Below, piece after piece: positions 1 through 64,000 of a stretch of 64,000 bases of DNA. The notes beneath the pieces are model-generated. The model had not been told where the DNA came from and made no database searches. It saw nothing but the letters and a program-made list of their open reading frames with translations. Where the stretch lies: assembly GCA_021780315.1 (NCBI GenBank), contig JAJXYY010000035.1, positions 1 to 64,000 of the forward strand, read 5' to 3'. This DNA is from Acidobacteriota bacterium. Its GTDB lineage: Bacteria; Acidobacteriota; Terriglobia; Terriglobales; Acidobacteriaceae. Position 1 is the first letter of the stretch, and every line of letters begins with the position of its first letter. The position numbers and the translations under genes are program-made.

Positions 1-126
1 AGCCAGCAGCTTCACGCCTGGCTCAATACCTACAACTGGCATCGACCCCATGCTAGTCTCAACCAACATCCGCCCATCAGCCGCTCTGGCATCGATCGGA
101 ATAACCTGTTGAGCCACCACAACTAG
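1..126 (+). CDS. IS481-family transposase, C-terminal fragment (cut by window edge)
   Basis: The first 41 codons are open from the window edge to a TAG at 124-126. They read a typical integrase-core tail: WL..YNWHRPHASL, then PPISRSG and NNLL.HN. This YNWHRPH/PPISR signature is the end of the DDE catalytic domain in IS481-type transposases, and IS3 relatives are similar. Only the tail is visible, so it cannot be judged whether the element is intact. The stop codon overlaps, on the opposite strand, the stop codon of the Crp/Fnr-like gene, which leaves no room for a normal right inverted repeat between them. The IS end may therefore lie inside the last codons of that gene, or the element may be truncated. 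Confidence 0.75.
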   Translation, partial: SQQLHAWLNTYNWHRPHASLNQHPPISRSGIDRNNLLSHHN

Positions 127-917
127 CAGTACAACTGTTCCAGCCGCTCTGGCGACGACACCACCATCTCGTCTCCGTCCACCTCTAGCAACCGCTCCAG
201 CTTCAACTGTGTCAGCACCCGGGTCGCTGTCTCTCGCGATACCCCTGCCATCTGGCCTAACTCTTCGTGCGTCAAAGGCATCCGAAATCGCAACACTCCG
301 TCGCCCTGCTCCATCACGGCGGAAGCACTGGTCGCTCCACCAGTCGATGCCCTCCACGGCTGCCTCACCCTCATCTCACTCTCGCTCGGCACCATCGCCC
401 TGCGTCCGGCCGCCATCCGGCCCCAATCCAGCAGAACGCTCGCCAACTTGCCCGCCGCCGAACCCGACAACGCCAGCCGCCGTGCACTCAACACTGCCGA
501 GCCATACTCTCCCGCAACCGCATGGGCCGAGTTCCGCGCCACCCCATCAAACTCCTGCATAAAACGCATAAAATCCGCTCGCGGGATCACCCGAACCTCG
601 CACTCCTCCAGCGCAACTGCCGTCGCTTCGTATCCCGACCCCTTCAGCGCTGCCGCCAGCCCCAGAACATCACCCGGCCCCGCCACTCGCAGCAGCAATA
701 ACCGTCCATCCCGTGACGAGGTCGTCAACTTCACCGTCCCGTCGCACACCACGTACACCCGCTCCGGCATCGCGCCCTCAGCCAGCAGCGTCTCCCGCTC
801 ACGAACCTGCACCTGAGTCCCAATCCGATTCAATCCCCGCAGCGCATTGCCATCCAAGCTGCAAAAACCCTGCGCCCCCCGCACCATGCACTCCACGCAG
901 CTTCGTCGTATGGCCAT
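123..917 (-). CDS. Crp/Fnr-family transcriptional regulator with N-terminal cysteine cluster
   Basis: The 264-residue protein has the Crp/Fnr plan: a cyclic-nucleotide-binding-like beta-roll (residues ~30-140, with GDVLGL near the middle), a long dimerisation helix, and a C-terminal winged helix with LTHEELGQMAGVSRETATRVL, the standard HTH_Crp motif. The N-terminus carries three cysteines spaced C-x2-C-x8-C (CVECMVRGAQGFC), and another lies in the beta-roll (ALEECEV). This resembles the Fe-S ligands of Fnr, although the spacing differs, so oxygen or redox sensing is an inference. The start at 917 (ATG) was chosen because AGGA lies about 8 nt upstream; a GTG at 947 is the alternative. It is divergent from the class II ribonucleotide reductase, an oxygen-independent enzyme. 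The 3' end overlaps the transposase stop by four bases. Confidence 0.88.
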   Translation of the reverse strand: MAIRRSCVECMVRGAQGFCSLDGNALRGLNRIGTQVQVRERETLLAEGAMPERVYVVCDGTVKLTTSSRDGRLLLLRVAGPGDVLGLAAALKGSGYEATAVALEECEVRVIPRADFMRFMQEFDGVARNSAHAVAGEYGSAVLSARRLALSGSAAGKLASVLLDWGRMAAGRRAMVPSESEMRVRQPWRASTGGATSASAVMEQGDGVLRFRMPLTHEELGQMAGVSRETATRVLTQLKLERLLEVDGDEMVVSSPERLEQLYC

Positions 918-1226
918 ACCCTCAATCCTAAACCTATTGCACCCCACCCCACTTTCAAGCTCGCCGCTCTACACCGCACTCACTCGACTCGATTTCCTGC
1001 TTTTCCTCTGTCATCCACACCCGTTGCACCACTCCTGCACCTTGTCCTGAGCCCCGCGCACGCCTACCCTCCTATCAGAGCTGCATTTCTCGTGTGAGAA
1101 ATGACCGCACCAGCGCAACGAATCCCCGCCTCTATTGCGCTCATCCGAACTCTTCCACAGCTCTTGCGCCGATTTTTACCCACGACCATGCAAAATTACG
1201 CATAAATAGAGGTATTCGCATGGGTA
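918..1226. other. Divergent intergenic region between regulator and nrdJ
   Basis: This stretch of about 300 bases has no supportable gene. It contains the perfect 8-bp inverted repeat at 1084-1103 (listed separately) and becomes AT-richer toward the nrdJ promoter (around 1190-1225). No second NrdR-type box could be recognised upstream of the one at 1227. I see no cobalamin-riboswitch core elements. Confidence 0.5.
1084..1103. promoter_or_regulatory. Perfect inverted repeat, possible regulator-binding site or hairpin
   Basis: CATTTCTC, then GTGT, then GAGAAATG: a perfect 8-bp inverted repeat with a 4-nt spacer. It sits in the divergent region between the Crp/Fnr-like gene (start 917) and the nrdJ promoter (about 1250). 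It does not match the canonical Crp (TGTGA-N6-TCACA) or Fnr (TTGAT-N4-ATCAA) boxes closely. It could be an operator for the neighbouring regulator or simply a stem-loop. Its function is unproven. Confidence 0.4.
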
Positions 1227-1242
1227 ACACAATATGTTGTGC
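1227..1242 (+). promoter_or_regulatory. NrdR box upstream of nrdJ
   Basis: ACACAATATGTTGTGC matches the known NrdR-box consensus (ACAC-W-ATAT-V-T-W-GTGT) at all but the last position. NrdR is the Zn-finger/ATP-cone repressor of ribonucleotide reductase genes. The box ends 7 nt before a TTGACA -35 element, directly upstream of the class II RNR. NrdR boxes usually come in pairs; I do not see a clear second copy. Confidence 0.75.
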
Positions 1243-1249
1243 TTTATAC

Positions 1250-1278
1250 TTGACATACCCCATAGGGGACGGTACTTT
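1250..1278 (+). promoter_or_regulatory. Sigma70-type promoter of nrdJ
   Basis: TTGACA at 1250-1255 is a perfect -35. It is followed by a 17-nt spacer and TACTTT at 1273-1278 (-10, four of six matches). Transcription would start near 1285, giving a leader of about 230 nt before the nrdJ start codon. The NrdR box abuts the upstream side of this promoter, the expected place for repression. Confidence 0.55.
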
Positions 1279-1515
1279 CACGATTGCAACGTCCCCCAGG
1301 AAATACCAACACATGCGGTTAGTACCAGCTTTCTAGCCCTGAACGTAGCCGAAGCAACTCTACCGGCTCCCCTGTCAGCGCTCAAAGAACTCGGACCTCT
1401 AGACCTCGGCCCTTCCTCTGGAGCACGTTCCTCCAGACTCAGCAGCAAAGCAAGGTATCGCAACGTGAAGTTTCACCATCAGAATTCAAGCAGACTCAAG
1501 AAGGAGCATCTCCCC

Positions 1516-4500
1516 ATGGCAACCATCCCCAACCAGACCACCAGCACGGGCGCCCCCCAGCACTCTGAGGCATCCTTCCCAACCTCCCACGCCCCCGGCC
1601 TCTCCTTCTCCCGTCACTTCACCCGCCCCGGTGTCTCTCCCTACGACGAAGTCGTCTGGGAACTCCGCGACGCCATCATTCAGGACTACAAGGGCAAGAC
1701 CATCTTCGAGCAGAAAAACGTCGAGGTCCCTGCCGACTGGTCCATGACTGCCACCAACATCGTCGCGTCCAAGTACCTCCACGGCCTCAATGGCACCGCC
1801 GAGCGCGAGTCTGGTGTCCGCGCTCTCATCACCCGTGTCGCAGAGTCCATCCGCGATTGGGGCATCCGCGACGGATACTTCGCCTCGGCCGAGGATGCCG
1901 CCACTTTCTACGCCGAACTCGCCCACCTCCTCCTTCATCAGAAGGTCGCCTTCAACTCTCCCGTCTGGTTCAACGTAGGCTGCGATCGCCTCGAGCCCAA
2001 CTCCGACGCCCAGAACTGGCACTGGAACGCTACCTCCGGAAAGATTGAGTTCTCCGTCACCGGCTACTCCAAGCCCCAGTGCTCCGCCTGCTTCATCAAC
2101 TCCGTCCAGGACTCCCTCGACTCCATCCTTACCCTTGCCAAGACCGAAGGCATGCTCTTCAAGTGGGGCTCCGGCGCAGGTTCCAACCTCTCCAACATCC
2201 GCGGCTCCATGGAGACCCTCAGCGGCGGCGGAACAGCCTCCGGCCCACTCTCCTTCATGCGCGGATTCGACGCCTTCGCCGGAGTCATCAAGTCCGGCGG
2301 CAAAACCCGCCGCGCGGCCAAGATGGTAGTCCTCAACATCGATCACCCGGATATCGAAGACTTTATCGAGTGCAAGGTCAAGGAAGAGGAGAAAGCCTGG
2401 CACCTCGTTCAGGCCGGCTACGATGGCTCCGGCCCCGACTCTGAGGCATACAGCTCCATCTTCTTCCAGAACGCAAACAACTCCGTCCGCGTCACCGACG
2501 AGTTCATGCAGGCCGTTGAGAATGATGGCACCTTCACCACCCGCACCGTCAAAGGCAGATTGCCCGTCAAGGAATACCGCGCCCGCGACCTCATGCACAA
2601 GATCGCCGAAGCCACCTGGCAGTGCGGCGATCCAGGAATGCAGTACGACACTACGATCAACCGCTGGCACACCTCCAAGAACACCGCCCGCATCAACGCC
2701 TCCAATCCTTGCTCGGAGTACATGTTCCTCGACGACTCCGCCTGCAACCTCGCCAGCTTCAACCTGCTCAAGTTCCTCACCCCCGGTGGCCAGTTCGATA
2801 TCAACAGCTACCGCCACGCTATCTCCATCCTCACTACTGCGATGGAAATCATCGTGGACTCGGCCGGTTACCCCACCGAGATGATCGCCAAGAACTCCCA
2901 TGACTATCGTCCCCTCGGCCTCGGTTACGCCAACCTCGGTGCCCTCCTCATGGCCTTCGGTCTTCCCTACGACTCCGATGCCGGACGCGACTTCGCCGGT
3001 ACCCTCACCGCCATCCTCTGCGGCGATGCCTACTGGCAGTCTGCCCGCATAGCCGAAGCCTGCAAGCCCCTCGGCGCAGCCACCCCACTCACCCAGCAGG
3101 CCCACATCGAAGGCGGCGCCTGCCCCGGCTTCTATGTCAATCGCGAGCCCTTCCTCGACGTCATCCGCATGCACCGCGCGGAAGTCAACAAGATCGGTAA
3201 ATCTAAATCATCCGCCGAGCCATTCGTCGTACCCCAGCTCGACACCCTCATCGCCGCCGCCACCCACGCCTGGGACGGAGCCCTCGCCCACGGCGAGAAG
3301 TTCGGCTACAGAAACTCTCAGGTCACCGTCCTCGCCCCCACCGGAACCATCGGCTTCATGATGGATTGCGACACCACCGGCGTCGAGCCCGATCTCGCCC
3401 TCGTCAAGTACAAGAAGCTCGTCGGCGGCGGCATGATCAAGATCGTCAACAACACTGTCCCCAGCGCCCTCATCAAGCTCGGCTACTCCGAGGACGCCAT
3501 GAACGCCATCGTCTCCTACATCGACGCCACCGGAACCATCGAAGGCGCCCCCGGCATCCGTCAGGAGCACCTCGCCGTCTTCGATTGCTCCTTCAAGCCA
3601 GCCAAGGGCACCCGCAGCATCTCCTACATGGGCCACATCAAGATGATGGGTGCTGCCCAGCCTTTCCTCTCCGGCGCCATCTCCAAAACCGTCAACCTCC
3701 CCCAGGACTGCTCCGTCGAAGACATCGCGGAAGCCTACCTCGAAAGCTGGCGGCAGGGCATCAAGGCCGTAGCCATCTACCGCGACAACTCCAAGGGAAC
3801 CCAGCCACTCAACGTCTCCGCCCAGACCGAAGCCGATGGCAAGAAGAGCACCAAGGCCATCGCACCGGCCAGCGCCGCAGAGATCGAGCAGGCCATCACC
3901 ACAGCCAAGGCCGCCGACTCCCTTCGCATCGCCGCCCTCGAAGCCCAACTGCAGAAGATCGCCGATGCCGCACTTCAGAACAGTGACTCCGTCGACGCCA
4001 AGTCACCACCCCGCGCCGTACGCCATCGCCTCCCCGCGGAGCGCGCCTCCGTCACCCACAAGTTCGGCATCGCCGGACACGAGGGCTACATCACCGTAGG
4101 CCTCTACCCCAACGGACAGCCTGGTGAAATTTTCATCCGCATGGCCAAGGAAGGCTCCACTGTCTCCGGACTCATGGACTCCTTCGCCACCGCTGTCTCG
4201 CTCGCCCTCCAGCACGGCGTCCCCCTCCGCGTCCTCTGCGAGAAGTTCGCCCACTCCCGCTTCGAGCCCTCCGGATGGACCGGCAACACCGAGATCGGAT
4301 ACGCCAAGTCCATCATGGATTACATCTTCCGCTGGATCCAGATCCGCTTCCTCTCCGGACACCAGCTCGACCTCTTCGCCGGACTCCAGCCAGCCACCAG
4401 CGTCCCCCTCGCCGGAACTGTCTCCAGCCCAGCCAACACCGTCAATCTCGCCGCACCCTCAGCCGCCGACCTGAACTCGTTCTCTGAACCCACAGAGTCC

Positions 4501-4764
4501 CCCTTCACCTCCACCAACCAGGACTCCCTCTACGACCGCACCGCGCCCCAGCAAGGAATCGCTCCCGACCTGAGCGCCGCCAACGACCTTACTCTCAACC
4601 CGCTCTCCACCGAAGACCGCGGCATCTACCACGCAGCCGACGCCATGAAGTCCATGTACGACATGGGCGACGCACCCTCCTGCGCCACCTGCGGAGCCAT
4701 CATGACCCGCTCCGGCTCCTGCTACCGCTGCATGTCCTGCGGCTCCACCAGCGGCTGCAGCTAA
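1516..4764 (+). CDS. nrdJ: Adenosylcobalamin-dependent (class II) ribonucleoside-diphosphate reductase
   Basis: Reduces ribonucleotides to deoxyribonucleotides using adenosylcobalamin to generate the thiyl radical; cytosolic and oxygen-independent. The 1082-residue protein shows the RNR barrel motifs: SACFIN (redox cysteine), KWGSGAGSNLSNIRG, NPCSEYMFLDDSACNLASFNL (NPCSE holds the radical-site cysteine) and APTGTIGFMMDCDTTGVEPD. The last ~25 residues carry a cysteine-rich CATCG..CYRCMSCG tail, the zinc-ribbon/redox-relay end of large NrdJ enzymes. The ATG at 1516 was chosen because AAGGAG lies 9 nt upstream and the following residues (MATIPNQTT) start the usual disordered N-terminus; the frame stays open to 1234 but lacks similarity there. 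An NrdR-type box precedes the promoter. A transposon-like element begins 27 nt after the stop codon. Confidence 0.95.
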   Translation: MATIPNQTTSTGAPQHSEASFPTSHAPGLSFSRHFTRPGVSPYDEVVWELRDAIIQDYKGKTIFEQKNVEVPADWSMTATNIVASKYLHGLNGTAERESGVRALITRVAESIRDWGIRDGYFASAEDAATFYAELAHLLLHQKVAFNSPVWFNVGCDRLEPNSDAQNWHWNATSGKIEFSVTGYSKPQCSACFINSVQDSLDSILTLAKTEGMLFKWGSGAGSNLSNIRGSMETLSGGGTASGPLSFMRGFDAFAGVIKSGGKTRRAAKMVVLNIDHPDIEDFIECKVKEEEKAWHLVQAGYDGSGPDSEAYSSIFFQNANNSVRVTDEFMQAVENDGTFTTRTVKGRLPVKEYRARDLMHKIAEATWQCGDPGMQYDTTINRWHTSKNTARINASNPCSEYMFLDDSACNLASFNLLKFLTPGGQFDINSYRHAISILTTAMEIIVDSAGYPTEMIAKNSHDYRPLGLGYANLGALLMAFGLPYDSDAGRDFAGTLTAILCGDAYWQSARIAEACKPLGAATPLTQQAHIEGGACPGFYVNREPFLDVIRMHRAEVNKIGKSKSSAEPFVVPQLDTLIAAATHAWDGALAHGEKFGYRNSQVTVLAPTGTIGFMMDCDTTGVEPDLALVKYKKLVGGGMIKIVNNTVPSALIKLGYSEDAMNAIVSYIDATGTIEGAPGIRQEHLAVFDCSFKPAKGTRSISYMGHIKMMGAAQPFLSGAISKTVNLPQDCSVEDIAEAYLESWRQGIKAVAIYRDNSKGTQPLNVSAQTEADGKKSTKAIAPASAAEIEQAITTAKAADSLRIAALEAQLQKIADAALQNSDSVDAKSPPRAVRHRLPAERASVTHKFGIAGHEGYITVGLYPNGQPGEIFIRMAKEGSTVSGLMDSFATAVSLALQHGVPLRVLCEKFAHSRFEPSGWTGNTEIGYAKSIMDYIFRWIQIRFLSGHQLDLFAGLQPATSVPLAGTVSSPANTVNLAAPSAADLNSFSEPTESPFTSTNQDSLYDRTAPQQGIAPDLSAANDLTLNPLSTEDRGIYHAADAMKSMYDMGDAPSCATCGAIMTRSGSCYRCMSCGSTSGCS

Positions 4765-4801
4765 CCGTCAACCACATTGCCAACCAGGGCCTGTGTGGGG
4801 A

Positions 4802-4862
4802 GACGCACAAGGCTAGAGTTTTACTCCATAAGTCTAAAGTCGACACCCCATAAGGCTAAAGT
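4802..4862 (+). repeat. Left-end array of three ~21-bp subterminal repeats
   Basis: Three direct copies of a 13-bp core: ACAAGGCTAGAGT (4807-4819), ATAAGTCTAAAGT (4828-4840) and ATAAGGCTAAAGT (4850-4862), spaced 21 and 22 bp. The same core recurs, inverted, four times near 12.1-12.2 kb. The geometry matches arrays of transposase-binding sites in Tn7-type ends. Confidence 0.75.
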
Positions 4863-4875
4863 CCTTATGGGGTGT
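4843..4875. terminator. Perfect 13-bp stem-loop, terminator-like
   Basis: ACACCCCATAAGG (4843-4855), loop CTAAAGT, CCTTATGGGGTGT (4863-4875), followed by GTTTCTT. It uses the third subterminal repeat as its left arm and may stop transcription from nrdJ and from the outward-facing pseudogene. The tail is only weakly T-rich. Confidence 0.5.
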
Positions 4876-4945
4876 GTTTCTTGCGGATTATGCTGCCACA
4901 CCATCCCAGACTTCGTTAGTTGGCTGTCTTCTATAGCTATAGCGG

Positions 4946-5389
4946 CTAGTCGCAGTCCTCATCATCTGTCTTCGCATCTTCCTCCCCGACAGGCTCGCCC
5001 GCGGCGACAGCTTGCTTGCCCATTGCCTGTTCGACGAGGTTCAACAACGTGGCCTTACGGTCTTGAAAAAGCCTGTAAAGTCGTCGGTGCGTAGGAAGCT
5101 CGGCGAGATAAGGTGCGTTTACAGTATGGCGTCGATCGCGGCGGGTTGGAGTTGGACCGCCTTGTCGCTCTGAAGCTGCTCCAAATAAGCCGACGGCGCT
5201 TTGCCGCCAATTTTCCGGTTCGCTTTGTCGGAGATCGCTGTCTTGTTCACAATGGAGTTGAATACTCGCGCAAAGTTTCTCCTTGTAGAAGGAACTCTTT
5301 AGAATCAAGATGGCGTAATTCACGTCACAGCGACTCGCTTGAAAGTTCTCTCGGGCCAATCGCTGGCAACCGCATCGCACGACTTTCAC
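4946..5389 (-). pseudogene. Decayed C-terminal fragment of a DUF262 (GmrSD-like) protein
   Basis: Read on the minus strand with two frame changes and one in-frame stop, this stretch gives a coherent tail: YAILILKSSFYKEKL, then ARVFNSIVNKTAISDKANRK, GGKAPSAYLEQLQ, AAIDAIL-stop-THLISP, FLRTDDFTGFFK, then DRKATLLNLVEQAMGKQ. The NKT.IS.K.NR.IGG.APS.YL ... HLI.P..LR.DDF..F...R...LL.LIE.AMGK pattern is the C-terminal end of DUF262 proteins, the family containing GmrSD type IV restriction enzymes. The conventional reading frame here is only a patchwork of shifted pieces. The remnant lies just inside the left end of the mobile element and points outward. The family assignment is from memory of the motif, not a search. 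Confidence 0.65.
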
Positions 5390-5553
5390 TGAGAAGAGTG
5401 AGCTTTGACAAAGTCAATTTGACCTGAGGTTCCGACCGTGCGGAATCGACAGTCGCCGCCATCTGCAGCGTCATCTCTCATTCAGTAGAATTGCTAGTAA
5501 CCATGAAAACATGGGCATGACGCGACGACGTATCCTATTGTTGGACCTATAGC
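5390..5553. other. Intergenic region upstream of the LacI-family gene
   Basis: No gene is recognisable. It probably holds more of the decayed DUF262 gene at its left side and the promoter of the regulator at its right side. A TTGACA occurs at 5405-5410 but has no convincing -10 partner. Confidence 0.35.
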
Positions 5554-6654
5554 ATGGCTCTCAAAACAAATACATCGGGTGACAAACCGAAGTCCGGTAT
5601 TAAGGCGATTGCTGAGGCACTAGGAATTTCGATTGCAACGGTCGACCGTGCACTTCATAATCGCGGAAGAATCAGTGCGGAGACCCGTACTCGTGTCCTT
5701 CGCATGGCAGAGCGATTGGAATATCAGCCAAATCTCGCTGCACGGGATCTGAAACTGAATCGTCACTTTACTGTTTCCGTAAATCTTCCCATAGGTAGGT
5801 CATTCTTTGATCGCTTACGAGCAGGCGTACTGGAAGGCGCATCGCCATTTCGCTCAACATTGAAAATTGAGGTCCGCAATTTCACGCGAACTCAGGATCA
5901 TAGTCGTGAACTGGAAAGCATTAAGAATGCTATTGATGCGCAGGTAAACGGCATCATTACTGCCCCACCAAATACCCCGCAGATGGCAGACCTGGTAAGA
6001 AGAGCCAAGGAAAAAGTGATACCGATCATCTATATTTCGACCGATGCGCCAGAGTCGGGACGACTGTCTGCGGTAACAGCTTATCCCTTTAACTGCGGGG
6101 CCATGGCAGCTGAGGTGCTTGCTCCCTACATGCAAAAGCAAGGCTCCATCGCTGTTCTTGCGGGGGATCTTGAAAACCTCAATCAGAGTGAAAAGCTTCG
6201 TGGATTCCGGACTGCTCTCTCCCAGACTTCGCCAGAACTTGCCGTTGCGTCCGTTATTGAAGCACGGGATGATCCAAATGAGGTTTACCAACAGACGTGT
6301 CGGCTCTTGCAGACTGTACGAAATTTAAGCGCACTTTACATAGCCACTTCGACCTCGGTCCCCGCCCTTGCAGCTCTGCAGGATGCCGGTCGACTAGGCA
6401 GTGTTTTCGTTGTGACCACCGATCTTTTCCCCGGCTTGGTGCGCTTTATCCGTGATGGCGCAGTAAAGGCTACTGTGTTTCAGTGCCCCGAAGAACAGGG
6501 AAGCATTGCGATACAGACGATGTTTCGGTACTTGTCGGAAGGCATTGTGCCGCCTCCTTCCATCGGGGTCATTCCGCAGCTAATAATCCGAAGTAACCTC
6601 GATCTCTACTCGAAGAACCTGGAAGACGTGGCACAGCCGAATAGTCGTCTCTAA
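5554..6654 (+). CDS. LacI-family transcriptional regulator
   Basis: The 366-residue repressor-type protein has an N-terminal LacI HTH (residues ~15-65: IKAIAEALGISIATVDRALHNRGRIS) with the hinge helix at YQPNLAARDLK. A periplasmic-binding-protein-like ligand domain of the sugar-binding type follows, with GIITAPP, PIIYISTDAP and a C-terminal VTTDLFP strand. It very likely senses a sugar or sugar derivative. It is encoded directly upstream of, and co-directional with, the TonB-dependent receptor, whose promoter region carries a LacI-type operator (6778-6797). This suggests local control of the receptor and sulfatase. The effector is unknown. Base composition is lower in GC than in the flanking chromosome, in keeping with acquisition on the surrounding element. 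Confidence 0.92.
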   Translation: MALKTNTSGDKPKSGIKAIAEALGISIATVDRALHNRGRISAETRTRVLRMAERLEYQPNLAARDLKLNRHFTVSVNLPIGRSFFDRLRAGVLEGASPFRSTLKIEVRNFTRTQDHSRELESIKNAIDAQVNGIITAPPNTPQMADLVRRAKEKVIPIIYISTDAPESGRLSAVTAYPFNCGAMAAEVLAPYMQKQGSIAVLAGDLENLNQSEKLRGFRTALSQTSPELAVASVIEARDDPNEVYQQTCRLLQTVRNLSALYIATSTSVPALAALQDAGRLGSVFVVTTDLFPGLVRFIRDGAVKATVFQCPEEQGSIAIQTMFRYLSEGIVPPPSIGVIPQLIIRSNLDLYSKNLEDVAQPNSRL

Positions 6655-6750
6655 CTCTCGTACGAAATTTATTTGACAATCAATTTTCTTTTGCGGTAAC
6701 GTACCCTCTCGAAGCACAAAACAACTCTAAGGCGGGTAAGGACATTCGTC

Positions 6751-6780
6751 TTTACAGGTCTTCAATAGCTTTTCTTTAAA
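6751..6780 (+). promoter_or_regulatory. Probable promoter of the TonB-dependent receptor gene
   Basis: TTTACA at 6751-6756 and TTTAAA at 6775-6780 with an 18-nt spacer. The -10 overlaps the left arm of the LacI-type operator, a standard arrangement for repression. A TTGACA at 6673 with TAACGT at 6697 is an alternative promoter further upstream. Confidence 0.4.
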
Positions 6781-6797
6781 TGTATGCGGTTACATTT
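6778..6797. promoter_or_regulatory. LacI-family operator
   Basis: A 7-bp perfect inverted repeat, AAATGTA and TACATTT, separated by TGCGGT. The core TGTA-N6-TACA with a central CG is the classic shape of LacI-family operators. It overlaps the likely promoter 50 nt upstream of the receptor start codon and is the natural target for the regulator encoded at 5554-6654. Confidence 0.65.
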
Positions 6798-6846
6798 ACG
6801 GCGGATGCCTTGTGAGTATCGAGTAACAATTTCAGGAGGAAGCGTG

Positions 6847-9800
6847 ATGCAAGTAGCAAAGGAAATATCAGTAAATACAATCATCTCTCTCGCTTTGGCG
6901 TCATTGTGCACAATTTTCTTGGGAGGCAGCCTGCTCTTTCCCTCACCCCTCTACGGACAAATGGATCAGGGCAGCATTACAGGCGTAGTCCAGGATTCCA
7001 CTAGAGCTGTTATCACTCAATCAGAAGTCACATTAACTAACGTCGATAGCGGACTGGTCTTGAAGACGAACTCGGATGCACGAGGTACTTACACTTTCTC
7101 TCCTATCAAAATTGGCAACTACTCTATCAGTGCAAAAGCCTCGGGCTTTGAGGTGACGACCCAGAAGAATGTTCATCTCGACCTGCAAGCCAGACTCAAT
7201 GTCGCTCTCATCCTCAAGGCAGGATCTGTGTCGGAGACTGTGACAGTGAGCACGGCCCCTACGCTCCTGCAGACGGAATCGGGCTCAGTTGGCCAAGTTA
7301 TGAGCTCCGAAACCATCAACAACATACCGCTTAACGGTCGGAACGCGGTTTATGTTGCACAATTAGCGGCAGGTGTTGTTCAAGGAGTGGGAGGCAGAGG
7401 CCTTGGCACGGGAGACTTCAGCGCTAATGGACAAAGACCAACGCAGAACAACTTCATTCTGGACGGCATCGACAACAACACTGCGGTGCCTGACTTCTTG
7501 AACGGATCCAGCTTCGTCGTGAACCCGCCACCAGATGCTCTTGCGGAATTCAATATTCAGACCAGCAGCTATAGCGCAGAACTGGGTCACTCGGCGGGTG
7601 CGGTAATGAATACGAGTGTCAAATCGGGAACGAACCAAATTCACGGAAGCTTATGGGAGTATGTCCGAAACACGGCTTTTGACGCAAAGGACTTTAACGC
7701 TGTTTCTATCCCTGCCTATCATGAGAACCAATTCGGCGCTACATTAGGTGCACCAATCCGCAAGGAAAAATTGTTCTTCTTCGGCTATGCAGAGGCAAAC
7801 CGAATTGTCTTTGGGCAAACTTCCACACAGTCCGTTCCTACTGCTCTCATGCGGACCGGTGACTTTACGGAACTGCTCAATCCATCGCTTACTTCGCAGG
7901 GTGCCGCCGTTAAACTCTATCAGCCAGGAAGCGCCGGTACCCAACTGCTGGCATGCAATGGTCAGCAGAACGTGATTTGTCCTGGCAACATCAACCAGGT
8001 TGCGCTCAATCTCCTGAAGCTATACCCGCTACCCAATTCAAATGGGGGCAAACTCTTCAGCAATTATGTGTCGACCAGAAATGCCATTGCGAACAGTTGG
8101 CAGTGGGGAACGCGGCTGGATTGGAATATAAGTTCAAAGGATCAGATGTTTCTTAGGTTCAGCTATCTGAACGCACCCGGCAACTATCCTGCACCACTCG
8201 GCCCCATTCTTGACGGGGGATCCTACGGAGCTGACGGCAAGGTAGGAAATCAAGCTGATAATGTGGCCTTCAGCGAGACTCATCTCTTTACACCAACCCT
8301 CATCAATGAAGTTCGCTTTGGCTACAACTATGGCAACTTCAATCTCCAGCAAGCAACATTCAACACGCCCGATCTTGCTGCTTCTCTGGGCCTGGGGGGA
8401 GTTCCCAGCGGAGGGAAGCTTGGAGGGGGACTCCCACTCGTGACATTGTCCGGAGTAACGGGTTTTGGACAGCCCGGCTTTTATCCCAACCATAAAAGTG
8501 AAGATGTTTACCAGATCCTCGATAACCTGACAAAGGTCTTAGGGCGTCATTCATTGAAAGCAGGCCTGCTTCTACAAAGCGTACGCTTTCCCTTCTTCTC
8601 ACCACCCAACGCACGCGGCACCTACAATTTTGGCGGATTCTTTACCTCTAACCCAGGTCAAACCAATACCGGTTTCGGAGTCGCAGATTTTCTCGAAAAT
8701 CAGATGACTGCTGCGACTATCCCCACCTACCAGAACCTTGATTTCTCTCATTGGACACGTGGCGCCTATCTTCAGGACGATTGGAAGTTGAACAACAAGC
8801 TCACCCTGAATCTGGGGCTTCGATATGACTACTACCAACCTCTGAAGGAAGTGGGTGGTAAGTTCGCAAACTTCTACATGCAGGCATTAGGTCCCGCGAG
8901 CGGGCAGGCAACCCTCACCTACAGCCAGACGCAGCAAAACACTCAACTATCGCCAAATTTTCTAAATCTACTTGCAGCGAATAACGTTTCGGTGCACTAC
9001 ACGGGGAATAGCACGCTGGTCAACGGGCAGTACTTGAACTTCTCCCCTCGTCTGGGCTTCGCTTTCAGCCCAGATAGTAAGACCGTGATCAATGGAGGAT
9101 TTGGCATATTTTTTGGTGGAATAGAAAATACGGGTGGACCAGAGACTCTCCAGAACTACCCATTTCAATTCACCTCGAACTTCAATAAAGCCGCAAGTTG
9201 TCAACCTGGGAACTGCGCCACCAATGGTATTAAGCTTGAGACGGGATTCGGAGCCTATCTCTCATCTAGGCTCATCAATCAGATCGCAACGCCTTCTTTT
9301 GCAGGTTCGCAGCCAAACATCCAGAATCCCTACACCGAGTCATACAATCTATCGGCTCAGACATCGATTACGAACAACATGGTGGCAACTCTCTCCTATG
9401 TTGGCAATGTCAGTCGTCATCTAGTTGTCAACGTGAATACAAATTCTCCCGCGGCACTCATCGATCCACGGATAAGTAGTCAGACTGTTCAACCGTTCAC
9501 GGCCTTTGGCGGTGTTGCGACAAATGAATATGTGGGCATCTCCAGCTATAACTCCTTACAAGCGAAAATCGAGAAGCGATACGAGAATGGCCTTAGCTTT
9601 CTCACAACCTACACCTGGGCTCATTCACTGGACGATGCAAGCCAGCCTTTAGGAGGAACAGGTTACAGAGGTATTAATCTGATTGGTATCCGCAATGATT
9701 ATGCGAACTCACAGGCTGACGCAAGGCATCGCTTGACGTTCAACGGGTACTATCAATTGCCGTTCGGTCAAGGAAGGAAGTTCTTGTCGAGCGGAGGTAT

Positions 9801-10386
9801 TCTGAACGCCATAGTTGGTGGCTGGTCGGCAGATGTGCAATTCACCGCACAAACAGGGTTTCCCTTCACTGTTGACACCAATCTCGGCAATGCTGGGCCA
9901 AATGGCGGTAGCGCTCATGCTCTCTTAGTCCGAGATCCATTTGCCTCAGGAGGCTCACCCGACCCCAGTAATCCCTCCATCACCTGTGCAGCAACCACGC
10001 GAAACACAACACATTGGTACAACCCCTGTGCATTTGCAAATCCTGCGCTCGCATTTCCCAACGCAAAGGTGGCAGGCAGTCCTGTCAGCGCAACCAGGAT
10101 CACTGGGATCGCGGCATTACCGTATCTTGGAGGCCGCTCAAACACGGTTCACGGACCGGGCTATGAGCGCGTGAATACCTCATTGTTCAAGCGTTTGCCA
10201 ACTTATCGTGAGAACTATCTTGAGTTTCGTGCGGATATTTTCAACGTATTGAACACTCCGGCATACGGAAATCCAAGCACTATTACCAACGCAACAACCG
10301 GAGGGCAGATTACATCGCCACGGATGTTCCAAAACTTAACTCCGGATGCACGCTTCATCCAACTCTCCGCCAAGTATGTCTTTTAG
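6847..10386 (+). CDS. TonB-dependent receptor, Oar-type, with carboxypeptidase-regulatory-like N-terminus
   Basis: An outer-membrane receptor of 1179 residues. A signal peptide (hydrophobic SLALASLCTIFLGGSLLF, ending SPLYGQ) precedes a carboxypeptidase-regulatory-like beta-sandwich (GSITGVVQDSTRAVI to ~residue 120). A plug domain follows (ETINNIPLNGRNAVYV, FILDGIDNNT) and then a long beta-barrel ending in a C-terminal aromatic residue (SAKYVF), as required by the BAM machinery. This is the very large receptor class typical of Acidobacteriota, thought to import glycans or their fragments. The ATG at 6847 follows AGGAGG with good spacing; the frame is open from 6784 but that ATG lies inside the operator. 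A downstream sulfatase and upstream LacI regulator suggest a sulfated glycan or sugar as substrate, which is inference. Confidence 0.93.
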   Translation: MQVAKEISVNTIISLALASLCTIFLGGSLLFPSPLYGQMDQGSITGVVQDSTRAVITQSEVTLTNVDSGLVLKTNSDARGTYTFSPIKIGNYSISAKASGFEVTTQKNVHLDLQARLNVALILKAGSVSETVTVSTAPTLLQTESGSVGQVMSSETINNIPLNGRNAVYVAQLAAGVVQGVGGRGLGTGDFSANGQRPTQNNFILDGIDNNTAVPDFLNGSSFVVNPPPDALAEFNIQTSSYSAELGHSAGAVMNTSVKSGTNQIHGSLWEYVRNTAFDAKDFNAVSIPAYHENQFGATLGAPIRKEKLFFFGYAEANRIVFGQTSTQSVPTALMRTGDFTELLNPSLTSQGAAVKLYQPGSAGTQLLACNGQQNVICPGNINQVALNLLKLYPLPNSNGGKLFSNYVSTRNAIANSWQWGTRLDWNISSKDQMFLRFSYLNAPGNYPAPLGPILDGGSYGADGKVGNQADNVAFSETHLFTPTLINEVRFGYNYGNFNLQQATFNTPDLAASLGLGGVPSGGKLGGGLPLVTLSGVTGFGQPGFYPNHKSEDVYQILDNLTKVLGRHSLKAGLLLQSVRFPFFSPPNARGTYNFGGFFTSNPGQTNTGFGVADFLENQMTAATIPTYQNLDFSHWTRGAYLQDDWKLNNKLTLNLGLRYDYYQPLKEVGGKFANFYMQALGPASGQATLTYSQTQQNTQLSPNFLNLLAANNVSVHYTGNSTLVNGQYLNFSPRLGFAFSPDSKTVINGGFGIFFGGIENTGGPETLQNYPFQFTSNFNKAASCQPGNCATNGIKLETGFGAYLSSRLINQIATPSFAGSQPNIQNPYTESYNLSAQTSITNNMVATLSYVGNVSRHLVVNVNTNSPAALIDPRISSQTVQPFTAFGGVATNEYVGISSYNSLQAKIEKRYENGLSFLTTYTWAHSLDDASQPLGGTGYRGINLIGIRNDYANSQADARHRLTFNGYYQLPFGQGRKFLSSGGILNAIVGGWSADVQFTAQTGFPFTVDTNLGNAGPNGGSAHALLVRDPFASGGSPDPSNPSITCAATTRNTTHWYNPCAFANPALAFPNAKVAGSPVSATRITGIAALPYLGGRSNTVHGPGYERVNTSLFKRLPTYRENYLEFRADIFNVLNTPAYGNPSTITNATTGGQITSPRMFQNLTPDARFIQLSAKYVF

Positions 10387-10391
10387 CAGTG

Positions 10392-10430
10392 GAGCATCAC
10401 TCTATGGAATCGAGCCATAGAGTGATGCTC
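10392..10430. terminator. Strong 16-bp stem-loop between receptor and sulfatase genes
   Basis: GAGCATCACTCTATGG (10392-10407), loop AATCGAG, CCATAGAGTGATGCTC (10415-10430): a perfect 16-bp stem starting 5 nt after the receptor stop codon. There is no clean T-tract after it, so it may attenuate or stabilise the mRNA rather than fully terminate it, which would set sulfatase levels below receptor levels. Confidence 0.55.
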
Positions 10431-10495
10431 TATCAGACAACTAACCAGTCTAATGCCCTATGAGCAATAACTAAGATGAACCCCAGGATATGAGA

Positions 10496-11989
10496 ATGAG
10501 TGAACAAGTGATCCCGAAATCTGTGCATACACGCCGCGCTTTTCTTCGTAATGCTGCCTTTGCTTCGGGGGCGGCCGCAACTGTCGCCGTGAATCCCTCG
10601 ACAGCAGATGCCAAGGGGGGATTGAACAGCTCTGCAGCATCCGCCGGGAAGCCAAATGTGCTTATGATCTGCGCTGACCAATTTCGAGCGGACTTCGTGG
10701 GTGCAAACCACGAGAATCCGTCCGTCAAGACGCCGCATATCGACGCGCTGGCGCAGCGCGGCGTCAATTTTAAGCAGTGCATCTCGAATCAGCCTCTCTG
10801 CTCCCCGTCCCGGGCTTCCTTCCTAACAAGCCGGTACGCGACCGAGACTGGCGTTTGGAAGCTTGGGCTGGAACCCGATCACTCTCTACCAACTATCGCG
10901 TCGGAGTTCCGCAAGAACGGCTACACATCGAACTTCATCGGTAAATGGCATGTTTCTCAGACCGATATGGCAGATGGCAAGAAGCAGATGGGATGGATTC
11001 GACCAGGTTCGTCGCGCGGCGGGTTCGATGATCTTTGGGAAGGTGCAAATGTGCTCGAACTGGTCTCCCATCCGTATGAAGGCAACTACTGGGACGACAG
11101 TGGAAAGAATATAGGCTTCAAGGATGAGTACCGTGTCGATTTCATCACAAATCGGGCAGTTAGCCTCATCGAGCAGAAACACGACAAACCTTGGTTCTTA
11201 TTCGTATCGCAACTTGAACCGCACCATCAAAACGACGTCGATGAGTTCGTTTCGCCAAAGCGGTACGAGGACAAGTACGTCGATCCTTACATCCCCGCGG
11301 ATCTACGAAATCTTCCAGGCAACTGGCGCTCGCGCATCCCTGGCTATTACGGCTGTGTGCAGGCAATCGATGACTGTGTAGGAACCTTGGTTTCAACCCT
11401 GGAGAGAACTGGACAACTAGAGAACACCATCATTCTCTTCTTCTCCGATCACGGTTGCACCTTTCGCACACGCCTAGGCGAATACAAGCGTTCTCCTCAT
11501 GAATCTTCGATTCGTGTACCCTTTGTAATCGCCGGTCCGGGCTTCGATCAATCAAGAGTGGTCGAAGAAGTCGTCTCGCTATTAGATCTGGCCCCCACCT
11601 TACTGGACGCTGCTGGAATTCAGCCGGTTTCAAGCATGCGTGGCAAGCCACTGAAGGCATTGGTGCAGAATCCAAAGGCCCGTCAGGCATGGGATTCAAC
11701 GGTGTATTTTCAGATCAGCCAATCTATTTGTGGGAGAGGTATCCGCACCAGTGAGTGGTGCTACTGCGCCTTCGACCCAATGGTGAAGCGAGGCGATGCG
11801 AAGTACAGCACGCAATATCAAGACTTCGCACTCTACTCAATTGCTGGCGATCCCTCTCAGACGCTGAACCTTGTCGGGCGCCCGCAATACAAAGATATTG
11901 CGGACGAGCTCCGCGCAGAGCTACAGAAGCGCATCGTTGCTGCCGGAGAGCCGGAAGCAACAATTACGCCTATTCACTTCTACGCTTAG
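10496..11989 (+). CDS. Tat-exported arylsulfatase-family sulfatase
   Basis: Hydrolyses sulfate esters. The N-terminus has a twin-arginine signal (HTRRAFLRNAAFASGAAA), so the enzyme is exported folded to the periplasm. The sulfatase signature PLCSPSRASFLTSRY holds the C-x-P-S-R site (Cys at about residue 102) whose cysteine must be converted to formylglycine. The metal-binding aspartates are in CADQFRADF and FFSDHG, and a GKWH motif follows the usual pattern. Its length of 497 is normal for the family. The ATG at 10496 has AGGA about 7 nt upstream; the ATG at 10490 would leave only 2 nt. Formylglycine-generating enzyme is not encoded nearby. It is probably part of the LacI-controlled receptor/sulfatase unit for using a sulfated glycan. 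Confidence 0.92.
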   Translation: MSEQVIPKSVHTRRAFLRNAAFASGAAATVAVNPSTADAKGGLNSSAASAGKPNVLMICADQFRADFVGANHENPSVKTPHIDALAQRGVNFKQCISNQPLCSPSRASFLTSRYATETGVWKLGLEPDHSLPTIASEFRKNGYTSNFIGKWHVSQTDMADGKKQMGWIRPGSSRGGFDDLWEGANVLELVSHPYEGNYWDDSGKNIGFKDEYRVDFITNRAVSLIEQKHDKPWFLFVSQLEPHHQNDVDEFVSPKRYEDKYVDPYIPADLRNLPGNWRSRIPGYYGCVQAIDDCVGTLVSTLERTGQLENTIILFFSDHGCTFRTRLGEYKRSPHESSIRVPFVIAGPGFDQSRVVEEVVSLLDLAPTLLDAAGIQPVSSMRGKPLKALVQNPKARQAWDSTVYFQISQSICGRGIRTSEWCYCAFDPMVKRGDAKYSTQYQDFALYSIAGDPSQTLNLVGRPQYKDIADELRAELQKRIVAAGEPEATITPIHFYA

Positions 11990-12098
11990 CTCCTCATTAC
12001 TGGTCGAGATGTTGCGCGAAAGGGCGCTTGCCGATAATCGTGGAACAGACTCTTTGCAATCAGCTGACTCATTCTCTGAGCCCGCACCATTTGGTGAA
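11990..12098. other. Non-coding stretch inside right end of the element
   Basis: No assignable gene. One plus-strand frame stays open from the sulfatase stop to a TAA at 12150-12152 and reads LVEMLRERALADNRGTD, which looks protein-like, perhaps a leftover gene tail, but I cannot place it in a family. Confidence 0.3.
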
Positions 12099-12220
12099 AA
12101 TTCAGGCCTATGCGTAGATGAACGGCGGAAATTTAGCCTTATGAAATATTAAACTTCAGCCTTATAGGGGGTGAGATTACGTAAGTCATTGAAGAATAGG
12201 GCGGCCAACTTCAACCTTAT
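12099..12220 (-). repeat. Right-end array of four inverted subterminal repeats
   Basis: On the minus strand the cores read ATAAGGTTGAAGT (12208-12220), ATAAGGCTGAAGT (12153-12165), ATAAGGCTAAATT (12130-12142) and, more degenerate, ATAGGCCTGAATT (12099-12111). They match the three left-end repeats in opposite orientation. The outermost one is linked to the terminal TGTGGGTTGACGC. Confidence 0.7.
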
Positions 12221-12376
12221 GCGTCAACCCACAGGGCCTCCGAGAGGTGGCCCCCGGTTGGTAATGCCTGTGTCATCGCCGCCTGTCACCGCATTCCTGT
12301 CTTAGGATGCCCGGCATCACAGCCCCTCTGATCGCCACAAGACTGGTGCAATCAGCAAATCCTCAGAAATTAGTGC

Positions 12377-12404
12377 TTGCGTTCCACCGGCCAACCTGTA
12401 CCAT
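12377..12404 (+). promoter_or_regulatory. Probable promoter of the cold-shock gene
   Basis: TTGCGT (12377-12382) and TACCAT (12399-12404) with a 16-nt spacer. The resulting leader is short, around 40 nt, and ends in a GTAGGAAG ribosome-binding site. The 5' end of the region (12234-12376) holds nothing else that I recognise. Confidence 0.35.
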
Positions 12405-12447
12405 AGACACATCGGCGAAACATCATCGCCCGAAAGTAGGAAGTATC

Positions 12448-12651
12448 ATGGCAAACGGAACTGTAAAATGGTTTAACGACGCAAAAGGTTTTGGCTTCAT
12501 CACACCGGAAGACGGCGGCGAGGATCTCTTCGCGCACTACTCCGCAATCAACTCGAGCGGCTTCAAGTCCTTGCAAGAGGGTCAGCGCGTCTCCTTCGAC
12601 ATCACCACCGGTCCTAAAGGCAAGCAGGCTGCGAACATCCAGCCCCTGTAG
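12448..12651 (+). CDS. Cold-shock protein, CspA family
   Basis: A 67-residue single cold-shock domain that binds single-stranded nucleic acid and melts RNA secondary structure. Both RNA-binding motifs are present: [16 protein letters not shown] (RNP1, KGFGFI) and [10 protein letters not shown] (RNP2-like, LFAHYS). Length and composition are standard. The ATG at 12448 is preceded by TAGGAAG; the frame is open upstream to 12307 but without a conserved sequence. Monocistronic, with its own promoter-like sequence and a strong terminator at 12680-12709. Confidence 0.95.
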
Positions 12652-12679
12652 TTCTAGACACCCGAGATTCGAAGCAACC

Positions 12680-12709
12680 CGAAAGGCCACGGTCACCCGT
12701 GGCCTTTCG
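12680..12709 (+). terminator. Rho-independent-type terminator after the cold-shock gene
   Basis: CGAAAGGCCACGG (12680-12692), loop TCAC, CCGTGGCCTTTCG (12697-12709), followed by CTGTTTGT. The 13-bp stem is perfect and GC-rich, placed 28 nt after the stop codon. Confidence 0.75.
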
Positions 12710-12738
12710 CTGTTTGTCACAACCGGTATCATCTATCC

Positions 12739-13329
12739 ATGACCCCTGAAGCCCGCGCCCAACAAATCAAAGTCATCCTCTTCGACGTCGACGGCGTCCT
12801 CACCGACGGACAGATCATCATCGTCCCCGAATCCTCCGCACCCGACGCCAAAGGCATCGAGGTAAAAGGCTTCTCCGCTCACGACGGCCTCGGCATCTCG
12901 CTCGCCCGCCTCGCCGGCCTCCAGATCGGCTTCATCACCAAGCGCCAGTCCCGCACCGTCGCCATCCGCGCCCGCGACCTCAAGCTCGAGTTCGTCTACC
13001 AGGGACAGTCCCACAAGATGAACGCCGTCAACGACATCCTCGCCCGTACCGGCCTCGACCTCGCCCATCTCGCCTACGTCGGCGACGACATCATCGACCT
13101 CCCCGTCATGCGCCTCTGCGGCCTCGCCATCGCCACCGCCAACGCCCGCCCCCAGGTCAAAGCCATCGCCCACTACATCACCCCCCTCCCCGGTGGCAAA
13201 GGTGCAGGCCGCGACGCCATCGACTTCATCCTCAACGCCCGCGGAGTCCTCGACTCCACCATCGAGCAGTACCTCGACGCCGACAACGCCGCTGCTGCAG
13301 CCGCAGACATCGGTACCGGCCAAATGTAG
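12739..13329 (+). CDS. kdsC: 3-deoxy-D-manno-octulosonate 8-phosphate phosphatase (KdsC-type HAD)
   Basis: Dephosphorylates KDO-8-phosphate to KDO in lipopolysaccharide inner-core synthesis; cytosolic HAD-superfamily enzyme of the small C0 tetrameric subclass. The nucleophile motif FDVDGVLTDGQ is at residues ~15-25, the KG.SAHDGLGI stretch typical of KdsC follows, then FITKRQS (motif II region) and YVGDDIIDLPVM (metal-binding motif). The C-terminus GGKGAGRDAIDFIL is the KdsC substrate lid sequence. The 196-residue length is slightly more than the usual ~180, because of a short Ala-rich tail. Related KDO/lipid A genes (waaA, lpxK) lie at 35-38 kb on the other strand. The gene sits 60 nt ahead of the Lhr helicase. 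Confidence 0.9.
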   Translation: MTPEARAQQIKVILFDVDGVLTDGQIIIVPESSAPDAKGIEVKGFSAHDGLGISLARLAGLQIGFITKRQSRTVAIRARDLKLEFVYQGQSHKMNAVNDILARTGLDLAHLAYVGDDIIDLPVMRLCGLAIATANARPQVKAIAHYITPLPGGKGAGRDAIDFILNARGVLDSTIEQYLDADNAAAAAADIGTGQM

Positions 13330-13389
13330 TCCTTCAAACGCCATACCCGCAGGCGAACAAAGCGCGAACTTCCGCGCTACAATTCAGCC

Positions 13390-16300
13390 ATGCCTGCCCA
13401 GCCGTTCGCACCGCCAGCCGCGATAGAAATTCCACCCGCGCTCGCTTGGGCTCACCCCATCACCGCCGAGTGGTTCCTCAACAAATTCGGCTCGCCCACC
13501 GAGCCCCAGCAGCACGGCTGGCCCAGCATCCTCGCTGGCCAGCCAACCCTCATCTCCGCCCCCACCGGCTCCGGAAAAACCCTCGCCGCCTTCCTCGTCT
13601 GCATCGACCAACTCCTCCGCCACGCCATCGTCGGCACCCTCGCCCCCCGCACGCAAGTCGTCTATATCTCCCCCCTTAAAGCCCTCTCCAACGACGTCCA
13701 GAAAAACCTCGACCAACCCCTCTGCGAAATCCAGCAACTCGCCCTCGAACGCGGCTACCTCTCCACCGAAATTCGCACCGGCGTCCGCACAGGAGACACT
13801 CTCCCCAAACACCGCGCCGCTATGCTCCGCAACCCGCCCCACATCCTCGTCACCACGCCCGAATCCCTCTACATCCTCCTCACCGCTGGTAAATCGCGCG
13901 AGCATCTCCGCCACGTCCGCACCGTCATCGTCGACGAAATCCACGCAGTGGCCGACGATAAACGCGGAGCGCACCTCGCCCTCTCACTCGAACGTCTCGA
14001 TGCCCTCGTCACCGGCGAAAACCGCCTCAGCCCCGGAGCTTTCCTCACCGGTCTGGCCACGCCGCCGCAACGCATCGGCCTCTCCGCTACCCAGAACCCC
14101 ATCCAGCTTGTAGCCGAATTCCTCACCGGCACCCACCCCACCCATCCGCCCGCCACCATCATCCAGGTCGGCCAGCGTCGCCAACTCGACCTCGCCATTG
14201 AGGTTCCCAGCGACGAACTCAGCGCCGTCACCTCCAACGCCATGTGGTCCGAGATCTTCGACAAACTCGCCGACCACGCCCAGAATCACCGCTCCACCCT
14301 CGTCTTCGTCAACACCCGCCGCCTCGTGGAAAAAATCTCCTTCGAACTCAGCAACCGCCTCGGTACCGAGCACGTCGCCGCCCATCATGGCTCGCTCTCC
14401 CGCACCCTCCGCTTCGACGCCGAGCAGCGCCTCAAAAACGGCGACATCAAAATTCTCATTGCCACCGCATCTCTCGAACTCGGCATAGATATCGGCGACA
14501 TCGACCTCGTCTGCCAAATCGGCAGCACTCGTGCCGTCGCTGTCGCCATGCAGCGCATCGGCCGCGCTGGCCACTGGCGCGGAGCCATCCCCAAAGGCCG
14601 CTTCTTCGCCACCACCCGCGACGATCTCCTCGAACAGGCCGCCCTTATCCGCAAAATGCGCGCCGGCGAACTCGACCGCCTCGAAATCCCCCCGCAACCT
14701 ATCGACATTCTCATGCAGCAGATCGTCGCCTGCTGCGGCGCAGAGCCATGGGAGACCGAAGCTCTCTACCACGTCCTGCGCCGCGCCTATCCCTATCGAA
14801 ATCTCACCCGCCAGCGCTTCGACGAACTCATCGACCTCCTCGCCAACGGCATCGAATCCTCCCGCGGCCGCTACGGCGCCTACCTTCTGCACGACACCAT
14901 CCACCACCAGCTCCATCCCCGCCGCGGCGCACGCATGATCGCCATCTCCAACGGCGGAGCCATCCCCGACACCGCCCTCTTCAGCGTCATATTGCAACCA
15001 GAAGGCGTACAAATTGCCACCCTCGGCGAACACTTCGCCGTAGACTCCTCCGCCGGCGACGTCATCCTCCTCGGCAACTCCAGTTGGCGCATCCAGCGCG
15101 TCGAATCCGCCGGACGCGTCCTCGTCGAAGACGCCCACGGCGCGCCCCCCAGCGTCCCCTTCTGGGAAGGCGAAGCCCCACAGCGCACCGCCATTCTCTC
15201 CGACGGCGTAGGCGAACTCCGCGAACACATCTCCGCCCTTACCCCCAACGTCCCTCCCGGATTCATCTCGCCCGCCCAGCCGGAAGTCGCCGCAGCCATC
15301 CACTGGCTCACCGAAACCTGCGGCGTCTGCCCCTCCGGAGCCCGCCAACTCATCGCCTACATCGTCGCCGGGCGCGCCGTCCTGGGAGCCGTCCCCTCCA
15401 AAACCACCATCATCGCCGAACGCTTCTTCGACGACGGCGGCGGCATGCAACTCATCCTCCACGCCCCCTTCGGCGGACGCATCAACAAGGCCTGGGGCCT
15501 CGCCCTGCGCAAGCGCTTCTGCCGCGGCTTCAACTTCGAGCTTCAGGCCGCCGCCACCGACAACGGCATCAACATCTCCCTCGCCGAGCAGCACTCCTTC
15601 CCACTCTCCGATGTCTTCCACTTCCTCACCGAGCACACCGCCAAAGATCTCCTCGAGCAAGCCGCCATCGCCTCCCCCATCTTCAAAACCCGCTGGCGCT
15701 GGGCTGCCGGTCGCAGCCTCCAACTCCTCCGCTTCTCCAAGGGCAAACGCATCGCCCCGCAGATCCAGCGCACCCGTTCCGACGACCTCATGGCCACCGT
15801 CTTCCCCCAGGCCGCAGCCTGCTTCGAGACCATCGTCGGCGATATTCAGATCCCCAACCACCCCCTAGTCGACGAAGTCATGCAGGACGTCCTCCAGGAA
15901 GCCATGGACCTCGAAGGTCTCCTCGAAGTTCTCCGCGGCATCCAGCAGGGAACCATCCGCTGCCTCGCCGTCGACACCCCCGTCCCCTCCCAATTCGCCC
16001 ACGAACTCCTCAACGCCAAACCCTTCGCCTTCCTCGACGAAGCAGGCCTCGAAGAGCGTCGCGCCCGCGCCACCTCCACCAGTCGCAACCTCCCCCCCAG
16101 TATTCTGGAGCGTCCCGGCAAACTCGACCCCCACGCCATCGCCGCCATCCGCCGCGAGTGTTGGCCCGACCTCCGCGGCGAGCACGAGCTCCACGACCTC
16201 CTCCAAAGCCTCGTCATACTCCCGCTCTCACTACTCGACGCCAATAACGCCCGCCACTGGCCCGCATTCTACGAGCGTCTCGCCCAAACCGGGCGCGCCT

Positions 16301-17892
16301 CCACCCTCGTCTGTGCCAACGCCCCCTGCTGGGTAGCGACCGAACGCCTCCCCCACGCCGCCACTCTCTGGCCCGAAACCATAAAAGCCACTGAGGTAGT
16401 TACAAAAGAAGCATCGTTGAAACAATGCGCTCAAGGATGGTTACAAATTCTTGGCCCCACGACAGCCAACAGTCTCGCAGCCCAACTCAGCCTCGACCGC
16501 GCCGCCATCTTCCAGACCTTCCTCGCCATGGAGATGCAAGGTCTCCTCATGCGCGGAGCCTTTGAACATCCAGCCACCACCGATGACTATCAAATCGAGT
16601 GGTGCGAGCGCCGCATCCTCCAGCGCATCCACCGCCTTACTCTCAGCACCCTTCGCAAGCAGGTCGAAGCCGTCTCTCCCGCCGTCTATCTCCGCTGGCT
16701 CCTCCACTGGCAGCACCTCGCCCCCCAAAGCCAACTCAGTGGTGAAGAAGGTGTCTTCACCGCTCTCCAGCAACTCGAGGGCTTCGAAGCCCCCGCCGTC
16801 GAGTGGGAGCGCACCCTCCTCCCCGCCCGCGTCGCAAACTACGATCCCCGCTGGCTCGACTCCCTCTGCCTCTCCGGAGCCGTAGGCTGGGGCCGCGTGT
16901 CTCCCCATCCCGCATGGTCCGCGGGTGACGGGGCCGCACCTCGCCGCGTCATCCCCACCAACGCTGCTCCCATAACCTTCTATCTCCGCGACTCGGCCGA
17001 CTGGCTCCCCCACGCCCTCGCCCAGCACTCCGTCGAAGAGTCCCGCCTTGCCGCAGCCCTCAGCCCCGATGCCCTTCACATCCGCAGCCTCCTCCAGCAA
17101 CGCGGAGCCTGCTTCGCTACAGACCTTCAACGACTCGCCAACTTCACCCGCGTCCAAACTCAGCATGCCCTCTGGGAACTCGCCACCGCCGGCCTCGCCG
17201 CTGCGGACGGCTTCGATCAACTTCGCGCCTGCATGGATCCTCGTCGCAAATCCACCACTGCCGACACCTCCGGCAAGCGCACCACCCGCTCCTCCGCTGG
17301 CCGCTGGTCCCTCCTCAACGACTCTCCCATCGAAGTCGCTTCCTCATCCTTCGCACCTTCATCGCAGAGCGTCCGCGCTGCAGAAGTTCAAGCTGCAGCA
17401 ATCGCAGCCGCCCACCGCACCAACTCAGCACTCGAATCAGCAGCACGGACCCTTCTCGCCCGCTACGGTGTCCTCTTCCGCGATCTCCTCGCCCGCGAGT
17501 CCAACGCCCCCCGATGGCGCGATCTCCTCCCCGTCCTGCGCCGCCTCGAAGACCGTGGTGAAATTCGTGGCGGCCGGTTCGTCTCCGGCTTCAGCGGTGA
17601 ACAGTTCGCCCTGCCCGAAGCCACGGACTCTCTCCGTGCCGCCCGCAACCGTGACTGCCAGCATGTCATCTCCGTAGCCGCTGCCGACCCCATTAACCTC
17701 GTCGGCATCATCGTCCCCGGCGAACGCATCCCCGCCGTCCCCGGCAAACAAGTGCTCTACTGCAACGGACATCAGCACGCACCGCAACCCACTGTCATTC
17801 CGGAGACGACCACCCCTGAGCCACCGTCCCCCTCAGGCAGTGCCCCGCCTCCACCCTCCGCAACACTCCCTGAGTTACGCTTATTCCAGTAA
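13390..17892 (+). CDS. lhr: Lhr-type long ATP-dependent helicase
   Basis: A 1500-residue superfamily 2 helicase of the bacterial Lhr (long helicase-related) class, which unwinds DNA or RNA:DNA duplexes 3'-5' and is linked to DNA repair. The Lhr core occupies residues ~20-860: Q-motif region, Walker A APTGSGKT (57-64), ISPLKALSNDV (Ia), TTPESLYI, DEIH (182-185), LSATQ (III), FVNTRR (IV), ATASLELGIDIGD (V) and QRIGRAGHWRG (VI). The large C-terminal half, as in E. coli Lhr, has no catalytic motifs and is likely winged-helix/beta-barrel repeats. The tail (about the last 40 residues) is Pro/Ser-rich. The stop codon overlaps the start of the DUF5522 gene (TAATG), implying translational coupling. 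Confidence 0.93.
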   Translation: MPAQPFAPPAAIEIPPALAWAHPITAEWFLNKFGSPTEPQQHGWPSILAGQPTLISAPTGSGKTLAAFLVCIDQLLRHAIVGTLAPRTQVVYISPLKALSNDVQKNLDQPLCEIQQLALERGYLSTEIRTGVRTGDTLPKHRAAMLRNPPHILVTTPESLYILLTAGKSREHLRHVRTVIVDEIHAVADDKRGAHLALSLERLDALVTGENRLSPGAFLTGLATPPQRIGLSATQNPIQLVAEFLTGTHPTHPPATIIQVGQRRQLDLAIEVPSDELSAVTSNAMWSEIFDKLADHAQNHRSTLVFVNTRRLVEKISFELSNRLGTEHVAAHHGSLSRTLRFDAEQRLKNGDIKILIATASLELGIDIGDIDLVCQIGSTRAVAVAMQRIGRAGHWRGAIPKGRFFATTRDDLLEQAALIRKMRAGELDRLEIPPQPIDILMQQIVACCGAEPWETEALYHVLRRAYPYRNLTRQRFDELIDLLANGIESSRGRYGAYLLHDTIHHQLHPRRGARMIAISNGGAIPDTALFSVILQPEGVQIATLGEHFAVDSSAGDVILLGNSSWRIQRVESAGRVLVEDAHGAPPSVPFWEGEAPQRTAILSDGVGELREHISALTPNVPPGFISPAQPEVAAAIHWLTETCGVCPSGARQLIAYIVAGRAVLGAVPSKTTIIAERFFDDGGGMQLILHAPFGGRINKAWGLALRKRFCRGFNFELQAAATDNGINISLAEQHSFPLSDVFHFLTEHTAKDLLEQAAIASPIFKTRWRWAAGRSLQLLRFSKGKRIAPQIQRTRSDDLMATVFPQAAACFETIVGDIQIPNHPLVDEVMQDVLQEAMDLEGLLEVLRGIQQGTIRCLAVDTPVPSQFAHELLNAKPFAFLDEAGLEERRARATSTSRNLPPSILERPGKLDPHAIAAIRRECWPDLRGEHELHDLLQSLVILPLSLLDANNARHWPAFYERLAQTGRASTLVCANAPCWVATERLPHAATLWPETIKATEVVTKEASLKQCAQGWLQILGPTTANSLAAQLSLDRAAIFQTFLAMEMQGLLMRGAFEHPATTDDYQIEWCERRILQRIHRLTLSTLRKQVEAVSPAVYLRWLLHWQHLAPQSQLSGEEGVFTALQQLEGFEAPAVEWERTLLPARVANYDPRWLDSLCLSGAVGWGRVSPHPAWSAGDGAAPRRVIPTNAAPITFYLRDSADWLPHALAQHSVEESRLAAALSPDALHIRSLLQQRGACFATDLQRLANFTRVQTQHALWELATAGLAAADGFDQLRACMDPRRKSTTADTSGKRTTRSSAGRWSLLNDSPIEVASSSFAPSSQSVRAAEVQAAAIAAAHRTNSALESAARTLLARYGVLFRDLLARESNAPRWRDLLPVLRRLEDRGEIRGGRFVSGFSGEQFALPEATDSLRAARNRDCQHVISVAAADPINLVGIIVPGERIPAVPGKQVLYCNGHQHAPQPTVIPETTTPEPPSPSGSAPPPPSATLPELRLFQ

Positions 17893-18074
17893 TGCCACCC
17901 GAGCCAAAACCCGCACCGCAGCCTGCGCCCGGTGAGTCGCCCGCCGTCTCGCCCGCCGACCTCACCCCCGAAGACTTCTACTACGAAGGTCCCTACCTAG
18001 TCTTCACCGCAGCCTTCCACCTCAAGCGCGGCTTCTGCTGCAACTCCGACTGCCGCCACTGCCCCTACCGTTAG
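17892..18074 (+). CDS. Small DUF5522-type cysteine-motif protein
   Basis: A 60-residue protein with a Pro/Ala-rich N-terminus and a conserved tail DFYYEGPYLVFTAAFHLKRG followed by FCCNSDCRHCPYR. The CC..CRHCPY ending is the DUF5522 signature; three or four cysteines could bind a metal, but no function is established. It overlaps the last base of the lhr-type gene (TAATG), so it is probably co-translated with the helicase. Despite its size, the conserved ending and position support a real gene. It converges with the TPR gene on the other strand, only 16 nt away. Confidence 0.75.
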   Translation: MPPEPKPAPQPAPGESPAVSPADLTPEDFYYEGPYLVFTAAFHLKRGFCCNSDCRHCPYR

Positions 18075-18090
18075 TCTCTCGCCAGCACCT

Positions 18091-18999
18091 CTACCGTCCG
18101 CTCTCTCCCAGCGGAGGCAGTATCCCCACATCGCTTGCAATTGTTGACCGGCTGGTTCGTATCGCCTTCGCATTCCGCACCAGCAGCAGTACCCGCGGAT
18201 CCCGCCTATACTTGGTCAGCACACTGTCCTTTGCCATCTCACTCAGCACATCAAAGCCTGCCTCACTCGCCAGCCCCAGCGAGTGCAGCATCGCCTCCAC
18301 GTCGCCCGTCCGCGCATACGCCTTTGCCATCTCATAGCAGAATCTGGCCCGGTCATCCGACGTCAGCACATGCGCCGACACTCCCGACGAATTACTATCC
18401 TCAAACACCTTAGGATTCAGCCGCAGCGCCGTCCGAATCTCACGCCCCGAGCTCTCGTAATCCTTCTCATCAAAGTATGCAATCCCCAGGTTCGAATGGA
18501 ACACCGCCGACCGCCCCTGCAACTTCACTGCCCGCCGGTAGTCATGCACAGCCGAAGCATACTGCCGCTGCAGATACTCCACCGCCGCCAGGTTATTCCA
18601 TGCCTCGGCATCGTTCTTGCGCAGCTTCACCGCCTTCGCAAAATACAGCCGTGCCAGCACAATATTGTGCATCTCCAGTTGCGCCACGCCAATCTTCTTC
18701 AGCAGCCGCTCCAGGTCGCCACCACGCTGTATCGCGTAGTTATAGTAGTCCAGCGCATCTTCCGGAAATCGCCGCGCCCGCAGCACATCCCCTTGCAGCT
18801 CCAGCACCTGTACCGGAGCCGTCGCTGGATCAGGCAGATGAAGAGCGATCGCTTTCCAGTCATCGCTCTCATGCGCCAACTCGCGGGCAGACTTCAGCTC
18901 AGACAAGCCTTGTGCATGGCCAGACAAAGTGGAAAATGCAACGCCAACAATCAGCAGAACGGGGAGAAGGGAAGTGAGACGAACACCAAGAGTGCACAT
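18091..18999 (-). CDS. Exported tetratricopeptide-repeat protein
   Basis: A 302-residue protein with a signal peptide (LTSLLPVLLIVGVAFSTLSGHAQG) and TPR units over residues ~60-200. Recognisable pieces are VLRARRFPEDALDYYNYAIQ, AEAWNNLAAVEYLQRQYAS, VFHSNLGIAYFDEKDYESS and ARFCYEMAKAYARTGDVEA. Periplasmic scaffolding or protein-protein interaction is likely; no enzymatic motif is seen. The ATG follows AGGGGG with 7-nt spacing. A good promoter (19030-19058) and a 14-bp palindrome at the predicted transcription start show that it is controlled separately from the VWFA gene upstream. Unrecognised beyond the repeat class. Confidence 0.8.
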   Translation of the reverse strand: MCTLGVRLTSLLPVLLIVGVAFSTLSGHAQGLSELKSARELAHESDDWKAIALHLPDPATAPVQVLELQGDVLRARRFPEDALDYYNYAIQRGGDLERLLKKIGVAQLEMHNIVLARLYFAKAVKLRKNDAEAWNNLAAVEYLQRQYASAVHDYRRAVKLQGRSAVFHSNLGIAYFDEKDYESSGREIRTALRLNPKVFEDSNSSGVSAHVLTSDDRARFCYEMAKAYARTGDVEAMLHSLGLASEAGFDVLSEMAKDSVLTKYRRDPRVLLLVRNAKAIRTSRSTIASDVGILPPLGESGR

Positions 19000-19017
19000 G
19001 GCATAACCCCCTGACGG

Positions 19018-19031
19018 GTGTTGGCCAACAC
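19018..19031. promoter_or_regulatory. Perfect 14-bp palindrome at transcription start of the TPR gene
   Basis: GTGTTGGCCAACAC is perfectly self-complementary. It lies just downstream of the -10 element of the minus-strand promoter and 19 nt upstream of the TPR start codon. The position suits a repressor operator. The cognate regulator is unknown. Confidence 0.5.
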
Positions 19032-19058
19032 TATTCTCTCGTCATCAGAGATTGTCAA
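19030..19058 (-). promoter_or_regulatory. Sigma70-type promoter of the TPR gene
   Basis: On the minus strand, TTGACA (19058-19053), a 17-nt spacer and AATAGT (19035-19030; four of six -10 matches). Confidence 0.5.
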
Positions 19059-19077
19059 GCCCGGCCAGCTAACCTAC

Positions 19078-21237
19078 TCAATGCAAGCCTGTCGCCGCAA
19101 CTCCTGCCCCACTGCCCCTCACCTCTAGCGCCATCCGCGGAAAACTGAAACTCCCCCCCGCATCGTCAATCACGTTCACCTGACACACATAGCTTCCCGC
19201 CTTCAACTGCGCCAGTGGCACATCAAACTGAAACGCCACCGCTCCCCGTTCCGGAGTGTTGATCGTCGTCGCCTCCACCATCGGGGTCTCATACACCTTC
19301 ACGCCACCAGTCAAAAACTCAATGCTTGTCAGCACTCGCACCGGACCGCTCTCCCGCCTTACCAGTCCCGGCGAAGCTGCCACCGCCGCCCCGCTCTTCT
19401 GCCGCGCCGGGTCATACACCTCATACAGAAAATAAAGATGTTGGTCCTGACGAAACACATGCGGCACATTCGGAATCCACTCCAGCCCATCCTGCACCAG
19501 AGGACTCGTTGCCCTCTTCGCCAAGTTCACACTCCGCTGGCTCGACAGTAAGATCGAGCTCAGCTTCAGCGGACTCTTCTTCAGGTCCGGCACCAGCAGA
19601 TCCGTCTCAAAGCTTCCCATCTGCCCCGTTTGATTCTCGCGCACCACAAACTTCAAATGGTATCGACCCGGAGCCAGCGTAAACCCAGTCGAATACTGGA
19701 TATTCTTCCGCTGCACCTGCTGGGTCGCATCCACCGACAGCTTCACCGTCTCCCGAACATTCCCCACCGGAATCTCCTGTGCGTTCTTTACCTGTCCCAC
19801 AATGTCCAGCGTCGCCTTCTCCCGATCCCCATTCTTCAAAAACGGAATCTGCGACCCCGGAACAATCAACGACACTGGCACAAAGTAGCGGTTGTCCTCC
19901 ATCCGGAAGTACAGTGCCTGCAGATACACCGCAACGTCCGTCGCCGGCAGATCGCTCCGCAACTGCTCCGTCAACTGCAACTCGCGGCCTTCCGTCTTCG
20001 CATGTTGAAAGTCAGCAGGCGCATAGTATCCCGGCCGATAGTCCAGCTTCACATCGCTTCGGTTCAGCTTCACCGTCAGATGACGATAGCTCCCGTCCCG
20101 CGCCACATTCGTCGAGCGGAATCCCAGAATGTAATACGCCTCCGTGTCATGCTGCACCTGCTGGAACACCGTTGCAAAATCATTGGAATCGAAGAATGCT
20201 TTCCCTCCCGTATCCGTCGCCAAGGTCCCCAGCACCTCCTGCGATCCAAAATTCGCATCCAGATTGCTCTGCATCGCCCCGCCGCTGTACGCAGCCGTTC
20301 CTCGCAGGCTTCCAGTTGCCGCATTGCCCACCGGCGGCAAAGCCTGCAGCCCGCGCGAGTCCACGCTATAGATCGCCATGTTCGCCCGCACCGCCGCATT
20401 GGTCGCCGCGCGCATACTTGCCTGATTCTCCACGCCCTGCCGCGTCAGCCCACCGCTGAAGTACAACAGGCTCTTCCGCTGATCCACCCGCTCCAGGCTC
20501 CGCGCAATCGTGCGAATCGCATACAACTCACGGTCGGTGTTCAGCGCGTTGTACTCACTGTCGTCCGCCGTAAAGCTTGACCCATCGTCCGCAGTCCCAC
20601 CGGATGACCCGCCTTCGTTGCCATTCGCAAATCCCGTCCCCTCGGTACCGTTGTACTTGCCCAGGCCCTGCAGCAGCGCCGCCTTGTCCGCCGTAAAGTC
20701 CTGATCCATGGTCAAGCCCGTCGCCATACTCACCAGCGCCACCAGATCCGCCGGTTGCATCTTCTTGTTCACATACTCCTGTGCTGACTCCACCGCGCGA
20801 TCCACGTCCTCCGGTTGCATACTGCTCAGGTCAAAGAACATCACAATCAGACGATGGTCGCGCAACTCACCCGCATACGCACCCAGATTCCGCTGCAGCA
20901 GATCGGCGACGGTAGCTCTTCCAGTGACGGTATTTTTCTCATGCAGCACCGCAGCCTCATCCACGTTCTGGTAGTCGAAACTAGCCAGCCGCTGCGGTTT
21001 CCCATTCTCTAGAATCGTAAAATCGCTTGCCTTCAGATCCTTCACCACCGTACCGGTCTTCTTGTCCCGTACCACCACATTCGTCAGTACGATCTCCGTC
21101 TGCACCTTCAGCGTGAAGGTCCCCGGCGAGCCAGCCTGCTGCGCCAGTCCCGTCACCGGCGAGCCCGCCATCATCCCAATCATCGTCATCGCCAACCATC
21201 GCCGCATCATCCCTCGCAACCCATCTGAAATCCTCAC
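19078..21237 (-). CDS. VWFA-domain exported protein (acidobacterial type)
   Basis: A 719-residue protein with a signal peptide (MTMIGMMAGSPVTGLAQQ). An N-terminal beta-domain reads TEIVLTNVVVRDKKTGTVVKDLKASDFTILENGKPQ, the opening of the VWFA-related family widespread in Acidobacteriota. A von Willebrand A domain follows (~110-420) with RLIVMFFDLSSMQ, a DLSSM stretch in place of the canonical DxSxS, and KSLLYFSGGL. The C-terminal half is beta-rich without a recognised motif. The start is a GTG with AGGGAG 5 nt upstream. It is 22 nt downstream of the TonB-dependent receptor gene and almost certainly in its operon, so an envelope-surface role together with the receptor is plausible. Exact function unknown. 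Confidence 0.85.
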   Translation of the reverse strand: MRISDGLRGMMRRWLAMTMIGMMAGSPVTGLAQQAGSPGTFTLKVQTEIVLTNVVVRDKKTGTVVKDLKASDFTILENGKPQRLASFDYQNVDEAAVLHEKNTVTGRATVADLLQRNLGAYAGELRDHRLIVMFFDLSSMQPEDVDRAVESAQEYVNKKMQPADLVALVSMATGLTMDQDFTADKAALLQGLGKYNGTEGTGFANGNEGGSSGGTADDGSSFTADDSEYNALNTDRELYAIRTIARSLERVDQRKSLLYFSGGLTRQGVENQASMRAATNAAVRANMAIYSVDSRGLQALPPVGNAATGSLRGTAAYSGGAMQSNLDANFGSQEVLGTLATDTGGKAFFDSNDFATVFQQVQHDTEAYYILGFRSTNVARDGSYRHLTVKLNRSDVKLDYRPGYYAPADFQHAKTEGRELQLTEQLRSDLPATDVAVYLQALYFRMEDNRYFVPVSLIVPGSQIPFLKNGDREKATLDIVGQVKNAQEIPVGNVRETVKLSVDATQQVQRKNIQYSTGFTLAPGRYHLKFVVRENQTGQMGSFETDLLVPDLKKSPLKLSSILLSSQRSVNLAKRATSPLVQDGLEWIPNVPHVFRQDQHLYFLYEVYDPARQKSGAAVAASPGLVRRESGPVRVLTSIEFLTGGVKVYETPMVEATTINTPERGAVAFQFDVPLAQLKAGSYVCQVNVIDDAGGSFSFPRMALEVRGSGAGVAATGLH

Positions 21238-21259
21238 AGCGACTCCCTGCTCTCTGCGT

Positions 21260-24200
21260 CTAAAACCGATATCGTGCCAGCACCGTCAACCGTCGCATCG
21301 GCGCCGCACTCGTCACCTGCCCAAACGTCGGAGAATTCAACGTCGTATCGATCCCCGAGTACTGCACCGAATTGAACACATTCGTCGCCGTCACCCTCGC
21401 CTCAAACGAGCGCGTATCCCCCAGCGCTACGGTGCGCGACAACGAAGTATCCACCGCCACTGTCCCCGGCCCTTCGATCGACCCACGCGACGCCGTGCCG
21501 TACGCTCCCGCCGGCGCCGAGAAGGCCGCAGCGTTGAACCAGTTGTGGATCGTCCCTGCTCCCGCTATCGGCGTCCCAAAGTTCCGGTCCGGTCGCAGCG
21601 AGTTGTTGCTTCCCGTTGCAGTCTCCGCCACCGTCCCTACATAGTGCGGCGTAAAGTAAGGGCCCGAAGCAAACGTGTAGTCGCCAGAGATGGAAAATCC
21701 ATCCAGCGCCTTCGACCAGAATCCGCCCGTAGCCAACAGCGCCCGGTTAGGCCCAAACGGCAACTCAATCACCCAGTTACCCGTCAACTTATGCCGCACG
21801 TCGAACGAGCTGTTCCCCTCTTCCGCTGCCAGATTCAAATCATTCTGCGCTACCGTCGTCGCGCTTCCGCCAATCGAAGAAGCATCGTCGATTGAGTGCC
21901 CGTACTGATACGTCGCCTGCAGAGAAATCCCTTTCTGCAATCGCTTTCGCATGTTCACGCTCAACGCGTTGAACCGCGAGAACCCCAGCGAATCTTCATA
22001 GTTGAACGCCTGCGCCCCCGCGTTCAACACCCCACCCACCGTCCGGTTTGGTGCCCGCACAATGTCCAGCGCGCCACCCTGCGCCCCGTTGTAACCCACG
22101 TTCATCACAATCCCCTGTGGCAGCGTCCGCTGGATATCCAGGTTCCATATCTGCACATGTCCCAGCCGGTAAAACTGGTTCACCGCATAGTTGTTCTGCA
22201 CCGGCACCGTCGAGCAGCCAAACCCATTCGCCAGCGTCAAATTCTCCGGCGTACACCCGCTCGTCCCGGAGAGATTCGCCGCCGTCACAATGTTGGTCTG
22301 TGTCACGGCAAACGGCGTCTGAAACGCAAGCTGCTTGGCAAAACTCGCATACTGCCCCGTGTTGTAATTAATTCCGTACCCACCACGAACCACCGTCTCC
22401 TTGAATACCTTTCCCTTCGGACGATACGCAAACCCCAGCCGCGGCGAGTACATCGTCCGGTCAGGATTCACCAGCGAACGCTCCGTCCCTGCACTGCATA
22501 CCCCCGCCACTGCCGCCGCGCACACCGCCGACACCTGCGTAAAGTCAGCATTGTGCGCCAGATTCACCAGCCGATTGTTCTTCTCCACATACGGCGAAAA
22601 ATACTCGTACCGCAGCCCATAGTTCAGCGTCACATTCGGCAGCAGCCGCCAGTCGTCCTGCACATACCAGTCATACACATTCGCCCGTAGATACGTCTTC
22701 TCGCTGCCCGCCTGGATCGTCGTCTGCTGCGGCAGACCCAGCAGAAAATCCGCAAACCCAAACCCACTCGCCGTCACTGGTCCCGTCGCGCTCTTCGCAT
22801 CCCGGGTTGCGTAGCCGGTAAAGCTGTACGTCCCCACCACATTCGTTCCACCCACCGAATCCGCATGAACCCGCCGCACATCCAGCCCATAACGCATGTT
22901 GTGCTTCTTGTAGCTCCAGCTCACAAAGTCAGAGAAAGAGATTGTCTGGCTGATCGCATCGCTCGGCGTAAACTCATTCAACCCGTTGAAGTTCGCGATG
23001 CTCACATTCGGCAGTCCAAAGTAGATCCCGGGGTTGGCTCCAATCACCGGCTTCGGAATCGAAATCCCACTCCCCGCCAACGGCTCCGCAACGTTCGTAA
23101 AGTAGTTTCGCGCTGCACTATGGGTCCGGTTCCAGTTGATGGAAGCGTTGTTGGTAAAGCGCCCATATCCAATCGTGTACCCCGCCGTCACCCCATACCC
23201 ATCCGACACGCTCGCCCCACCCAGCGGCAGAAAGATATTCCGGCTGTCATTCGCCCCGTGCGAGTAGCTCCCGTTGAAATTGATATTCTGCCGCAGCGTC
23301 TTCGGAGCATTCGCTGCCTGCCGCCCGCCAAATCCTCCAAACCCACTACTCGCCCCCAGATTCCGCACAAACCGCAGCGCCACCGAAGTCGCATTCGATC
23401 CCGCCGTCGTAATCGTCTGGTAGTTATAGCCCTGCGTCCCCGTCAGCGGAATATTCGGTGCCGGATAGTACTGCAACAACGCCGCCGCGGTCGCCGATAC
23501 TGGCACCTGATTATTCGCAAACGGCAACCCCGTCTTCGGGTCATACAGCGTCACCGTCGTTGTCTTTCCTCCCACCGTCTGCGTCAATCCGGAAAAATCT
23601 CCACTCCGCTCCGCCACCGTGGGCACCGTCCCATACAGGTTTGAAGGCGTGATGTTCCGCTGCCCCGTCACATTGAAAAACACAAACTGCTTCGTGCTAG
23701 CCTTCACCACGCCCGGTATCGATGGCGAACCCGCAAAGCTCACCCCAAACCGGTTCGAGCTATAAGCCGGCTTCACCACCGGCGCACCCGTCAGCGAGAA
23801 GTTCGTCGCATCCAGCGCACCATTACCTCCTTGATAAAAAACCGCCCCATGCGGCTTGGTCGGATCGAACCCTCGAAACCAGCCGCCACGCCCACCTCCC
23901 GGCCCGCCAAACCCACCGCGTCCGCCACCCATCATGCCGCCCAGCATCCCCACCACCGCATTGGCAACGTCACCTTGCGCACCACCTTGCCGCTGCGCCT
24001 GCGCCACCGCATCCTGCACTCGCTGGCGAATCTCATCTTCATTGAAATTCGCCAACCCATTTGTCTGCCCCATCTGCCCACTCACCGCCACCGAATCCGT
24101 CCCTACATCGCCCCCACCCAACCCTGCGAGCGAAGGCATCTGCGCTCCCGCATTGCCGCCCCCCATACTCGCATCCGCACTGTCCGCCCCTCCGCCCGAC

Positions 24201-24685
24201 AAACTCAACGCCTGCGTCCCACCTCGCATCCCGCCTGCCAGCACCCCCGCCAACGCACTCGCCGCACCGCTCTGCTGCTGCTCCTGCTGCGCCACCCGCG
24301 AAGCCAGTTGCAGCCCAAACTCCGCCACCTGCTCCGCCTTCCCGCCATTTACCCCCGCCGCATTGACCAGCACCTCCTTCGTCTCACTCGAAAACGCAGT
24401 CAACTCCGCCTTCACTACATACCGCCCGTTCCGCGGAATCGCCATTGCATATGCCCCCGACACATCCGTCGTCGTCGCATACTTCTTTCCCGTCAGCGTA
24501 TTGGTCGCCGTCACCACCACCCCAGGCAGAGGTATCGCTCCCGCTTTCACCACCCCTCGAATAGTCCCACCCGCCCGTGCCTGACTCCCCATCACCGGAC
24601 CGGTCGTTGCCGGACTCTGCGCTCCGCACACGCCCGCCCCAGCCAACAAAACTCCCGCCAATCCAGCCCATCGCCAAGCCTGCAT
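21260..24685 (-). CDS. TonB-dependent receptor, Oar-type, with glycine-rich insert
   Basis: An outer-membrane receptor of about 1141 residues. It has a signal peptide (WAGLAGVLLAGAGVCGAQ), a carboxypeptidase-regulatory-like domain (GTIRGVVKAGAIPLPGVVVTA, ~30-110), and then an unusual low-complexity stretch (~120-300) rich in Gly/Gln/Ala that includes GGMMGGGRGGFGGPGGGRGG. A TonB-receptor-like region and long beta-barrel follow, ending ARYRF. The classical plug motif is hard to see. The start at 24685 was chosen because GAGG lies 5 nt upstream of the codon before the signal peptide; ATGs at 24703 and 24721 are possible. It is the middle gene of a minus-strand operon: DUF5666-like protein, receptor, VWFA protein. 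Confidence 0.88.
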   Translation of the reverse strand: MQAWRWAGLAGVLLAGAGVCGAQSPATTGPVMGSQARAGGTIRGVVKAGAIPLPGVVVTATNTLTGKKYATTTDVSGAYAMAIPRNGRYVVKAELTAFSSETKEVLVNAAGVNGGKAEQVAEFGLQLASRVAQQEQQQSGAASALAGVLAGGMRGGTQALSLSGGGADSADASMGGGNAGAQMPSLAGLGGGDVGTDSVAVSGQMGQTNGLANFNEDEIRQRVQDAVAQAQRQGGAQGDVANAVVGMLGGMMGGGRGGFGGPGGGRGGWFRGFDPTKPHGAVFYQGGNGALDATNFSLTGAPVVKPAYSSNRFGVSFAGSPSIPGVVKASTKQFVFFNVTGQRNITPSNLYGTVPTVAERSGDFSGLTQTVGGKTTTVTLYDPKTGLPFANNQVPVSATAAALLQYYPAPNIPLTGTQGYNYQTITTAGSNATSVALRFVRNLGASSGFGGFGGRQAANAPKTLRQNINFNGSYSHGANDSRNIFLPLGGASVSDGYGVTAGYTIGYGRFTNNASINWNRTHSAARNYFTNVAEPLAGSGISIPKPVIGANPGIYFGLPNVSIANFNGLNEFTPSDAISQTISFSDFVSWSYKKHNMRYGLDVRRVHADSVGGTNVVGTYSFTGYATRDAKSATGPVTASGFGFADFLLGLPQQTTIQAGSEKTYLRANVYDWYVQDDWRLLPNVTLNYGLRYEYFSPYVEKNNRLVNLAHNADFTQVSAVCAAAVAGVCSAGTERSLVNPDRTMYSPRLGFAYRPKGKVFKETVVRGGYGINYNTGQYASFAKQLAFQTPFAVTQTNIVTAANLSGTSGCTPENLTLANGFGCSTVPVQNNYAVNQFYRLGHVQIWNLDIQRTLPQGIVMNVGYNGAQGGALDIVRAPNRTVGGVLNAGAQAFNYEDSLGFSRFNALSVNMRKRLQKGISLQATYQYGHSIDDASSIGGSATTVAQNDLNLAAEEGNSSFDVRHKLTGNWVIELPFGPNRALLATGGFWSKALDGFSISGDYTFASGPYFTPHYVGTVAETATGSNNSLRPDRNFGTPIAGAGTIHNWFNAAAFSAPAGAYGTASRGSIEGPGTVAVDTSLSRTVALGDTRSFEARVTATNVFNSVQYSGIDTTLNSPTFGQVTSAAPMRRLTVLARYRF

Positions 24686-24742
24686 CCTTGCCTCAACTCT
24701 CATCCACACGTGAAGGTTCATCCCCTGTAACCGCTGCAATCC

Positions 24743-25519
24743 TTACTTCGGTTCACTGGGCTTAGGCTCCGCTGCCCCGCCCCCACTTCCAGCAGCCGGA
24801 CCATTCGCCCCCTGCCTCCTCTGTCGCCCTGCTCCCGGAGCACTCACCCCCAGCACCGTCGGCACAAACACCCCGCCCTTCAAAGCTCCCTGCGCCATCA
24901 CCGAATCCCCCACCTTCACATCCGGCAGCGTAATACTCTCCCCACTAGCCGCCGCTACCGGCCCGCTACTCATCCCGCCAAACCCACCCATCCCCCGCAT
25001 CCCTCGTCGAAACGAAGTCCCTTCATCCACCTCAATCACCTGCGACACCCCATCCGGGCGCAGCACCGTAATCTTTACCTCATCGATCCCTGTGATCTTC
25101 CCCACGATGTATACCTTTCCCAACCCCTCGCGCACCTTCTTTGCCTGCTCCGCGTCCACAATCATCACCACCGCGGCATGCAGCGTCTTGGCCGACGCAT
25201 CGCCCACGCCCATCGCCCCCACGCTGTCACCCACATGGATGCTTCCCCACTGCGCCGGCTGCCGGTCCTTCATGTAACGCGTATTCGAAGTCACCGCAAT
25301 TCGGTACGTCTCACCCAACTCCGTCTTCACCGTCAACTGCTCGGCTGTCGCTGCCGTCACCGTCCCCACAATCCGCTGCGCACCACCCAGCCCCGCACCA
25401 GCCTGCGCATCTCCCCCCGATCCCGCAGCGCCTTCCTGCCCAAACCCGCCCTGCCCCCAACCCAGAGATGTCGTTACCAGCACCATCACCATCGCCCACA
25501 CCGTCCTGCGCATCGCCAT
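24743..25519 (-). CDS. Exported DUF5666-like protein
   Basis: A 258-residue protein with a signal peptide (TVWAMVMVLVTTSLGWGQ) and two or three small beta-barrel units: RIVGTVTAATAEQLTVKTELGETYRIAV..NTRY, VYIVGKITGIDEVKITVLRPDGVSQVIEVDEGTSF and VKVGDSVMAQGALKGGVFVPTVLGV. These repeats of a G-x-V-x-x-(h)-x-VKT pattern resemble DUF5666/OB-like exported domains. The ends are Gly/Pro-rich and disordered. The start at 25519 has GAGGGA 8 nt upstream; an alternative is 25552. It is the first gene of the operon with the TonB receptor and VWFA gene. Function unknown. Confidence 0.75.
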   Translation of the reverse strand: MAMRRTVWAMVMVLVTTSLGWGQGGFGQEGAAGSGGDAQAGAGLGGAQRIVGTVTAATAEQLTVKTELGETYRIAVTSNTRYMKDRQPAQWGSIHVGDSVGAMGVGDASAKTLHAAVVMIVDAEQAKKVREGLGKVYIVGKITGIDEVKITVLRPDGVSQVIEVDEGTSFRRGMRGMGGFGGMSSGPVAAASGESITLPDVKVGDSVMAQGALKGGVFVPTVLGVSAPGAGRQRRQGANGPAAGSGGGAAEPKPSEPK

Positions 25520-25552
25520 CACGTCTATCCCTCGCTGCTGTCGCCACCACAA

Positions 25553-25731
25553 TGCTCACCGGCTACGCTGCAGATACAGACGGCTCACCCCGGCGAAAGA
25601 CGCTTAACCACTGCAAATACACACCTGGTCGGCACCCACGTCGAGATACCCCCAGCGCCAGTCCCTTACCCCACAATAATTTCCGCAGCCATTCACCCCA
25701 CCTTGCTCCGCACCTGCACTACACTAGCGCC
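25553..25731. other. Divergent intergenic region
   Basis: This stretch holds the promoters for the minus-strand DUF5666 operon and the plus-strand VIT-family gene. No individual promoter or operator stands out. Confidence 0.35.
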
Positions 25732-26442
25732 ATGCACGATATTGCCGACACCTCCCACAACGAAACTCACTTCGAATCCACAGAGACCGTTCGCGACATC
25801 GTCATCGGACTATCCGATGGTCTCACCGTCCCCTTCGCACTCGCCGCAGGTCTCTCCGGTGTCGCCGCCTCTCACATCGTCGTCGTCGCCGGTCTAGCCG
25901 AGATCGCCGCCGGCTCCATCGCCATGGGTCTCGGTGGCTACCTCGCCGCCCGCGGAGATGTCGAACACTACGACTCCGAGCGCAAGCGGGAAGAGCGAGA
26001 GATCATCGAACGCACCCGCGACGAAGAAGAAGAGATCTATGAGATCTTCGAGCAGTACAACGTTGATCGTACCGCTGCCACACCCGTCCTCAATGCCCTC
26101 AAGCAGAACCCCACCGCCTGGGTCGACTTCATGATGCGCTTCGAACTCGGCCTTGAAAAACCCGCCACCAACCGCGCCCATCGTTCCGCCCTCACCATCG
26201 CCATCTCCTACGTCATGGGCGGCTTCGTTCCGCTGCTCCCCTACATCTTTGTCACCGACTCCGCCGAAGCACTCAAGCTCTCGGTCGCAATCACCCTGCT
26301 CGCCCTCGCCATCTTCGGTGCTATCAAAGGTATGCTCGTCGGAACCGGTTGGCTCCGCAGCGCCATCCAGACCACACTCATCGGTGGCGTCGCCGCTGCA
26401 GCGGCCTACGGTCTCGCTCGCCTTCTTAACGCCCACGCGTAA
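25732..26442 (+). CDS. VIT/CCC1-family (vacuolar iron transporter-like) membrane protein
   Basis: A 236-residue VIT-family membrane protein, likely exporting Fe2+ or Mn2+ across the inner membrane. The N-terminus has the diagnostic ETVRDIVIGLSDGLTVPFALAAGLSG (TM1, with the conserved D-G-L) and then AEIAAGSIAMGLGGYLAARGD (TM2). A charged Glu-rich cytosolic helix follows (ERKREEREIIERTRDEEEEI), the metal-binding stretch of the family, then three more helices with YVMGGFVPLLPYIF. The ATG at 25732 was chosen by the family start; the frame is open far upstream but reads as low-complexity non-coding sequence. 72 nt ahead of egtB. Confidence 0.88.
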   Translation: MHDIADTSHNETHFESTETVRDIVIGLSDGLTVPFALAAGLSGVAASHIVVVAGLAEIAAGSIAMGLGGYLAARGDVEHYDSERKREEREIIERTRDEEEEIYEIFEQYNVDRTAATPVLNALKQNPTAWVDFMMRFELGLEKPATNRAHRSALTIAISYVMGGFVPLLPYIFVTDSAEALKLSVAITLLALAIFGAIKGMLVGTGWLRSAIQTTLIGGVAAAAAYGLARLLNAHA

Positions 26443-26514
26443 CCGGAGCACATCTGTCTGCATCCAATCGCCAGTACGACTAGATCCATTACTCTCCGTG
26501 GCATCGAGACTCTC

Positions 26515-27849
26515 ATGACTGACCCCAGCAGCATCTCCGCCACCGTCGCTACACCCGCACTCCTCGATCGCTACGGCGCCGTGCGCAACGCCACCACCAG
26601 CTTCTGTCGACCACTCTCACCCGAAGATCTCATGGTCCAGTCCTGCCCCGAGGCCAGCCCCGTCAAATGGCACCTCGCCCACACCAGTTGGTTCTTTGAG
26701 ACCTTCGTCCTCCGTGAGTTCCTCGCCGGCTACCAACCCTTCCATCCCGACTTCCTCTGGCTCTTCAACAGCTACTACAACTCGCTCGGTGATATGCCGG
26801 AAAAAAAACTCCGCGCTTCCTTCTCTCGCCCGCCGCTCGAGACCATCCTCGCCTACCGCACCCACGTCGACTCCGCCATAGCCACTCTCCTCCAAGACCC
26901 GCTCGAAGACGAAGCCGCTCGCCGCATCGTCCTTGGCCTCCAGCACGAGCAGCAGCACCTCGAACTCATCGCCACCGACATCAAGCACGCCCTCTTCACC
27001 AATCCTCTCCACCCCGCTTTCCTCGCTGCGCCTGCACCGCCCTCCAGCCCCGCGCTCGCCCCACCTCAGGAATGGGTCAGCTTCCCCGGCGGACTCGTCT
27101 CCGTCGGCATTACCCCCAACCCCGCCGACAACGCCGCCTTCGCCTTCGACAACGAGTCCCCCCGCCACCAGGTCTTCCTCCAGCCTTTCGCCCTCAGTAC
27201 TCGCCTCGTTACCTGCGCTGAGTACCTCGCCTTCCTCGACGATGGCGGCTACTCCCGCCCCGAACTCTGGCTCTCCGAAGGTTGGATCACCCTCCGCGAC
27301 CAGGGCTGGCAGGCTCCGCTCTACTGGCACCACGACTCCGCCACCCAATCCGGCTGGTCCATCGACACCCTCTACGGCTTCCAGCCTCTCGACGACCTCT
27401 CCGAAACCCCCGTCTGCCACCTCAGCTTCTTCGAGGCCGATGCCTTCGCCCGCTGGTCTTCCCTCACCAACCCCGGCCATCGCCTCCCCACCGAGTTTGA
27501 GTGGGAGCACGCCGCCAGCCATCACCTGCCGCCCTCCACTGCCACCAGCCACCTCGACCCCAACCACCTCCACCCCACTCCCGCTACCAACACCTCCGGC
27601 CTCCAGCAGCTCTTCGGAGAGCTCTGGCAGTGGACCGCCAGTGGCTACACCGGATACCCCGGCTACCACCCCCTCCCAGGAGCCCTCGGCGAGTACAACG
27701 GCAAGTTCATGTCCTCCCAGATCGTCCTTCGAGGAAGCTCCTGCGTCACCCCGCCCTCCCACGCACGCCTCACCTACCGCAACTTCTTCTCCCCCGCCAC
27801 CCGCTGGCAGTTCTCCGGCTTGCGCCTCGCTCAGGACCCGGCCCTATGA
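26515..27849 (+). CDS. egtB: Ergothioneine biosynthesis sulfoxide synthase EgtB
   Basis: A non-haem iron enzyme that couples the trimethylhistidine (hercynine) product of EgtD with gamma-glutamylcysteine or cysteine to give a sulfoxide in ergothioneine synthesis. The 444-residue protein has an N-terminal DinB-like four-helix domain with iron-ligand histidines (WHLAHTSWFFETF at ~52-64; QHEQQHLEL at 143-151). A C-terminal FGE-sulfatase-type (C-lectin) domain follows, with EWVSFPGG, LPTEFEWEHAA, GELWQWTASGY and a final RLTYRNFF..ATRWQFSGLRLA. The start codon is 4 nt after an in-frame region without conservation. The stop overlaps the egtD start (ATGA), indicating translational coupling. Confidence 0.93.
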   Translation: MTDPSSISATVATPALLDRYGAVRNATTSFCRPLSPEDLMVQSCPEASPVKWHLAHTSWFFETFVLREFLAGYQPFHPDFLWLFNSYYNSLGDMPEKKLRASFSRPPLETILAYRTHVDSAIATLLQDPLEDEAARRIVLGLQHEQQHLELIATDIKHALFTNPLHPAFLAAPAPPSSPALAPPQEWVSFPGGLVSVGITPNPADNAAFAFDNESPRHQVFLQPFALSTRLVTCAEYLAFLDDGGYSRPELWLSEGWITLRDQGWQAPLYWHHDSATQSGWSIDTLYGFQPLDDLSETPVCHLSFFEADAFARWSSLTNPGHRLPTEFEWEHAASHHLPPSTATSHLDPNHLHPTPATNTSGLQQLFGELWQWTASGYTGYPGYHPLPGALGEYNGKFMSSQIVLRGSSCVTPPSHARLTYRNFFSPATRWQFSGLRLAQDPAL

Positions 27850-28865
27850 CCCCACCCTCCCTCCTGGAAGAGTCCCTCTCACCTGTCCTCCAGGCCGTCG
27901 CACGCGAGGCCCGCACCGGCCTCACCGCCACCCCGAAATCCCTCTCCCCCTGGCTCTTCTACGACGCCGCCGGCTCCCATCTCTTCGAGCAGATTACTCA
28001 ACTCCCCGAGTACTACCTCACCCGCACCGAGCGCAGCATCTTCACCGCCCACGCCGATGACATCATCGCCCGCGCCGCCGCCGCTTCGCCCCACCCCGCC
28101 ACCCTAACCCTCATCGAACTCGGTGCAGGCTCCGCAACCAAAACCGGCATCCTCCTCCGGGCCGCCGTCCGCCAGCAGGGAACCGTCGTCTACCAGCCCG
28201 TAGACGTCTCCGAGTCTGCCCTCGCAGCCGCCACCGAAAACATCCTCACCAACATCCCCGGCGTCACCGTCCGCAGCCAGCTAGCCGACTACACCACTCA
28301 GCCCCTGCCCGAAGACCGCCTCCCCAACACCCGCACTCTTGCCCTCTACATCGGCTCCAGCATCGGCAACTTCGCCCCCGCCGACGCCACGCAGGTCCTC
28401 GTCAACCTCCGCTCTCAGCTCCAGCCCGGAGACCAACTCCTCCTCGGCACCGATCTCGCCCCCAGCTCCCACAAATCACCCGCCGACCTACTCAGCGCCT
28501 ACGACGACGCCGCCGGTATCACCGCTGCCTTCAATCTCAATCTCCTCACCCGCCTCAACCGCGACCTTGGAGCCAACTTCCGCCTCGCCAACTTCCGTCA
28601 CCAGGCCCGCTGGAACCCCACCCACTCCCGTATCGAAATGCACCTCGAATCCCTCGCACGGCAAACCGTGGTCATCCCCGCCAACTCCACCGGCCCCACC
28701 CTCACCCTGCACCTCGTCCCAGGCGAAACCATTCACACCGAAAACAGTTACAAATTCACCGCCACCGCCATCACCCATCTCCTCAGCCCCGCCAGCTTCA
28801 CCCCTACCCACACCTGGCAAGACCCCCAACACCGCTTCGCCGTTACCCTCGCCACCGCGATCTAA
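27846..28865 (+). CDS. egtD: L-histidine N-alpha-methyltransferase EgtD
   Basis: S-adenosylmethionine-dependent trimethylation of the histidine alpha-amino group to hercynine, the first step of ergothioneine synthesis. The 339-residue protein has the family N-terminus PKSLSPWLFYDAAGSHLFEQITQLPEYYLTRTE, the SAM motif LIELGAGSATKT, and TLALYIGSSIGNF. The C-terminal histidine-binding module is also present (FNLNLLTRLNRDLGANF, FRHQARWNP, RIEMHLES). The ATG at 27846 overlaps the egtB stop by 4 bases. No egtA, egtC or egtE is seen, so this is a two-gene bacterial arrangement, and the C-S lyase must be elsewhere or absent. Converges with moaC at 18 nt. Confidence 0.94.
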   Translation: MTPPSLLEESLSPVLQAVAREARTGLTATPKSLSPWLFYDAAGSHLFEQITQLPEYYLTRTERSIFTAHADDIIARAAAASPHPATLTLIELGAGSATKTGILLRAAVRQQGTVVYQPVDVSESALAAATENILTNIPGVTVRSQLADYTTQPLPEDRLPNTRTLALYIGSSIGNFAPADATQVLVNLRSQLQPGDQLLLGTDLAPSSHKSPADLLSAYDDAAGITAAFNLNLLTRLNRDLGANFRLANFRHQARWNPTHSRIEMHLESLARQTVVIPANSTGPTLTLHLVPGETIHTENSYKFTATAITHLLSPASFTPTHTWQDPQHRFAVTLATAI

Positions 28866-28883
28866 CCCACTCCACTCCGACGT

Positions 28884-29369
28884 CTACCCTCTGTCCCTCC
28901 GATACTCCCCACTCTTCCCCCCGCTCTTCCGCAGCAGCACCACCTCACGTATCCGAATCCCCTTATCCAGCGCCTTGGTCATGTCATAGACCGTCAACGC
29001 CGCCACCGAGGCCGCCACCATCGCCTCCATCTCTACCCCTGTCCCCGCCACCGTCGCCGCCGTCGCTTCAATCGCCACACCCCCCGCCACTACCGTCGCC
29101 TGCACATCCACAAAACTCAGCGCCAGCGGATGACACATCGGGATCAGCTCCGAAGTCTTCTTCGCCGCCTGCATCCCCGCAAACCGTGCCACCTCCAGTG
29201 GGTTCCCTTTGGGATTCTGTGGCAACGCCGCCAGCACCGCCTCGCTCAACTCTACAAACGCCGCCGCCACCGCTTCCCGCCGCGTCTCCGCCTTCGCGCT
29301 CACATCCACCATGTGCGCCTGCCCCGCCTCGTCATAATGCGATAGCTTCTCAACCGGTATCTCGCTCAT
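28884..29369 (-). CDS. moaC: Cyclic pyranopterin monophosphate synthase MoaC
   Basis: Converts the 3',8-cyclo-GTP formed by MoaA to cyclic pyranopterin monophosphate in molybdenum cofactor biosynthesis. The 161-residue protein has all family landmarks: MVDVSAKAETRREA, AKKTSELIPMCHPL, GVEMEAMVAASVAALTVYDMTK and the C-terminal KGIRIREVVLLRKSGGKSG. This is the typical length (~160). It starts 9 nt downstream of the moeA stop, so the two genes form a cofactor operon. moaA, moaD and moaE are not in the window. Confidence 0.96.
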   Translation of the reverse strand: MSEIPVEKLSHYDEAGQAHMVDVSAKAETRREAVAAAFVELSEAVLAALPQNPKGNPLEVARFAGMQAAKKTSELIPMCHPLALSFVDVQATVVAGGVAIEATAATVAGTGVEMEAMVAASVAALTVYDMTKALDKGIRIREVVLLRKSGGKSGEYRRDRG

Positions 29370-29378
29370 CTCGCCATC

Positions 29379-30632
29379 CTATCGAATCATCACTGTAATC
29401 ACATCTCCCACTTCAAACTGCTCCACCTCCGGCGGCAGCACTGCATAGCAGTTTGCTCGCGCATTCGCCCCCATATCCCCCGATCCCTGCCACTTCACCA
29501 GCGTCACCGCCGGCCGCATCCGGTCATACCGCACCTGCGCTGGAAGCACCCGCATCACACCTGCTCTACCCGCCACCGCCTCGCCCATCGTCGCTTGCAG
29601 AAACCGCGGACCACTCGCTCCCGCACCACCCATCGCCCGCACCAGCGGTACACCAAAGCATCGGAACGTCACCTGCGTCGAAACCGGATTCCCCGGCAAC
29701 CCCAAAAAGTACTGTTGTTTCGCACCACCTCGTGCTGGCAACCGCCCAAACACCACCGGCTTTCCCGGCTGCATCTTCACTCCCGTAAAGAAAAACTCCG
29801 CCCCCATCTCCGTCAACACCTCCTCCACCAAGTCATACTCCCCCATCGATACGCCCCCCGACAGTACCAGCAACTCGGCCTCCCTTGCCTCCCGCACAAT
29901 CGCCTCAAGCGCCTCCTTGCGATCCGCAGCTACCGGCATCCGCATCGCTACTCCGCCAGCCTCCTCCACCATCGCCGCAATCCCGTAGCTGTTTGAATTC
30001 CATATCTGTCCCGCACCCAGCACCGCACCCGCTCTGTCCAACTCCACCAACTCATCGCCCGTCGCCACAATCGCCACCCGCGGACGCACAAACACCACCA
30101 ACTCCGCACACCCACACCCCGCCGCCAGCGCAATCTCCGCCGCCCCCATCACGCTACCCCTATCCAGCACCGTATCTCCCGCTCTGGCCTCCGCTCCACG
30201 CGGCACCACATTCTCTCCCGCCTTCACCGCCCGCCCCCCCGCCAACCGAACCCCATTCGCCTCCCGCTCCACATGCTCTACCATCACCACCGCATCCGCC
30301 CCTGCCGGAACCGCCGCACCAGTCATAATCTCGACCGCGCACCCCCGTTCCACCACCCCACCCAGCCAGGTCTCGCCCGCCCGCACCTGCCCCAACACCC
30401 GCAACGTCCTACTCCCACCCGCATCCTCCGCCCGTACCGCAAACCCATCTCGCGTCGAGCGGTCGAACGCTGGCTGATCCCGGTCGGCCCGAACCGCCTC
30501 TGCCAGCACCCGCCCACGACACGCCTGCAGCGGCAACCGCTCCACGCCACCGCCCCCTACCGTGCCCGCATGACCCAGTACCATCGCCAACGCAGCATCA
30601 AAATCCAACACCACCAACGGCGTCTTATCCAT
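29379..30632 (-). CDS. moeA: Molybdopterin molybdenumtransferase MoeA
   Basis: Inserts molybdate into adenylated molybdopterin to make active molybdenum cofactor. The 417-residue protein shows the MoeA order: N-terminal LPLQACRGRVLAEAVRADRDQPAFDRSTRDGFAVRAED, EIMTGAAVPAGADAVVMVEH, the MoCF-fold domain with VAIVATGDEL, WNSNSYGI, VLSGGVSMGEYDLVEEVL and LPGNPVST, and a C-terminal beta domain. The ATG at 30632 follows a GAAGGGG-rich leader and matches the family start; upstream codons (to 30770) are an unrelated basic stretch. Operon with moaC downstream. Confidence 0.95.
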   Translation of the reverse strand: MDKTPLVVLDFDAALAMVLGHAGTVGGGGVERLPLQACRGRVLAEAVRADRDQPAFDRSTRDGFAVRAEDAGGSRTLRVLGQVRAGETWLGGVVERGCAVEIMTGAAVPAGADAVVMVEHVEREANGVRLAGGRAVKAGENVVPRGAEARAGDTVLDRGSVMGAAEIALAAGCGCAELVVFVRPRVAIVATGDELVELDRAGAVLGAGQIWNSNSYGIAAMVEEAGGVAMRMPVAADRKEALEAIVREAREAELLVLSGGVSMGEYDLVEEVLTEMGAEFFFTGVKMQPGKPVVFGRLPARGGAKQQYFLGLPGNPVSTQVTFRCFGVPLVRAMGGAGASGPRFLQATMGEAVAGRAGVMRVLPAQVRYDRMRPAVTLVKWQGSGDMGANARANCYAVLPPEVEQFEVGDVITVMIR

Positions 30633-30672
30633 CTCACACCCCTTCACCTGCACCACAGGAAAATACAAAATA

Positions 30673-30700
30673 AAGCCCCGGGCTGCATCGCCCGGGGCTT
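30673..30700 (-). terminator. Rho-independent terminator of the TPR gene at 30724-31911
   Basis: AAGCCCCGGGC, loop, GCCCGGGGCTT: an 11-bp GC-rich stem. Reading on the minus strand it is followed by a T-rich run (TTATTTTGTATTTT). It lies 24 nt after the TPR stop and 41 nt before the moeA start. Confidence 0.85.
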
Positions 30701-30723
30701 CATCCACGTCCACTTCTGTTGAC

Positions 30724-31911
30724 CTACTTCTTCTTGCCAGCCTTGTAGGTCGATTCCACCTTCGCGCCAATACCGCTCAGAATGGCCTTCACCTCTTCCG
30801 CACGCGGACCGGTCGGAACCAGCTCCAGATAGCTCTGGTAAGCCTCCACGCATCCCGGAGGAGCCGTGATCTTCTGCGTCTTCGGATCGACCGTAGCCTT
30901 CGGAATCAACGCCTGACCCTTGATGTAGTAAGCGTCCGCACGCTTCGGATCGGCAGCAATCGCCTTGTCCGCCGCAGCTGCTGCCCCATCCATCTGGCCC
31001 ATGTTGTAGAACGTCGCAGCCTCGTTGTAGTAGTACGTCCCCGCGCTGGTCGGCAGAGCTTTCGCAGCCGCATCATACGCATCCGCCGCACCCTTCACGT
31101 CGCCTTCCTTGATCAGAGCCTGACCCAACTGGCTATACGCAACTCCCGCCGTCTCTGGGCTAGGCTTCTTCGCCGCTGCATTCAGATCCGCAGCCTTCTT
31201 GTACGAGGCCGCCGCATCCGTGTACTTCTGCACAATCGCCGGATCGTTCGCAGGCTTACCTGCCGCCTTCGCCGCCTTCGCATCGGTATCCGCAGAACCC
31301 AACTGCCCATCGGCTAGCGCAATCCACAGAATCGCCTCGTCCGGCTTCGTCGTCGTCGCCTGCTGCATCGCCGTAATCGCCGAGGCATAATTACCCGACT
31401 TATTATCGGCGCGCGCTTGCTGCAACAATGCATTCAGGTTCGCAATCTTCGAGTTCGCCGCCATCACCTCAGCGTTCTTCTTACGGAACTCTTCCAACTG
31501 CTTCTTCTCTTCCGGCGTCATCTTGTCGATATATTCCTTGCGCGACATATCGAAATTCAACGTCTTGTCTTCACCCGCCGCAAACACCACGCTCTCAACA
31601 AAATCCAGGCTCTTGTCTTCGACAAACACGATCGCCACATAGTTGTTCGGGGCAATCCCGGTGCCGGTATAGTCGCCCGTCGCCGAGATCGGGAAGGTGT
31701 ACGCATACTTGCGGTTCTTCGGATCGGACGTCCGGTCCGTCGTCAGCCGAACTTCACCCCGCGTCAGCGGTGCCCCAATCGCATTGTTCACATGGCCATG
31801 AACGCTGGCCGGCTTGTCCTGCGCCATCGCACGCAAGGTCTGTCCCATCACCAGTACTGCCAGTAGCGCTACAGCCAGAATGTTGCCCAACTTCAATCCA
31901 GATCGCTTCAT
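30724..31911 (-). CDS. Exported TPR protein with N-terminal beta-sandwich
   Basis: A 395-residue protein with a signal peptide (LGNILAVALLAVLVMGQTLRAMAQ) and an N-terminal carboxypeptidase-regulatory-like fold (~32-110: ASVHGHVNNAIGAPLTRGEVRL, then NYVAIVFVEDKSLDF). A charged helix with KEYIDKMTPEEKKQLEEFRKK comes next, and then TPR-type repeats to the end, e.g. ARADNKSGNYASAITAMQQA, QLGQALIKEGDVKGAADAYDAA and YYNEAATFYNMGQMDGAAAAADKAI. It has the look of an abundant periplasmic or surface protein; codon usage is highly biased. Not recognised beyond these folds. It has its own terminator (30673-30700). Confidence 0.82.
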   Translation of the reverse strand: MKRSGLKLGNILAVALLAVLVMGQTLRAMAQDKPASVHGHVNNAIGAPLTRGEVRLTTDRTSDPKNRKYAYTFPISATGDYTGTGIAPNNYVAIVFVEDKSLDFVESVVFAAGEDKTLNFDMSRKEYIDKMTPEEKKQLEEFRKKNAEVMAANSKIANLNALLQQARADNKSGNYASAITAMQQATTTKPDEAILWIALADGQLGSADTDAKAAKAAGKPANDPAIVQKYTDAAASYKKAADLNAAAKKPSPETAGVAYSQLGQALIKEGDVKGAADAYDAAAKALPTSAGTYYYNEAATFYNMGQMDGAAAAADKAIAADPKRADAYYIKGQALIPKATVDPKTQKITAPPGCVEAYQSYLELVPTGPRAEEVKAILSGIGAKVESTYKAGKKK

Positions 31912-32006
31912 AGGTCCTTCGTCTCCTGCGTCATGTCCCAGACGCTTAATCTCGTACTACCCTTCGCAGCTACTTCTCTTTCTCTCGCTGGTTCTCGAAA
32001 AAAACT
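31912..32006. other. Short intergenic region
   Basis: It holds the presumed promoter of the TPR gene at its left side and the 3' end of the queC transcript at its right. No site is distinct enough to call. Confidence 0.3.
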
Positions 32007-32729
32007 TCACCCTGCCTGTATGTATGGTAGCGGATCAGCGGCACCAGCTTCGCGAAATGCTCTCAGCCGCAACACGCAGCTCTCACACACCCCGCAAGCT
32101 TCGGTTTCACCCGAATAGCATGACCAACTTACATGCAATGGTGCGCCCAGTTCAACTCCCAGCCGCACAATCTCGCTCTTCTTCATCCCAATCAACGGAG
32201 TCTCCACCCGGATATCCCCCTCCTTCGTACCCTCACGAATCAGCTCATTGAACGCTGCATAGTACGCCGGTCGGCAGTCCGGATAGCCCGAACTGTCCTG
32301 CTCCACCGCCCCAATTATCACCGTCCCGGCACCCAGCACCTCCGCCCAACTCACCGCAGCCGAAAGAAAATGCGCATTCCGAAACGGGACATACGTCACC
32401 GGGACCTCACCGCCCGCGCGCGCGCTCATCCCCGCATCCTCCACCGGAGCCTCCGGCACCGCGATCCCCGCATCCGTCAGCGCGGACCCGCCAATCCGCC
32501 GGAACAGATCCATCTTCAGCGCCATCAACTCCTTCACCCCAACCAGCCGCGCCACCTCCTGCGCCGACCGCAACTCCCGCGCCTCAGTCCGCTGCCCGTA
32601 GCTGAAGTGCAGCGCATAGACCTCATAGTCCCGCGCCGCCAGCGTCGTGCACACGCACGAGTCCATCCCACCCGAAAGACACACCACCGCCCGCGGCCGC
32701 TCCACGCCTGTCTTATTCGCCAAACTCAT
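32007..32729 (-). CDS. queC: 7-cyano-7-deazaguanine synthase QueC
   Basis: Makes preQ0 from 7-carboxy-7-deazaguanine with ATP and ammonia in queuosine/7-deazapurine synthesis. The 240-residue protein starts with the PP-loop ATP-binding motif CLSGGMDSCV, continues with LHFSYGQR, VPFRNAHFLSAAVSWAE and GAVEQDSSGYPDCRPAYYAAFNEL, and ends in four zinc-binding cysteines (SCYSGETEACGVCESCVLR). The first 17 bases overlap the end of the DUF2007 gene, implying coupling. queD and queE are located together 16 kb away on the other strand. Confidence 0.96.
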   Translation of the reverse strand: MSLANKTGVERPRAVVCLSGGMDSCVCTTLAARDYEVYALHFSYGQRTEARELRSAQEVARLVGVKELMALKMDLFRRIGGSALTDAGIAVPEAPVEDAGMSARAGGEVPVTYVPFRNAHFLSAAVSWAEVLGAGTVIIGAVEQDSSGYPDCRPAYYAAFNELIREGTKEGDIRVETPLIGMKKSEIVRLGVELGAPLHVSWSCYSGETEACGVCESCVLRLRAFREAGAADPLPYIQAG

Positions 32730-32973
32730 CCGCCTCCCCTACCTCATTCCCCGCGCTGTCCAGCAACGCTCTCGCTGCCGCTTCATCCTTCCGATGCACC
32801 TGCAGGCGCACCCGAAATGCCAGCGCCAGCATGTTGTTTGCATTCTCCCCCTGCAGAAAACACTCGATCCCCGCCGACTCCAGCATCCCCTTCGCCATCT
32901 GCGCGTTCACCGGCTCCAGAAACTTCCCCACCGTTACATAATTCTCTGCGTCCTGAACCCCAGTCTCCGTCAT
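32713..32973 (-). CDS. Small DUF2007-domain protein
   Basis: An 86-residue protein with NYVTVGKFLEPVNAQMAKGMLESAGIECFLQGENANNM and then FRVRLQVHRKDEAAARALLD. This is the beta-alpha-beta DUF2007 fold, often described as a putative signal-transducing protein, with no defined activity. It overlaps the start of queC by 17 bp. It is the last but one gene of the long minus-strand envelope block and may link expression of queC to it. Confidence 0.8.
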   Translation of the reverse strand: MTETGVQDAENYVTVGKFLEPVNAQMAKGMLESAGIECFLQGENANNMLALAFRVRLQVHRKDEAAARALLDSAGNEVGEADEFGE

Positions 32974-33045
32974 CGTCTCCCCTTCACGTATCGAAACTCT
33001 TTCTGAATCCCACTTCCCATCAGATGCACCAAATGACCACTCCGC

Positions 33046-33831
33046 TCACTTCGCCTCATACGACTGCAGATGAAACGTTATCGTCCCCCAGAACAGCCGC
33101 GCCCGTATCTGCACCGGTATATGCCGCGCATCGTCCGTGTACCAGATCCAGATCTCCCCCCGATTCTTCACCACCCCTTCCTCCGCCGTCGGCTGCACCC
33201 GAATCGTCTGGAACGTCCCCGCCGGAGTCTTCACCTCTTCCTTCGCCTCTACCTTCATCGTCACCGTCACCGTGCGCATCGAGTCGGCCAGCGGAAACCG
33301 CACCTGCTGCCCCACCACCAGCGGCTGCGATGCTGCATAAAAAATCGCCGACAGTGAGTCTGTCACACACGCCGGTATCGACGCCGTCAGCGTCTTCGAC
33401 GTCCCCTTAACCATGTTCTTCTCCATCTGCGTCTGCTTACCCGCCTGGTAGTTGAACGTCAGGTCCGTCGTCACCCGCCGCCGCCCCTCCAGCAACTGCT
33501 TGCTGAAGCCCGTCGAGCAGCCCGTCTTCGTGTCAAATCCCGCCTGAAACCGGTCCACCACCGGAAACAGCATCGTCACCGCACCCACCGAATCTGCAGT
33601 CGCCGTGATCTTCTGTACAGCCCCTTGCTGCTCCAGTTGGAATACCGCCGTACCCGCCGTAAACACCCGCCAATCCACCGTAAAATTCAGCGTCTGCTTC
33701 TGCGGAAACACATATCCCGGCACAGGAGGCTGCAGCGTCGGAATCACCACCGGCTGCGCCGCAGGACGCGGACCAAAAAGCTGAGCCCACCCGCGGGACG
33801 CACCCGCCAGCAGCACCGCAAGCAACACCAC
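33046..33831 (-). CDS. Exported DUF3108-domain protein
   Basis: A 261-residue protein with a hydrophobic leader (LLAVLLAGASRGWAQ). The body matches the DUF3108 pattern: TLNFTVDWRVFTAGTAVFQLEQQG, FPVVDRFQAGFDTKTGCSTGFSKQLLEGRR, ACVTDSLSAIFYAAS and then GTFQTIRVQPTA..GEIWIWYTDDARHIPVQI. Such proteins are periplasmic with a beta-rich fold and unknown function, often near envelope genes. The start is a GTG at 33831; a slightly longer N-terminus cannot be excluded. Part of the minus-strand block from waaA to queC. Confidence 0.82.
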   Translation of the reverse strand: MVLLAVLLAGASRGWAQLFGPRPAAQPVVIPTLQPPVPGYVFPQKQTLNFTVDWRVFTAGTAVFQLEQQGAVQKITATADSVGAVTMLFPVVDRFQAGFDTKTGCSTGFSKQLLEGRRRVTTDLTFNYQAGKQTQMEKNMVKGTSKTLTASIPACVTDSLSAIFYAASQPLVVGQQVRFPLADSMRTVTVTMKVEAKEEVKTPAGTFQTIRVQPTAEEGVVKNRGEIWIWYTDDARHIPVQIRARLFWGTITFHLQSYEAK

Positions 33832-33913
33832 GAGGGAAAATAAGGCCGAATCGCGCTTGAACAGAAGGCAGCTCGCTAACTATCGAAGTCTGGGCCGTCG
33901 CCTGTCCGAGTTT

Positions 33914-34474
33914 CTAGCGACTCAGGTACAGAAACTTGATCGCCAGCGCGGCATAGATCGCGATGGCACCCATACTGGCATTGTACTCGCGATGATGCAC
34001 ATACAGCGCCCGCGAAAAACTCCCCGCCTCATCCTCCGTCGCTGCCGCACGCAACCGCGGCAGCAGCCGCGGAACCCGCGCCGCATACGCATCGAACCCC
34101 GCAAAGTGCTCCCGCAGGTACGCCTCCTCGCTCTGGATCGTCGGTACATAAATCACCGCAAACAACGCCGCCAGCACCACCAGAATCAACCAGTTCCACG
34201 CAGCTACCCCAAATCCGAACGCAATCATCATGCTGCCCAGGTAAAGCGGGTTCCGCGTATGCCCATACGGCCCTGTCTGGGTCAGCTCAGAATTCTTCCG
34301 CACATACCCCGCCGCATACGCCCGCAGCCAAATCCCAGGAACTACCAGCACCAGACTCGCCGCCATCGTCACCCACGTCGGCTGTGCCCGCCACAGAAAA
34401 ACCGCCGCAAACACAAACCCAAGCGGCACCCGGATCCGCCGTGCTATCCGCTGCCACTGCGTACGTTCGCTCAA
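33914..34474 (-). CDS. Isoprenylcysteine carboxyl methyltransferase-like membrane protein
   Basis: A 186-residue integral membrane protein with four to five predicted helices. The ICMT / phospholipid methyltransferase signature NSELTQTGPYGHTRNPLYLGSMMIAFGF supplies the SAM-binding G-P-Y-x-x-x-R-N-P-x-Y motif, followed by the conserved E-E (TIQSEEAYLREHFA..FDAYAARVPRLLP). It probably methylates a lipid or small membrane substrate; the substrate cannot be deduced. It lies between the heptosyltransferase-like gene and the DUF3108 gene, with about 80-110 nt gaps on either side. Confidence 0.85.
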   Translation of the reverse strand: MSERTQWQRIARRIRVPLGFVFAAVFLWRAQPTWVTMAASLVLVVPGIWLRAYAAGYVRKNSELTQTGPYGHTRNPLYLGSMMIAFGFGVAAWNWLILVVLAALFAVIYVPTIQSEEAYLREHFAGFDAYAARVPRLLPRLRAAATEDEAGSFSRALYVHHREYNASMGAIAIYAALAIKFLYLSR

Positions 34475-34581
34475 CCCAACACCTCACTCCCCAAACTCAT
34501 GCCAAATCCGCCTAGCCCCAACAACCGGCCCAGCCGAATCCCGTCCCTACAGTCTCTCTCAAAAACCACCCGCCCCAAAAC

Positions 34582-35616
34582 CTACCACCCCAAAACCTCT
34601 CGCGCCGCCGCCACGACCGCGTCCACCCCGATCTTCTTCAGCCCGGCCTCCGTCTCCGTCCGTCGCGCATGGCTGGTCACGCTCGACTCATCCCGCAGCA
34701 CCCGCGCCCGCGTCCCATACGGCCCCGTCCGTCTCGGATCAGTCGGCCCAAACAACCCCACCAACGGCCTCTCCAGCGCTGCCGCCAGATGCAGTGGACC
34801 TGTATCTCCCGCTATCACCACCTCCGCCCGCCGCACCATCGCTATCATCTGCGGCACGGAGCAGGGAACCGTCACCGCAAACCCCTCACTCGCCCCCACC
34901 ACCTCCGCCGCCGTCGCATCCTCCGCCGAAGCCGCATTCACCAGCGTTCGCAGCCCCGCTCGCCCCAGCGCCGCCGCCACCGCTCCAAACCGCTCCGCTG
35001 GCCACGCCTTCGCCCCCCACCCCGCCGTAGGAGCCATCACTGCCCAGCGACTGCCCTCCCGCGCCACCAACTCCTCGCACCATGCCTCCGCCGCTGCATC
35101 CACCGGTAACTTCACCCTCCCCGGCTCCAGTGCCACGCCCACCGCCGCACCCAGCACCTCGCACCCCTGCTCCACCACATGCGCCGCCGTCACCTTCACC
35201 CGTTCCCCATACACCCACGACGCCGGAGCCTCCCGCGGCTCCGCCATCCCCACCATCCGCTCCGAACCCGCCATCCACCCCACCACCGCCGACCGAATCG
35301 TGCCCTGCATATCCACGCACACGTCATACCGTGCCGCACGCAACTCCCGCCGCAACTCCGCGATCTCCTGCATGGTCTCCCACGAAAATGGCCGCTGCTT
35401 CCACGCTCGCGTCGACACCAGGTGCACCCGGTCTACTACCGGCATCCCCCCATCACTACTCCGCAGCAGCGCCTCCCACCGCGGCTCGATCGCCCACCCA
35501 ATCTCCCACTCCGGATGCACCGAGCGCAGAGCACACACTGCCGGCAGAGCGTGGAGAACGTCCCCCATCGCTCCAATCCGCACCACCAGCACTCGTCGCC
35601 GCTTCCCGCCGTCCAT
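34582..35616 (-). CDS. Glycosyltransferase family 9 (LPS heptosyltransferase-like)
   Basis: Transfers a heptose or similar sugar to the LPS inner core; cytosolic face of the inner membrane. The 344-residue protein begins RRVLVVRIGAMGDVLHALPAVCALR, the GT9 start (V-x-R-x-x-x-x-GD), and contains WAVMAPTAGWGAKAWPAERF and VIAGDTGPLHLAAALERPLVGLFGPTDPRRTGPYG, the GDTGPLHLAAAL donor-binding motif of WaaC/WaaF. The ATG at 35616 (GGAGG about 10 nt upstream) is the family-like start; an ATG at 35658 overlapping the lpxK stop (ATGA) is equally possible. It follows lpxK in the envelope operon, consistent with core assembly on KDO-lipid A. Confidence 0.88.
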   Translation of the reverse strand: MDGGKRRRVLVVRIGAMGDVLHALPAVCALRSVHPEWEIGWAIEPRWEALLRSSDGGMPVVDRVHLVSTRAWKQRPFSWETMQEIAELRRELRAARYDVCVDMQGTIRSAVVGWMAGSERMVGMAEPREAPASWVYGERVKVTAAHVVEQGCEVLGAAVGVALEPGRVKLPVDAAAEAWCEELVAREGSRWAVMAPTAGWGAKAWPAERFGAVAAALGRAGLRTLVNAASAEDATAAEVVGASEGFAVTVPCSVPQMIAMVRRAEVVIAGDTGPLHLAAALERPLVGLFGPTDPRRTGPYGTRARVLRDESSVTSHARRTETEAGLKKIGVDAVVAAAREVLGW

Positions 35617-35654
35617 CCCCGTCAACCCTCCATCTCCCAATCCACCTCGCAACC

Positions 35655-36746
35655 TCATCGCCACGTCTTCTTGTGCCGCCGCCGATCCATCGCCTTCACC
35701 TGCGAGATCATCCGGTCAATCTTCACCTTCTCCTCCGCCAACTCCACATCCAGCCGAGCCACCACCACCCGCCCCACCTCCTCTAGCCTCGCCCACATCG
35801 CCGGCGTCAGCTTCACCGCGTCCTTCTCCGTCGTCACAAAACCATCCGCCCCCACCCGCCGCGCAACCTCTACCAGCCGGATCACGTCTGCCTCTCCGTA
35901 TGCATGATGGTCCGCAAACTCCACCGTCTCCGCTGCCACCCAACCCTCTCCCTCCAGCATCTGCACCAGCCCCTCCGGCCGAGCAATCCCGCTGAACACC
36001 ACCGGCCGCGCCAACTTCGCTACGCCTTCCTCCCCAAAGCTCAGCCGCCGCCGAATTCGCCATATCTCCGCCGGCTGGCCCCCCGGCAATCCCTCCGCCG
36101 CCATCAGCCGACCTACCACCCCCTCCACCCACGCCGACTCCTCTTCCCGAACCACAATCACATCCGCATAGCGCAGCGCCTCCACCGACTCCCGCAGATT
36201 CCCCGCCGGCAGCAGCGTATCCTCCAGGTCCTGCCGCGTCACCAGCACCACATCCACATCCCGACCCAGCTTCCGGTGCTGAAAGCCATCGTCCAGCAGA
36301 TGCACCAGCACCTTCCCTTCCACCAACTCCCGTTCCGCCAGTTGTCCCGCCGCAAACCGGTCCGCCCCCACAAACACCGCCGCGTCCGTCTCCAGTCCGG
36401 CCCGCTGTGCCATCAACACCGGCTCATCCCCATACCACCTCGCATCCCCTCCCGGATTCACCCGCTCCACCCCACTCGATCGCCGCCCGTACCCCCGCGT
36501 CAATATCCGCACCGCATACCCACGCTTGGACAGCAACTGCGCCAGCAAAATCACCACCGGCGTCTTGCCCGCTCCCCCCGCCGACACGCTCCCCACACTG
36601 ATCACCGGACTCGCCAGCCATCGCTCCCGCAGCAGCCCCCACCACGCCAGTCGCCGTTTCACTCCCGTAACCAGCCCATACACCGGAACCAGCGGCAGCA
36701 GCCACGGCCGCAAAACCTTCTGCCCTCCAACGCCAAATCCACTCAT
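35655..36746 (-). CDS. lpxK: Tetraacyldisaccharide 4'-kinase LpxK
   Basis: Phosphorylates the 4' position of tetraacyldisaccharide-1-phosphate to lipid IVA in lipid A synthesis, at the inner membrane. The 363-residue protein has an N-terminal membrane-associating segment (LRPWLLPLVPVYGLVTGVKRRL), the P-loop SVGSVSAGGAGKTPVV, RILTRGYGRR, DGFQHRKLGRDVDVVLV and a C-terminal region with GADGFVTTEKDAVKL. The start at 36746 (ATG) overlaps the waaA stop by 4 bases (ATGA); upstream codons are a Gly-rich stretch inside waaA. Coupled to waaA upstream and the GT9 gene downstream. Confidence 0.95.
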   Translation of the reverse strand: MSGFGVGGQKVLRPWLLPLVPVYGLVTGVKRRLAWWGLLRERWLASPVISVGSVSAGGAGKTPVVILLAQLLSKRGYAVRILTRGYGRRSSGVERVNPGGDARWYGDEPVLMAQRAGLETDAAVFVGADRFAAGQLAERELVEGKVLVHLLDDGFQHRKLGRDVDVVLVTRQDLEDTLLPAGNLRESVEALRYADVIVVREEESAWVEGVVGRLMAAEGLPGGQPAEIWRIRRRLSFGEEGVAKLARPVVFSGIARPEGLVQMLEGEGWVAAETVEFADHHAYGEADVIRLVEVARRVGADGFVTTEKDAVKLTPAMWARLEEVGRVVVARLDVELAEEKVKIDRMISQVKAMDRRRHKKTWR

Positions 36747-38065
36747 CGTCTCGCCCCCACCAACTCCACCAGCGCCGCCACCGTCCGCCCCGTAGCTCCC
36801 GTCTGTGCCTCGCACACCACCCGCCCCCGCTCGCCCATCGCTTTGGCCTTCGCCTTGTCCCTCACCAACTCAACCAACACCCGTTCCAACTCCGCCCTTG
36901 CTTCCACAATACGAATCCCATCCACCGCCACCATCCGCCCCACTACCTCACGAAAGTTCTCATACGAACTCCCCATCACCACCGGCACTCCAAACTGCGC
37001 CGGCTCCAGTGGGCTATGCCCACCCCGCGCCACCAAACTCCCCCCCACAAACGCCACATTCCCCACCCCATACACCGCCGCCAGATCCCCAATCGTATCC
37101 AGCAACACCACCTCCACCCCAGCCTCCAAGCCCCCATCCTTCGCGCCCTCTGCGCTGCATGACGTCATCTCACTCGCCCGCACCATCCCAAACTCCCCCG
37201 CCATCGCCGCCACCTCCCCAAACCGCTCCGGATGCCGCGGTGCCAACACCAGCATCGCCCCCAACTCCTGCCGCAGCGCACCCTCCCACGCCTGCACCAC
37301 CATCTCGTCCTCACTCAACCCCTGCTCGTTCTTTCCGCTCACCGTACTCCCCGCCACCACCACCGGCCTTCCTGCCGCCAACGCCCGAATCCACTCCGCC
37401 ACGCGGCTCTCCTTCGCCGCCCGCACGTCGTACTTCAGATTTCCCCCCACCCGCACCGCTCCCGCCGCCGCTCCCATCGCCACCAACCGCCGTCCATCCT
37501 CCTCGCTCTGCGCCACAAACAAACTCACCCGCCGCAAAATCCTCCTCCACGCCCACCGCAGCTTCATCCCCCGCCCAAACGACCGGTCGCTCACCCGCGC
37601 ATTCACCACCGCCACCGGAACTCCCGCTCGCTCGCACTCCACCAGCATCCGCGGCCACAACTCGCTCTCCATCAGCACCAGCATCCGCGGTTGCAGCGCC
37701 CACACATACGCCTTCACCGCCCAGCCCAAATCCAGCGGATAGTAAAACACCCTTCCTGCCCCCAGCCGCTCCCCCGCCAACGCCTGACCCGTCGCCGTCG
37801 TCGTCGAAACCACCACCACCCACTCCGCTCCCAGCGCCGCTTCCAACTCCCCCACCAGCCGCGTCGCTGCCAGCACCTCGCCCACACTCACCGCATGCAC
37901 CCAAACCACCTTGCGCCCCGCCACCGCTGCCTTCAGTCCCGCTGGAATTCGCCCCAGCCGGCCTCCCAGTCCCGCCCGGTAACGCCCACTCGTCGCCATC
38001 CGCACCAGCCACCACGGAGCCGCCAATCCCAGGCCCACCAGCAACGCCGCGCTGTACCACCACAT
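36743..38065 (-). CDS. waaA: 3-deoxy-D-manno-octulosonic acid transferase WaaA (KdtA)
   Basis: Adds KDO from CMP-KDO to lipid IVA. The 440-residue protein has the short N-terminal membrane anchor (WWYSAALLVGLGLAAPWWLVRM) and WVHAVSVGEVLAATRLV, where the catalytic base E is in VSVGE. Further landmarks are VVVSTTTATGQ, FYYPLDLGWAVKAY, LMESELWPRML, VPVAVVNARVSDRSF and the C-terminal donor site LLDTIGDLAAVYGVGNVAFVGGSLV..GGHSPLEPAQFGVPVVMG. The ATG at 38065 sits just before the anchor; a TTG at 38158 would add an unrelated N-terminus. It is the first gene of the minus-strand lipid A/LPS block and diverges from the exported protein at 38166. Confidence 0.95.
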   Translation of the reverse strand: MWWYSAALLVGLGLAAPWWLVRMATSGRYRAGLGGRLGRIPAGLKAAVAGRKVVWVHAVSVGEVLAATRLVGELEAALGAEWVVVVSTTTATGQALAGERLGAGRVFYYPLDLGWAVKAYVWALQPRMLVLMESELWPRMLVECERAGVPVAVVNARVSDRSFGRGMKLRWAWRRILRRVSLFVAQSEEDGRRLVAMGAAAGAVRVGGNLKYDVRAAKESRVAEWIRALAAGRPVVVAGSTVSGKNEQGLSEDEMVVQAWEGALRQELGAMLVLAPRHPERFGEVAAMAGEFGMVRASEMTSCSAEGAKDGGLEAGVEVVLLDTIGDLAAVYGVGNVAFVGGSLVARGGHSPLEPAQFGVPVVMGSSYENFREVVGRMVAVDGIRIVEARAELERVLVELVRDKAKAKAMGERGRVVCEAQTGATGRTVAALVELVGARR

Positions 38066-38165
38066 GCCCAACGATCCAACCCCGCTCTCTCCTGCTGCTA
38101 AACTCTGCCGCTCGCACGCCTGCCCTTTACCGCATACGCCAGCCAAGATCATAATCAATCAGGCC

Positions 38166-38924
38166 ATGATCCTCCGTCGCTATCTTCGACTCCTGCAGCG
38201 TTACGCCACCGCCGCAACCTGCATTCTCGCAGCCTTCGCCCACGCCTCAGAGAAAAAAGCGCCACCGCCAAAGCCCGCCGCCCAATACGCCGCCTTCGAT
38301 ACCCACGAAAAAGAGCACGTCACCATCGCCGCCGAGCCCTGCAACGACCCCAAGCTCTGCGACTTCTTCCGCCTCCCCTACATCCAGCATGGTTTCATCC
38401 CCATCCGCGTCATCGTCACCAACGACGGCGATGCCGCCCTCTCCCTCGAAGACGCACGCATGCAGTTCATCTCCGCCGATAACGACCGCATCCCCGCCGC
38501 CGACCTCGACGAACTCAACCGCCGCCTCTTCACCTTCAAAAGCGCCCAGGGCACCAAGATCCCCCTCATCCCCCTCACCATCCACCACGCCCCCATCGAC
38601 AAGAAAATTACCCAGGACGACAACGACTTCGGCTTCAACGGCACCACCGTCCAGCCCCACAGCACCCTCGCCGGATACCTCTTCTACGACGTCAAATCCC
38701 TCGACGACCCGCCCCTCAAAAACGCCGAACTCTACATCAAAATGGTCCATACCCTCGACGGCAAACAGCAACTCTTCGCCTTCACCATACCGCTCAACAA
38801 ATGGCTCGCCGCAAACCAGCGCTCCACCCGGAAGCCCGAAGAAAAACAAGCCGCCAAGGTCTCCGAAGCTCCCGTCTACGACGCCACCAGCAATCCCGAT
38901 AGCTCCACCCACCCCAAACCCTAG
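38166..38924 (+). CDS. Exported protein of unknown function
   Basis: A 252-residue protein with a signal peptide (LQRYATAATCILAAFAHASE) followed by a Lys/Pro linker. A beta-rich, Ig-like domain follows with HVTIAAEPCNDPKLCDFF (two cysteines, possibly disulfide-bonded), GFIPIRVIVTNDGDAALSLEDARMQF, STLAGYLFYDVKS and FAFTIPLNKWLAA. The NDGD..L.LE..R..FI pattern suggests a domain modelled on DUF-type bacterial Ig proteins. I do not recognise a named family. It diverges from waaA and precedes a GNAT gene by 40 nt. Confidence 0.7.
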   Translation: MILRRYLRLLQRYATAATCILAAFAHASEKKAPPPKPAAQYAAFDTHEKEHVTIAAEPCNDPKLCDFFRLPYIQHGFIPIRVIVTNDGDAALSLEDARMQFISADNDRIPAADLDELNRRLFTFKSAQGTKIPLIPLTIHHAPIDKKITQDDNDFGFNGTTVQPHSTLAGYLFYDVKSLDDPPLKNAELYIKMVHTLDGKQQLFAFTIPLNKWLAANQRSTRKPEEKQAAKVSEAPVYDATSNPDSSTHPKP

Positions 38925-38963
38925 CCTCCCGCCATCTGCCCACTGCTCCACCCCACCACCTCT

Positions 38964-39458
38964 ATGTCCAATCTCACCCTCCGCCCCGCCACCCCAGCCG
39001 ACGTCCCCCAGATCCTCGCCTTCATCCGCGAACTCGCCGTATACGAGCGCGAACCCGACGCCGTCCTAGCCACCGAAGCCGACCTCCTCCGCGACGGCTT
39101 CGGCCCCACCCCCCGCTTCCACTGCATCATCGCCGAACGCGACGAATCCGGTGCCACCCATCCCGTTGGCTTCGCCCTCTACTTCACCAGCTACTCCACC
39201 TGGCTCGGCCACCACGGCATCCGTCTTGAAGACCTCTACGTCACCCCCGCCTGTCGAGGGCAGGGAATCGGCAAAGCCCTTCTCCGCCACCTCGCCCGCA
39301 TCGCCGTCCAGCAAGGCTGCCCCCGCCTCGAATGGGACGTCCTCACCTGGAACCAGCCCGCCATCGACGTCTACCACGCCATCGGAGCCAAAACCCAAAC
39401 CGAGTGGCGCATCATGCGTCTCTCCGGCCAGGCCCTCACCGCCCTCGCCAACCAGTAG
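38964..39458 (+). CDS. GNAT-family N-acetyltransferase
   Basis: A 164-residue acetyl-CoA-dependent acetyltransferase. The sequence has LRPATPADVPQILAFIRELAVYE, where the opening resembles diamine/polyamine acetyltransferases, VGFALYFTSYSTWLG, and EDLYVTPACRGQGIGKALLRHLARIA, the acetyl-CoA P-loop R-G-x-G-I/K-G-K-A-L. It ends with ARLEWDVL-type and NQPAIDVYHAIGAK strands. The SSAT-like E-R/YE-x-E pattern near residue 27 suggests an amine substrate, but this is not certain. It is 40 nt ahead of trmFO. Confidence 0.86.
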   Translation: MSNLTLRPATPADVPQILAFIRELAVYEREPDAVLATEADLLRDGFGPTPRFHCIIAERDESGATHPVGFALYFTSYSTWLGHHGIRLEDLYVTPACRGQGIGKALLRHLARIAVQQGCPRLEWDVLTWNQPAIDVYHAIGAKTQTEWRIMRLSGQALTALANQ

Positions 39459-39497
39459 CCGCAAGCACCAACCCCGCCCATCCCCTATGCTTAGTCT

Positions 39498-41081
39498 ATG
39501 AAGAGAATTAAAGTCATCGGTGGCGGCCTCGCCGGTCCCGAAGCAGCACTCCAGGCCGCCGCAGCAGGCTGCGAAGTCCACCTCTACGAGATGCGCCCCA
39601 TCCGCTCCACCGAGGCCCACCAGACCGCCGACTTCGCCGAACTCGTCTGCTCCAACTCCCTCAAGTCCGAGTCCGAAAACTCCGCCCCCTGGCTCCTCAA
39701 GCAGGAGATGCGCCGCGCCAACTCCTTCCTCCTCGCCGACGCCGACGCCACCGCCGTCCCCGCCGGTCACGCCCTCGCCGTAGACCGCGAACTCTTCTCC
39801 GCCCGCGTCGCCGCCCGCATCGCCGCCACCCCCAACATCACCGTCCACCGCGAAGAAGTCACCACCCTCGACGAGAACGACCCCGACACCATCACCATCC
39901 TCGCCTCCGGTCCCCTCACCAGCCCCGCCCTCACCGCCGAACTCCAGCGCCTCACCGGAGCCGACCAGCTAGCCTTCTACGACTCCATCTCCCCCATCGT
40001 CGACGCCACCACCATCGACATGGACAAGGTCTACTTCGCCGCCCGCTGGGACAAAGGCACCGCCGACTACATCAACTGCCCCTTCACCAAGGAGCAGTAC
40101 GAAACCTTCCTCGACGCCCTCACCACCGCCGAAGCCGTCCCCCCCAAGCCCTGGGAACAAATCCCCACCGCAGAATCGGTTGCCCCATACATGACAGCTT
40201 CATCGTCATGTGTCGGTGAAACCACTACGGAACAGTCCTCATCAGACGGTCTTTCCACCGGAACCCCCACAGCCCCATCCCCCTCAGAAACGCACCATCC
40301 TTCGCCACAGGCGGAGGATCTAGCGCACAGCGCCCCGGTGGGAGCAGGGGGCTTCAGCCCCCTGAATAGCGACATCGATAAGGGGGGCTTTAGCCCCGGG
40401 CCCTCCCCCACCCCCGAAAAACTCCAATACTTCGAAGGCTGCCTCCCCATCGAAGAGACCGCTCGCCGCGGCCGCGACACCCTCCGCTTCGGCCCCATGA
40501 AGCCCGCCGGCCTCACCGACCCCAAAACCGGCCGCTGGCCCTACGCCTGCGTCCAACTCCGTCAGGAAAACCTCCGCGCCGACTCCTACAACCTCGTCGG
40601 CTTCCAGAACCACCTCAAGTACTCCGAGCAGGCCCGCGTCCTCCGCCTCATCCCCGGCCTCGAGAACGCCAAATTCCTCCGCTACGGCCAGATCCACCGC
40701 AACACCTACATCCACGCCCCCTCGCTCCTCACCGAAACCCTCCAGCTCAAAGCCCACCCCACCATCCTCATCGCCGGCCAACTCTCCGGCGTCGAAGGCT
40801 ACACCGAATCCATCGCCTCCGGCCTCCTCGCCGGACGCTACGCCGCAGCCATCGCCCACGGCCTCACCCCAACCCCCGCCCCCCGCATCACCGCCAACGG
40901 CTCCCTCACCCACTACATCACCCACGCCGAAACCAAAAAATTCCAACCCGCCAACATCACCTTCGACCTCCTCCCACCCCTCGAAGAAGACCTCCGCAAA
41001 CGCATCCGCGACAAAAAAGAACGCCACCGCATCCAATGCGACCGCGCCCTCGAAGCCTGGAATGAATGGTTGAATTTGTGA
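39498..41081 (+). CDS. trmFO: tRNA (uracil-54 C5)-methyltransferase TrmFO with internal insertion
   Basis: Folate/FAD-dependent methylation of U54 in the T-loop of tRNAs. The N-terminus KVIGGGLAGPEAALQAAAAG is the FAD Rossmann motif. The rest matches the family: HQTADFAELVCSNSLKSES, LLKQEMRRANS, ALAVDRELFS, YDSISPIVDATTIDMD, FEGCLPIEETARRGRDTLRFGPMKP, and C-terminal GQLSGVEGYTESIASGLLAGRYAA. The 527-residue length is longer than the usual ~440-450 because residues ~228-306 form an in-frame, low-complexity Ser/Pro/Thr-rich insert between KPWEQ and YFEGCLP. Its DNA contains a palindromic repeat (40345-40397). Confidence 0.94.
   Translation: MKRIKVIGGGLAGPEAALQAAAAGCEVHLYEMRPIRSTEAHQTADFAELVCSNSLKSESENSAPWLLKQEMRRANSFLLADADATAVPAGHALAVDRELFSARVAARIAATPNITVHREEVTTLDENDPDTITILASGPLTSPALTAELQRLTGADQLAFYDSISPIVDATTIDMDKVYFAARWDKGTADYINCPFTKEQYETFLDALTTAEAVPPKPWEQIPTAESVAPYMTASSSCVGETTTEQSSSDGLSTGTPTAPSPSETHHPSPQAEDLAHSAPVGAGGFSPLNSDIDKGGFSPGPSPTPEKLQYFEGCLPIEETARRGRDTLRFGPMKPAGLTDPKTGRWPYACVQLRQENLRADSYNLVGFQNHLKYSEQARVLRLIPGLENAKFLRYGQIHRNTYIHAPSLLTETLQLKAHPTILIAGQLSGVEGYTESIASGLLAGRYAAAIAHGLTPTPAPRITANGSLTHYITHAETKKFQPANITFDLLPPLEEDLRKRIRDKKERHRIQCDRALEAWNEWLNL
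40345..40397. repeat. Palindromic GGGCTTCAGCCC-type repeat pair inserted inside trmFO
   Basis: CAGGGGGCT-TC-AGCCCCCTG at 40345-40364 and GGGGCT-TT-AGCCCC at 40384-40397. The same GGGCT-TC-AGCCC core occurs in the intergenic region at 43750-43761. It is an intergenic-type palindromic repeat read through in frame within trmFO. Confidence 0.6.
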
Positions 41082-41093
41082 CGTCCTGAAGAA

Positions 41094-41360
41094 CTACTTT
41101 TCGGGTATTGGAGGCTTATTTTGCTTATTAAATTTGAGCCTTAGCTTTTTCAGGTTTGCATTCACGTTGCTTTCAAGTACGTGATGAGCTTCGATAGCCT
41201 CAGATCGACGGAGTTCCATTCCTGAAGTTCGCATTGATAGTGACTTAACTCGTCCTGGCCTACTCTGCATGTATAGCGGTTTCTTGCCGTCACATGCGGA
41301 CCGGTGGGCATACATTTTGAGCGGAGTTACAGCACCGCCACACTTCGGACATCTTCCCAT
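41094..41360 (-). CDS. Small zinc-ribbon-like hypothetical protein
   Basis: An 88-residue protein starting MGRCPKCGGAVTPLKMYAHRSACDGKK: a C-P-x-C...H-x3-C arrangement that suggests a single zinc-binding knuckle. A basic C-terminus follows (NVNANLKKLRLKFNKQNKPP). The ATG at 41360 has GAGG about 6 nt upstream. Base composition is notably lower in GC than the flanking trmFO and der genes, a sign of transfer or a young gene. It converges with trmFO (12 nt) and lies 52 nt downstream of der. No family is recognised; a nucleic-acid-binding role is a guess. Confidence 0.55.
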   Translation of the reverse strand: MGRCPKCGGAVTPLKMYAHRSACDGKKPLYMQSRPGRVKSLSMRTSGMELRRSEAIEAHHVLESNVNANLKKLRLKFNKQNKPPIPEK

Positions 41361-41412
41361 GAGGGATCCTCGGATCTGACTTACCTGGCTTGGTAGCCCC
41401 AAAACCCCTGCC

Positions 41413-43470
41413 TTACTCCTGCTTCTTCTTGTTCCTCGCCTTGATCTTGAACCAGATCGGGCTCCCAATAAACCCGAAGTGCTCTCGAATCTGGTTCCCC
41501 AGAAACCGCTCAAACGAGAAGTGCATCTTCACATCCTTGTCCGTAAACAGCACAAACGTCGGCGGAGCCACAGCCGCCTGCGTCATGTAATAAATCCGCA
41601 CGCGCTTGTTCATCGGCACACTGGCCTTCTGGAAGTCCACCTTCTCCAGGAACTTGTTCATCTGCCCGGTCGTCACGCGCTTCCGCCGCTCCCGCGAAAC
41701 CAGCTCCACCTTCTTGAACACCGACTCGATATTCTTCCCATCCACCGCCGAAATAAACAGTAGCGGAGCGTACTCCAGGTACTTCAGCTTGTCCCGAACA
41801 TCCTGTTCATACTGCTTCTGGTCCGCCGGCGGCTTACCATCGAACAGCCGCATCCCATCCGGTCCCACCTTCGTCATCAGGTCCCACTTGTTCACGACGA
41901 TAATCACGCTGCGCCCGCTCTCATGCGCATACCCGCCGATGTTCGCATCCAGCGCCGCAACACCTTCCGCGGCGTCGATGATCAGCAAGCTCACATCCGC
42001 TGCCTCCAGATGCTTCCGCGCCATAATCACGCTCAGCTTCTCGGCCATCAGCTTCGTCTTGCCCTTGCGCCGAATCCCTGCCGTATCCACAAACCGGAAG
42101 CTATGCCCGCCCCGCTCTACGACCTCATCCACCGCATCCCGCGTCGTTCCCGCAATCGGACTCACAATCGCCCGCTCGGTTCCCGTCAACGCATTCAGCA
42201 GCGTGCTCTTGCCCACATTCGGCCGCCCGATAATCGCAACCTTCGTCTCCTTGGCAACATGCTCCCCATGCGACCGCAGCCGCCGCTCCGGCCCACTCGG
42301 AATCGCCGGCACCAACGTCGCAGCGTCCGCAATCGGATACTCAGGTGAGAAGTCCGGACCATCCTCGTCCTCCTCCATCTCATCCTCCGCCGTCAGCATC
42401 ACCGCATCCACGTCCGGCGCATCGCCATACTCCGTCTTCTCCGGCAGCACCTCAAACACCTCATCCAGCAGGTCCCCAATCCCCACTCCATGCTCCGCCG
42501 AGATCGGCAGAACATTCCGGAATCCCAGCCGCCGAAAGTTCTCCGCAGCCGAGTTCATCGACTCCGAGTCCATCTTGTTCACCGCCAGAAACACCGGCTT
42601 CCCACCCCGCAGCAACAGCCGCGCCAACTCCAGATCCGGCGACGCCAGCTCCGTCCGCCCGTCCACCACCATCACAATCGCGTCCGCCTCTTCCAGCGCC
42701 ACCTGCGCCTGCCGAAAGATCTCCGCCGGAATCAGTGCCTCATCATCCGGCACCACCCCGCCCGTATCTACAATCCGCGCATCCCGCCCCATCCACTCAA
42801 TCTCGCCATAAATGCGGTCCCGCGTGATCCCCGGCTCGTCGCCCACAATCGACCGCCGCGATCCCGTCAGCCGGTTGAACAGCGTGCTCTTGCCCACATT
42901 CGGACGACCACACACCGCAATCAGCGGCAGGTCCCGGGCATCTGCACTCTCGGTCTCCGTCACCATCTGCGCGGCCAGCAACTCGATATCGCGCCAGTCC
43001 TCGTCATCCATCCGCTCCCGGCCCGTCACATTCGCCGATCGCGGCGTCTGCCGCCCTACAATCCCATCCGCCGGCCTCTCCGCACCGCGCTTAACCTTGT
43101 CATCCTTCGCCGACCGCAGCACCTGCTTCTTGCCCGCACCACCACGAGCGCCCGCCCCGGAGCCATCTGCCCCAGCCCGTTTCACCGGCTTCTTCGGCGC
43201 ACTCTCCCCCACATCCGTACGCAGCGTCTTCCGCTTCTCCCTATCCGGAGACTGCTTCGTCACCCGCTTCAACTTCTCCACCTGCGCCCGCTTGGTCGAC
43301 AGCACCTTACGCTTCCGCGGATCCACCGCTCCCGTCGTCGGCGTACTCTTCGGCGCACGACCCTTCTTCGGCCTCGTGCTAGCCTGCCGGTGCTTCTTGC
43401 CTAATCTCTTCTTATCGTCTTTCTTAGCCAAAGGAGTGCCTTCTCTCGTCGCCGCAGCGCCAACTACCAT
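41413..43470 (-). CDS. der: Ribosome-assembly GTPase Der (EngA) with long basic N-terminal extension
   Basis: An essential double-GTPase in 50S ribosome maturation. Two G domains and a KH-like C-terminus are visible: first GRPNVGKSTLFNRLTG (~188-203) with GITRDRIYGEIEW, DTGG and NKMD; second RPNVGKSTLLNALTGTERAIVSPIAGTTRD, DTAGIRRKGK and VNKWDLM. The final KH domain contains LFTDKDVKMHFSFERFLGNQIREHFGFIGSPI. The length of 685 exceeds the usual ~440-490, because of a ~155-residue Lys/Arg-rich disordered N-terminal extension and an acidic linker (TAEDEMEEDEDGPDF) between the G domains. The ATG at 43470 lacks a good Shine-Dalgarno; a TTG at 43431 (LAKKDDKK) with GAAGG 6 nt upstream is an alternative. 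Confidence 0.94.
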   Translation of the reverse strand: MVVGAAATREGTPLAKKDDKKRLGKKHRQASTRPKKGRAPKSTPTTGAVDPRKRKVLSTKRAQVEKLKRVTKQSPDREKRKTLRTDVGESAPKKPVKRAGADGSGAGARGGAGKKQVLRSAKDDKVKRGAERPADGIVGRQTPRSANVTGRERMDDEDWRDIELLAAQMVTETESADARDLPLIAVCGRPNVGKSTLFNRLTGSRRSIVGDEPGITRDRIYGEIEWMGRDARIVDTGGVVPDDEALIPAEIFRQAQVALEEADAIVMVVDGRTELASPDLELARLLLRGGKPVFLAVNKMDSESMNSAAENFRRLGFRNVLPISAEHGVGIGDLLDEVFEVLPEKTEYGDAPDVDAVMLTAEDEMEEDEDGPDFSPEYPIADAATLVPAIPSGPERRLRSHGEHVAKETKVAIIGRPNVGKSTLLNALTGTERAIVSPIAGTTRDAVDEVVERGGHSFRFVDTAGIRRKGKTKLMAEKLSVIMARKHLEAADVSLLIIDAAEGVAALDANIGGYAHESGRSVIIVVNKWDLMTKVGPDGMRLFDGKPPADQKQYEQDVRDKLKYLEYAPLLFISAVDGKNIESVFKKVELVSRERRKRVTTGQMNKFLEKVDFQKASVPMNKRVRIYYMTQAAVAPPTFVLFTDKDVKMHFSFERFLGNQIREHFGFIGSPIWFKIKARNKKKQE

Positions 43471-43560
43471 TATAGGGAGATAAACGCACGATCATTCACT
43501 CCTGCATACCCTTGAACACAAGATCATGCACCCACCCACTGCCCAGCCCCCACTCCCACA

Positions 43561-43623
43561 CCCGGGTGCCCCATCTTCGCGACGGCCTCATCGTCACTAA
43601 GGTGGGCATTCGCACAGCGAACC
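43561..43623. repeat. Acidobacterial intergenic repeat, copy 1
   Basis: 63 bp starting CCCGGGTGCCCCATCTTCGC and ending CGCACAGCGAACC. It is closely matched by the copy at 43794-43856; the flanks CGGGTGCCCCAT and GGGC.TTCGC..AGCGA recur in the two copies at 52.6-52.8 kb. Confidence 0.75.
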
Positions 43624-43707
43624 GCCCTCCCCCACCCCACCACAAAACATAACGCCCCTGCACTCTCAGTCTCCCCGCATCTCCGCCTCGCCTCCGCCGC
43701 CAGGTAC

Positions 43708-43727
43708 GCCAAGCCTTCAGGCTTGGC
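43708..43727. repeat. Stem-loop between der and the toxin-antitoxin pair
   Basis: GCCAAGCC-TTCA-GGCTTGGC, perfect 8-bp arms. It may act as a terminator or REP-like element. Confidence 0.5.
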
Positions 43728-43793
43728 TCTCTCAACCCACCCCAAACTCGGGCTTCAGCCCCTGGGGTATGCCTGCTCGTCCCCTACCACCAA

Positions 43794-43856
43794 CCCGGGT
43801 GCCCCATCTTCGCGACAGCTTCATCGTCGCTAAGGTGGGCCTTCGCGAAGCGAACC
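43794..43856. repeat. Acidobacterial intergenic repeat, copy 2
   Basis: 63 bp, CCCGGGTGCCCCATCTTCGC ... CGCGAAGCGAACC, differing from copy 1 at only a handful of positions. Confidence 0.75.
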
Positions 43857-43918
43857 GCTTTCCTCCGCCCCACCACATTTCCATTCTGAAATGTTAAGCT
43901 TCGCTGCGAAAGAATCAC

Positions 43919-44245
43919 TCAAGCCGCAGTAGCACTACTCGCATGAACTTCCAAAACAGTCCCTTCGATCTTCTGAAGATAAGCAACCATCTCAAACAAA
44001 TTCCGTGCCTGCGGATTTCCTTCCGGGCTAAGCATCCGCATCAGGCTCTTGGGCGACTTCGAAAGCGCCTGCCCCAGAGCAATAAAGCCCAATGTGCCGT
44101 TGATATATTCACGCAGCACCGACTTGGCCGTCTCCAAATCTCCTGCCACCATGTTCCCGACCGCCTCCCGCAAAAACTCCCGCCGAAAGTCGCGGTCTGC
44201 TAGTTGTTCCTTGATCGTCTCTCTAAAGCTTCGTGTCAGGGTCAT
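43919..44245 (-). CDS. HTH antitoxin of a type II toxin-antitoxin module (HigA-like)
   Basis: A 108-residue protein predicted to neutralise the adjacent toxin and repress the pair's promoter. The core is an HTH: TLGFIALGQALSKSPKSLMRMLSPEGNPQARNLFEMVAYLQ, the XRE-like fold found in antitoxins of RelE/HigB partners. The N-terminal segment (SFRETIKEQLADRDFRREFLREAV) is helical. It starts directly after the toxin stop codon (TAGATG, zero spacing), so toxin precedes antitoxin, the higBA order. Family placement is by motif; the partner confirms it. Confidence 0.8.
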   Translation of the reverse strand: MTLTRSFRETIKEQLADRDFRREFLREAVGNMVAGDLETAKSVLREYINGTLGFIALGQALSKSPKSLMRMLSPEGNPQARNLFEMVAYLQKIEGTVLEVHASSATAA

Positions 44246-44575
44246 CTATTTTTCCTCCCGCTTCCGTCTCTTGTACTCGGTCCACATCGCATGTGCCACG
44301 TCGATATCCTCTTGCTGCCTTCTCTTGGTGCCCCCGCCAAGCAGAATCACCAGTTGCTCCCCATCCTTGCCGAAATAAATCCGATAACCCGGCCCAAAAT
44401 CCAACCGCAACTCGGAGACCCCAGAGCCCACACTCTTCGCCGCCGAAAAATTGCCGTGCTCCATGCGAAGTACAGCAGTGATCACTCTGACGCGTGTGCT
44501 AGTGTCCAGCTTCACAACCCAATCCCGATAGGGAATCCGGCCTTTAGCATCGACATACTCACGAACTTCAACCAT
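44246..44575 (-). CDS. RelE/ParE-superfamily toxin (HigB-type, Gp49-like)
   Basis: A 109-residue toxin that would cleave mRNA on the ribosome. The sequence shows VREYVDAKGRIPYRDWVVKLD (the PF.EWL-like N-terminus of addiction-module killer proteins), SVGSGVSELRLDFGPGYRIYFGKDGEQLVILLGGGTKRRQQEDIDVAHAMW. The LR.DFG.GYR.YF...G...V.LL.GG.K..Q..DI..A stretch is diagnostic for phage-derived Gp49/HigB2-like toxins. The ATG at 44575 is the family start; the extra nine codons to a TTG at 44602 are not conserved. An inverted-repeat operator lies just upstream (44583-44600). Confidence 0.88.
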   Translation of the reverse strand: MVEVREYVDAKGRIPYRDWVVKLDTSTRVRVITAVLRMEHGNFSAAKSVGSGVSELRLDFGPGYRIYFGKDGEQLVILLGGGTKRRQQEDIDVAHAMWTEYKRRKREEK

Positions 44576-44582
44576 GAGCGAG

Positions 44583-44600
44583 GGTAACGTAAAAGTTACC
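44583..44600. promoter_or_regulatory. Inverted-repeat operator upstream of the toxin gene
   Basis: GGTAAC-GTAAAA-GTTACC: 6-bp perfect arms with a 6-nt spacer, 8 nt before the toxin start codon. This is where the antitoxin HTH would be expected to bind for autoregulation. Confidence 0.55.
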
Positions 44601-44602
44601 AA

Positions 44603-44846
44603 GCATCAAGAGCTCCAACATTCCAGACAGCCACATCACCCCACTCCACTTGACAAACCAATCCCTCAGAAACCCCACCAGCAGCGAAGCCAACTTCCGC
44701 ACCCAAATCCCCAAGTCCATGTCAAGCACACTCAAGTCCACCCCTAACCACCATCATTCGAAGACTTTGCGCAACAATGGCGGGGGAGGGGGGACCCCAC
44801 TCATGCCCCCATCCCTCTCCACAGCTATCATGGGGTCAGCCACCTC
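44603..44846. other. Intergenic region before the DinG-type helicase
   Basis: It contains the divergent promoter region of the toxin-antitoxin pair and a G/C-tract-rich leader (GGCGGGGGAGGGGGGACCCC near 44780). No promoter stands out. An ATG at 44830 is in a different frame from the helicase. Confidence 0.35.
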
Positions 44847-46928
44847 GTGTCCCCGTTCACCCCCATATCGATCACCCCCCCCCCCCCCGGGACGCCCAGC
44901 CCCTCCGCCCGCCTCCCCACGCTCCGCGAGTTCTTCTCCCCCGGCGGACTCCTCTCCCGCTCCTCTCTCGCCTTTGAGCACCGCCCCGGCCAATACGAGA
45001 TGGCCCAGGCCGTCGAAAAAGCCTTCAACGACAAGCGCCACCTCATCGTCGAAGCCGGCACCGGCACCGGCAAAACCCTCGCCTATCTCCTCCCCGCCCT
45101 CCGCCTCGCCCGCGAGCGCAACCAGCGCGTCATCATCTCCACCGGCACCAAAAACCTTCAGGAGCAGCTCTACTTCAAGGACGTCCCCTTCCTCGAATCC
45201 CTCCTCAGCGAGTCCGGCCCCCTCAAAGTCTGCTACATGAAGGGCCGCGGCAACTACCTCTGCAAACACAAGCTCTACGCCCTCCGCAGCAACCCCATCC
45301 TGCAAGGCCTCGAAGAGATCGACCAGTTCCACCACATCGCCCAGTGGGAGAAGACCACCGACACCGGCGACCGCGCCGAGATCGACGCCCTCCCCGAGCA
45401 CTCACCCCTTTGGGCCAAACTCGACGCCCGCACCGAAGCCTGCCTCGGCCAGACCTGCCCCGACTGGGAGAACTGCTTCATCACCTCCATGCGTCGCAAA
45501 GCCCTCGAGTCCGACATCGTCATCGTCAACCACCACCTCTTCTTCGCCGATCTCTCCATCAAGCAGCAGGCCGCCAACGCCCCCGACGCCGGCATCCTCC
45601 CCGAAGCCGCCGCCGTCATCTTCGACGAGGCCCACGAGCTCGAAGACATCGCCTCCAACTACTTCGGCATCGGCCTCTCCACCCAGCGCATCGACGAGCT
45701 CACCCGCGACGTCGAGACCATGCTCAAGGCCAAGGACGCCCTCTCCAGCTCCATCACCAACGCCTGCACCTCTCTCAAGGAGCGTTCCCGCCTCTTCTTC
45801 GCTGCCCTCCCCGGCGAAGGCCCCTTCAGCCCGCCCTCCCCCGGACGCATGCCCTTCGACCAACGCGAGTCCTTCCTCGAGGAGTCCGGCGACACCTACA
45901 CCGGAGCACTCAACGCCCTCACCCGCCTCGAAGGCGAGCTCGAACACCTCAAGAACGTCGACGAGTCCTCCGGCCTCCGCAAACGCACCGCCGACATCAA
46001 GCACCACCTCAAGTTCCTTCTCGAATCCACCGACCCCAACACCGTCTTCTGGATCGAGCGCCGCGCCACCACCGGAGTCCGCAGCCTCGCCCGCGCCACC
46101 GCCGCCTTCCACACCCACCTCCAGGCCACACCCATCGACGTCTCCGAACTCCTCTCCACCACCCTCTTCGACCAGTACTCCTCCGTCGTCCTCACCTCCG
46201 CCACCCTCACCGTAGCCAAAGGCTTCGACCACATCCGCAAGCGCCTCGGCCTCACCCTCGGTTCAGGCCTGGGCACTCGCGAGCTCATCGTCCCCAGCCA
46301 CTTCAACTACGCCCAGCAGGCCCTCCTCTACCTGCCCCCCAACATGCCCGATCCCCGCGAGCCCGACTTCCAGCTCCGCGCCACCGAACGCATCCGCCGC
46401 GTCCTGGAGATCACCAAAGGCCGCGCCTTCTGCCTCTTCACCAGCTACAAGCAGATGCGCGAGGTCCACGACCGCCTCCTCGCCGAGCTCCCCTACACCC
46501 TCCTCCTCCACGGCACCGCCCCCCGCCACGTCCTGCTCCAGCAGTTCCGCGACACCCCCAATGCCGTCCTCTTCGGCACCTCCTCCTTCTGGCAGGGAGT
46601 AGACGTCCAGGGTGAGCAGCTCTCCTGCGTCATCATCGACCGCCTCCCCTTCGCCGTCCCCTCCGACCCAGTCGTCAAAGCCCGCATGGAAGCCATCGAA
46701 GCCCTCGGCGGCAAGCCCTTCTTCGACTACCAGGTCCCCAACGCCGTCATCACCCTAAAGCAAGGCTTCGGCCGCCTCATCCGCTCCCTCTCCGACCGCG
46801 GAGTCCTCATGCTCCTCGACCCCCGCATCCAGCGCCAACGTTACGGCCGCATCTTCCTCGACTCCCTACCCCCCTACCGCCTAACCCAGGAAATCACCGA
46901 CGTAGAACAATTCTTCACCGGATCCTGA
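44847..46928 (+). CDS. ATP-dependent DNA helicase of the DinG/XPD type
   Basis: A superfamily 2, Fe-S-cluster 5'-3' DNA helicase, 693 residues. Domains: FFSPGGLLSRSSLAFEHRPGQYEMAQAV (N-terminus typical of this subfamily), Walker A EAGTGTGKT (69-77), ISTGTKNLQEQL, MKGRGNYLC followed by CLGQTCPDWENC (four cysteines of a 4Fe-4S cluster), DIVIVNHHLFF, FDEAHELED (DEAH box), SATL (III), FCLFTSYKQM, FGTSSFWQGVDVQGE (V) and KQGFGRLIRS (VI). The only start in frame is a GTG at 44847 followed by Pro-rich codons containing a C14 tract (44875-44888), which lies between any start and the conserved domain. Confidence 0.9.
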   Translation: MSPFTPISITPPPPGTPSPSARLPTLREFFSPGGLLSRSSLAFEHRPGQYEMAQAVEKAFNDKRHLIVEAGTGTGKTLAYLLPALRLARERNQRVIISTGTKNLQEQLYFKDVPFLESLLSESGPLKVCYMKGRGNYLCKHKLYALRSNPILQGLEEIDQFHHIAQWEKTTDTGDRAEIDALPEHSPLWAKLDARTEACLGQTCPDWENCFITSMRRKALESDIVIVNHHLFFADLSIKQQAANAPDAGILPEAAAVIFDEAHELEDIASNYFGIGLSTQRIDELTRDVETMLKAKDALSSSITNACTSLKERSRLFFAALPGEGPFSPPSPGRMPFDQRESFLEESGDTYTGALNALTRLEGELEHLKNVDESSGLRKRTADIKHHLKFLLESTDPNTVFWIERRATTGVRSLARATAAFHTHLQATPIDVSELLSTTLFDQYSSVVLTSATLTVAKGFDHIRKRLGLTLGSGLGTRELIVPSHFNYAQQALLYLPPNMPDPREPDFQLRATERIRRVLEITKGRAFCLFTSYKQMREVHDRLLAELPYTLLLHGTAPRHVLLQQFRDTPNAVLFGTSSFWQGVDVQGEQLSCVIIDRLPFAVPSDPVVKARMEAIEALGGKPFFDYQVPNAVITLKQGFGRLIRSLSDRGVLMLLDPRIQRQRYGRIFLDSLPPYRLTQEITDVEQFFTGS
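44875..44888 (+). repeat. C14 homopolymer inside the helicase coding start
   Basis: Fourteen consecutive C residues encode the Pro run near residue 12-14. Slippage by one base would shift the GTG-initiated frame and would bring an upstream ATG (44830) into frame if one C were added. A sequencing or assembly artefact must be excluded. Confidence 0.8.
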
Positions 46929-46979
46929 CCACTCCCGCCAAATTTGCGACAACCAGCCCCAACCGCGCATCATAGATAC

Positions 46980-48233
46980 ATGCCCCCAGTAGCGAGCCAA
47001 GCATCTTCACCCCTCGCTGCCCCCGCGTCAGCCGACCACTCCACCCTCAGCCTCCGCCCCTACAAACACGTCTTCGCCGCCTTCCTCTGCGGCATGTGCG
47101 CCTTTCTCGATCTCTACTGCACCCAGCCGCTTCTCCCGCTACTCTCCCGCGTCTTCCGTGCATCCGAGACCAGTGTCAGCCTCACCATCAGCGCGTCCAC
47201 TCTGGGTGTCGCCATCTCCGCGGCCCTGCTCGCCATCTTCGCGGAGCGCGTCGACCGCAAGCGAACCATCCTCGCCTCCATGGTCGCCCTCGCCCTCTGC
47301 ACCCTCATGACGGCCACCGCCACCACCCTTCCGGTCCTGGCCCTCTGGCGCTTTCTTCAGGGCCTCGTCACCCCCGGAATCTTCATCATCACCATCGCCT
47401 ACGTCACCGAAGAGTGGCCGCCTCTGCTCGTCCCCCGCGTCATGAGCTTCTACGTCGCCGGAACCGTCTTCGGCGGCTTCCTCGGCCGCGTCTCCGGCGG
47501 AGTCATCGCCCAGCACTTCGGCTGGCGCTTCGTCTTCCTCGCCCTCGGCCTCCTCGGTCTCCTCGGCGCGGCCCTCACCCAGCGCCTGCTCCGCCCCGCC
47601 CGTCATCGTTCCGCGTCTGCCCCGCACGCATCTCCTCTCGGCACCGTCCGCAACAACCTCCGCAACCCCCGCCTGCTCGCCACCTTTGGCATCGGCTTCT
47701 GCATGTTGTTCACTCTGGTCTCGGTCTTCAGCTACATCACCTTCTACCTCGCCGCGCCACCCTTCTCCCTCTCCACCCAACAGCTAAGCTGGCTCTTCAC
47801 CGTCTATCTGCTCGGCCTCTTGGCCACCCTTATCGCCGGTACCGTCCTGGTCCGCATCGGCCTGCGCTTTGGCATGCTCGCCGCCATCGCCATCTCCTTC
47901 ACCGGAGTCGCCACCACCCTCATCCCCTCCCTCTTCATGGTCGGCATCGGCCTCGCCCTCGCCGGCTCAGGAGTCTTCATCGCCCAGACCTGCGCCAACA
48001 GCTTCCTCCGCGATGCCGCACCCACCGGAGCCCGCGTCTCCGCCACCGGCATGTACATCTTCACCTACTACATTGGTGGAACCGTAGGAGGCCTGCTCCC
48101 CGGCCTCGTCTGGAAGCATGGTGGCTGGCCTGCCTGCGCCGCCCTCACCTGCATCTTCCTCCTGCTGGCTGGCTTCCTCGCCTTCTACGGATGGCGTCCC
48201 CGTCCACCCCAGTCCGACCCCATCCCCGTCTGA
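46980..48233 (+). CDS. MFS-family efflux transporter
   Basis: A 417-residue major facilitator with twelve predicted helices. The first segment is YKHVFAAFLCGMCAFLDLYCTQPLLPLLS. The conserved loop between TM2 and TM3 is FAERVDRKRTILASMVAL (D-R-x-x-R-K-type motif A). The topology and the YC.QPLLP start resemble the YnfM/arabinose-efflux-type permeases, suggesting drug or sugar efflux. The substrate is unknown. The ATG at 46980 has a signal-like poly-Ala N-terminus without a clear Shine-Dalgarno; a TTG at 46944 would add twelve residues. It is 51 nt after the helicase gene. Confidence 0.87.
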   Translation: MPPVASQASSPLAAPASADHSTLSLRPYKHVFAAFLCGMCAFLDLYCTQPLLPLLSRVFRASETSVSLTISASTLGVAISAALLAIFAERVDRKRTILASMVALALCTLMTATATTLPVLALWRFLQGLVTPGIFIITIAYVTEEWPPLLVPRVMSFYVAGTVFGGFLGRVSGGVIAQHFGWRFVFLALGLLGLLGAALTQRLLRPARHRSASAPHASPLGTVRNNLRNPRLLATFGIGFCMLFTLVSVFSYITFYLAAPPFSLSTQQLSWLFTVYLLGLLATLIAGTVLVRIGLRFGMLAAIAISFTGVATTLIPSLFMVGIGLALAGSGVFIAQTCANSFLRDAAPTGARVSATGMYIFTYYIGGTVGGLLPGLVWKHGGWPACAALTCIFLLLAGFLAFYGWRPRPPQSDPIPV

Positions 48234-48298
48234 ATTGATCCCGCCAAAATCGCTGGCTCCCGCCTTTTCCCTGCTCACCGTAAAATAAAGGTAAGCCC

Positions 48299-48544
48299 AT
48301 GGGACGCAACCTCTACATCCTCGCCGCCTCCCTCGCCCTCTTCGCTCTGGTCTCCTGCGGCGTGGCCTACACCAACATCGCCCAGCAGCCCGGCTCCCCT
48401 GGCGACGCCTCCCTCTGGCGCACCATGGGTCTGGCTCTCTTTGTCGTAGCCCTCGTCATCGCTCTCGCCGGAATCCTCTCCTCCCTCTTCGAGCAAGCCG
48501 AACGCCGCGCCGAACAATCCCGCCGTGACCGCCGCAAACCCTAG
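48299..48544 (+). CDS. Small membrane protein of unknown function
   Basis: An 81-residue protein with two predicted transmembrane helices (LYILAASLALFALVSCGVAY and MGLALFVVALVIALAGILSSLF) separated by a polar loop, and a basic C-terminal tail (RRAEQSRRDRRKP). The first helix carries a Cys in an LVSCG context that could suggest a lipoprotein, but a second helix follows. An AAAGGTAAG sequence precedes the ATG. It stands alone between the MFS gene and queD. No family recognised. Confidence 0.6.
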   Translation: MGRNLYILAASLALFALVSCGVAYTNIAQQPGSPGDASLWRTMGLALFVVALVIALAGILSSLFEQAERRAEQSRRDRRKP

Positions 48545-48655
48545 CCCAACCCCCTCCTGACCCACAAAACGATACAATCAGAAGATAAGCTGAGCCCACC
48601 CGCCGCCAGCTCCCATCTAAATCACACACGCGGCTACTGAAGGGAATGAAGCATC

Positions 48656-49036
48656 ATGTTTGAAGTCACCGTAGAAGCCGGTTTCTCCTCCGGCCACTAC
48701 CTCCGCAACTACCGAGGCAAGTGCGAGAACCCCCACGGCCACAACTACAAGGTCTTTGTCACCCTCATCGGCGAGCAGCTCGACGAGGCAGGCATGCTCC
48801 TCGACTTCAAGCTTCTCAAGCAGGTCATGCGCCCCACCGTCGAGTACCTCGACCACTTCATGATCAACGACCTCCCGCCCTTCGACCACGAGATCAACCC
48901 CTCCGCCGAAAACCTCGCCAAATACTTCTACCAGCAGACCAGCCAGCAACTCCACGACATGACCCAGGGCCGCGTCCGCGTCAAAGACTGCACCCTCTAC
49001 GAGACCGACACCAGCTTCGCCCGCTACTACGAATAG
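48656..49036 (+). CDS. queD: 6-carboxy-5,6,7,8-tetrahydropterin synthase QueD
   Basis: Converts dihydroneopterin triphosphate to 6-carboxytetrahydropterin in the queuosine/7-deazaguanine pathway. The 126-residue protein has the zinc site and catalytic motifs: FSSGHYLRNYRGKCENPHGHNYKV (H and two further H ligands, plus catalytic C), LDEAGMLLDFKLLKQVM, YLDHFMINDLP (catalytic D/H), NPSAENLAKYF and YETDTSFARYY. The start at 48656 is preceded by GAAGGGAATG. It is followed 8 nt later by queE, forming a queDE unit; queC is at 32 kb. Confidence 0.94.
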   Translation: MFEVTVEAGFSSGHYLRNYRGKCENPHGHNYKVFVTLIGEQLDEAGMLLDFKLLKQVMRPTVEYLDHFMINDLPPFDHEINPSAENLAKYFYQQTSQQLHDMTQGRVRVKDCTLYETDTSFARYYE

Positions 49037-49044
49037 ACTCCACC

Positions 49045-49740
49045 ATGCACCTCATCGAGCTCTACAAATCCGTCCAGGGCGAATCCTCCTTCGCTGGCCT
49101 CCCCTGCATCTTCGTCCGCCTCGCCGGCTGCAACCTCCGCTGCGCCTGGTGTGACTCCGAGTACACCTTCACCGGCGGCAAGCCCTTCACCGAAGACGAA
49201 ATCGTAGCCCAGATCGAAGCCCTTGGCACCGGCATAGCCCCCTGCACGCTCATCGAGTTCACCGGCGGTGAACCCATGCTCCAGGCCCGCGAACTCCTCC
49301 CCCTCATGCGCCGCCTCCTCGACTCCCGCTACACCCTCATGATCGAGACCTCCGGCGAGCGCCCCCTCGCTGAAGTCCCCCCCGCCGTCCACAAAATCGT
49401 CGACGTCAAATGCCCCGGAGCAGGCGCCGCAGCCAACTCCTTCCGGATGGAGAACCTCGCTACCCTCACCAAAAACGACGAAGTCAAATTCGTCCTCACC
49501 AACCGCGCTGACTACGACTTCGCTCGCGACTTCATCCTCACCCACGACCTCCCTGGCAAAGTCGCCGGCGTCCTCCTCTCTCCAGCCTTCAACAAATCCC
49601 CCAGCCCCCTCCGCACCACCGACAACGCCACCCTCGACCCTCGCACCCTCGTCGAGTGGATGATGGCCGACGGCATCCCCGCCCGTCTCTCCCTCCAGAT
49701 CCACAAATTCATCTGGGAGCCCATGAAGAAGGGCGTCTAA
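49045..49740 (+). CDS. queE: 7-carboxy-7-deazaguanine synthase QueE
   Basis: A radical SAM enzyme that contracts 6-carboxytetrahydropterin to 7-carboxy-7-deazaguanine. The 231-residue protein opens [41 protein letters not shown]. Here the Fe-S motif is C-x3-C-x2-C (CNLRCAWC), and the QGE and W-C-D features are QueE marks. [10 protein letters not shown] (SAM-binding GGE) and VKCPGAG follow. The ATG at 49045 is the family start; the frame is open further upstream through queD. It is paired with queD (8-nt gap) and precedes an LLM oxidoreductase by 80 nt. Confidence 0.95.
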
Positions 49741-49820
49741 CCCAACCCCTCCGCCGGGCCGTGAATCGTCCGCCCGTCCTGCCGCATCGAACCACTCGTC
49801 TCGCAGGAGCATCTCCACCT

Positions 49821-50867
49821 ATGCAAATCGGTATCGACAGCTTCGCCGCCGCAGTTACTGACCCCGCCACCGGCCTCACCATCGCCCCCGCCGATCGCCT
49901 GCGCAACCTCCTCGCCGAGATCACCCTCGCCGACCAGGTAGGCCTCGATGTCTTCGGCATCGGCGAGCACCACCGCACGGAGTATCTTGACTCCGCCCCC
50001 GCCATCATCCTCGCCGCCTCCGCCGCCCTCACCCAGCACATTCGCCTTACCAGCGCCGTCACCGTCCTCTCCGCCGCCGACCCCGTCCGCGTCTTCCAGC
50101 AGTTCGCCACCCTCGACCTAATCTCTAACGGCCGCGCCGAAATCGTCGCCGGACGCGGCTCCTTCATCGAGTCCTTCCCCCTCTTCGGCCTCGACCTCAA
50201 GGACTACGACTCCCTCTTCGCGGAAAACCTCGATCTCCTCCTCAAAATCCGCGAAACCCCCAACCTCCACTGGTCCGGAAAGCACCGCGCACCACTCACC
50301 GGCCAGGGCATCTACCCTCGCCCTCTCCAGAACCCCCTTCCCATCTGGCTTGGCGTCGGCGGAACCCCCGAGTCCTTCGCCCGCGCCGGCCTCCTCGGCC
50401 TGCCCCTGATGGTCGCCATCATCGGCGGAGAACACCACCGCTTCCGCCCCCTCATCGATCTCTACCGCGAAGCCGGCCACCGCGCCGGCCACAACCCTGC
50501 ACAACTCAAAGTAGGCATCCACTCCATCGGCTTCCTCGGAGACACCGACGCCCAGGCCGCCGACATCTTCTTCCCCGGCTACGCCCACGCCTTCACTCAG
50601 ATCGGCAAGGAGCGTGGCTGGCCCCCCACCACCCGCTTCCAGTACGACACTCTTCGCGGACCCACCGGAGCACTCCTCATCGGCGCTCCCGAAACCGTCG
50701 CCGAAAAAATCCTCCGCATCAACCAATCCCTCGGTGGCATCGACCGCCTCACCTTCCAGATGACCGTCGCCAACCTCCCCCACGCCGACATGCTCCACGC
50801 CATCGAACTCCTCGGTACCCGCGTAGCACCCCTCATCCGCAAAGCCCTGCCCGCAACCTCGCAGTAG
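49821..50867 (+). CDS. LLM-class (luciferase-like) flavin-dependent oxidoreductase
   Basis: A 348-residue TIM-barrel flavoenzyme using FMN or F420. Motifs: [17 protein letters not shown] at the N-terminus, [12 protein letters not shown] (flavin-binding), [50 protein letters not shown] (the hallmark of the LLM group), [19 protein letters not shown] and [17 protein letters not shown]. The closest type is the alkanal monooxygenase-like / 'limonene monooxygenase' annotation class. The substrate is unknown. The ATG at 49821 has CAGGAG 10 nt upstream. It converges with the S4 gene. Confidence 0.88.
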
Positions 50868-50947
50868 AATCTCCTGCCTTGCCCATACCTCAGTCAACCG
50901 CAGAAAGTAGGCGGTCGCACGACAACGTGCCTCAAACTCACCCCCAC

Positions 50948-51337
50948 CTAAAACCGGTGAATCTTCCCCCGCAACTTGCTCCGCTCTGCCCGGTCCCGCT
51001 TGTTCGGCTTACCCTCCGTCACCACCCCGATCCGCAGCATCTCTTTATGCTCCGCCGCCAGCTTCAGCCGCAACTCCCGGCTCTCCTCCGTCTCCCGATA
51101 CAGTCGCTGCGCCGCCGCCGCCGGACCACGCACCTCACTCACCATCAGCACCTCTACCAGAAACTCTCCCGCCTCGGTCTTCACCCGCAGCATGTCGCCC
51201 ACCTTCACATCGCGCGCTGCCTTCGCCCGCAATCCATTGGACTCCACCCGGCCCAGTTCACAAGCCCCCGCCGCCAACGCCCGCGTCTTGAAGAACCGCG
51301 CCGCCCAAAGAAACTTATCCATCCGCACACTATCCAT
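50948..51337 (-). CDS. S4-domain RNA-binding protein (HslR-like)
   Basis: A 129-residue protein that binds RNA through an S4 fold: MDKFLWAARFFKTRALAAGACELGRVESNGLRAKAARDVKVGDMLRVKTEAGEFLVEVL. The tail EHKEMLRIGVVTEGKPNKRDRAERSKLRGKIHRF is basic, as in Hsp15/HslR, which recycles stalled 50S-nascent chain complexes. The ATG at 51337 has GGAG about 5 nt upstream; a second ATG at 51322 and an extended frame to 51421 are less likely. It converges with the LLM gene (81 nt). Moderately short for the family's common 120-140 range and therefore complete. Confidence 0.85.
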   Translation of the reverse strand: MDSVRMDKFLWAARFFKTRALAAGACELGRVESNGLRAKAARDVKVGDMLRVKTEAGEFLVEVLMVSEVRGPAAAAQRLYRETEESRELRLKLAAEHKEMLRIGVVTEGKPNKRDRAERSKLRGKIHRF

Positions 51338-51487
51338 AGCCACTCCAGCCTCACCCATCCAGCACCGCCCAATCAACCTGCTCAGGACCACGTCCTCCAT
51401 TAACTCTAACGGAGCCCGCATCGTCCGTGTAACGTCCCCACACGCGCTGCCGAAACACCTCTTCCGCCGCTCTTGCTACCATCACCT

Positions 51488-52588
51488 ATGCGCCTCTTTT
51501 CCACGCTCCTCCTGCTGGCAACCGCCACCTGCGCCCTCTCGCAAACCCCTGCGCCATCTTCCACCAGGCCCATCGAGATCAAAGTCGTCGTCATCAACAT
51601 GTTCGAGCAGGGAGCCGACACCGGCGACGCCCCCGGCGAGTACCAGTACTGGGTCGAGCGCGAACACCTCTCCACCGTCCTGCCCTTGCCCGCCGCCTAC
51701 CACGACCTCCGCCTCAACCCCACCACCGGAGTCCTCGGCCTCCTCACCGGCGTTGGCACCGCCCGCGCCACCGCCTCCGTTATGGCCCTCGGTCTCGACC
51801 CCCGTTTCGACCTCACCCACGCCTACTTCCTCGTCGCCGGCATCGGCGGCATCGATCCCCACATGGGCTCCCTCGGCTCCGCCGTCTGGTCCGACTACAT
51901 CGTCGATGGCGACCTCGCCCACGAGATCGACGCCCGCGAGATCCCCAACGCCACCCCGGCCGAGCGCAGCCTCTGGACCACCGGCTACGTCCCCCTCGGA
52001 AAATCCACCCCCTACGAGCAGCCCCGCCAGCCCCGCTTCGGCGACGACGGCAACATCTACCGTCTCAACCCCGCCCTCGTCACCTGGGCCTTCAACCTCA
52101 CCAAAGACACCCCGCTCCTCGACACCCCCGCCATCGCCGACCACCGCAAGGCCTACCTCGCCACCGAACCCGACAGCCCCGCCCACCGTCCCCCCTTCGT
52201 CCTCCGCGCCGACAACCTCTCCGCCAGCACCTACTGGCACGGCAAGCTCATGAACCAGTGGGCCCACAACTGGCTCGCCTACCAGACTGACGGCCACGGA
52301 ACCTACGCCATCTGCGGCATGGAAGACACCGGAACCCTCCAGTCCCTCACCTGGCTCGCCAAAGCCGGAAAAGTCGACCTCAACCGCGTCCTCGTCCTCC
52401 GCACCGCCAGCAACTACGACCAGCAACCCGACGACCTCACCGCCGCCCAAAGCCTCGCCGCCACCAAGGTCTCCAAATACTCCGCCTACATCCCCGCCCT
52501 CGAAGACGCCTACCGCGTAGGCCACCTCGTAGTCGACAACCTCGTTGCCAACTGGCCGAAAACCCGCGAATCCATCCCCACCAACTAA
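51488..52588 (+). CDS. Purine nucleoside permease (NUP)-family exported protein
   Basis: A 366-residue protein with a signal peptide (MRLFSTLLLLATATCALSQ). It has the NUP-family sequence IEIKVVVINMFEQGADTGDAPGEYQYWVERE, GVGTARATASVMALGLDPRFDLTHAYFLVAGIGGIDPHMGSLGSAVW, ADNLSASTYWHGKLMNQWAHNW and then GMEDTGTLQSLTWLAKAGKVDLNRVLVLRTASNYDQQP. The family is annotated as nucleoside permease from yeast work but has a nucleoside-phosphorylase-like fold, so its activity is uncertain. The ATG at 51488 matches the signal peptide start. It converges with the carotenoid operon; tandem repeats lie between them. Confidence 0.85.
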   Translation: MRLFSTLLLLATATCALSQTPAPSSTRPIEIKVVVINMFEQGADTGDAPGEYQYWVEREHLSTVLPLPAAYHDLRLNPTTGVLGLLTGVGTARATASVMALGLDPRFDLTHAYFLVAGIGGIDPHMGSLGSAVWSDYIVDGDLAHEIDAREIPNATPAERSLWTTGYVPLGKSTPYEQPRQPRFGDDGNIYRLNPALVTWAFNLTKDTPLLDTPAIADHRKAYLATEPDSPAHRPPFVLRADNLSASTYWHGKLMNQWAHNWLAYQTDGHGTYAICGMEDTGTLQSLTWLAKAGKVDLNRVLVLRTASNYDQQPDDLTAAQSLAATKVSKYSAYIPALEDAYRVGHLVVDNLVANWPKTRESIPTN

Positions 52589-52636
52589 CCCCGACACCCT
52601 CACAAACCCAGATGCCCCATCTTCGCGACAATCACC

Positions 52637-52703
52637 CTACAAGCCGGGTGCCCCATTCATGCAGCCTTATCGCATGAGTCGGCTTCGCGCAGCGACCGCA
52701 CTC
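52637..52703. repeat. Tandem 67-bp intergenic repeat, copy 1
   Basis: Starts CTACAAGCCGGGTGCCCCAT and ends CAGCGACCGCACTC. An internal TCATGC...GCATGA inverted repeat forms a stem. It differs from copy 2 at a single position; the period is 90 bp. Confidence 0.85.
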
Positions 52704-52726
52704 CGCTCTCCTCTCGCACAATCTCA

Positions 52727-52793
52727 CTACAAGCCGGGTGCCCCATTCATGCAGCCTTATCGCATGAGTGGGCTTCGCGCAGCGACCGCACTC
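52727..52793. repeat. Tandem 67-bp intergenic repeat, copy 2
   Basis: Near-identical to the copy at 52637. It ends 2 nt before the stop of the minus-strand glycosyltransferase gene, so it may end transcription for both converging genes. It shares flanking sequence CGGGTGCCCCAT and TTCGCGCAGCGA with the repeats at 43.6-43.9 kb. Confidence 0.85.
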
Positions 52794-52795
52794 TC

Positions 52796-53941
52796 CTACT
52801 CCCCCGCGTAAGCCCGGCTCTTCCAACTCACCGCCCCGCCCATCAGCTTCCGCGTCAGCGCATACCACTGCACCGCCAGCAACACCACAATCCCCACCGG
52901 ATGCAGCAACGCCCCCCGCCAACTCTGCCGAAACCGGCCCACCGCCAGCACCCGCGGCAACCAAGCCCCTGCCATCCCCACGCTCAGATAAACCCACACC
53001 GCCACCGACGCGCCGCCTACCGCGGCAAACCACCCTGCCAGTACAAACGGCAACACCTGTCCCAGCACCAACACCAGGCTGATCGGCCCAATCCGAACCG
53101 GATCGGCAATCCCTTCCGTCGCATTCTTCGCCAGCCCAAACCACACCTGCCGCGCATTCGAGTACATCCGGCACGTCGCCAGCCGCGTGATATCCGCAAG
53201 ATCCGTCTTGTACCCACACTGCCGAAACAGTCGCGGCAGCAGCAACCCATCATGCATGGTTGCCTTGATCTTCGGATGTCCGCCACAGGCAAAGTAAGCC
53301 TCTCGCCGCACCATCAAAAACTGGCCGCAACCCGCCGCAAACGCCGGATCGGTACTCATCCTCATCCGCGACACCGGCAGAAACCCCAGCAGCACAAAGT
53401 GGATCAGCGGCAGCAGCAGCCACTCCAGCCAAGTCTTCGTCACCTGCCGCGGAAACCCGCTCACCAGCCCGCAATCCCGCCGCATCTGGAACGCCGCCAT
53501 CCGTGCCAGTGCCTCCGGCTCCAGCCGCACATCCGCATCCACAAAGCACATCACCTCATGCCGGGCCACCTGCGCCAAGGACCAGCACGCATGCTGCTTC
53601 CCGTTCCATCCCTGTGGCAACCCCGGTGCTTGCTCCAGCCGCACTCGCGCATCCTGCTCCGCCATCGCCCGCACAATCGCCGCTGTCCGGTCAGTCGAGC
53701 AGTCGTCCATCACCACCACTTCAAACTCCACCCCAACACTCGCCAGCACGCTCGCCACCGCCGCCCCAATCGACAACTCCTCATCCCGCGCCGGTATCAG
53801 CACCGACACCGCAGGCAGCACCAACTCGCCTGCCTCCTCCGGCTCCCGATACACCCGCAGATTCACGCAAAATAGCACCGCCGGTGCCAGCGCACACAGC
53901 ATCATCGCAATCGTCAACGCATCAAGCATCCGTATCCCCAT
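52796..53941 (-). CDS. Membrane glycosyltransferase family 2 (CrtQ-like)
   Basis: A 381-residue GT2 enzyme: VSVLIPARDEELSIGAAVASVLAS, EVVVMDDCSTDRTAAIVR, LPQGWNGKQHACWSLAQVA, CFVDADVRLEPEALARMAA (the DAD metal motif) and RRDCGLVSGFPRQV. The C-terminus has three to four hydrophobic helices (LVLVLGQVLPFVLAGWFAAVG and others). GW.GK..A is characteristic of CrtQ (diaponeurosporenoate glycosyltransferase) and of the hopene-associated HpnB class. As last gene of the carotenoid operon it most likely adds a sugar to a carotenoid carboxylate. The start overlaps the end of the acyltransferase gene by 20 bp. Confidence 0.88.
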   Translation of the reverse strand: MGIRMLDALTIAMMLCALAPAVLFCVNLRVYREPEEAGELVLPAVSVLIPARDEELSIGAAVASVLASVGVEFEVVVMDDCSTDRTAAIVRAMAEQDARVRLEQAPGLPQGWNGKQHACWSLAQVARHEVMCFVDADVRLEPEALARMAAFQMRRDCGLVSGFPRQVTKTWLEWLLLPLIHFVLLGFLPVSRMRMSTDPAFAAGCGQFLMVRREAYFACGGHPKIKATMHDGLLLPRLFRQCGYKTDLADITRLATCRMYSNARQVWFGLAKNATEGIADPVRIGPISLVLVLGQVLPFVLAGWFAAVGGASVAVWVYLSVGMAGAWLPRVLAVGRFRQSWRGALLHPVGIVVLLAVQWYALTRKLMGGAVSWKSRAYAGE

Positions 53942-54740
53942 CCCTCGTTCTCGCCACCGAAACCGTCGCCCCCACCGTGTGTTCTGCGCGATAAGGCCGC
54001 CCTCCTGCCCAGGCCGTCACTCGCTTCCCCAACGCATATACCCCGCCTGTACCCAGCGTCCCCGCACGCAGCACTGTAAACCCCGTCCCATCCCGCCGCA
54101 TCGCCATCTCCTGCAACGTCTCCATCGCCTCAGCCAGCGCAGCCTGCAATCGCTCCTGCACCGCCTCCGCACTCTCACCCGCCATCACCTCCACTGGCTC
54201 GGCAAAGTGCAGCAGCGTCTCCGGCAACCGCTCATCCCAGAACGGATACTCGATCGCCAGTGGCAACACCCGGCAACTCCCCACCTTCGTCGCAACCCGC
54301 GACGCCAGCGCGGCCAGCCCCGGCTTGAACGCCAGTGGCCGCTCCCGCGCATCCACAAACCGCCCCTGCGGAGTCACCCACAGCACCCCGCCCTCCCGAA
54401 CGATCGTCTCTCCAGTCCGCAAAAACTGTACCGCCCCCCGACTCGTCTTCATCTCCACCGGAAAGATTCCCAGCCGCTTCAGAATCCCATACCGCTCCAG
54501 CGCCTCGGCATCCATCGGCGCATAGTGCTTCCGCTCCGGCATCAACTCCGCCGCCAGCAGAAAACACACCATCGGGTCCCACCACGAGCTATGGTTCGCA
54601 TACACCAGCAGCGGCCCGCCATCCGCCGCAAACCGGCCCGCGCCGCTAATCCGCACCGCATGAAAGTGCCGCCGAAAATACCTCCGCACAATCCGCCGGA
54701 AGAACCCAAGCATCGGTACCGAGATTCGTGGAGCGTCCAT
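53922..54740 (-). CDS. PlsC-family acyltransferase (CrtO-like)
   Basis: A 272-residue lysophospholipid-acyltransferase-type enzyme. The catalytic motif N-H-x4-D is in LLVYANHSSWWDPMVCFLL (~45-63), with GIFPVEMKTSRGAVQFLRTGETIVREGGVLWVTPQGRFVD (E/PQG motif) downstream. In staphyloxanthin synthesis CrtO is an acyltransferase that esterifies the glycosyl carotenoid; in this operon a PlsC-family enzyme next to the glycosyltransferase would do the same. A general phospholipid role cannot be excluded. The gene's 3' end overlaps the GT2 start by 20 bp, indicating tight coupling. Confidence 0.85.
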   Translation of the reverse strand: MDAPRISVPMLGFFRRIVRRYFRRHFHAVRISGAGRFAADGGPLLVYANHSSWWDPMVCFLLAAELMPERKHYAPMDAEALERYGILKRLGIFPVEMKTSRGAVQFLRTGETIVREGGVLWVTPQGRFVDARERPLAFKPGLAALASRVATKVGSCRVLPLAIEYPFWDERLPETLLHFAEPVEVMAGESAEAVQERLQAALAEAMETLQEMAMRRDGTGFTVLRAGTLGTGGVYALGKRVTAWAGGRPYRAEHTVGATVSVARTRDGDTDA

Positions 54741-54793
54741 CGTCTGCTAAGTCCGTTCCTTCAGTCGCATGCCAGCTAGTCTAATCCTTCGTC

Positions 54794-56353
54794 TTAAGCC
54801 GTCACGCCACGCGCCTGCTGGTCCAGCGCATCCGCCGCTATCCAGCCCGACATCATCACCATCGGCATCCCCGGCCCAGGATGCGCCGCACCCCCCGCCA
54901 GGTACAGCCCCTCCAACTCGCGACTCCGGTTCGCCGGCTTGAACGCTCCTTGCCACACCCCATGGCTCGAAATCCCGTAGATCGCCCCATTCAGCACCCG
55001 GTATCGGTCATGGATATCCTGCGGAGTCAGCGCCGCCTCAAACACAATCTGCTCCTCGATATCCTCCATTCCCGCCGTCCGCTTCAGCTTGTCCAGAATC
55101 ACCTGCCGATACCCCGGCAGCATCTTCTTCCAGTCATGGTGTGGCCGCAGATACGGCGTATGCACCAGCACATACAGCGCCTCGCCGCCCTCCGGCGCAC
55201 TCGTCGGATCGGTCGCCGCCGTCGCCGCCAGATAGCACGTCGGATCGGGTGCCGGTTCGCCCAGATCGTAGATGTGATGAAACTCCTCATGCGGATCGCG
55301 CGAAAACACAAAATCATGATGCGCCAGATGCTCGTACCGCCGCTTCAGCCCCAGGTACAACACCACCCCGCTGCACGCCGGTTCATAGCTCCGCTTATGC
55401 TCAAACGTCTTCGCCGGAGCCCCGCCCACCAACTCCCGATGCGTACGCACTGCATCCGAATTCGACACCACCCGATCAAAAGAGTGCACCGCTCCCGTCG
55501 TCGTAATCAGCCCCGTCACCTTACCGCTACGGCCGCCATACGAAGGAGCATCGGTCACAATCCGCGCCACGTCCGTCTCCGTGTGGAACACCACGCCCAA
55601 CTCCGTCGCCAGCTTCACCAGACCCTCAGGAACCGCACGCGTCCCACCCAGCGGATACCAGATCCCCTCTTCCATCTGCATATGCCCAATCGAGCACAAA
55701 ATCGCCGGCGAAGCATCCGGAGAACTCCCCACATACTGCACAAAGTGGTCCAGCATCTGTGCCGTATTCGCATCCGGAATAAACTCGCGAATCGTGCCTG
55801 CCACCGTCTTCCCCAGGCGCATCCGCATCACATCCTTCAGCACCTTCAGATCGAACGCGCCGCCCACATCCATCGTGTCCTTGATCGACCCGATCGACCG
55901 CCAGAAAAAGAACCGGTCGCTGATCGAATGCAGCTGCTCGGACATCTCCAGAAACTTCAGATAACCCGCACCCATCTTCGGCCATACCGCGTCCAACTGC
56001 GCCGCCATCGCCTGCGCATCGTCCATCAGGTCCAGCCGTGACCCATCTTCAAAAAAACACCGCCACTGCGGATCCAGTCGCACCATCGGCACGTAATCTT
56101 CCATCCGCTTGCCTGCCTCGGCAAAGATCTTCCGCAGCACCGACGGCTGGATCAAAATCGTCGGCCCCATATCGAACCGGAAGCCCTCTGCCCGCAACTG
56201 TGCTGCCTTGCCGCCCAGCCACGCGTTCTTCTCGAACACCGTAACCTTGTGTCCGCGCGCCGCCAGCGTACACGCCGCCGCCAGTCCAGCCAGTCCCGAT
56301 CCAATCACTCCAACCTTTATCCCATCGCCGCTCTGCATAGTGCTCCTCGTCAT
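54794..56353 (-). CDS. CrtI-family carotenoid desaturase/oxygenase (CrtN/CrtP type), second copy
   Basis: A 519-residue FAD-dependent amine-oxidase-fold enzyme. IKVGVIGSGLAGLAAACTLAARGHKVTVFEKNAWLGGKA is the dinucleotide-binding motif; GFRFDMGPTILIQPSVL is the phytoene-desaturase signature; the C-terminal LYLAGGAAHPGPGMPMVMMSGW is the second FAD-contact motif (GG..H.G.G.P). The family includes CrtN (dehydrosqualene desaturase) and CrtP (terminal oxidase). Which role this copy plays cannot be told from the sequence, but position after aldehyde dehydrogenase suggests CrtP. The ATG at 56353 overlaps the aldehyde dehydrogenase stop (ATGA). Confidence 0.88.
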   Translation of the reverse strand: MTRSTMQSGDGIKVGVIGSGLAGLAAACTLAARGHKVTVFEKNAWLGGKAAQLRAEGFRFDMGPTILIQPSVLRKIFAEAGKRMEDYVPMVRLDPQWRCFFEDGSRLDLMDDAQAMAAQLDAVWPKMGAGYLKFLEMSEQLHSISDRFFFWRSIGSIKDTMDVGGAFDLKVLKDVMRMRLGKTVAGTIREFIPDANTAQMLDHFVQYVGSSPDASPAILCSIGHMQMEEGIWYPLGGTRAVPEGLVKLATELGVVFHTETDVARIVTDAPSYGGRSGKVTGLITTTGAVHSFDRVVSNSDAVRTHRELVGGAPAKTFEHKRSYEPACSGVVLYLGLKRRYEHLAHHDFVFSRDPHEEFHHIYDLGEPAPDPTCYLAATAATDPTSAPEGGEALYVLVHTPYLRPHHDWKKMLPGYRQVILDKLKRTAGMEDIEEQIVFEAALTPQDIHDRYRVLNGAIYGISSHGVWQGAFKPANRSRELEGLYLAGGAAHPGPGMPMVMMSGWIAADALDQQARGVTA

Positions 56354-57897
56354 CGGTCCTTCAATCCTTTGCTTGCTGCTACCACTTGTTTCAAACCCTG
56401 CCACCGTGCACGCCACGTCCCGGCATGGCTCATCGCAATCAACCCGGCAAACAACCCCTCATGCGCCTTGCCCGTCGCCTCGTAGTGACGTGTGCTCTTG
56501 CCGCGCCGGACCGCGATCACCTTCACTGCCGTCATCTCCAGCAACCCTTCCGCGCCCCGCGTCACGCCAAAGCCACTCCCGCGACGCCCCCCAAACGGCA
56601 CCCGCGGATCAGCCGTCGGCACCATCACATCATTCACCACCACCGTCCCCGCCGTAATCTTCTCCGCCAACGCACGCGCCGCGCGCTCCTCCCCAAACAC
56701 CGCCACCGTCAACGCATAAGGACACTCCTCCTGCGCCGCCAGCACCTCCGCCTCATCCGCCACCGCCATCACCATCAGCAGCGGAGCAAACACATCCGCC
56801 TGCGCAATCGCCATCTCCGGCCTTACATCTGTAACCAGAATAGGTCGCTGTTCTGCTACGACCTCTCCCATTACCTGCGCTCCCATCTCTCGCGCCCCAT
56901 CCAGCAGCGCCTCCACCTGCTCGCGAGCCGCCTCCGCCAGCCGAACTCCCCCAACCCCAGCCAACTCCGTCTCCAGCTTCCGCAGCAGCGTGCGCTTACG
57001 CCCCGCCGACGCACCCACCAGCATCACCCGTCGCGGAGCCATACACGTCGCCGACCCATTCAACCGCATCCCAAACACCAACGCTCGCACCACTCGTTCC
57101 AAATCCGCCGAGGGCAACACCACCACCGCATCGCAGCCCGAAAGCTCCATCACACTTGGCGTCGCCGTGTCCGCCAACTCGCGCAGCAGGGCCTTCCCAG
57201 TAGTCGACGAGCCGGTAAACAAAACCTTGTCCGCGCCCAGCGCGATCTCTGCCCGCCCGGCCTCCACGCTCTCCTCCGCCACCCGCAGCAAATCGTGCGG
57301 CAGCCCCGCTTCATACATCGCCTGCGCAAACAGCGCCGCCACCGCTCTGCCGCCGCGCCCCGGCTTCCAAACCACCGCATTGCCCGCCACCAAAGCCTGC
57401 CAGACCTGCACGCCCGGCAGCAACAGCGGATAGTTCGCTGGCCCAATCACCAGCACCTTCCCCAGCGCTACTCGCCGCACCTCGCTGTCCACACCAGCCA
57501 GCCAAAAGGGAAGTCCGCGCCGCCCCAACCGCCGCACCGCCAGAATCTTCGCCGCCTCACGCTCCAGAAAGCGGCCAGCCGCCAGCATTGGCAACACCTC
57601 CGCAACCATCGTGTCCGCCGGTGTCCTCACCAACTCGTCCGGTATCGCCGCCGCAAACGCCGCCGCCATTCCCGCCATCCGTTGCCGCGCGCGCCGCAAC
57701 ACCTCTAACCGCTCGGTTAATGAACAAGCCGCCCATGTTCTCTGAGCCAACTCACTCGTACGAACTCGACCCGAAACTGTCCCACTCCACGTCGGTTCGT
57801 CCATCGTCTTGTCGGTCACAGGCTGGGTCATACCCGATACTCTACCGCGATCCGCCCCCTTACACGCGGACTCGGCATCCATCACCCCATCCCGCAT
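56350..57897 (-). CDS. Aldehyde dehydrogenase, carotenoid-cluster type (CrtNc/AldH)
   Basis: A 515-residue NAD(P)-dependent aldehyde dehydrogenase with GKVLVIGPANYPLLLPGVQVWQALVAGNAVVWKPG (cofactor-binding), VLFTGSSTTGKALL, VMELSGCDAVVVLPSADLERV (catalytic glutamate in the E-L-S-G motif) and LNGSATCMAPRRV (the active-site cysteine). The C-terminus has VPFGGRRGSGFGVTRG. In staphyloxanthin and planctomycete C30 pathways, a dedicated aldehyde dehydrogenase oxidises the terminal carotenoid aldehyde to the acid; the setting between two CrtI-family genes fits that. It starts 2 nt after the upstream gene's stop; an ATG at 57882 or 57831 is also possible. Confidence 0.88.
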   Translation of the reverse strand: MRDGVMDAESACKGADRGRVSGMTQPVTDKTMDEPTWSGTVSGRVRTSELAQRTWAACSLTERLEVLRRARQRMAGMAAAFAAAIPDELVRTPADTMVAEVLPMLAAGRFLEREAAKILAVRRLGRRGLPFWLAGVDSEVRRVALGKVLVIGPANYPLLLPGVQVWQALVAGNAVVWKPGRGGRAVAALFAQAMYEAGLPHDLLRVAEESVEAGRAEIALGADKVLFTGSSTTGKALLRELADTATPSVMELSGCDAVVVLPSADLERVVRALVFGMRLNGSATCMAPRRVMLVGASAGRKRTLLRKLETELAGVGGVRLAEAAREQVEALLDGAREMGAQVMGEVVAEQRPILVTDVRPEMAIAQADVFAPLLMVMAVADEAEVLAAQEECPYALTVAVFGEERAARALAEKITAGTVVVNDVMVPTADPRVPFGGRRGSGFGVTRGAEGLLEMTAVKVIAVRRGKSTRHYEATGKAHEGLFAGLIAMSHAGTWRARWQGLKQVVAASKGLKDR

Positions 57898-57899
57898 CG

Positions 57900-59453
57900 C
57901 TACGACGCCACCCCTACCAGCTCATCCGACGGCATCGACCCATCTGCACCCGTCTCCCACTGCGGCTCCATCTGCAGATCTTCAAGCAACAGTCGCGAAG
58001 TGATCCGCGCCGACTCAAAGATCACCGGCAGCCCACTCCCCGGATGCGTCCCGCCACCCACCAGGTACATCTGGTCAATATCTTCAAACCGGTTATGAGG
58101 CCGCAAGTGCAACATCTGCTTCAGCGAGTGCGCCATGCTGAACGTCGCCCCTTTGTACAGATCAAACTCCCCCTGCCAACCCGCCGGAGTCATAATCTTC
58201 TCCGTACGAATCCGTCGCCGCACATCCGAAATCCCAATCTTTTCCATCTGGTCCAGCGCCAGCTCGCGGAATCGCGGCATCTCTTTCGCCCAGTCCACGC
58301 CCGCCGACTCGTGCGTCACCGGCAGCAACACATACAGCGTGCTATGCCCATTCGGCGCCAGCGTCGCATCCGTCACGCTCGCATTCTGCACATAGAACGA
58401 AGGATTCTCGCTCAGCCGATGCCGCTCCTCAATGTCCTTCAGGTTGTCGCGATAATTCTCCGCCAGGTAGATCGTATGGTGCGACACTTCGTCGTACCGC
58501 CCCTCAATCCCCAGGTACATCATGAACGTCGAGCAGGAGTAGTCCTTCTTCGCCAGCGTCGCATCCGTCCACTTGTTCCGCAAATGGTTCGGCACTAGCC
58601 GCTTCATCGCACCGGCAAAGTCTGCGTTCACCACCACCGCATCGGCAGGCAGGCTGTGGTTCAGCGTCTTCACCCCAATCGCCTTGCCATTCTCCACCAG
58701 CACCCGCTCGACAGGCTCATCCAGCAGTATCTCCACCCCCATCTCACGGGCTATCCGCGCCATGGCCTTGGTCACCGCGCCACAGCCACCCGTCGGATGG
58801 AACACCCCATGCTCATACTCCAGAAACGAAAGAATCGAAAACAGGCTAGGGCACCGGAATGGACTCATCCCCAGGTACTTCGACTGGAAGCTGAACCCCA
58901 GACGAATCCGCTCATCCTTGAAGTGCGCCTGCAGATCATCATCCAAAGACCGCCACGGAGCCAGCAACGGCAGCAGCTTCAACATCTCCGGCTTGGCCAG
59001 ATCCCTCCAGCTCTCAAATGGTGACTGCAGAAACGGCAGAAACTTGGCCAGCTTGGTCCGGTTCAGCGTAATAAACTCATGGAACCGCCCCGCATCCTCA
59101 GGCGAGATCGCTGCAATCGCCTTGGTCATCCGTTCCACATTCGGCGTGGCCAGCAACTCGCCGCCCGCCCCAAACACCAAACGATACTGCGGGTCCAGCC
59201 GAGTCATCGGAACCTCGGCATCCAGGTCATACCCCACAGCAGCAAAGATCTCCCGCAGCACCCGAGGGTAAAGAAAAAACGTCGGCCCAACGTCGAACCG
59301 GAAGCCATCCTGCTCCAGCGTGGAAGTCCGGCCGCCCACCTGGCCGCGCTTCTCCACCACCGTCACCTTTACCCCGGACTTCGCCAGCAGCATCGCCGCC
59401 GCCAGTCCACCCGGTCCCGCACCAACTACCACCGCATGTCGAGACTTCTTCAT
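57900..59453 (-). CDS. CrtI-family carotenoid desaturase (CrtN-like), first gene of the operon
   Basis: A 517-residue phytoene-desaturase-family enzyme with HAVVVGAGPGGLAAAMLLAKSGVKVTVVEKRGQVGGRTSTLEQDGFRFDVGPTFFLYPRVL and the C-terminal YLVGGGTHPGSGLPVIFESARITSRLL, the family's FAD motifs. Acting on squalene/dehydrosqualene (C30) or phytoene (C40) cannot be settled from sequence; the rest of the operon resembles the C30 staphyloxanthin/planctomycete arrangement. The ATG at 59453 is preferred to the TTG one codon upstream. First of five co-directional genes; a dehydrosqualene or phytoene synthase is not in the window. Confidence 0.9.
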   Translation of the reverse strand: MKKSRHAVVVGAGPGGLAAAMLLAKSGVKVTVVEKRGQVGGRTSTLEQDGFRFDVGPTFFLYPRVLREIFAAVGYDLDAEVPMTRLDPQYRLVFGAGGELLATPNVERMTKAIAAISPEDAGRFHEFITLNRTKLAKFLPFLQSPFESWRDLAKPEMLKLLPLLAPWRSLDDDLQAHFKDERIRLGFSFQSKYLGMSPFRCPSLFSILSFLEYEHGVFHPTGGCGAVTKAMARIAREMGVEILLDEPVERVLVENGKAIGVKTLNHSLPADAVVVNADFAGAMKRLVPNHLRNKWTDATLAKKDYSCSTFMMYLGIEGRYDEVSHHTIYLAENYRDNLKDIEERHRLSENPSFYVQNASVTDATLAPNGHSTLYVLLPVTHESAGVDWAKEMPRFRELALDQMEKIGISDVRRRIRTEKIMTPAGWQGEFDLYKGATFSMAHSLKQMLHLRPHNRFEDIDQMYLVGGGTHPGSGLPVIFESARITSRLLLEDLQMEPQWETGADGSMPSDELVGVAS

Positions 59454-59693
59454 CAAGGTCTAATGCCTCTAGAGAGCGCTATTTGTTGCCGTTCCGTACA
59501 CTCGCCCCACTGTCCCAAGTATAAGTAGCCCGCGCAGGCCCCTACCCCGACCTCTTCCGTATGGTGAAGATTCAGACCACGCAAATTTACAACACTTCAA
59601 TCCCATCCGGAACCACCACGATACCCAGCTCTTCCAGCCCCTCGGCCAGCACCACCACCCGCATTGCAGCCCTCAGGCACAGTCCATCGCCAT
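59454..59693. other. Intergenic region upstream of the carotenoid operon
   Basis: It contains the operon promoter (AT-rich TATACT-like sequence near 59520 on the minus strand) and the tail end of the YagU-like gene. A short minus-strand frame at ~59597-59690 reads MRVVVLAEGLEELGIVV and ends at a TAA, but it is too short and unplaced to call. Confidence 0.35.
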
Positions 59694-60197
59694 CTATCCC
59701 AACCGTGGCCGCACCAGTCGCCGCACCGTCTCCGTAATCAATCCGTACACCACATGCGAAGTCATCTCGCTCGTCTGCTCGCGCACCGTCTGCTCCCCGG
59801 CCTCTTCCACCAGCCCCATCGCCGGCAGTGCGGTCTCCTGTGTCAGCGTCGCCAGCGCCAGTCCGAAGCTCGCACCATCCTTCGCCGTAGCAGCAGGGAA
59901 GTACTCAGCCAGCCCCCCATACGCCGCGCCCGCCAGCGCGCCAAACCCCCAGTGAATCGCCGCCGTCGCCGCCGTCCCTTCCGCACCCCGCAGCCGATGC
60001 CCAGCGATCTTCTCCGCCAGCACCGTCTCCGGCTCTGCCGCACCTGCAGCCTGTGGCGGATAAATCTTCTCCACCACCGACTTCGCCGCCGTCGCCACCA
60101 ACCCCCCAATCAATCCCGCCAGCATCCCCTTCACCAGCGACTTCGTAACCTCGCCCTCACCCTCCACCCCATGCTCCAAACTCTTCATCTCACGCAT
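59694..60197 (-). CDS. DUF1440/YagU-like membrane protein
   Basis: A 167-residue protein with glycine/alanine-rich hydrophobic segments (VKGMLAGLIGGLVATAAKSVVEKIYPP, AIHWGFGALAGAAYGGLAEYFP, and LALATLTQETALPAMGLVEEAG). The K-G-x-x-A-G-x-x-G-G-x-V-A start followed by K..E..YPP is the DUF1440 pattern, the family of E. coli YagU, which is linked to acid resistance. The ATG follows AGGAAGGAG by 6 nt. It lies between the carotenoid operon and the symporter, co-directional with both, with 82 nt to the symporter stop. Role unproven. Confidence 0.75.
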   Translation of the reverse strand: MREMKSLEHGVEGEGEVTKSLVKGMLAGLIGGLVATAAKSVVEKIYPPQAAGAAEPETVLAEKIAGHRLRGAEGTAATAAIHWGFGALAGAAYGGLAEYFPAATAKDGASFGLALATLTQETALPAMGLVEEAGEQTVREQTSEMTSHVVYGLITETVRRLVRPRLG

Positions 60198-60279
60198 CCG
60201 TAACTCCTTCCTGTATTTTGCTTCCGCTCTTTGTTTCTAAGATGCTTCCCCCAGCCTCCGCGGTGTCAACCAGCCCGCA

Positions 60280-61809
60280 CTACCCCACATAAGCCGACAG
60301 GTCCGTACGATCCGTCCCGGCGTCCATCTTTGCCATACGAAACACCACAGTCAGCACCACCGATACAACCAGATTCAGCACCAGCGCCGGCACTGCCGCA
60401 TACATCGGATACACACCCCCAAACACATGCAGCGGATACACCGAGCTCTTCAACCCCATTGCCCACGCCATTCCAGAGCCACTCGCCATCCCCGCAGCCC
60501 ATCCCGCCAGCAGCGCCCACGGGTTCAGCCAACGCGTAAACACCCCCACCACCACCGCCGGAAACAACTGAGCAATCCAAATCCCCCCCAGCAACTGCAT
60601 CTCGATCGCATACGGTGCCGGCAACCGCAGCACAAACAGCAGTGCCCCGAACTTCACCACCAGGCTCACCACCTTCGCCATCCCCGACTCCTCCGAAGGC
60701 AGCATCTTCCGGCCCGTAAACTCCCCATACAGATTGCGCGTAAACAAATTCGACGCTGCAATCGACATGATTGCCGCCGGCACCAGTGCTCCCACCGCCA
60801 CCGCCGCCAGGCAGAACCCCGCAAACCACTCCGGAAACATCTTCAAAAACAGCAGAGGAACCGCCGAACTCGTATCCTTCGTCACCACGCCCGCAGCCAG
60901 CGCAACATACCCCAGCAGCGCAATCAGCCCCAGCAGAAAGCTATACGCTGGCAGCAGCGCAGCATTCCGCCGCACCACCTTCGCACTCTGCGCACTCAGC
61001 ACTGCGGTCGCCGTATGCGGATACAGCATCAACGCCACCGCACTCCCCAGCGCCAGCGTCGAATATCCCAGAAACTGCCCCTGCCGCAGATAAATCGTCG
61101 CCGCCGGTGAGTGCGCTCCCAGCGCTTGATTCGCCACCGCAAACACATGCGCATAGCCACCCAGCTTCCACGGCAGAATAATCAGCGCCGCCAGCACCAT
61201 CACATACAGCATCACGTCTTTCACAATCGCAATCACCGCCGGCGCCCGCAGCCCGCTCGAATATGTGTACGCCGCCAGAATCACAAACGCCGCCGCCAGC
61301 GGCCACTCTCCATGTACCCCCAGCGCACCGATCACCACCCGCATCCCCACCAGTTGCAGCGCAATATACGGCATCAACGCCAGCACCCCCGTCAGCGCAA
61401 TCGCCACCGTCAGCCACCGGTTCCCATACCGTCCGCTCACAAAATCGGCAAACGTTATGTAACCATGACGGTGACATACTGTCCACAGCCGAGGCAACAC
61501 CAGCATCATGTACGGATACGCGATAATCGCGTACGGCACCGCAAAGAAACCCATCGCTCCAGCACCGTACAGTGCCGCCGGAACCGCGATCACCGTGTAC
61601 GCCGTGTACAGGTCGCCGCCAATCAAAAACCACGTCACCCACGTCCCAAAGCTGCGCCCGGCCAGCCCCCACTCCTCCAGCGAAGCCATCCCCGCCGCAG
61701 GCCTCCGCCAGCGCGCCGCCCAGAACCCCGCCAGTGTCACCAGCGCAAAGAAAATGCAGAAGACTACAAGTGCCGTTGTATGCAAGGTCGTTGTCCGCTC
61801 AGCAAGCAA
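60280..61809 (-). CDS. Sodium:solute symporter (SSS family, monocarboxylate-permease-like)
   Basis: A 509-residue inner-membrane symporter with about 13 transmembrane helices. Motifs: LEEWGLAGRSFGTWVTWFLIGGDLYTAYT (TM1-2, Na+ and substrate region), GRYGNRWLTVAIALTGVLALMPYIALQLVGM, the short AVALMLYPHTATAVLSAQS loop, VAVGALVPAAIMSIAASNLFTRNLY (SSS signature). The pattern resembles MctP-type permeases for monocarboxylates. The usual small DUF3311/SSS partner gene was not found. The start is a TTG at 61809 or at 61785; no strong Shine-Dalgarno at either. Substrate unassigned. Confidence 0.9.
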   Translation of the reverse strand: MLAERTTTLHTTALVVFCIFFALVTLAGFWAARWRRPAAGMASLEEWGLAGRSFGTWVTWFLIGGDLYTAYTVIAVPAALYGAGAMGFFAVPYAIIAYPYMMLVLPRLWTVCHRHGYITFADFVSGRYGNRWLTVAIALTGVLALMPYIALQLVGMRVVIGALGVHGEWPLAAAFVILAAYTYSSGLRAPAVIAIVKDVMLYVMVLAALIILPWKLGGYAHVFAVANQALGAHSPAATIYLRQGQFLGYSTLALGSAVALMLYPHTATAVLSAQSAKVVRRNAALLPAYSFLLGLIALLGYVALAAGVVTKDTSSAVPLLFLKMFPEWFAGFCLAAVAVGALVPAAIMSIAASNLFTRNLYGEFTGRKMLPSEESGMAKVVSLVVKFGALLFVLRLPAPYAIEMQLLGGIWIAQLFPAVVVGVFTRWLNPWALLAGWAAGMASGSGMAWAMGLKSSVYPLHVFGGVYPMYAAVPALVLNLVVSVVLTVVFRMAKMDAGTDRTDLSAYVG

Positions 61810-61856
61810 AAGTATGTTGCAACACGATTCCCGAATACCAGCGCAACCTCATCGGT

Positions 61857-62432
61857 TTACTTCGTCCCGGTAGCGCCTTCGTTCCACTCATACACCACCA
61901 CCCCCACATCGCTCAGCGTCTTCATTACGGTCTCCATGCTTCGGCGCACCTGCGGCCGGGCACTCGCCGGAATCTCATGCGCCTCTTCCACCGCAATCAC
62001 CCGTCCATACGGCCACGCTGTCGCCGGAATCGCATTCAACGCGGCGGTCAGCTCGCTCAGTCGCACATTCAGGTCCTGCCGCCGCGCTCCCATCGGACGC
62101 AGCATCCCACCTTCACCCAGCCCACTGGTGTTGGCGTCAGCCATCAGCACATGCAGCGTCACCATGCCGTCCTGCACCGTCAGGTAAGGGTTCTCCCACG
62201 CCGACAAGCTCCGTACCGCCATGTACCGAATCTTTGACGGCGGAGGTATCAACTCCAGCTGCTGCCGAGTCTCCTCCAGCGCCTGCTGCTGCGACGCTGC
62301 GTTGCTCCCCGTCTGCATCGCGGCAGGAGCAGTACTGCGCGTGCAGCCGCTCAGCCCGCACACCAGCACCATCGCAACGCAAAGGGAAGGGAATAGACTC
62401 CGCTTCAAGTCAACCTCACTCGGATCATTCAT
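61857..62432 (-). CDS. Exported lipoprotein of unknown function
   Basis: A 191-residue protein with an N-terminal lipoprotein signal: basic KRS, hydrophobic LFPSLCVAMVLVCGL, then lipobox LSGC. The mature part is helical with TRQQLELIPPPSKIRYMAVRSLSAWENPYLTVQDGMVTLHVLMAD (beta strands) and VIAVEEAHEIPASARPQVRRSMETVMKTLSDVGVVVYEWNEG. It may be a small envelope-associated protein; no family is recognised. The start is uncertain (ATGs at 62459, 62444 and 62432; the last places the basic n-region directly). It lies 35 nt downstream of the enoyl-CoA hydratase gene and is probably co-transcribed. Confidence 0.72.
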   Translation of the reverse strand: MNDPSEVDLKRSLFPSLCVAMVLVCGLSGCTRSTAPAAMQTGSNAASQQQALEETRQQLELIPPPSKIRYMAVRSLSAWENPYLTVQDGMVTLHVLMADANTSGLGEGGMLRPMGARRQDLNVRLSELTAALNAIPATAWPYGRVIAVEEAHEIPASARPQVRRSMETVMKTLSDVGVVVYEWNEGATGTK

Positions 62433-62467
62433 CAACTGTGTCATACCTCCCACCAGCATACCAATCC

Positions 62468-63250
62468 TCACCGGCCCGCCCAAACCGCGGCTCGCTTCTC
62501 CAGAAACGCCCGTGTCCCTTCCGCCTTGTCCTCGCTCCCGCACAGCCGTCCAAAGATCTCCGCCTCCACACCCAGCGCCTCCTCCAATCCCACGTCGCCA
62601 CCACGCCGAACCGCCTCCAGGCATCCCGCCACCGCCAGTGGAGCCATCGCCGCCATCGTCCGGGCCAACTCCATTCCCCGTGCCATCAACCGCTCCGCCG
62701 GTACCACCTCATCCACCAGCCCAATCCGCAGTGCTTCCTCTGCGCCGATCATCCCGCCGGTCAGCAAAAGCTTCAGTGCCGCCGCTTGCCCCACCAGGCG
62801 TGGAAGTCGTTGTGTCCCGCCATATCCCGGCACCAGCCCCAGCTTAACCTCCGGCTGCCCCAGCTTCGCCGTCGCGCTCGCAATCCGCAGCGTACACGCC
62901 ATCGCCAACTCGCAACCACCGCCCAGTGCAAAGCCGTTCACACATGCAATCACCGGCTTCCCGCAGGTCTCAATCAACTGCAAAACTCCCTGTCCCCGCC
63001 GCGCCTTGGCCTCGCCCGAGACCACATCCGTCGCTGCAATTTCATTGATATCCGCGCCCGCAGCAAACGCCTTCTCTCCAGCCCCGGTCAGCAGAATCAC
63101 CCGCACCGCGGCATCCGCAACCAACTCGGTAAACACCGCCTCCAACTCGTCGAACACCCGGCTGTTCAGGGCATGCAGCACGTTCGGCCGGTTCAGCGTC
63201 ACCGTCGCCACCGCCTCGTTTACCTCGTACAACAACGTCTCGTAAGTCAT
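62468..63250 (-). CDS. Enoyl-CoA hydratase/isomerase-family protein
   Basis: A 260-residue crotonase-fold enzyme hydrating 2-enoyl-CoA, most likely in fatty-acid beta-oxidation. Motifs: VATVTLNRPNVLHALN, AFAAGADINEIAA (oxyanion hole 1), ACVNGFALGGGCELAMACTLRIASATAKLGQPEVKLGLVPGYGGTQRLPRLVG. Both catalytic glutamates (GGCEL and PEVKLG) are present, so hydratase activity is expected. Closest in feel to PaaF/short-chain enoyl-CoA hydratase. The ATG at 63250 is the family start; 58 upstream codons lack similarity. It diverges from the ribH fusion gene (66 nt). Confidence 0.92.
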   Translation of the reverse strand: MTYETLLYEVNEAVATVTLNRPNVLHALNSRVFDELEAVFTELVADAAVRVILLTGAGEKAFAAGADINEIAATDVVSGEAKARRGQGVLQLIETCGKPVIACVNGFALGGGCELAMACTLRIASATAKLGQPEVKLGLVPGYGGTQRLPRLVGQAAALKLLLTGGMIGAEEALRIGLVDEVVPAERLMARGMELARTMAAMAPLAVAGCLEAVRRGGDVGLEEALGVEAEIFGRLCGSEDKAEGTRAFLEKRAAVWAGR

Positions 63251-63316
63251 CCCAGCCTCCCGCCCTTTCACGCAACTCCAGACGATACAATCGAAGATGA
63301 AGCTACACGGAAAACT

Positions 63317-64000
63317 ATGATTAAGGGAATCACCTTCGTTCACGCCATCCCCTCCGGCAGCGACTTCGATCAACTCGCTGGCCTGTTCAGCGCCCTCGGC
63401 TTCGAGCCCGGCAAAGGTTGGCAAGACGCCACCGGACGCGGAGCAGCCTTTCTGGCCCCCATCGGCAATCTCGAAATAGTCACCGGGCGTCCACCTGCCG
63501 TCCCCCCGCTACTTATCGAAACCACACAACTCGACCACATCCACGCGGCCATCCATCAATGGATGCTCCTCAGCTATCGTTCCGAAGAGATCGCCGCCCG
63601 CCTCAGCGCGCCCGAACTTACCCATTGGAACGCCCGACTCTTTACCGTCAAACTAGGCGAAGACCTCACCTTGGGCTTCTGGCAGTCAGAAAATCCGCTC
63701 CACAACCAGCCCATCGCCATCGAGGGCGATCTATCGGCAGCCGGTATGTCGTTTGCCGTCATCACCACCCGCTGGAACACCGTCATCACCGACCGCCTCC
63801 TCCAGGGCTCCCTCGACGCCCTCCACCGCAGTGGGGCCAGCAAGCACGACATCCAGATCATCCGCGTCCCCGGCGCCTGGGAGATCCCCTCTGCCGCCCG
63901 TGCCATCGCAGAATCAGGCAAAGTCGACGCCATCATCACCCTCGGTTGCCTCCTCCGCGGAGAGACCGCCCACTACGAAGCCATCTACAACGAAGTCGCC
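63317..64000 (+). CDS. ribH: Lumazine synthase RibH with N-terminal VOC/glyoxalase-like domain (partial, runs off window)
   Basis: The open reading frame from the ATG at 63317 is uninterrupted to the window edge (228 codons, no stop), so the gene is incomplete at its 3' end. From about residue 136 the sequence is 6,7-dimethyl-8-ribityllumazine synthase: SFAVITTRWNTVITDRLLQGSLDALHRSG, VPGAWEIP (184-191) and GETAHYE (215-221) with the catalytic His at ~219. RibH is normally 150-160 residues and begins at this domain. Residues 1-130 form an extra domain: GITFVHAIPSGSDFDQLAGLFSALGFEP, FLAPIGNLEIVTGRPP, THWNARLFTVKLGEDLTLGFWQSEN, which looks like a VOC/glyoxalase-type beta-alpha-beta fold. The domain assignment is from sequence feel, not a search. 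Confidence 0.85.
   Translation, partial: MIKGITFVHAIPSGSDFDQLAGLFSALGFEPGKGWQDATGRGAAFLAPIGNLEIVTGRPPAVPPLLIETTQLDHIHAAIHQWMLLSYRSEEIAARLSAPELTHWNARLFTVKLGEDLTLGFWQSENPLHNQPIAIEGDLSAAGMSFAVITTRWNTVITDRLLQGSLDALHRSGASKHDIQIIRVPGAWEIPSAARAIAESGKVDAIITLGCLLRGETAHYEAIYNEVA

Follow-up and report, generated by a model that had tools for sequence, protein, structure and literature searches.

The window, a 64,000-nucleotide stretch of DNA from an Acidobacteriota bacterium of the family Acidobacteriaceae (contig JAJXYY010000035.1 of assembly GCA_021780315.1), closes inside a gene that joins an N-terminal VOC-like domain, of the glyoxalase/bleomycin-resistance fold, to RibH, or lumazine synthase, the cage-forming enzyme that acts one step ahead of the final step of vitamin B2 synthesis (Table 1). 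The reading frame runs without interruption from its ATG to the window end, is still open at base 64000, and finishes at position 64195 of the contig (C23), giving a protein of 292 residues with a complete RibH. The earlier note, made from the window only, had described one uninterrupted frame with an extra domain of about 130 residues ahead of the RibH motifs, and had called for the missing 3' end; the rest of the contig bears this description out, the extra N-terminal part measuring about 134 residues with the linker counted and the motifs VPGAWEIP and GETAHYE lying at residues 184-191 and 215-221. A whole-genome search found this protein to be the sole RibH of the genome. A frame that, from its motifs, we take to be nusB-like begins three bases past the fusion stop, and the divergent neighbour is presumably an enoyl-CoA hydratase-like gene, named in the same way.

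Table 1 Features of the fusion locus, with positions in the window unless the contig is named.
Feature	Position (nt)	Strand	Basis or remark
VOC-RibH fusion gene	63317..64000 (first 228 of 292 codons; stop at contig C23 64193-64195)	+	Open reading frame and rest of contig
VOC-like domain, N-terminal, residues 1-125	63317..63691	+	Profile and fold matches
Linker, residues 126-134	63692..63718	+	From last modelled VOC strand (117-124) to start of PDB RibH alignment (135)
RibH (lumazine synthase) domain, residues 135-228 of 135-285	63719..64000	+	PF00885, TIGR00114, B. anthracis and B. subtilis enzymes
Trp153 codon	63773..63775	+	Position of AaLS residue 22; S. pombe residue 27 by alignment coordinates
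His219 codon	63971..63973	+	Position of AaLS residue 88; H in 49/51
TACAAT, -10-like hexamer	63286..63291	+	25 nt 5' of ATG
Enoyl-CoA hydratase-like gene (presumed), divergent neighbour	62468..63250	-	Motifs

The RibH half is covered over residues 144-280 by PF00885 (DMRL_synthase; E 2.3e-50, 170.6 bits against a cut-off of 26.7) and matches TIGR00114 at E 8.2e-47 (158.8 bits, cut-off 84.6). Its top structure matches are the B. subtilis and A. aeolicus enzymes, and residues 135-284 align gap-free to residues 4-153 of A. aeolicus lumazine synthase (AaLS). Two positions that we take to be catalytic or active-site residues are retained, AaLS His88 corresponding to H219 (H in 49 of 51 aligned members) and Arg127 to R258 (51 of 51). 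The cage-interface positions are retained or similar in the same 51 members: AaLS L26 corresponds to I157 (49 I, 2 V), R29 to R160 (51), L121 to L252 (51), E122 to E253 (51) and I125 to L256 (28 L, 23 I). According to PMC13376624, these five are interface residues and the same interface binds the riboflavin synthase tail; E32 and H132 are likewise examined there. These last two are not kept, being Q in our protein (27 Q, 13 A and 3 E of 51) and A (30 A of 51, no H listed), and the AaLS 41 position is Ser. Like the cage-forming enzymes of B. subtilis (1rvv), A. aeolicus (1hqk) and B. anthracis (4v7g), the fusion thus has a complete RibH with the five interface positions, but it differs from them in the 134 extra residues at its front, in a Trp at AaLS position 22 and in the changed E32 and H132. 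PMC7369331 states that each terminus lies at the surface in the B. subtilis enzyme and in that of A. aeolicus, and that the 60-mer stayed intact when peptides were added. Judged from these kept catalytic and core interface residues, a VOC-decorated particle is likely, and because cage N-termini face outward the VOC domains would sit on its outside.

The Trp at the AaLS-22 position occurs in 93 of 128 fused loci (some genomes were fetched twice, so these are not 128 species) and in one of the 41 loci not scored as fused, a set that includes L071 and L131. That single locus is L131, in which a VOC coding region is present ahead of a stop codon. The lumazine synthase of S. pombe, a fungal enzyme without a VOC domain, shares the Trp: its residue 27, aligned via coordinates (138 to 12), is Trp according to PDB titles ('Mutant enzyme W27G'), and by title the PDB also holds a riboflavin complex of this enzyme (1kyv). 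On the tree described below, the Trp change takes only two steps, and that it goes together with the fusion is therefore no independent evidence of a link. Of 29 fused genomes (our own and 28 others), 28 have a riboflavin synthase whose C-terminus is Gly-Tyr or Gly-Phe; of 18 unfused genomes, 16 have one with Gly-Phe. The ending does not separate the two groups. The RibE tails (L203-L262) have a similar ending, approximately L-T-x-E-x-L-V/I-x-x-G-F/Y and often ANGY in the Trp-type group, which is compatible with a possible cage-localization signal.

We base the VOC assignment of the N-terminal half on profile and fold evidence taken together. A profile of 108 family members matched PDB entry 3bt3, 'Glyoxalase-related enzyme', at E 1.7e-4 (next best 0.026), and PF00903 matched 8 of the 108 at E <= 0.01, with a best value of 2.7e-6. 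AlphaFold2 gave a mean pLDDT of 75.3 and a pTM of 0.70 for the N-domain only, with poor stretches at residues 1-10, 51-60 and past 130, and values of 83.7 and 0.57 for the full-length fusion. In a Foldseek search of the VOC model against the PDB, the best match was 2pjs at E 1.8e-3; no match reached E <= 0.001, and some unrelated rows appeared lower down. VIA-align also placed 2pjs first (Z 9.8, rmsd 2.5 over 106 residues), followed by the riboflavin-bound VOC protein TnmS3 (5umx), second by fold at Z 8.7 and rmsd 2.9 over 100 residues and tied at that Z with bleomycin-binding, glyoxalase and FosX entries and many VOC rows. Nearly all of its best 50 rows are, by title, VOC proteins or carriers of such a domain, Z values below 8 possibly reflecting a common arrangement. 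The whole domain aligns to VOC structures; of the two beta-alpha-beta-beta-beta modules that a VOC protein should have, the first is of low confidence in the model, with its first strand unassigned. The VOC-like character proposed in the earlier note therefore stands on the 108-member profile and the fold, but a single-sequence search with the window protein's N-domain did not recover it, matching no Pfam family and no PDB chain. The converse possibility, an extension unrelated to VOC, fell away: the extension is VOC-related, though it is a common one within one family. A search of the same genome for a second or donor copy of the N-domain gave nothing at E <= 10.

The fusion is conserved across the family. 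In the genus, the alignment extends from residue 1 to residue 284 or beyond in 58 of 62 genomes (our own included); the exceptions are G019 with no match, G004 with residues 1-198 only, G018 with a weak match whose place is not listed, and G051, whose BLAST alignment covers 101-285 and yet whose N-domain is present by profile (L050). The fusion protein has a match in 189 of 199 related genomes (own included), and the listed matches outside the family cover RibH only. For the locus survey we took 85 family loci. Of these, 31 come from the genus, where 61 genomes match, and 54 from other genera, where every matching genome was included; L092, a 100-base filler stretch, was set aside. The N-domain is in frame in 71 of the 84 scoreable loci (L071, cut by a contig end with the VOC tail visible, is excluded) and lacking in 13; in one of the 71, L052, it is divided over two frames. 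The occurrence of the fusion in Acidobacteriota, which the earlier note had left to be checked, is thereby established for the family. Carriers include the named isolates Granulicella mallensis X5P3, Edaphobacter aggregans DSM 19364, Edaphobacter lichenicola M8US30 and Bryocella elongata DSM 22489.

Outside the family, none of four loci (L088-L091) has the N-domain. One of them, L091 from another family, has a long frame ahead of RibH that matches the N-domain marginally, at E 0.0056; its letters are unlike those of the family, and we counted it as unfused. Across 396 genomes of the phylum, 64 gave N-domain matches: 43 within the family, where no E value exceeds 1.3e-23, and 21 outside it, with weaker matches (best E 4.5e-10). 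The latter lie in frames of 122-178 residues in 18 cases and 305-481 in 3, sizes that point mostly to stand-alone VOC proteins, and no RibH was close by in the 10 of these 21 places examined (2.1-2.4 kb each). Likewise, no N-domain match, as from a split VOC gene, lay just 5' of unfused ribH in the locus stretches examined. Among the best 80 of 530 relatives in a GTDB r220 scan, matches over residues 1 to at least 187 were titled Acidobacteriaceae, Granulicella, Edaphobacter, Bryocella, Acidobacterium, Terriglobus, Terracidiphilus, Acidipila, Angelobacter and unplaced Acidobacteriota/Terriglobia. The sole other title was that of L109, labelled Verrucomicrobia, a doubtful label since this locus adjoins Granulicella and Bryocella on the tree.

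A quick maximum-likelihood tree was built from 118 RibH domains, the rows kept of 169 after removal of near-identical ones. The family RibH forms one group of 98 rows (SH-aLRT 81), and on the tree the state, fused or unfused, has to change three times or more with L131 scored as fused. Eighteen unfused rows form a group (SH-aLRT 92) nested among fused ones (83-85), which indicates that the VOC domain is dispensable there, and L077 is a second unfused line. The simplest history, weakly suggested since stars mark no more than 10 of the 115 inner branches, would be one gain at the family base followed by two losses. Within the genus, 30 genes and 200 sampled pairs gave median dN/dS values, over usable estimates only, of 0.171 for VOC (155 pairs), 0.064 for RibH (122 pairs) and 0.203 for the linker (109 pairs); these values are rough because median dS is 1.0-1.4. 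Both domains are under purifying selection, which is weaker on VOC.

Our main reading, to which we give a probability of roughly 0.5, is that the protein is the working lumazine synthase of its genome and carries an N-terminal VOC fold that points outward on the cage and binds a small molecule without a metal. The RibH half would still make 6,7-dimethyl-8-ribityllumazine and would assemble into pentamers and probably 60-subunit cages, the outside of each being coated by up to 60 VOC domains, with riboflavin synthase still able to enter. Less certainly, the VOC half might act as a small-molecule-binding module, most plausibly for flavin, lumazine or a pathway intermediate, and might buffer or sense product at the particle surface. 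Its predicted fold is shared, over about 100 residues at Z 7.7-9.8, with small-molecule-binding VOC proteins (bleomycin-binding 1ecs/1ewj and TnmS3, 5umx) and with Atu1953 (2pjs, function unknown), but identity to these rows is only 16-18 percent and the VOC half differs from them in being part of a RibH fusion. It is the fold rank of the model that points to flavin in particular. Open-access literature yielded nothing useful on TnmS3 with riboflavin or on riboflavin-binding VOC proteins among the matches listed.

It is possible, if rather unlikely, that the VOC domain is purely structural, binding no ligand and setting assembly state or solubility, e.g., through VOC-VOC dimers that link pentamers or block closure. 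VOC proteins often dimerise, and the fast divergence of the domain, in which one position is invariant among the 108 members and eleven are nearly so, fits such a role. The residues that are kept are W35 (98 of 108), E68 (102), W104 (92), R107 (102), F109 (106) and W122 (80). Near-invariant W35, R107 and F109 together with a dN/dS well below 1 speak against a merely structural part, although these too might be structural. Under the main reading, an aromatic VOC pocket for a flat ring can be envisaged.

We consider it improbable that VOC is instead an active metal-dependent enzyme, e.g., one for reactive-carbonyl detoxification near the dihydroxybutanone-phosphate substrate, tethered for channelling. 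The VOC fold would suit such an enzyme, as would a ligand-like Glu at position 53 in 96 of the 108 members, but with columns placed by eye on the Pfam pattern, positions 6, 64 and 120 speak against it. Position 6, the first ligand position, is His in 18 and mostly Thr (62), and position 64 has mostly Asp (46), Pro (25) or Glu (13). At position 120, the fourth, 103 of the 108 members have Gly, Ala, Ser or Thr, and Glu is missing from the 107 residues listed. Glyoxalase I-type metal ligands from both modules were not found in this by-eye matching. A VOC metal site is therefore unlikely, and because metal ligands are largely absent a binding role, perhaps for flavin or lumazine, appears likelier than glyoxalase chemistry. 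The linked activity that the earlier note had suggested for the extra domain loses likelihood in the same way, if taken as VOC enzyme activity.

Far less probable still is that the extension goes untranslated, or that RibH is made from an internal start at about residue 130-144, as the earlier note had allowed with a start near residue 130. Residue 144 is Met both here and in the family consensus, and in one Terriglobus record a stop interrupts the junction, but a start at 144 would drop part of the stretch, beginning at 135, over which the protein aligns to known RibH, the frame is conserved and VOC is under purifying selection. Upstream of the gene, a TANNNT -10-like hexamer lies 6-9 nt 5' of the VOC ATG in 74 of 83 distinct Trp-type upstreams, which are related by common descent and so not independent, against 0-2 in twelve control windows. 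These hexamer counts leave out L121 and L132, where the wrong start was chosen, and the unfused L091, and among the upstreams duplicates and those below 70 bases were entered once or not at all. The hexamer occurs in 6 of 34 upstreams of the Phe-type group (control windows 0-2). A hexamer at a fixed distance from the VOC ATG in relatives implies that the long form is translated, and the Trp-type spacing (e.g., L006-L022) suggests a leaderless transcript beginning at the VOC start codon. Our own genome is among the nine Trp-type exceptions; its TACAAT stands 25 nt before the ATG, so a short leader is expected there, and a sigma-70 two-hexamer scan of 63150-63400 found no promoter. Taken together, frame conservation, dN/dS and the hexamer place the start at residue 1, the VOC ATG, a position that we regard as well supported. 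An assembly artefact or single-genome peculiarity can be practically discounted, since the fusion is found in many genomes, named isolates included, and nothing was found in favour of an artefact.

A fuller form of the main reading would have a vitamin B2 cage with an outer VOC shell that binds riboflavin or lumazine for sensing or buffering and that co-evolved with the Phe-to-Trp change of the RibH active site and a leaderless, VOC-first transcript; this we hold to be doubtful. Lumazine synthase cages have been widely engineered for display through terminal additions, as PMC7369331 describes, and engineered N-terminal fusions of this kind likewise carry a foreign domain via a short linker, whereas the VOC-RibH protein is natural, family-wide and of VOC fold. 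Among the matches listed in the open-access literature searched, we found no description of a VOC-RibH fusion, and an automatic database entry for the architecture may exist. A bacterial family appears to have decorated lumazine synthase by itself and to have kept the decoration over many genera. The fusion offers a natural test of the role of an outer shell on a biosynthetic cage, and a new point at which to study the control of vitamin B2 synthesis in the Acidobacteriaceae, which are common in soils.

Several loci depart from the common arrangement. L131, from a Terriglobus MAG (at about 5001-5597 of the locus), has an in-frame stop precisely at the VOC-RibH junction, which may reflect a gene split in two, a mutation of recent date or an error in sequencing. 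In L052 and L139, titled Acidipila, on contigs of equal length and probably one record twice, the VOC region is split between frames, and L139 has unread bases. In 15 of the 18 unfused loci listed, ribH is preceded on its own strand by a similar enoyl-CoA hydratase-like gene. Four such loci (L068, L075, L082 and L152) have no ATG, GTG or TTG between the prior in-frame stop and the start of the RibH alignment, so a rare start codon or a start inside the core may be used. A short repeat-like sequence (CACCACGGAGGCACGGAGTCACGGA-like) fills part of the gap from the enoyl-CoA hydratase-like gene to unfused ribH in L068 and L075, read there as DNA, and in L079, L080, L081, L154 and L155, taken from translated frames; it looks like a dispersed repeat.
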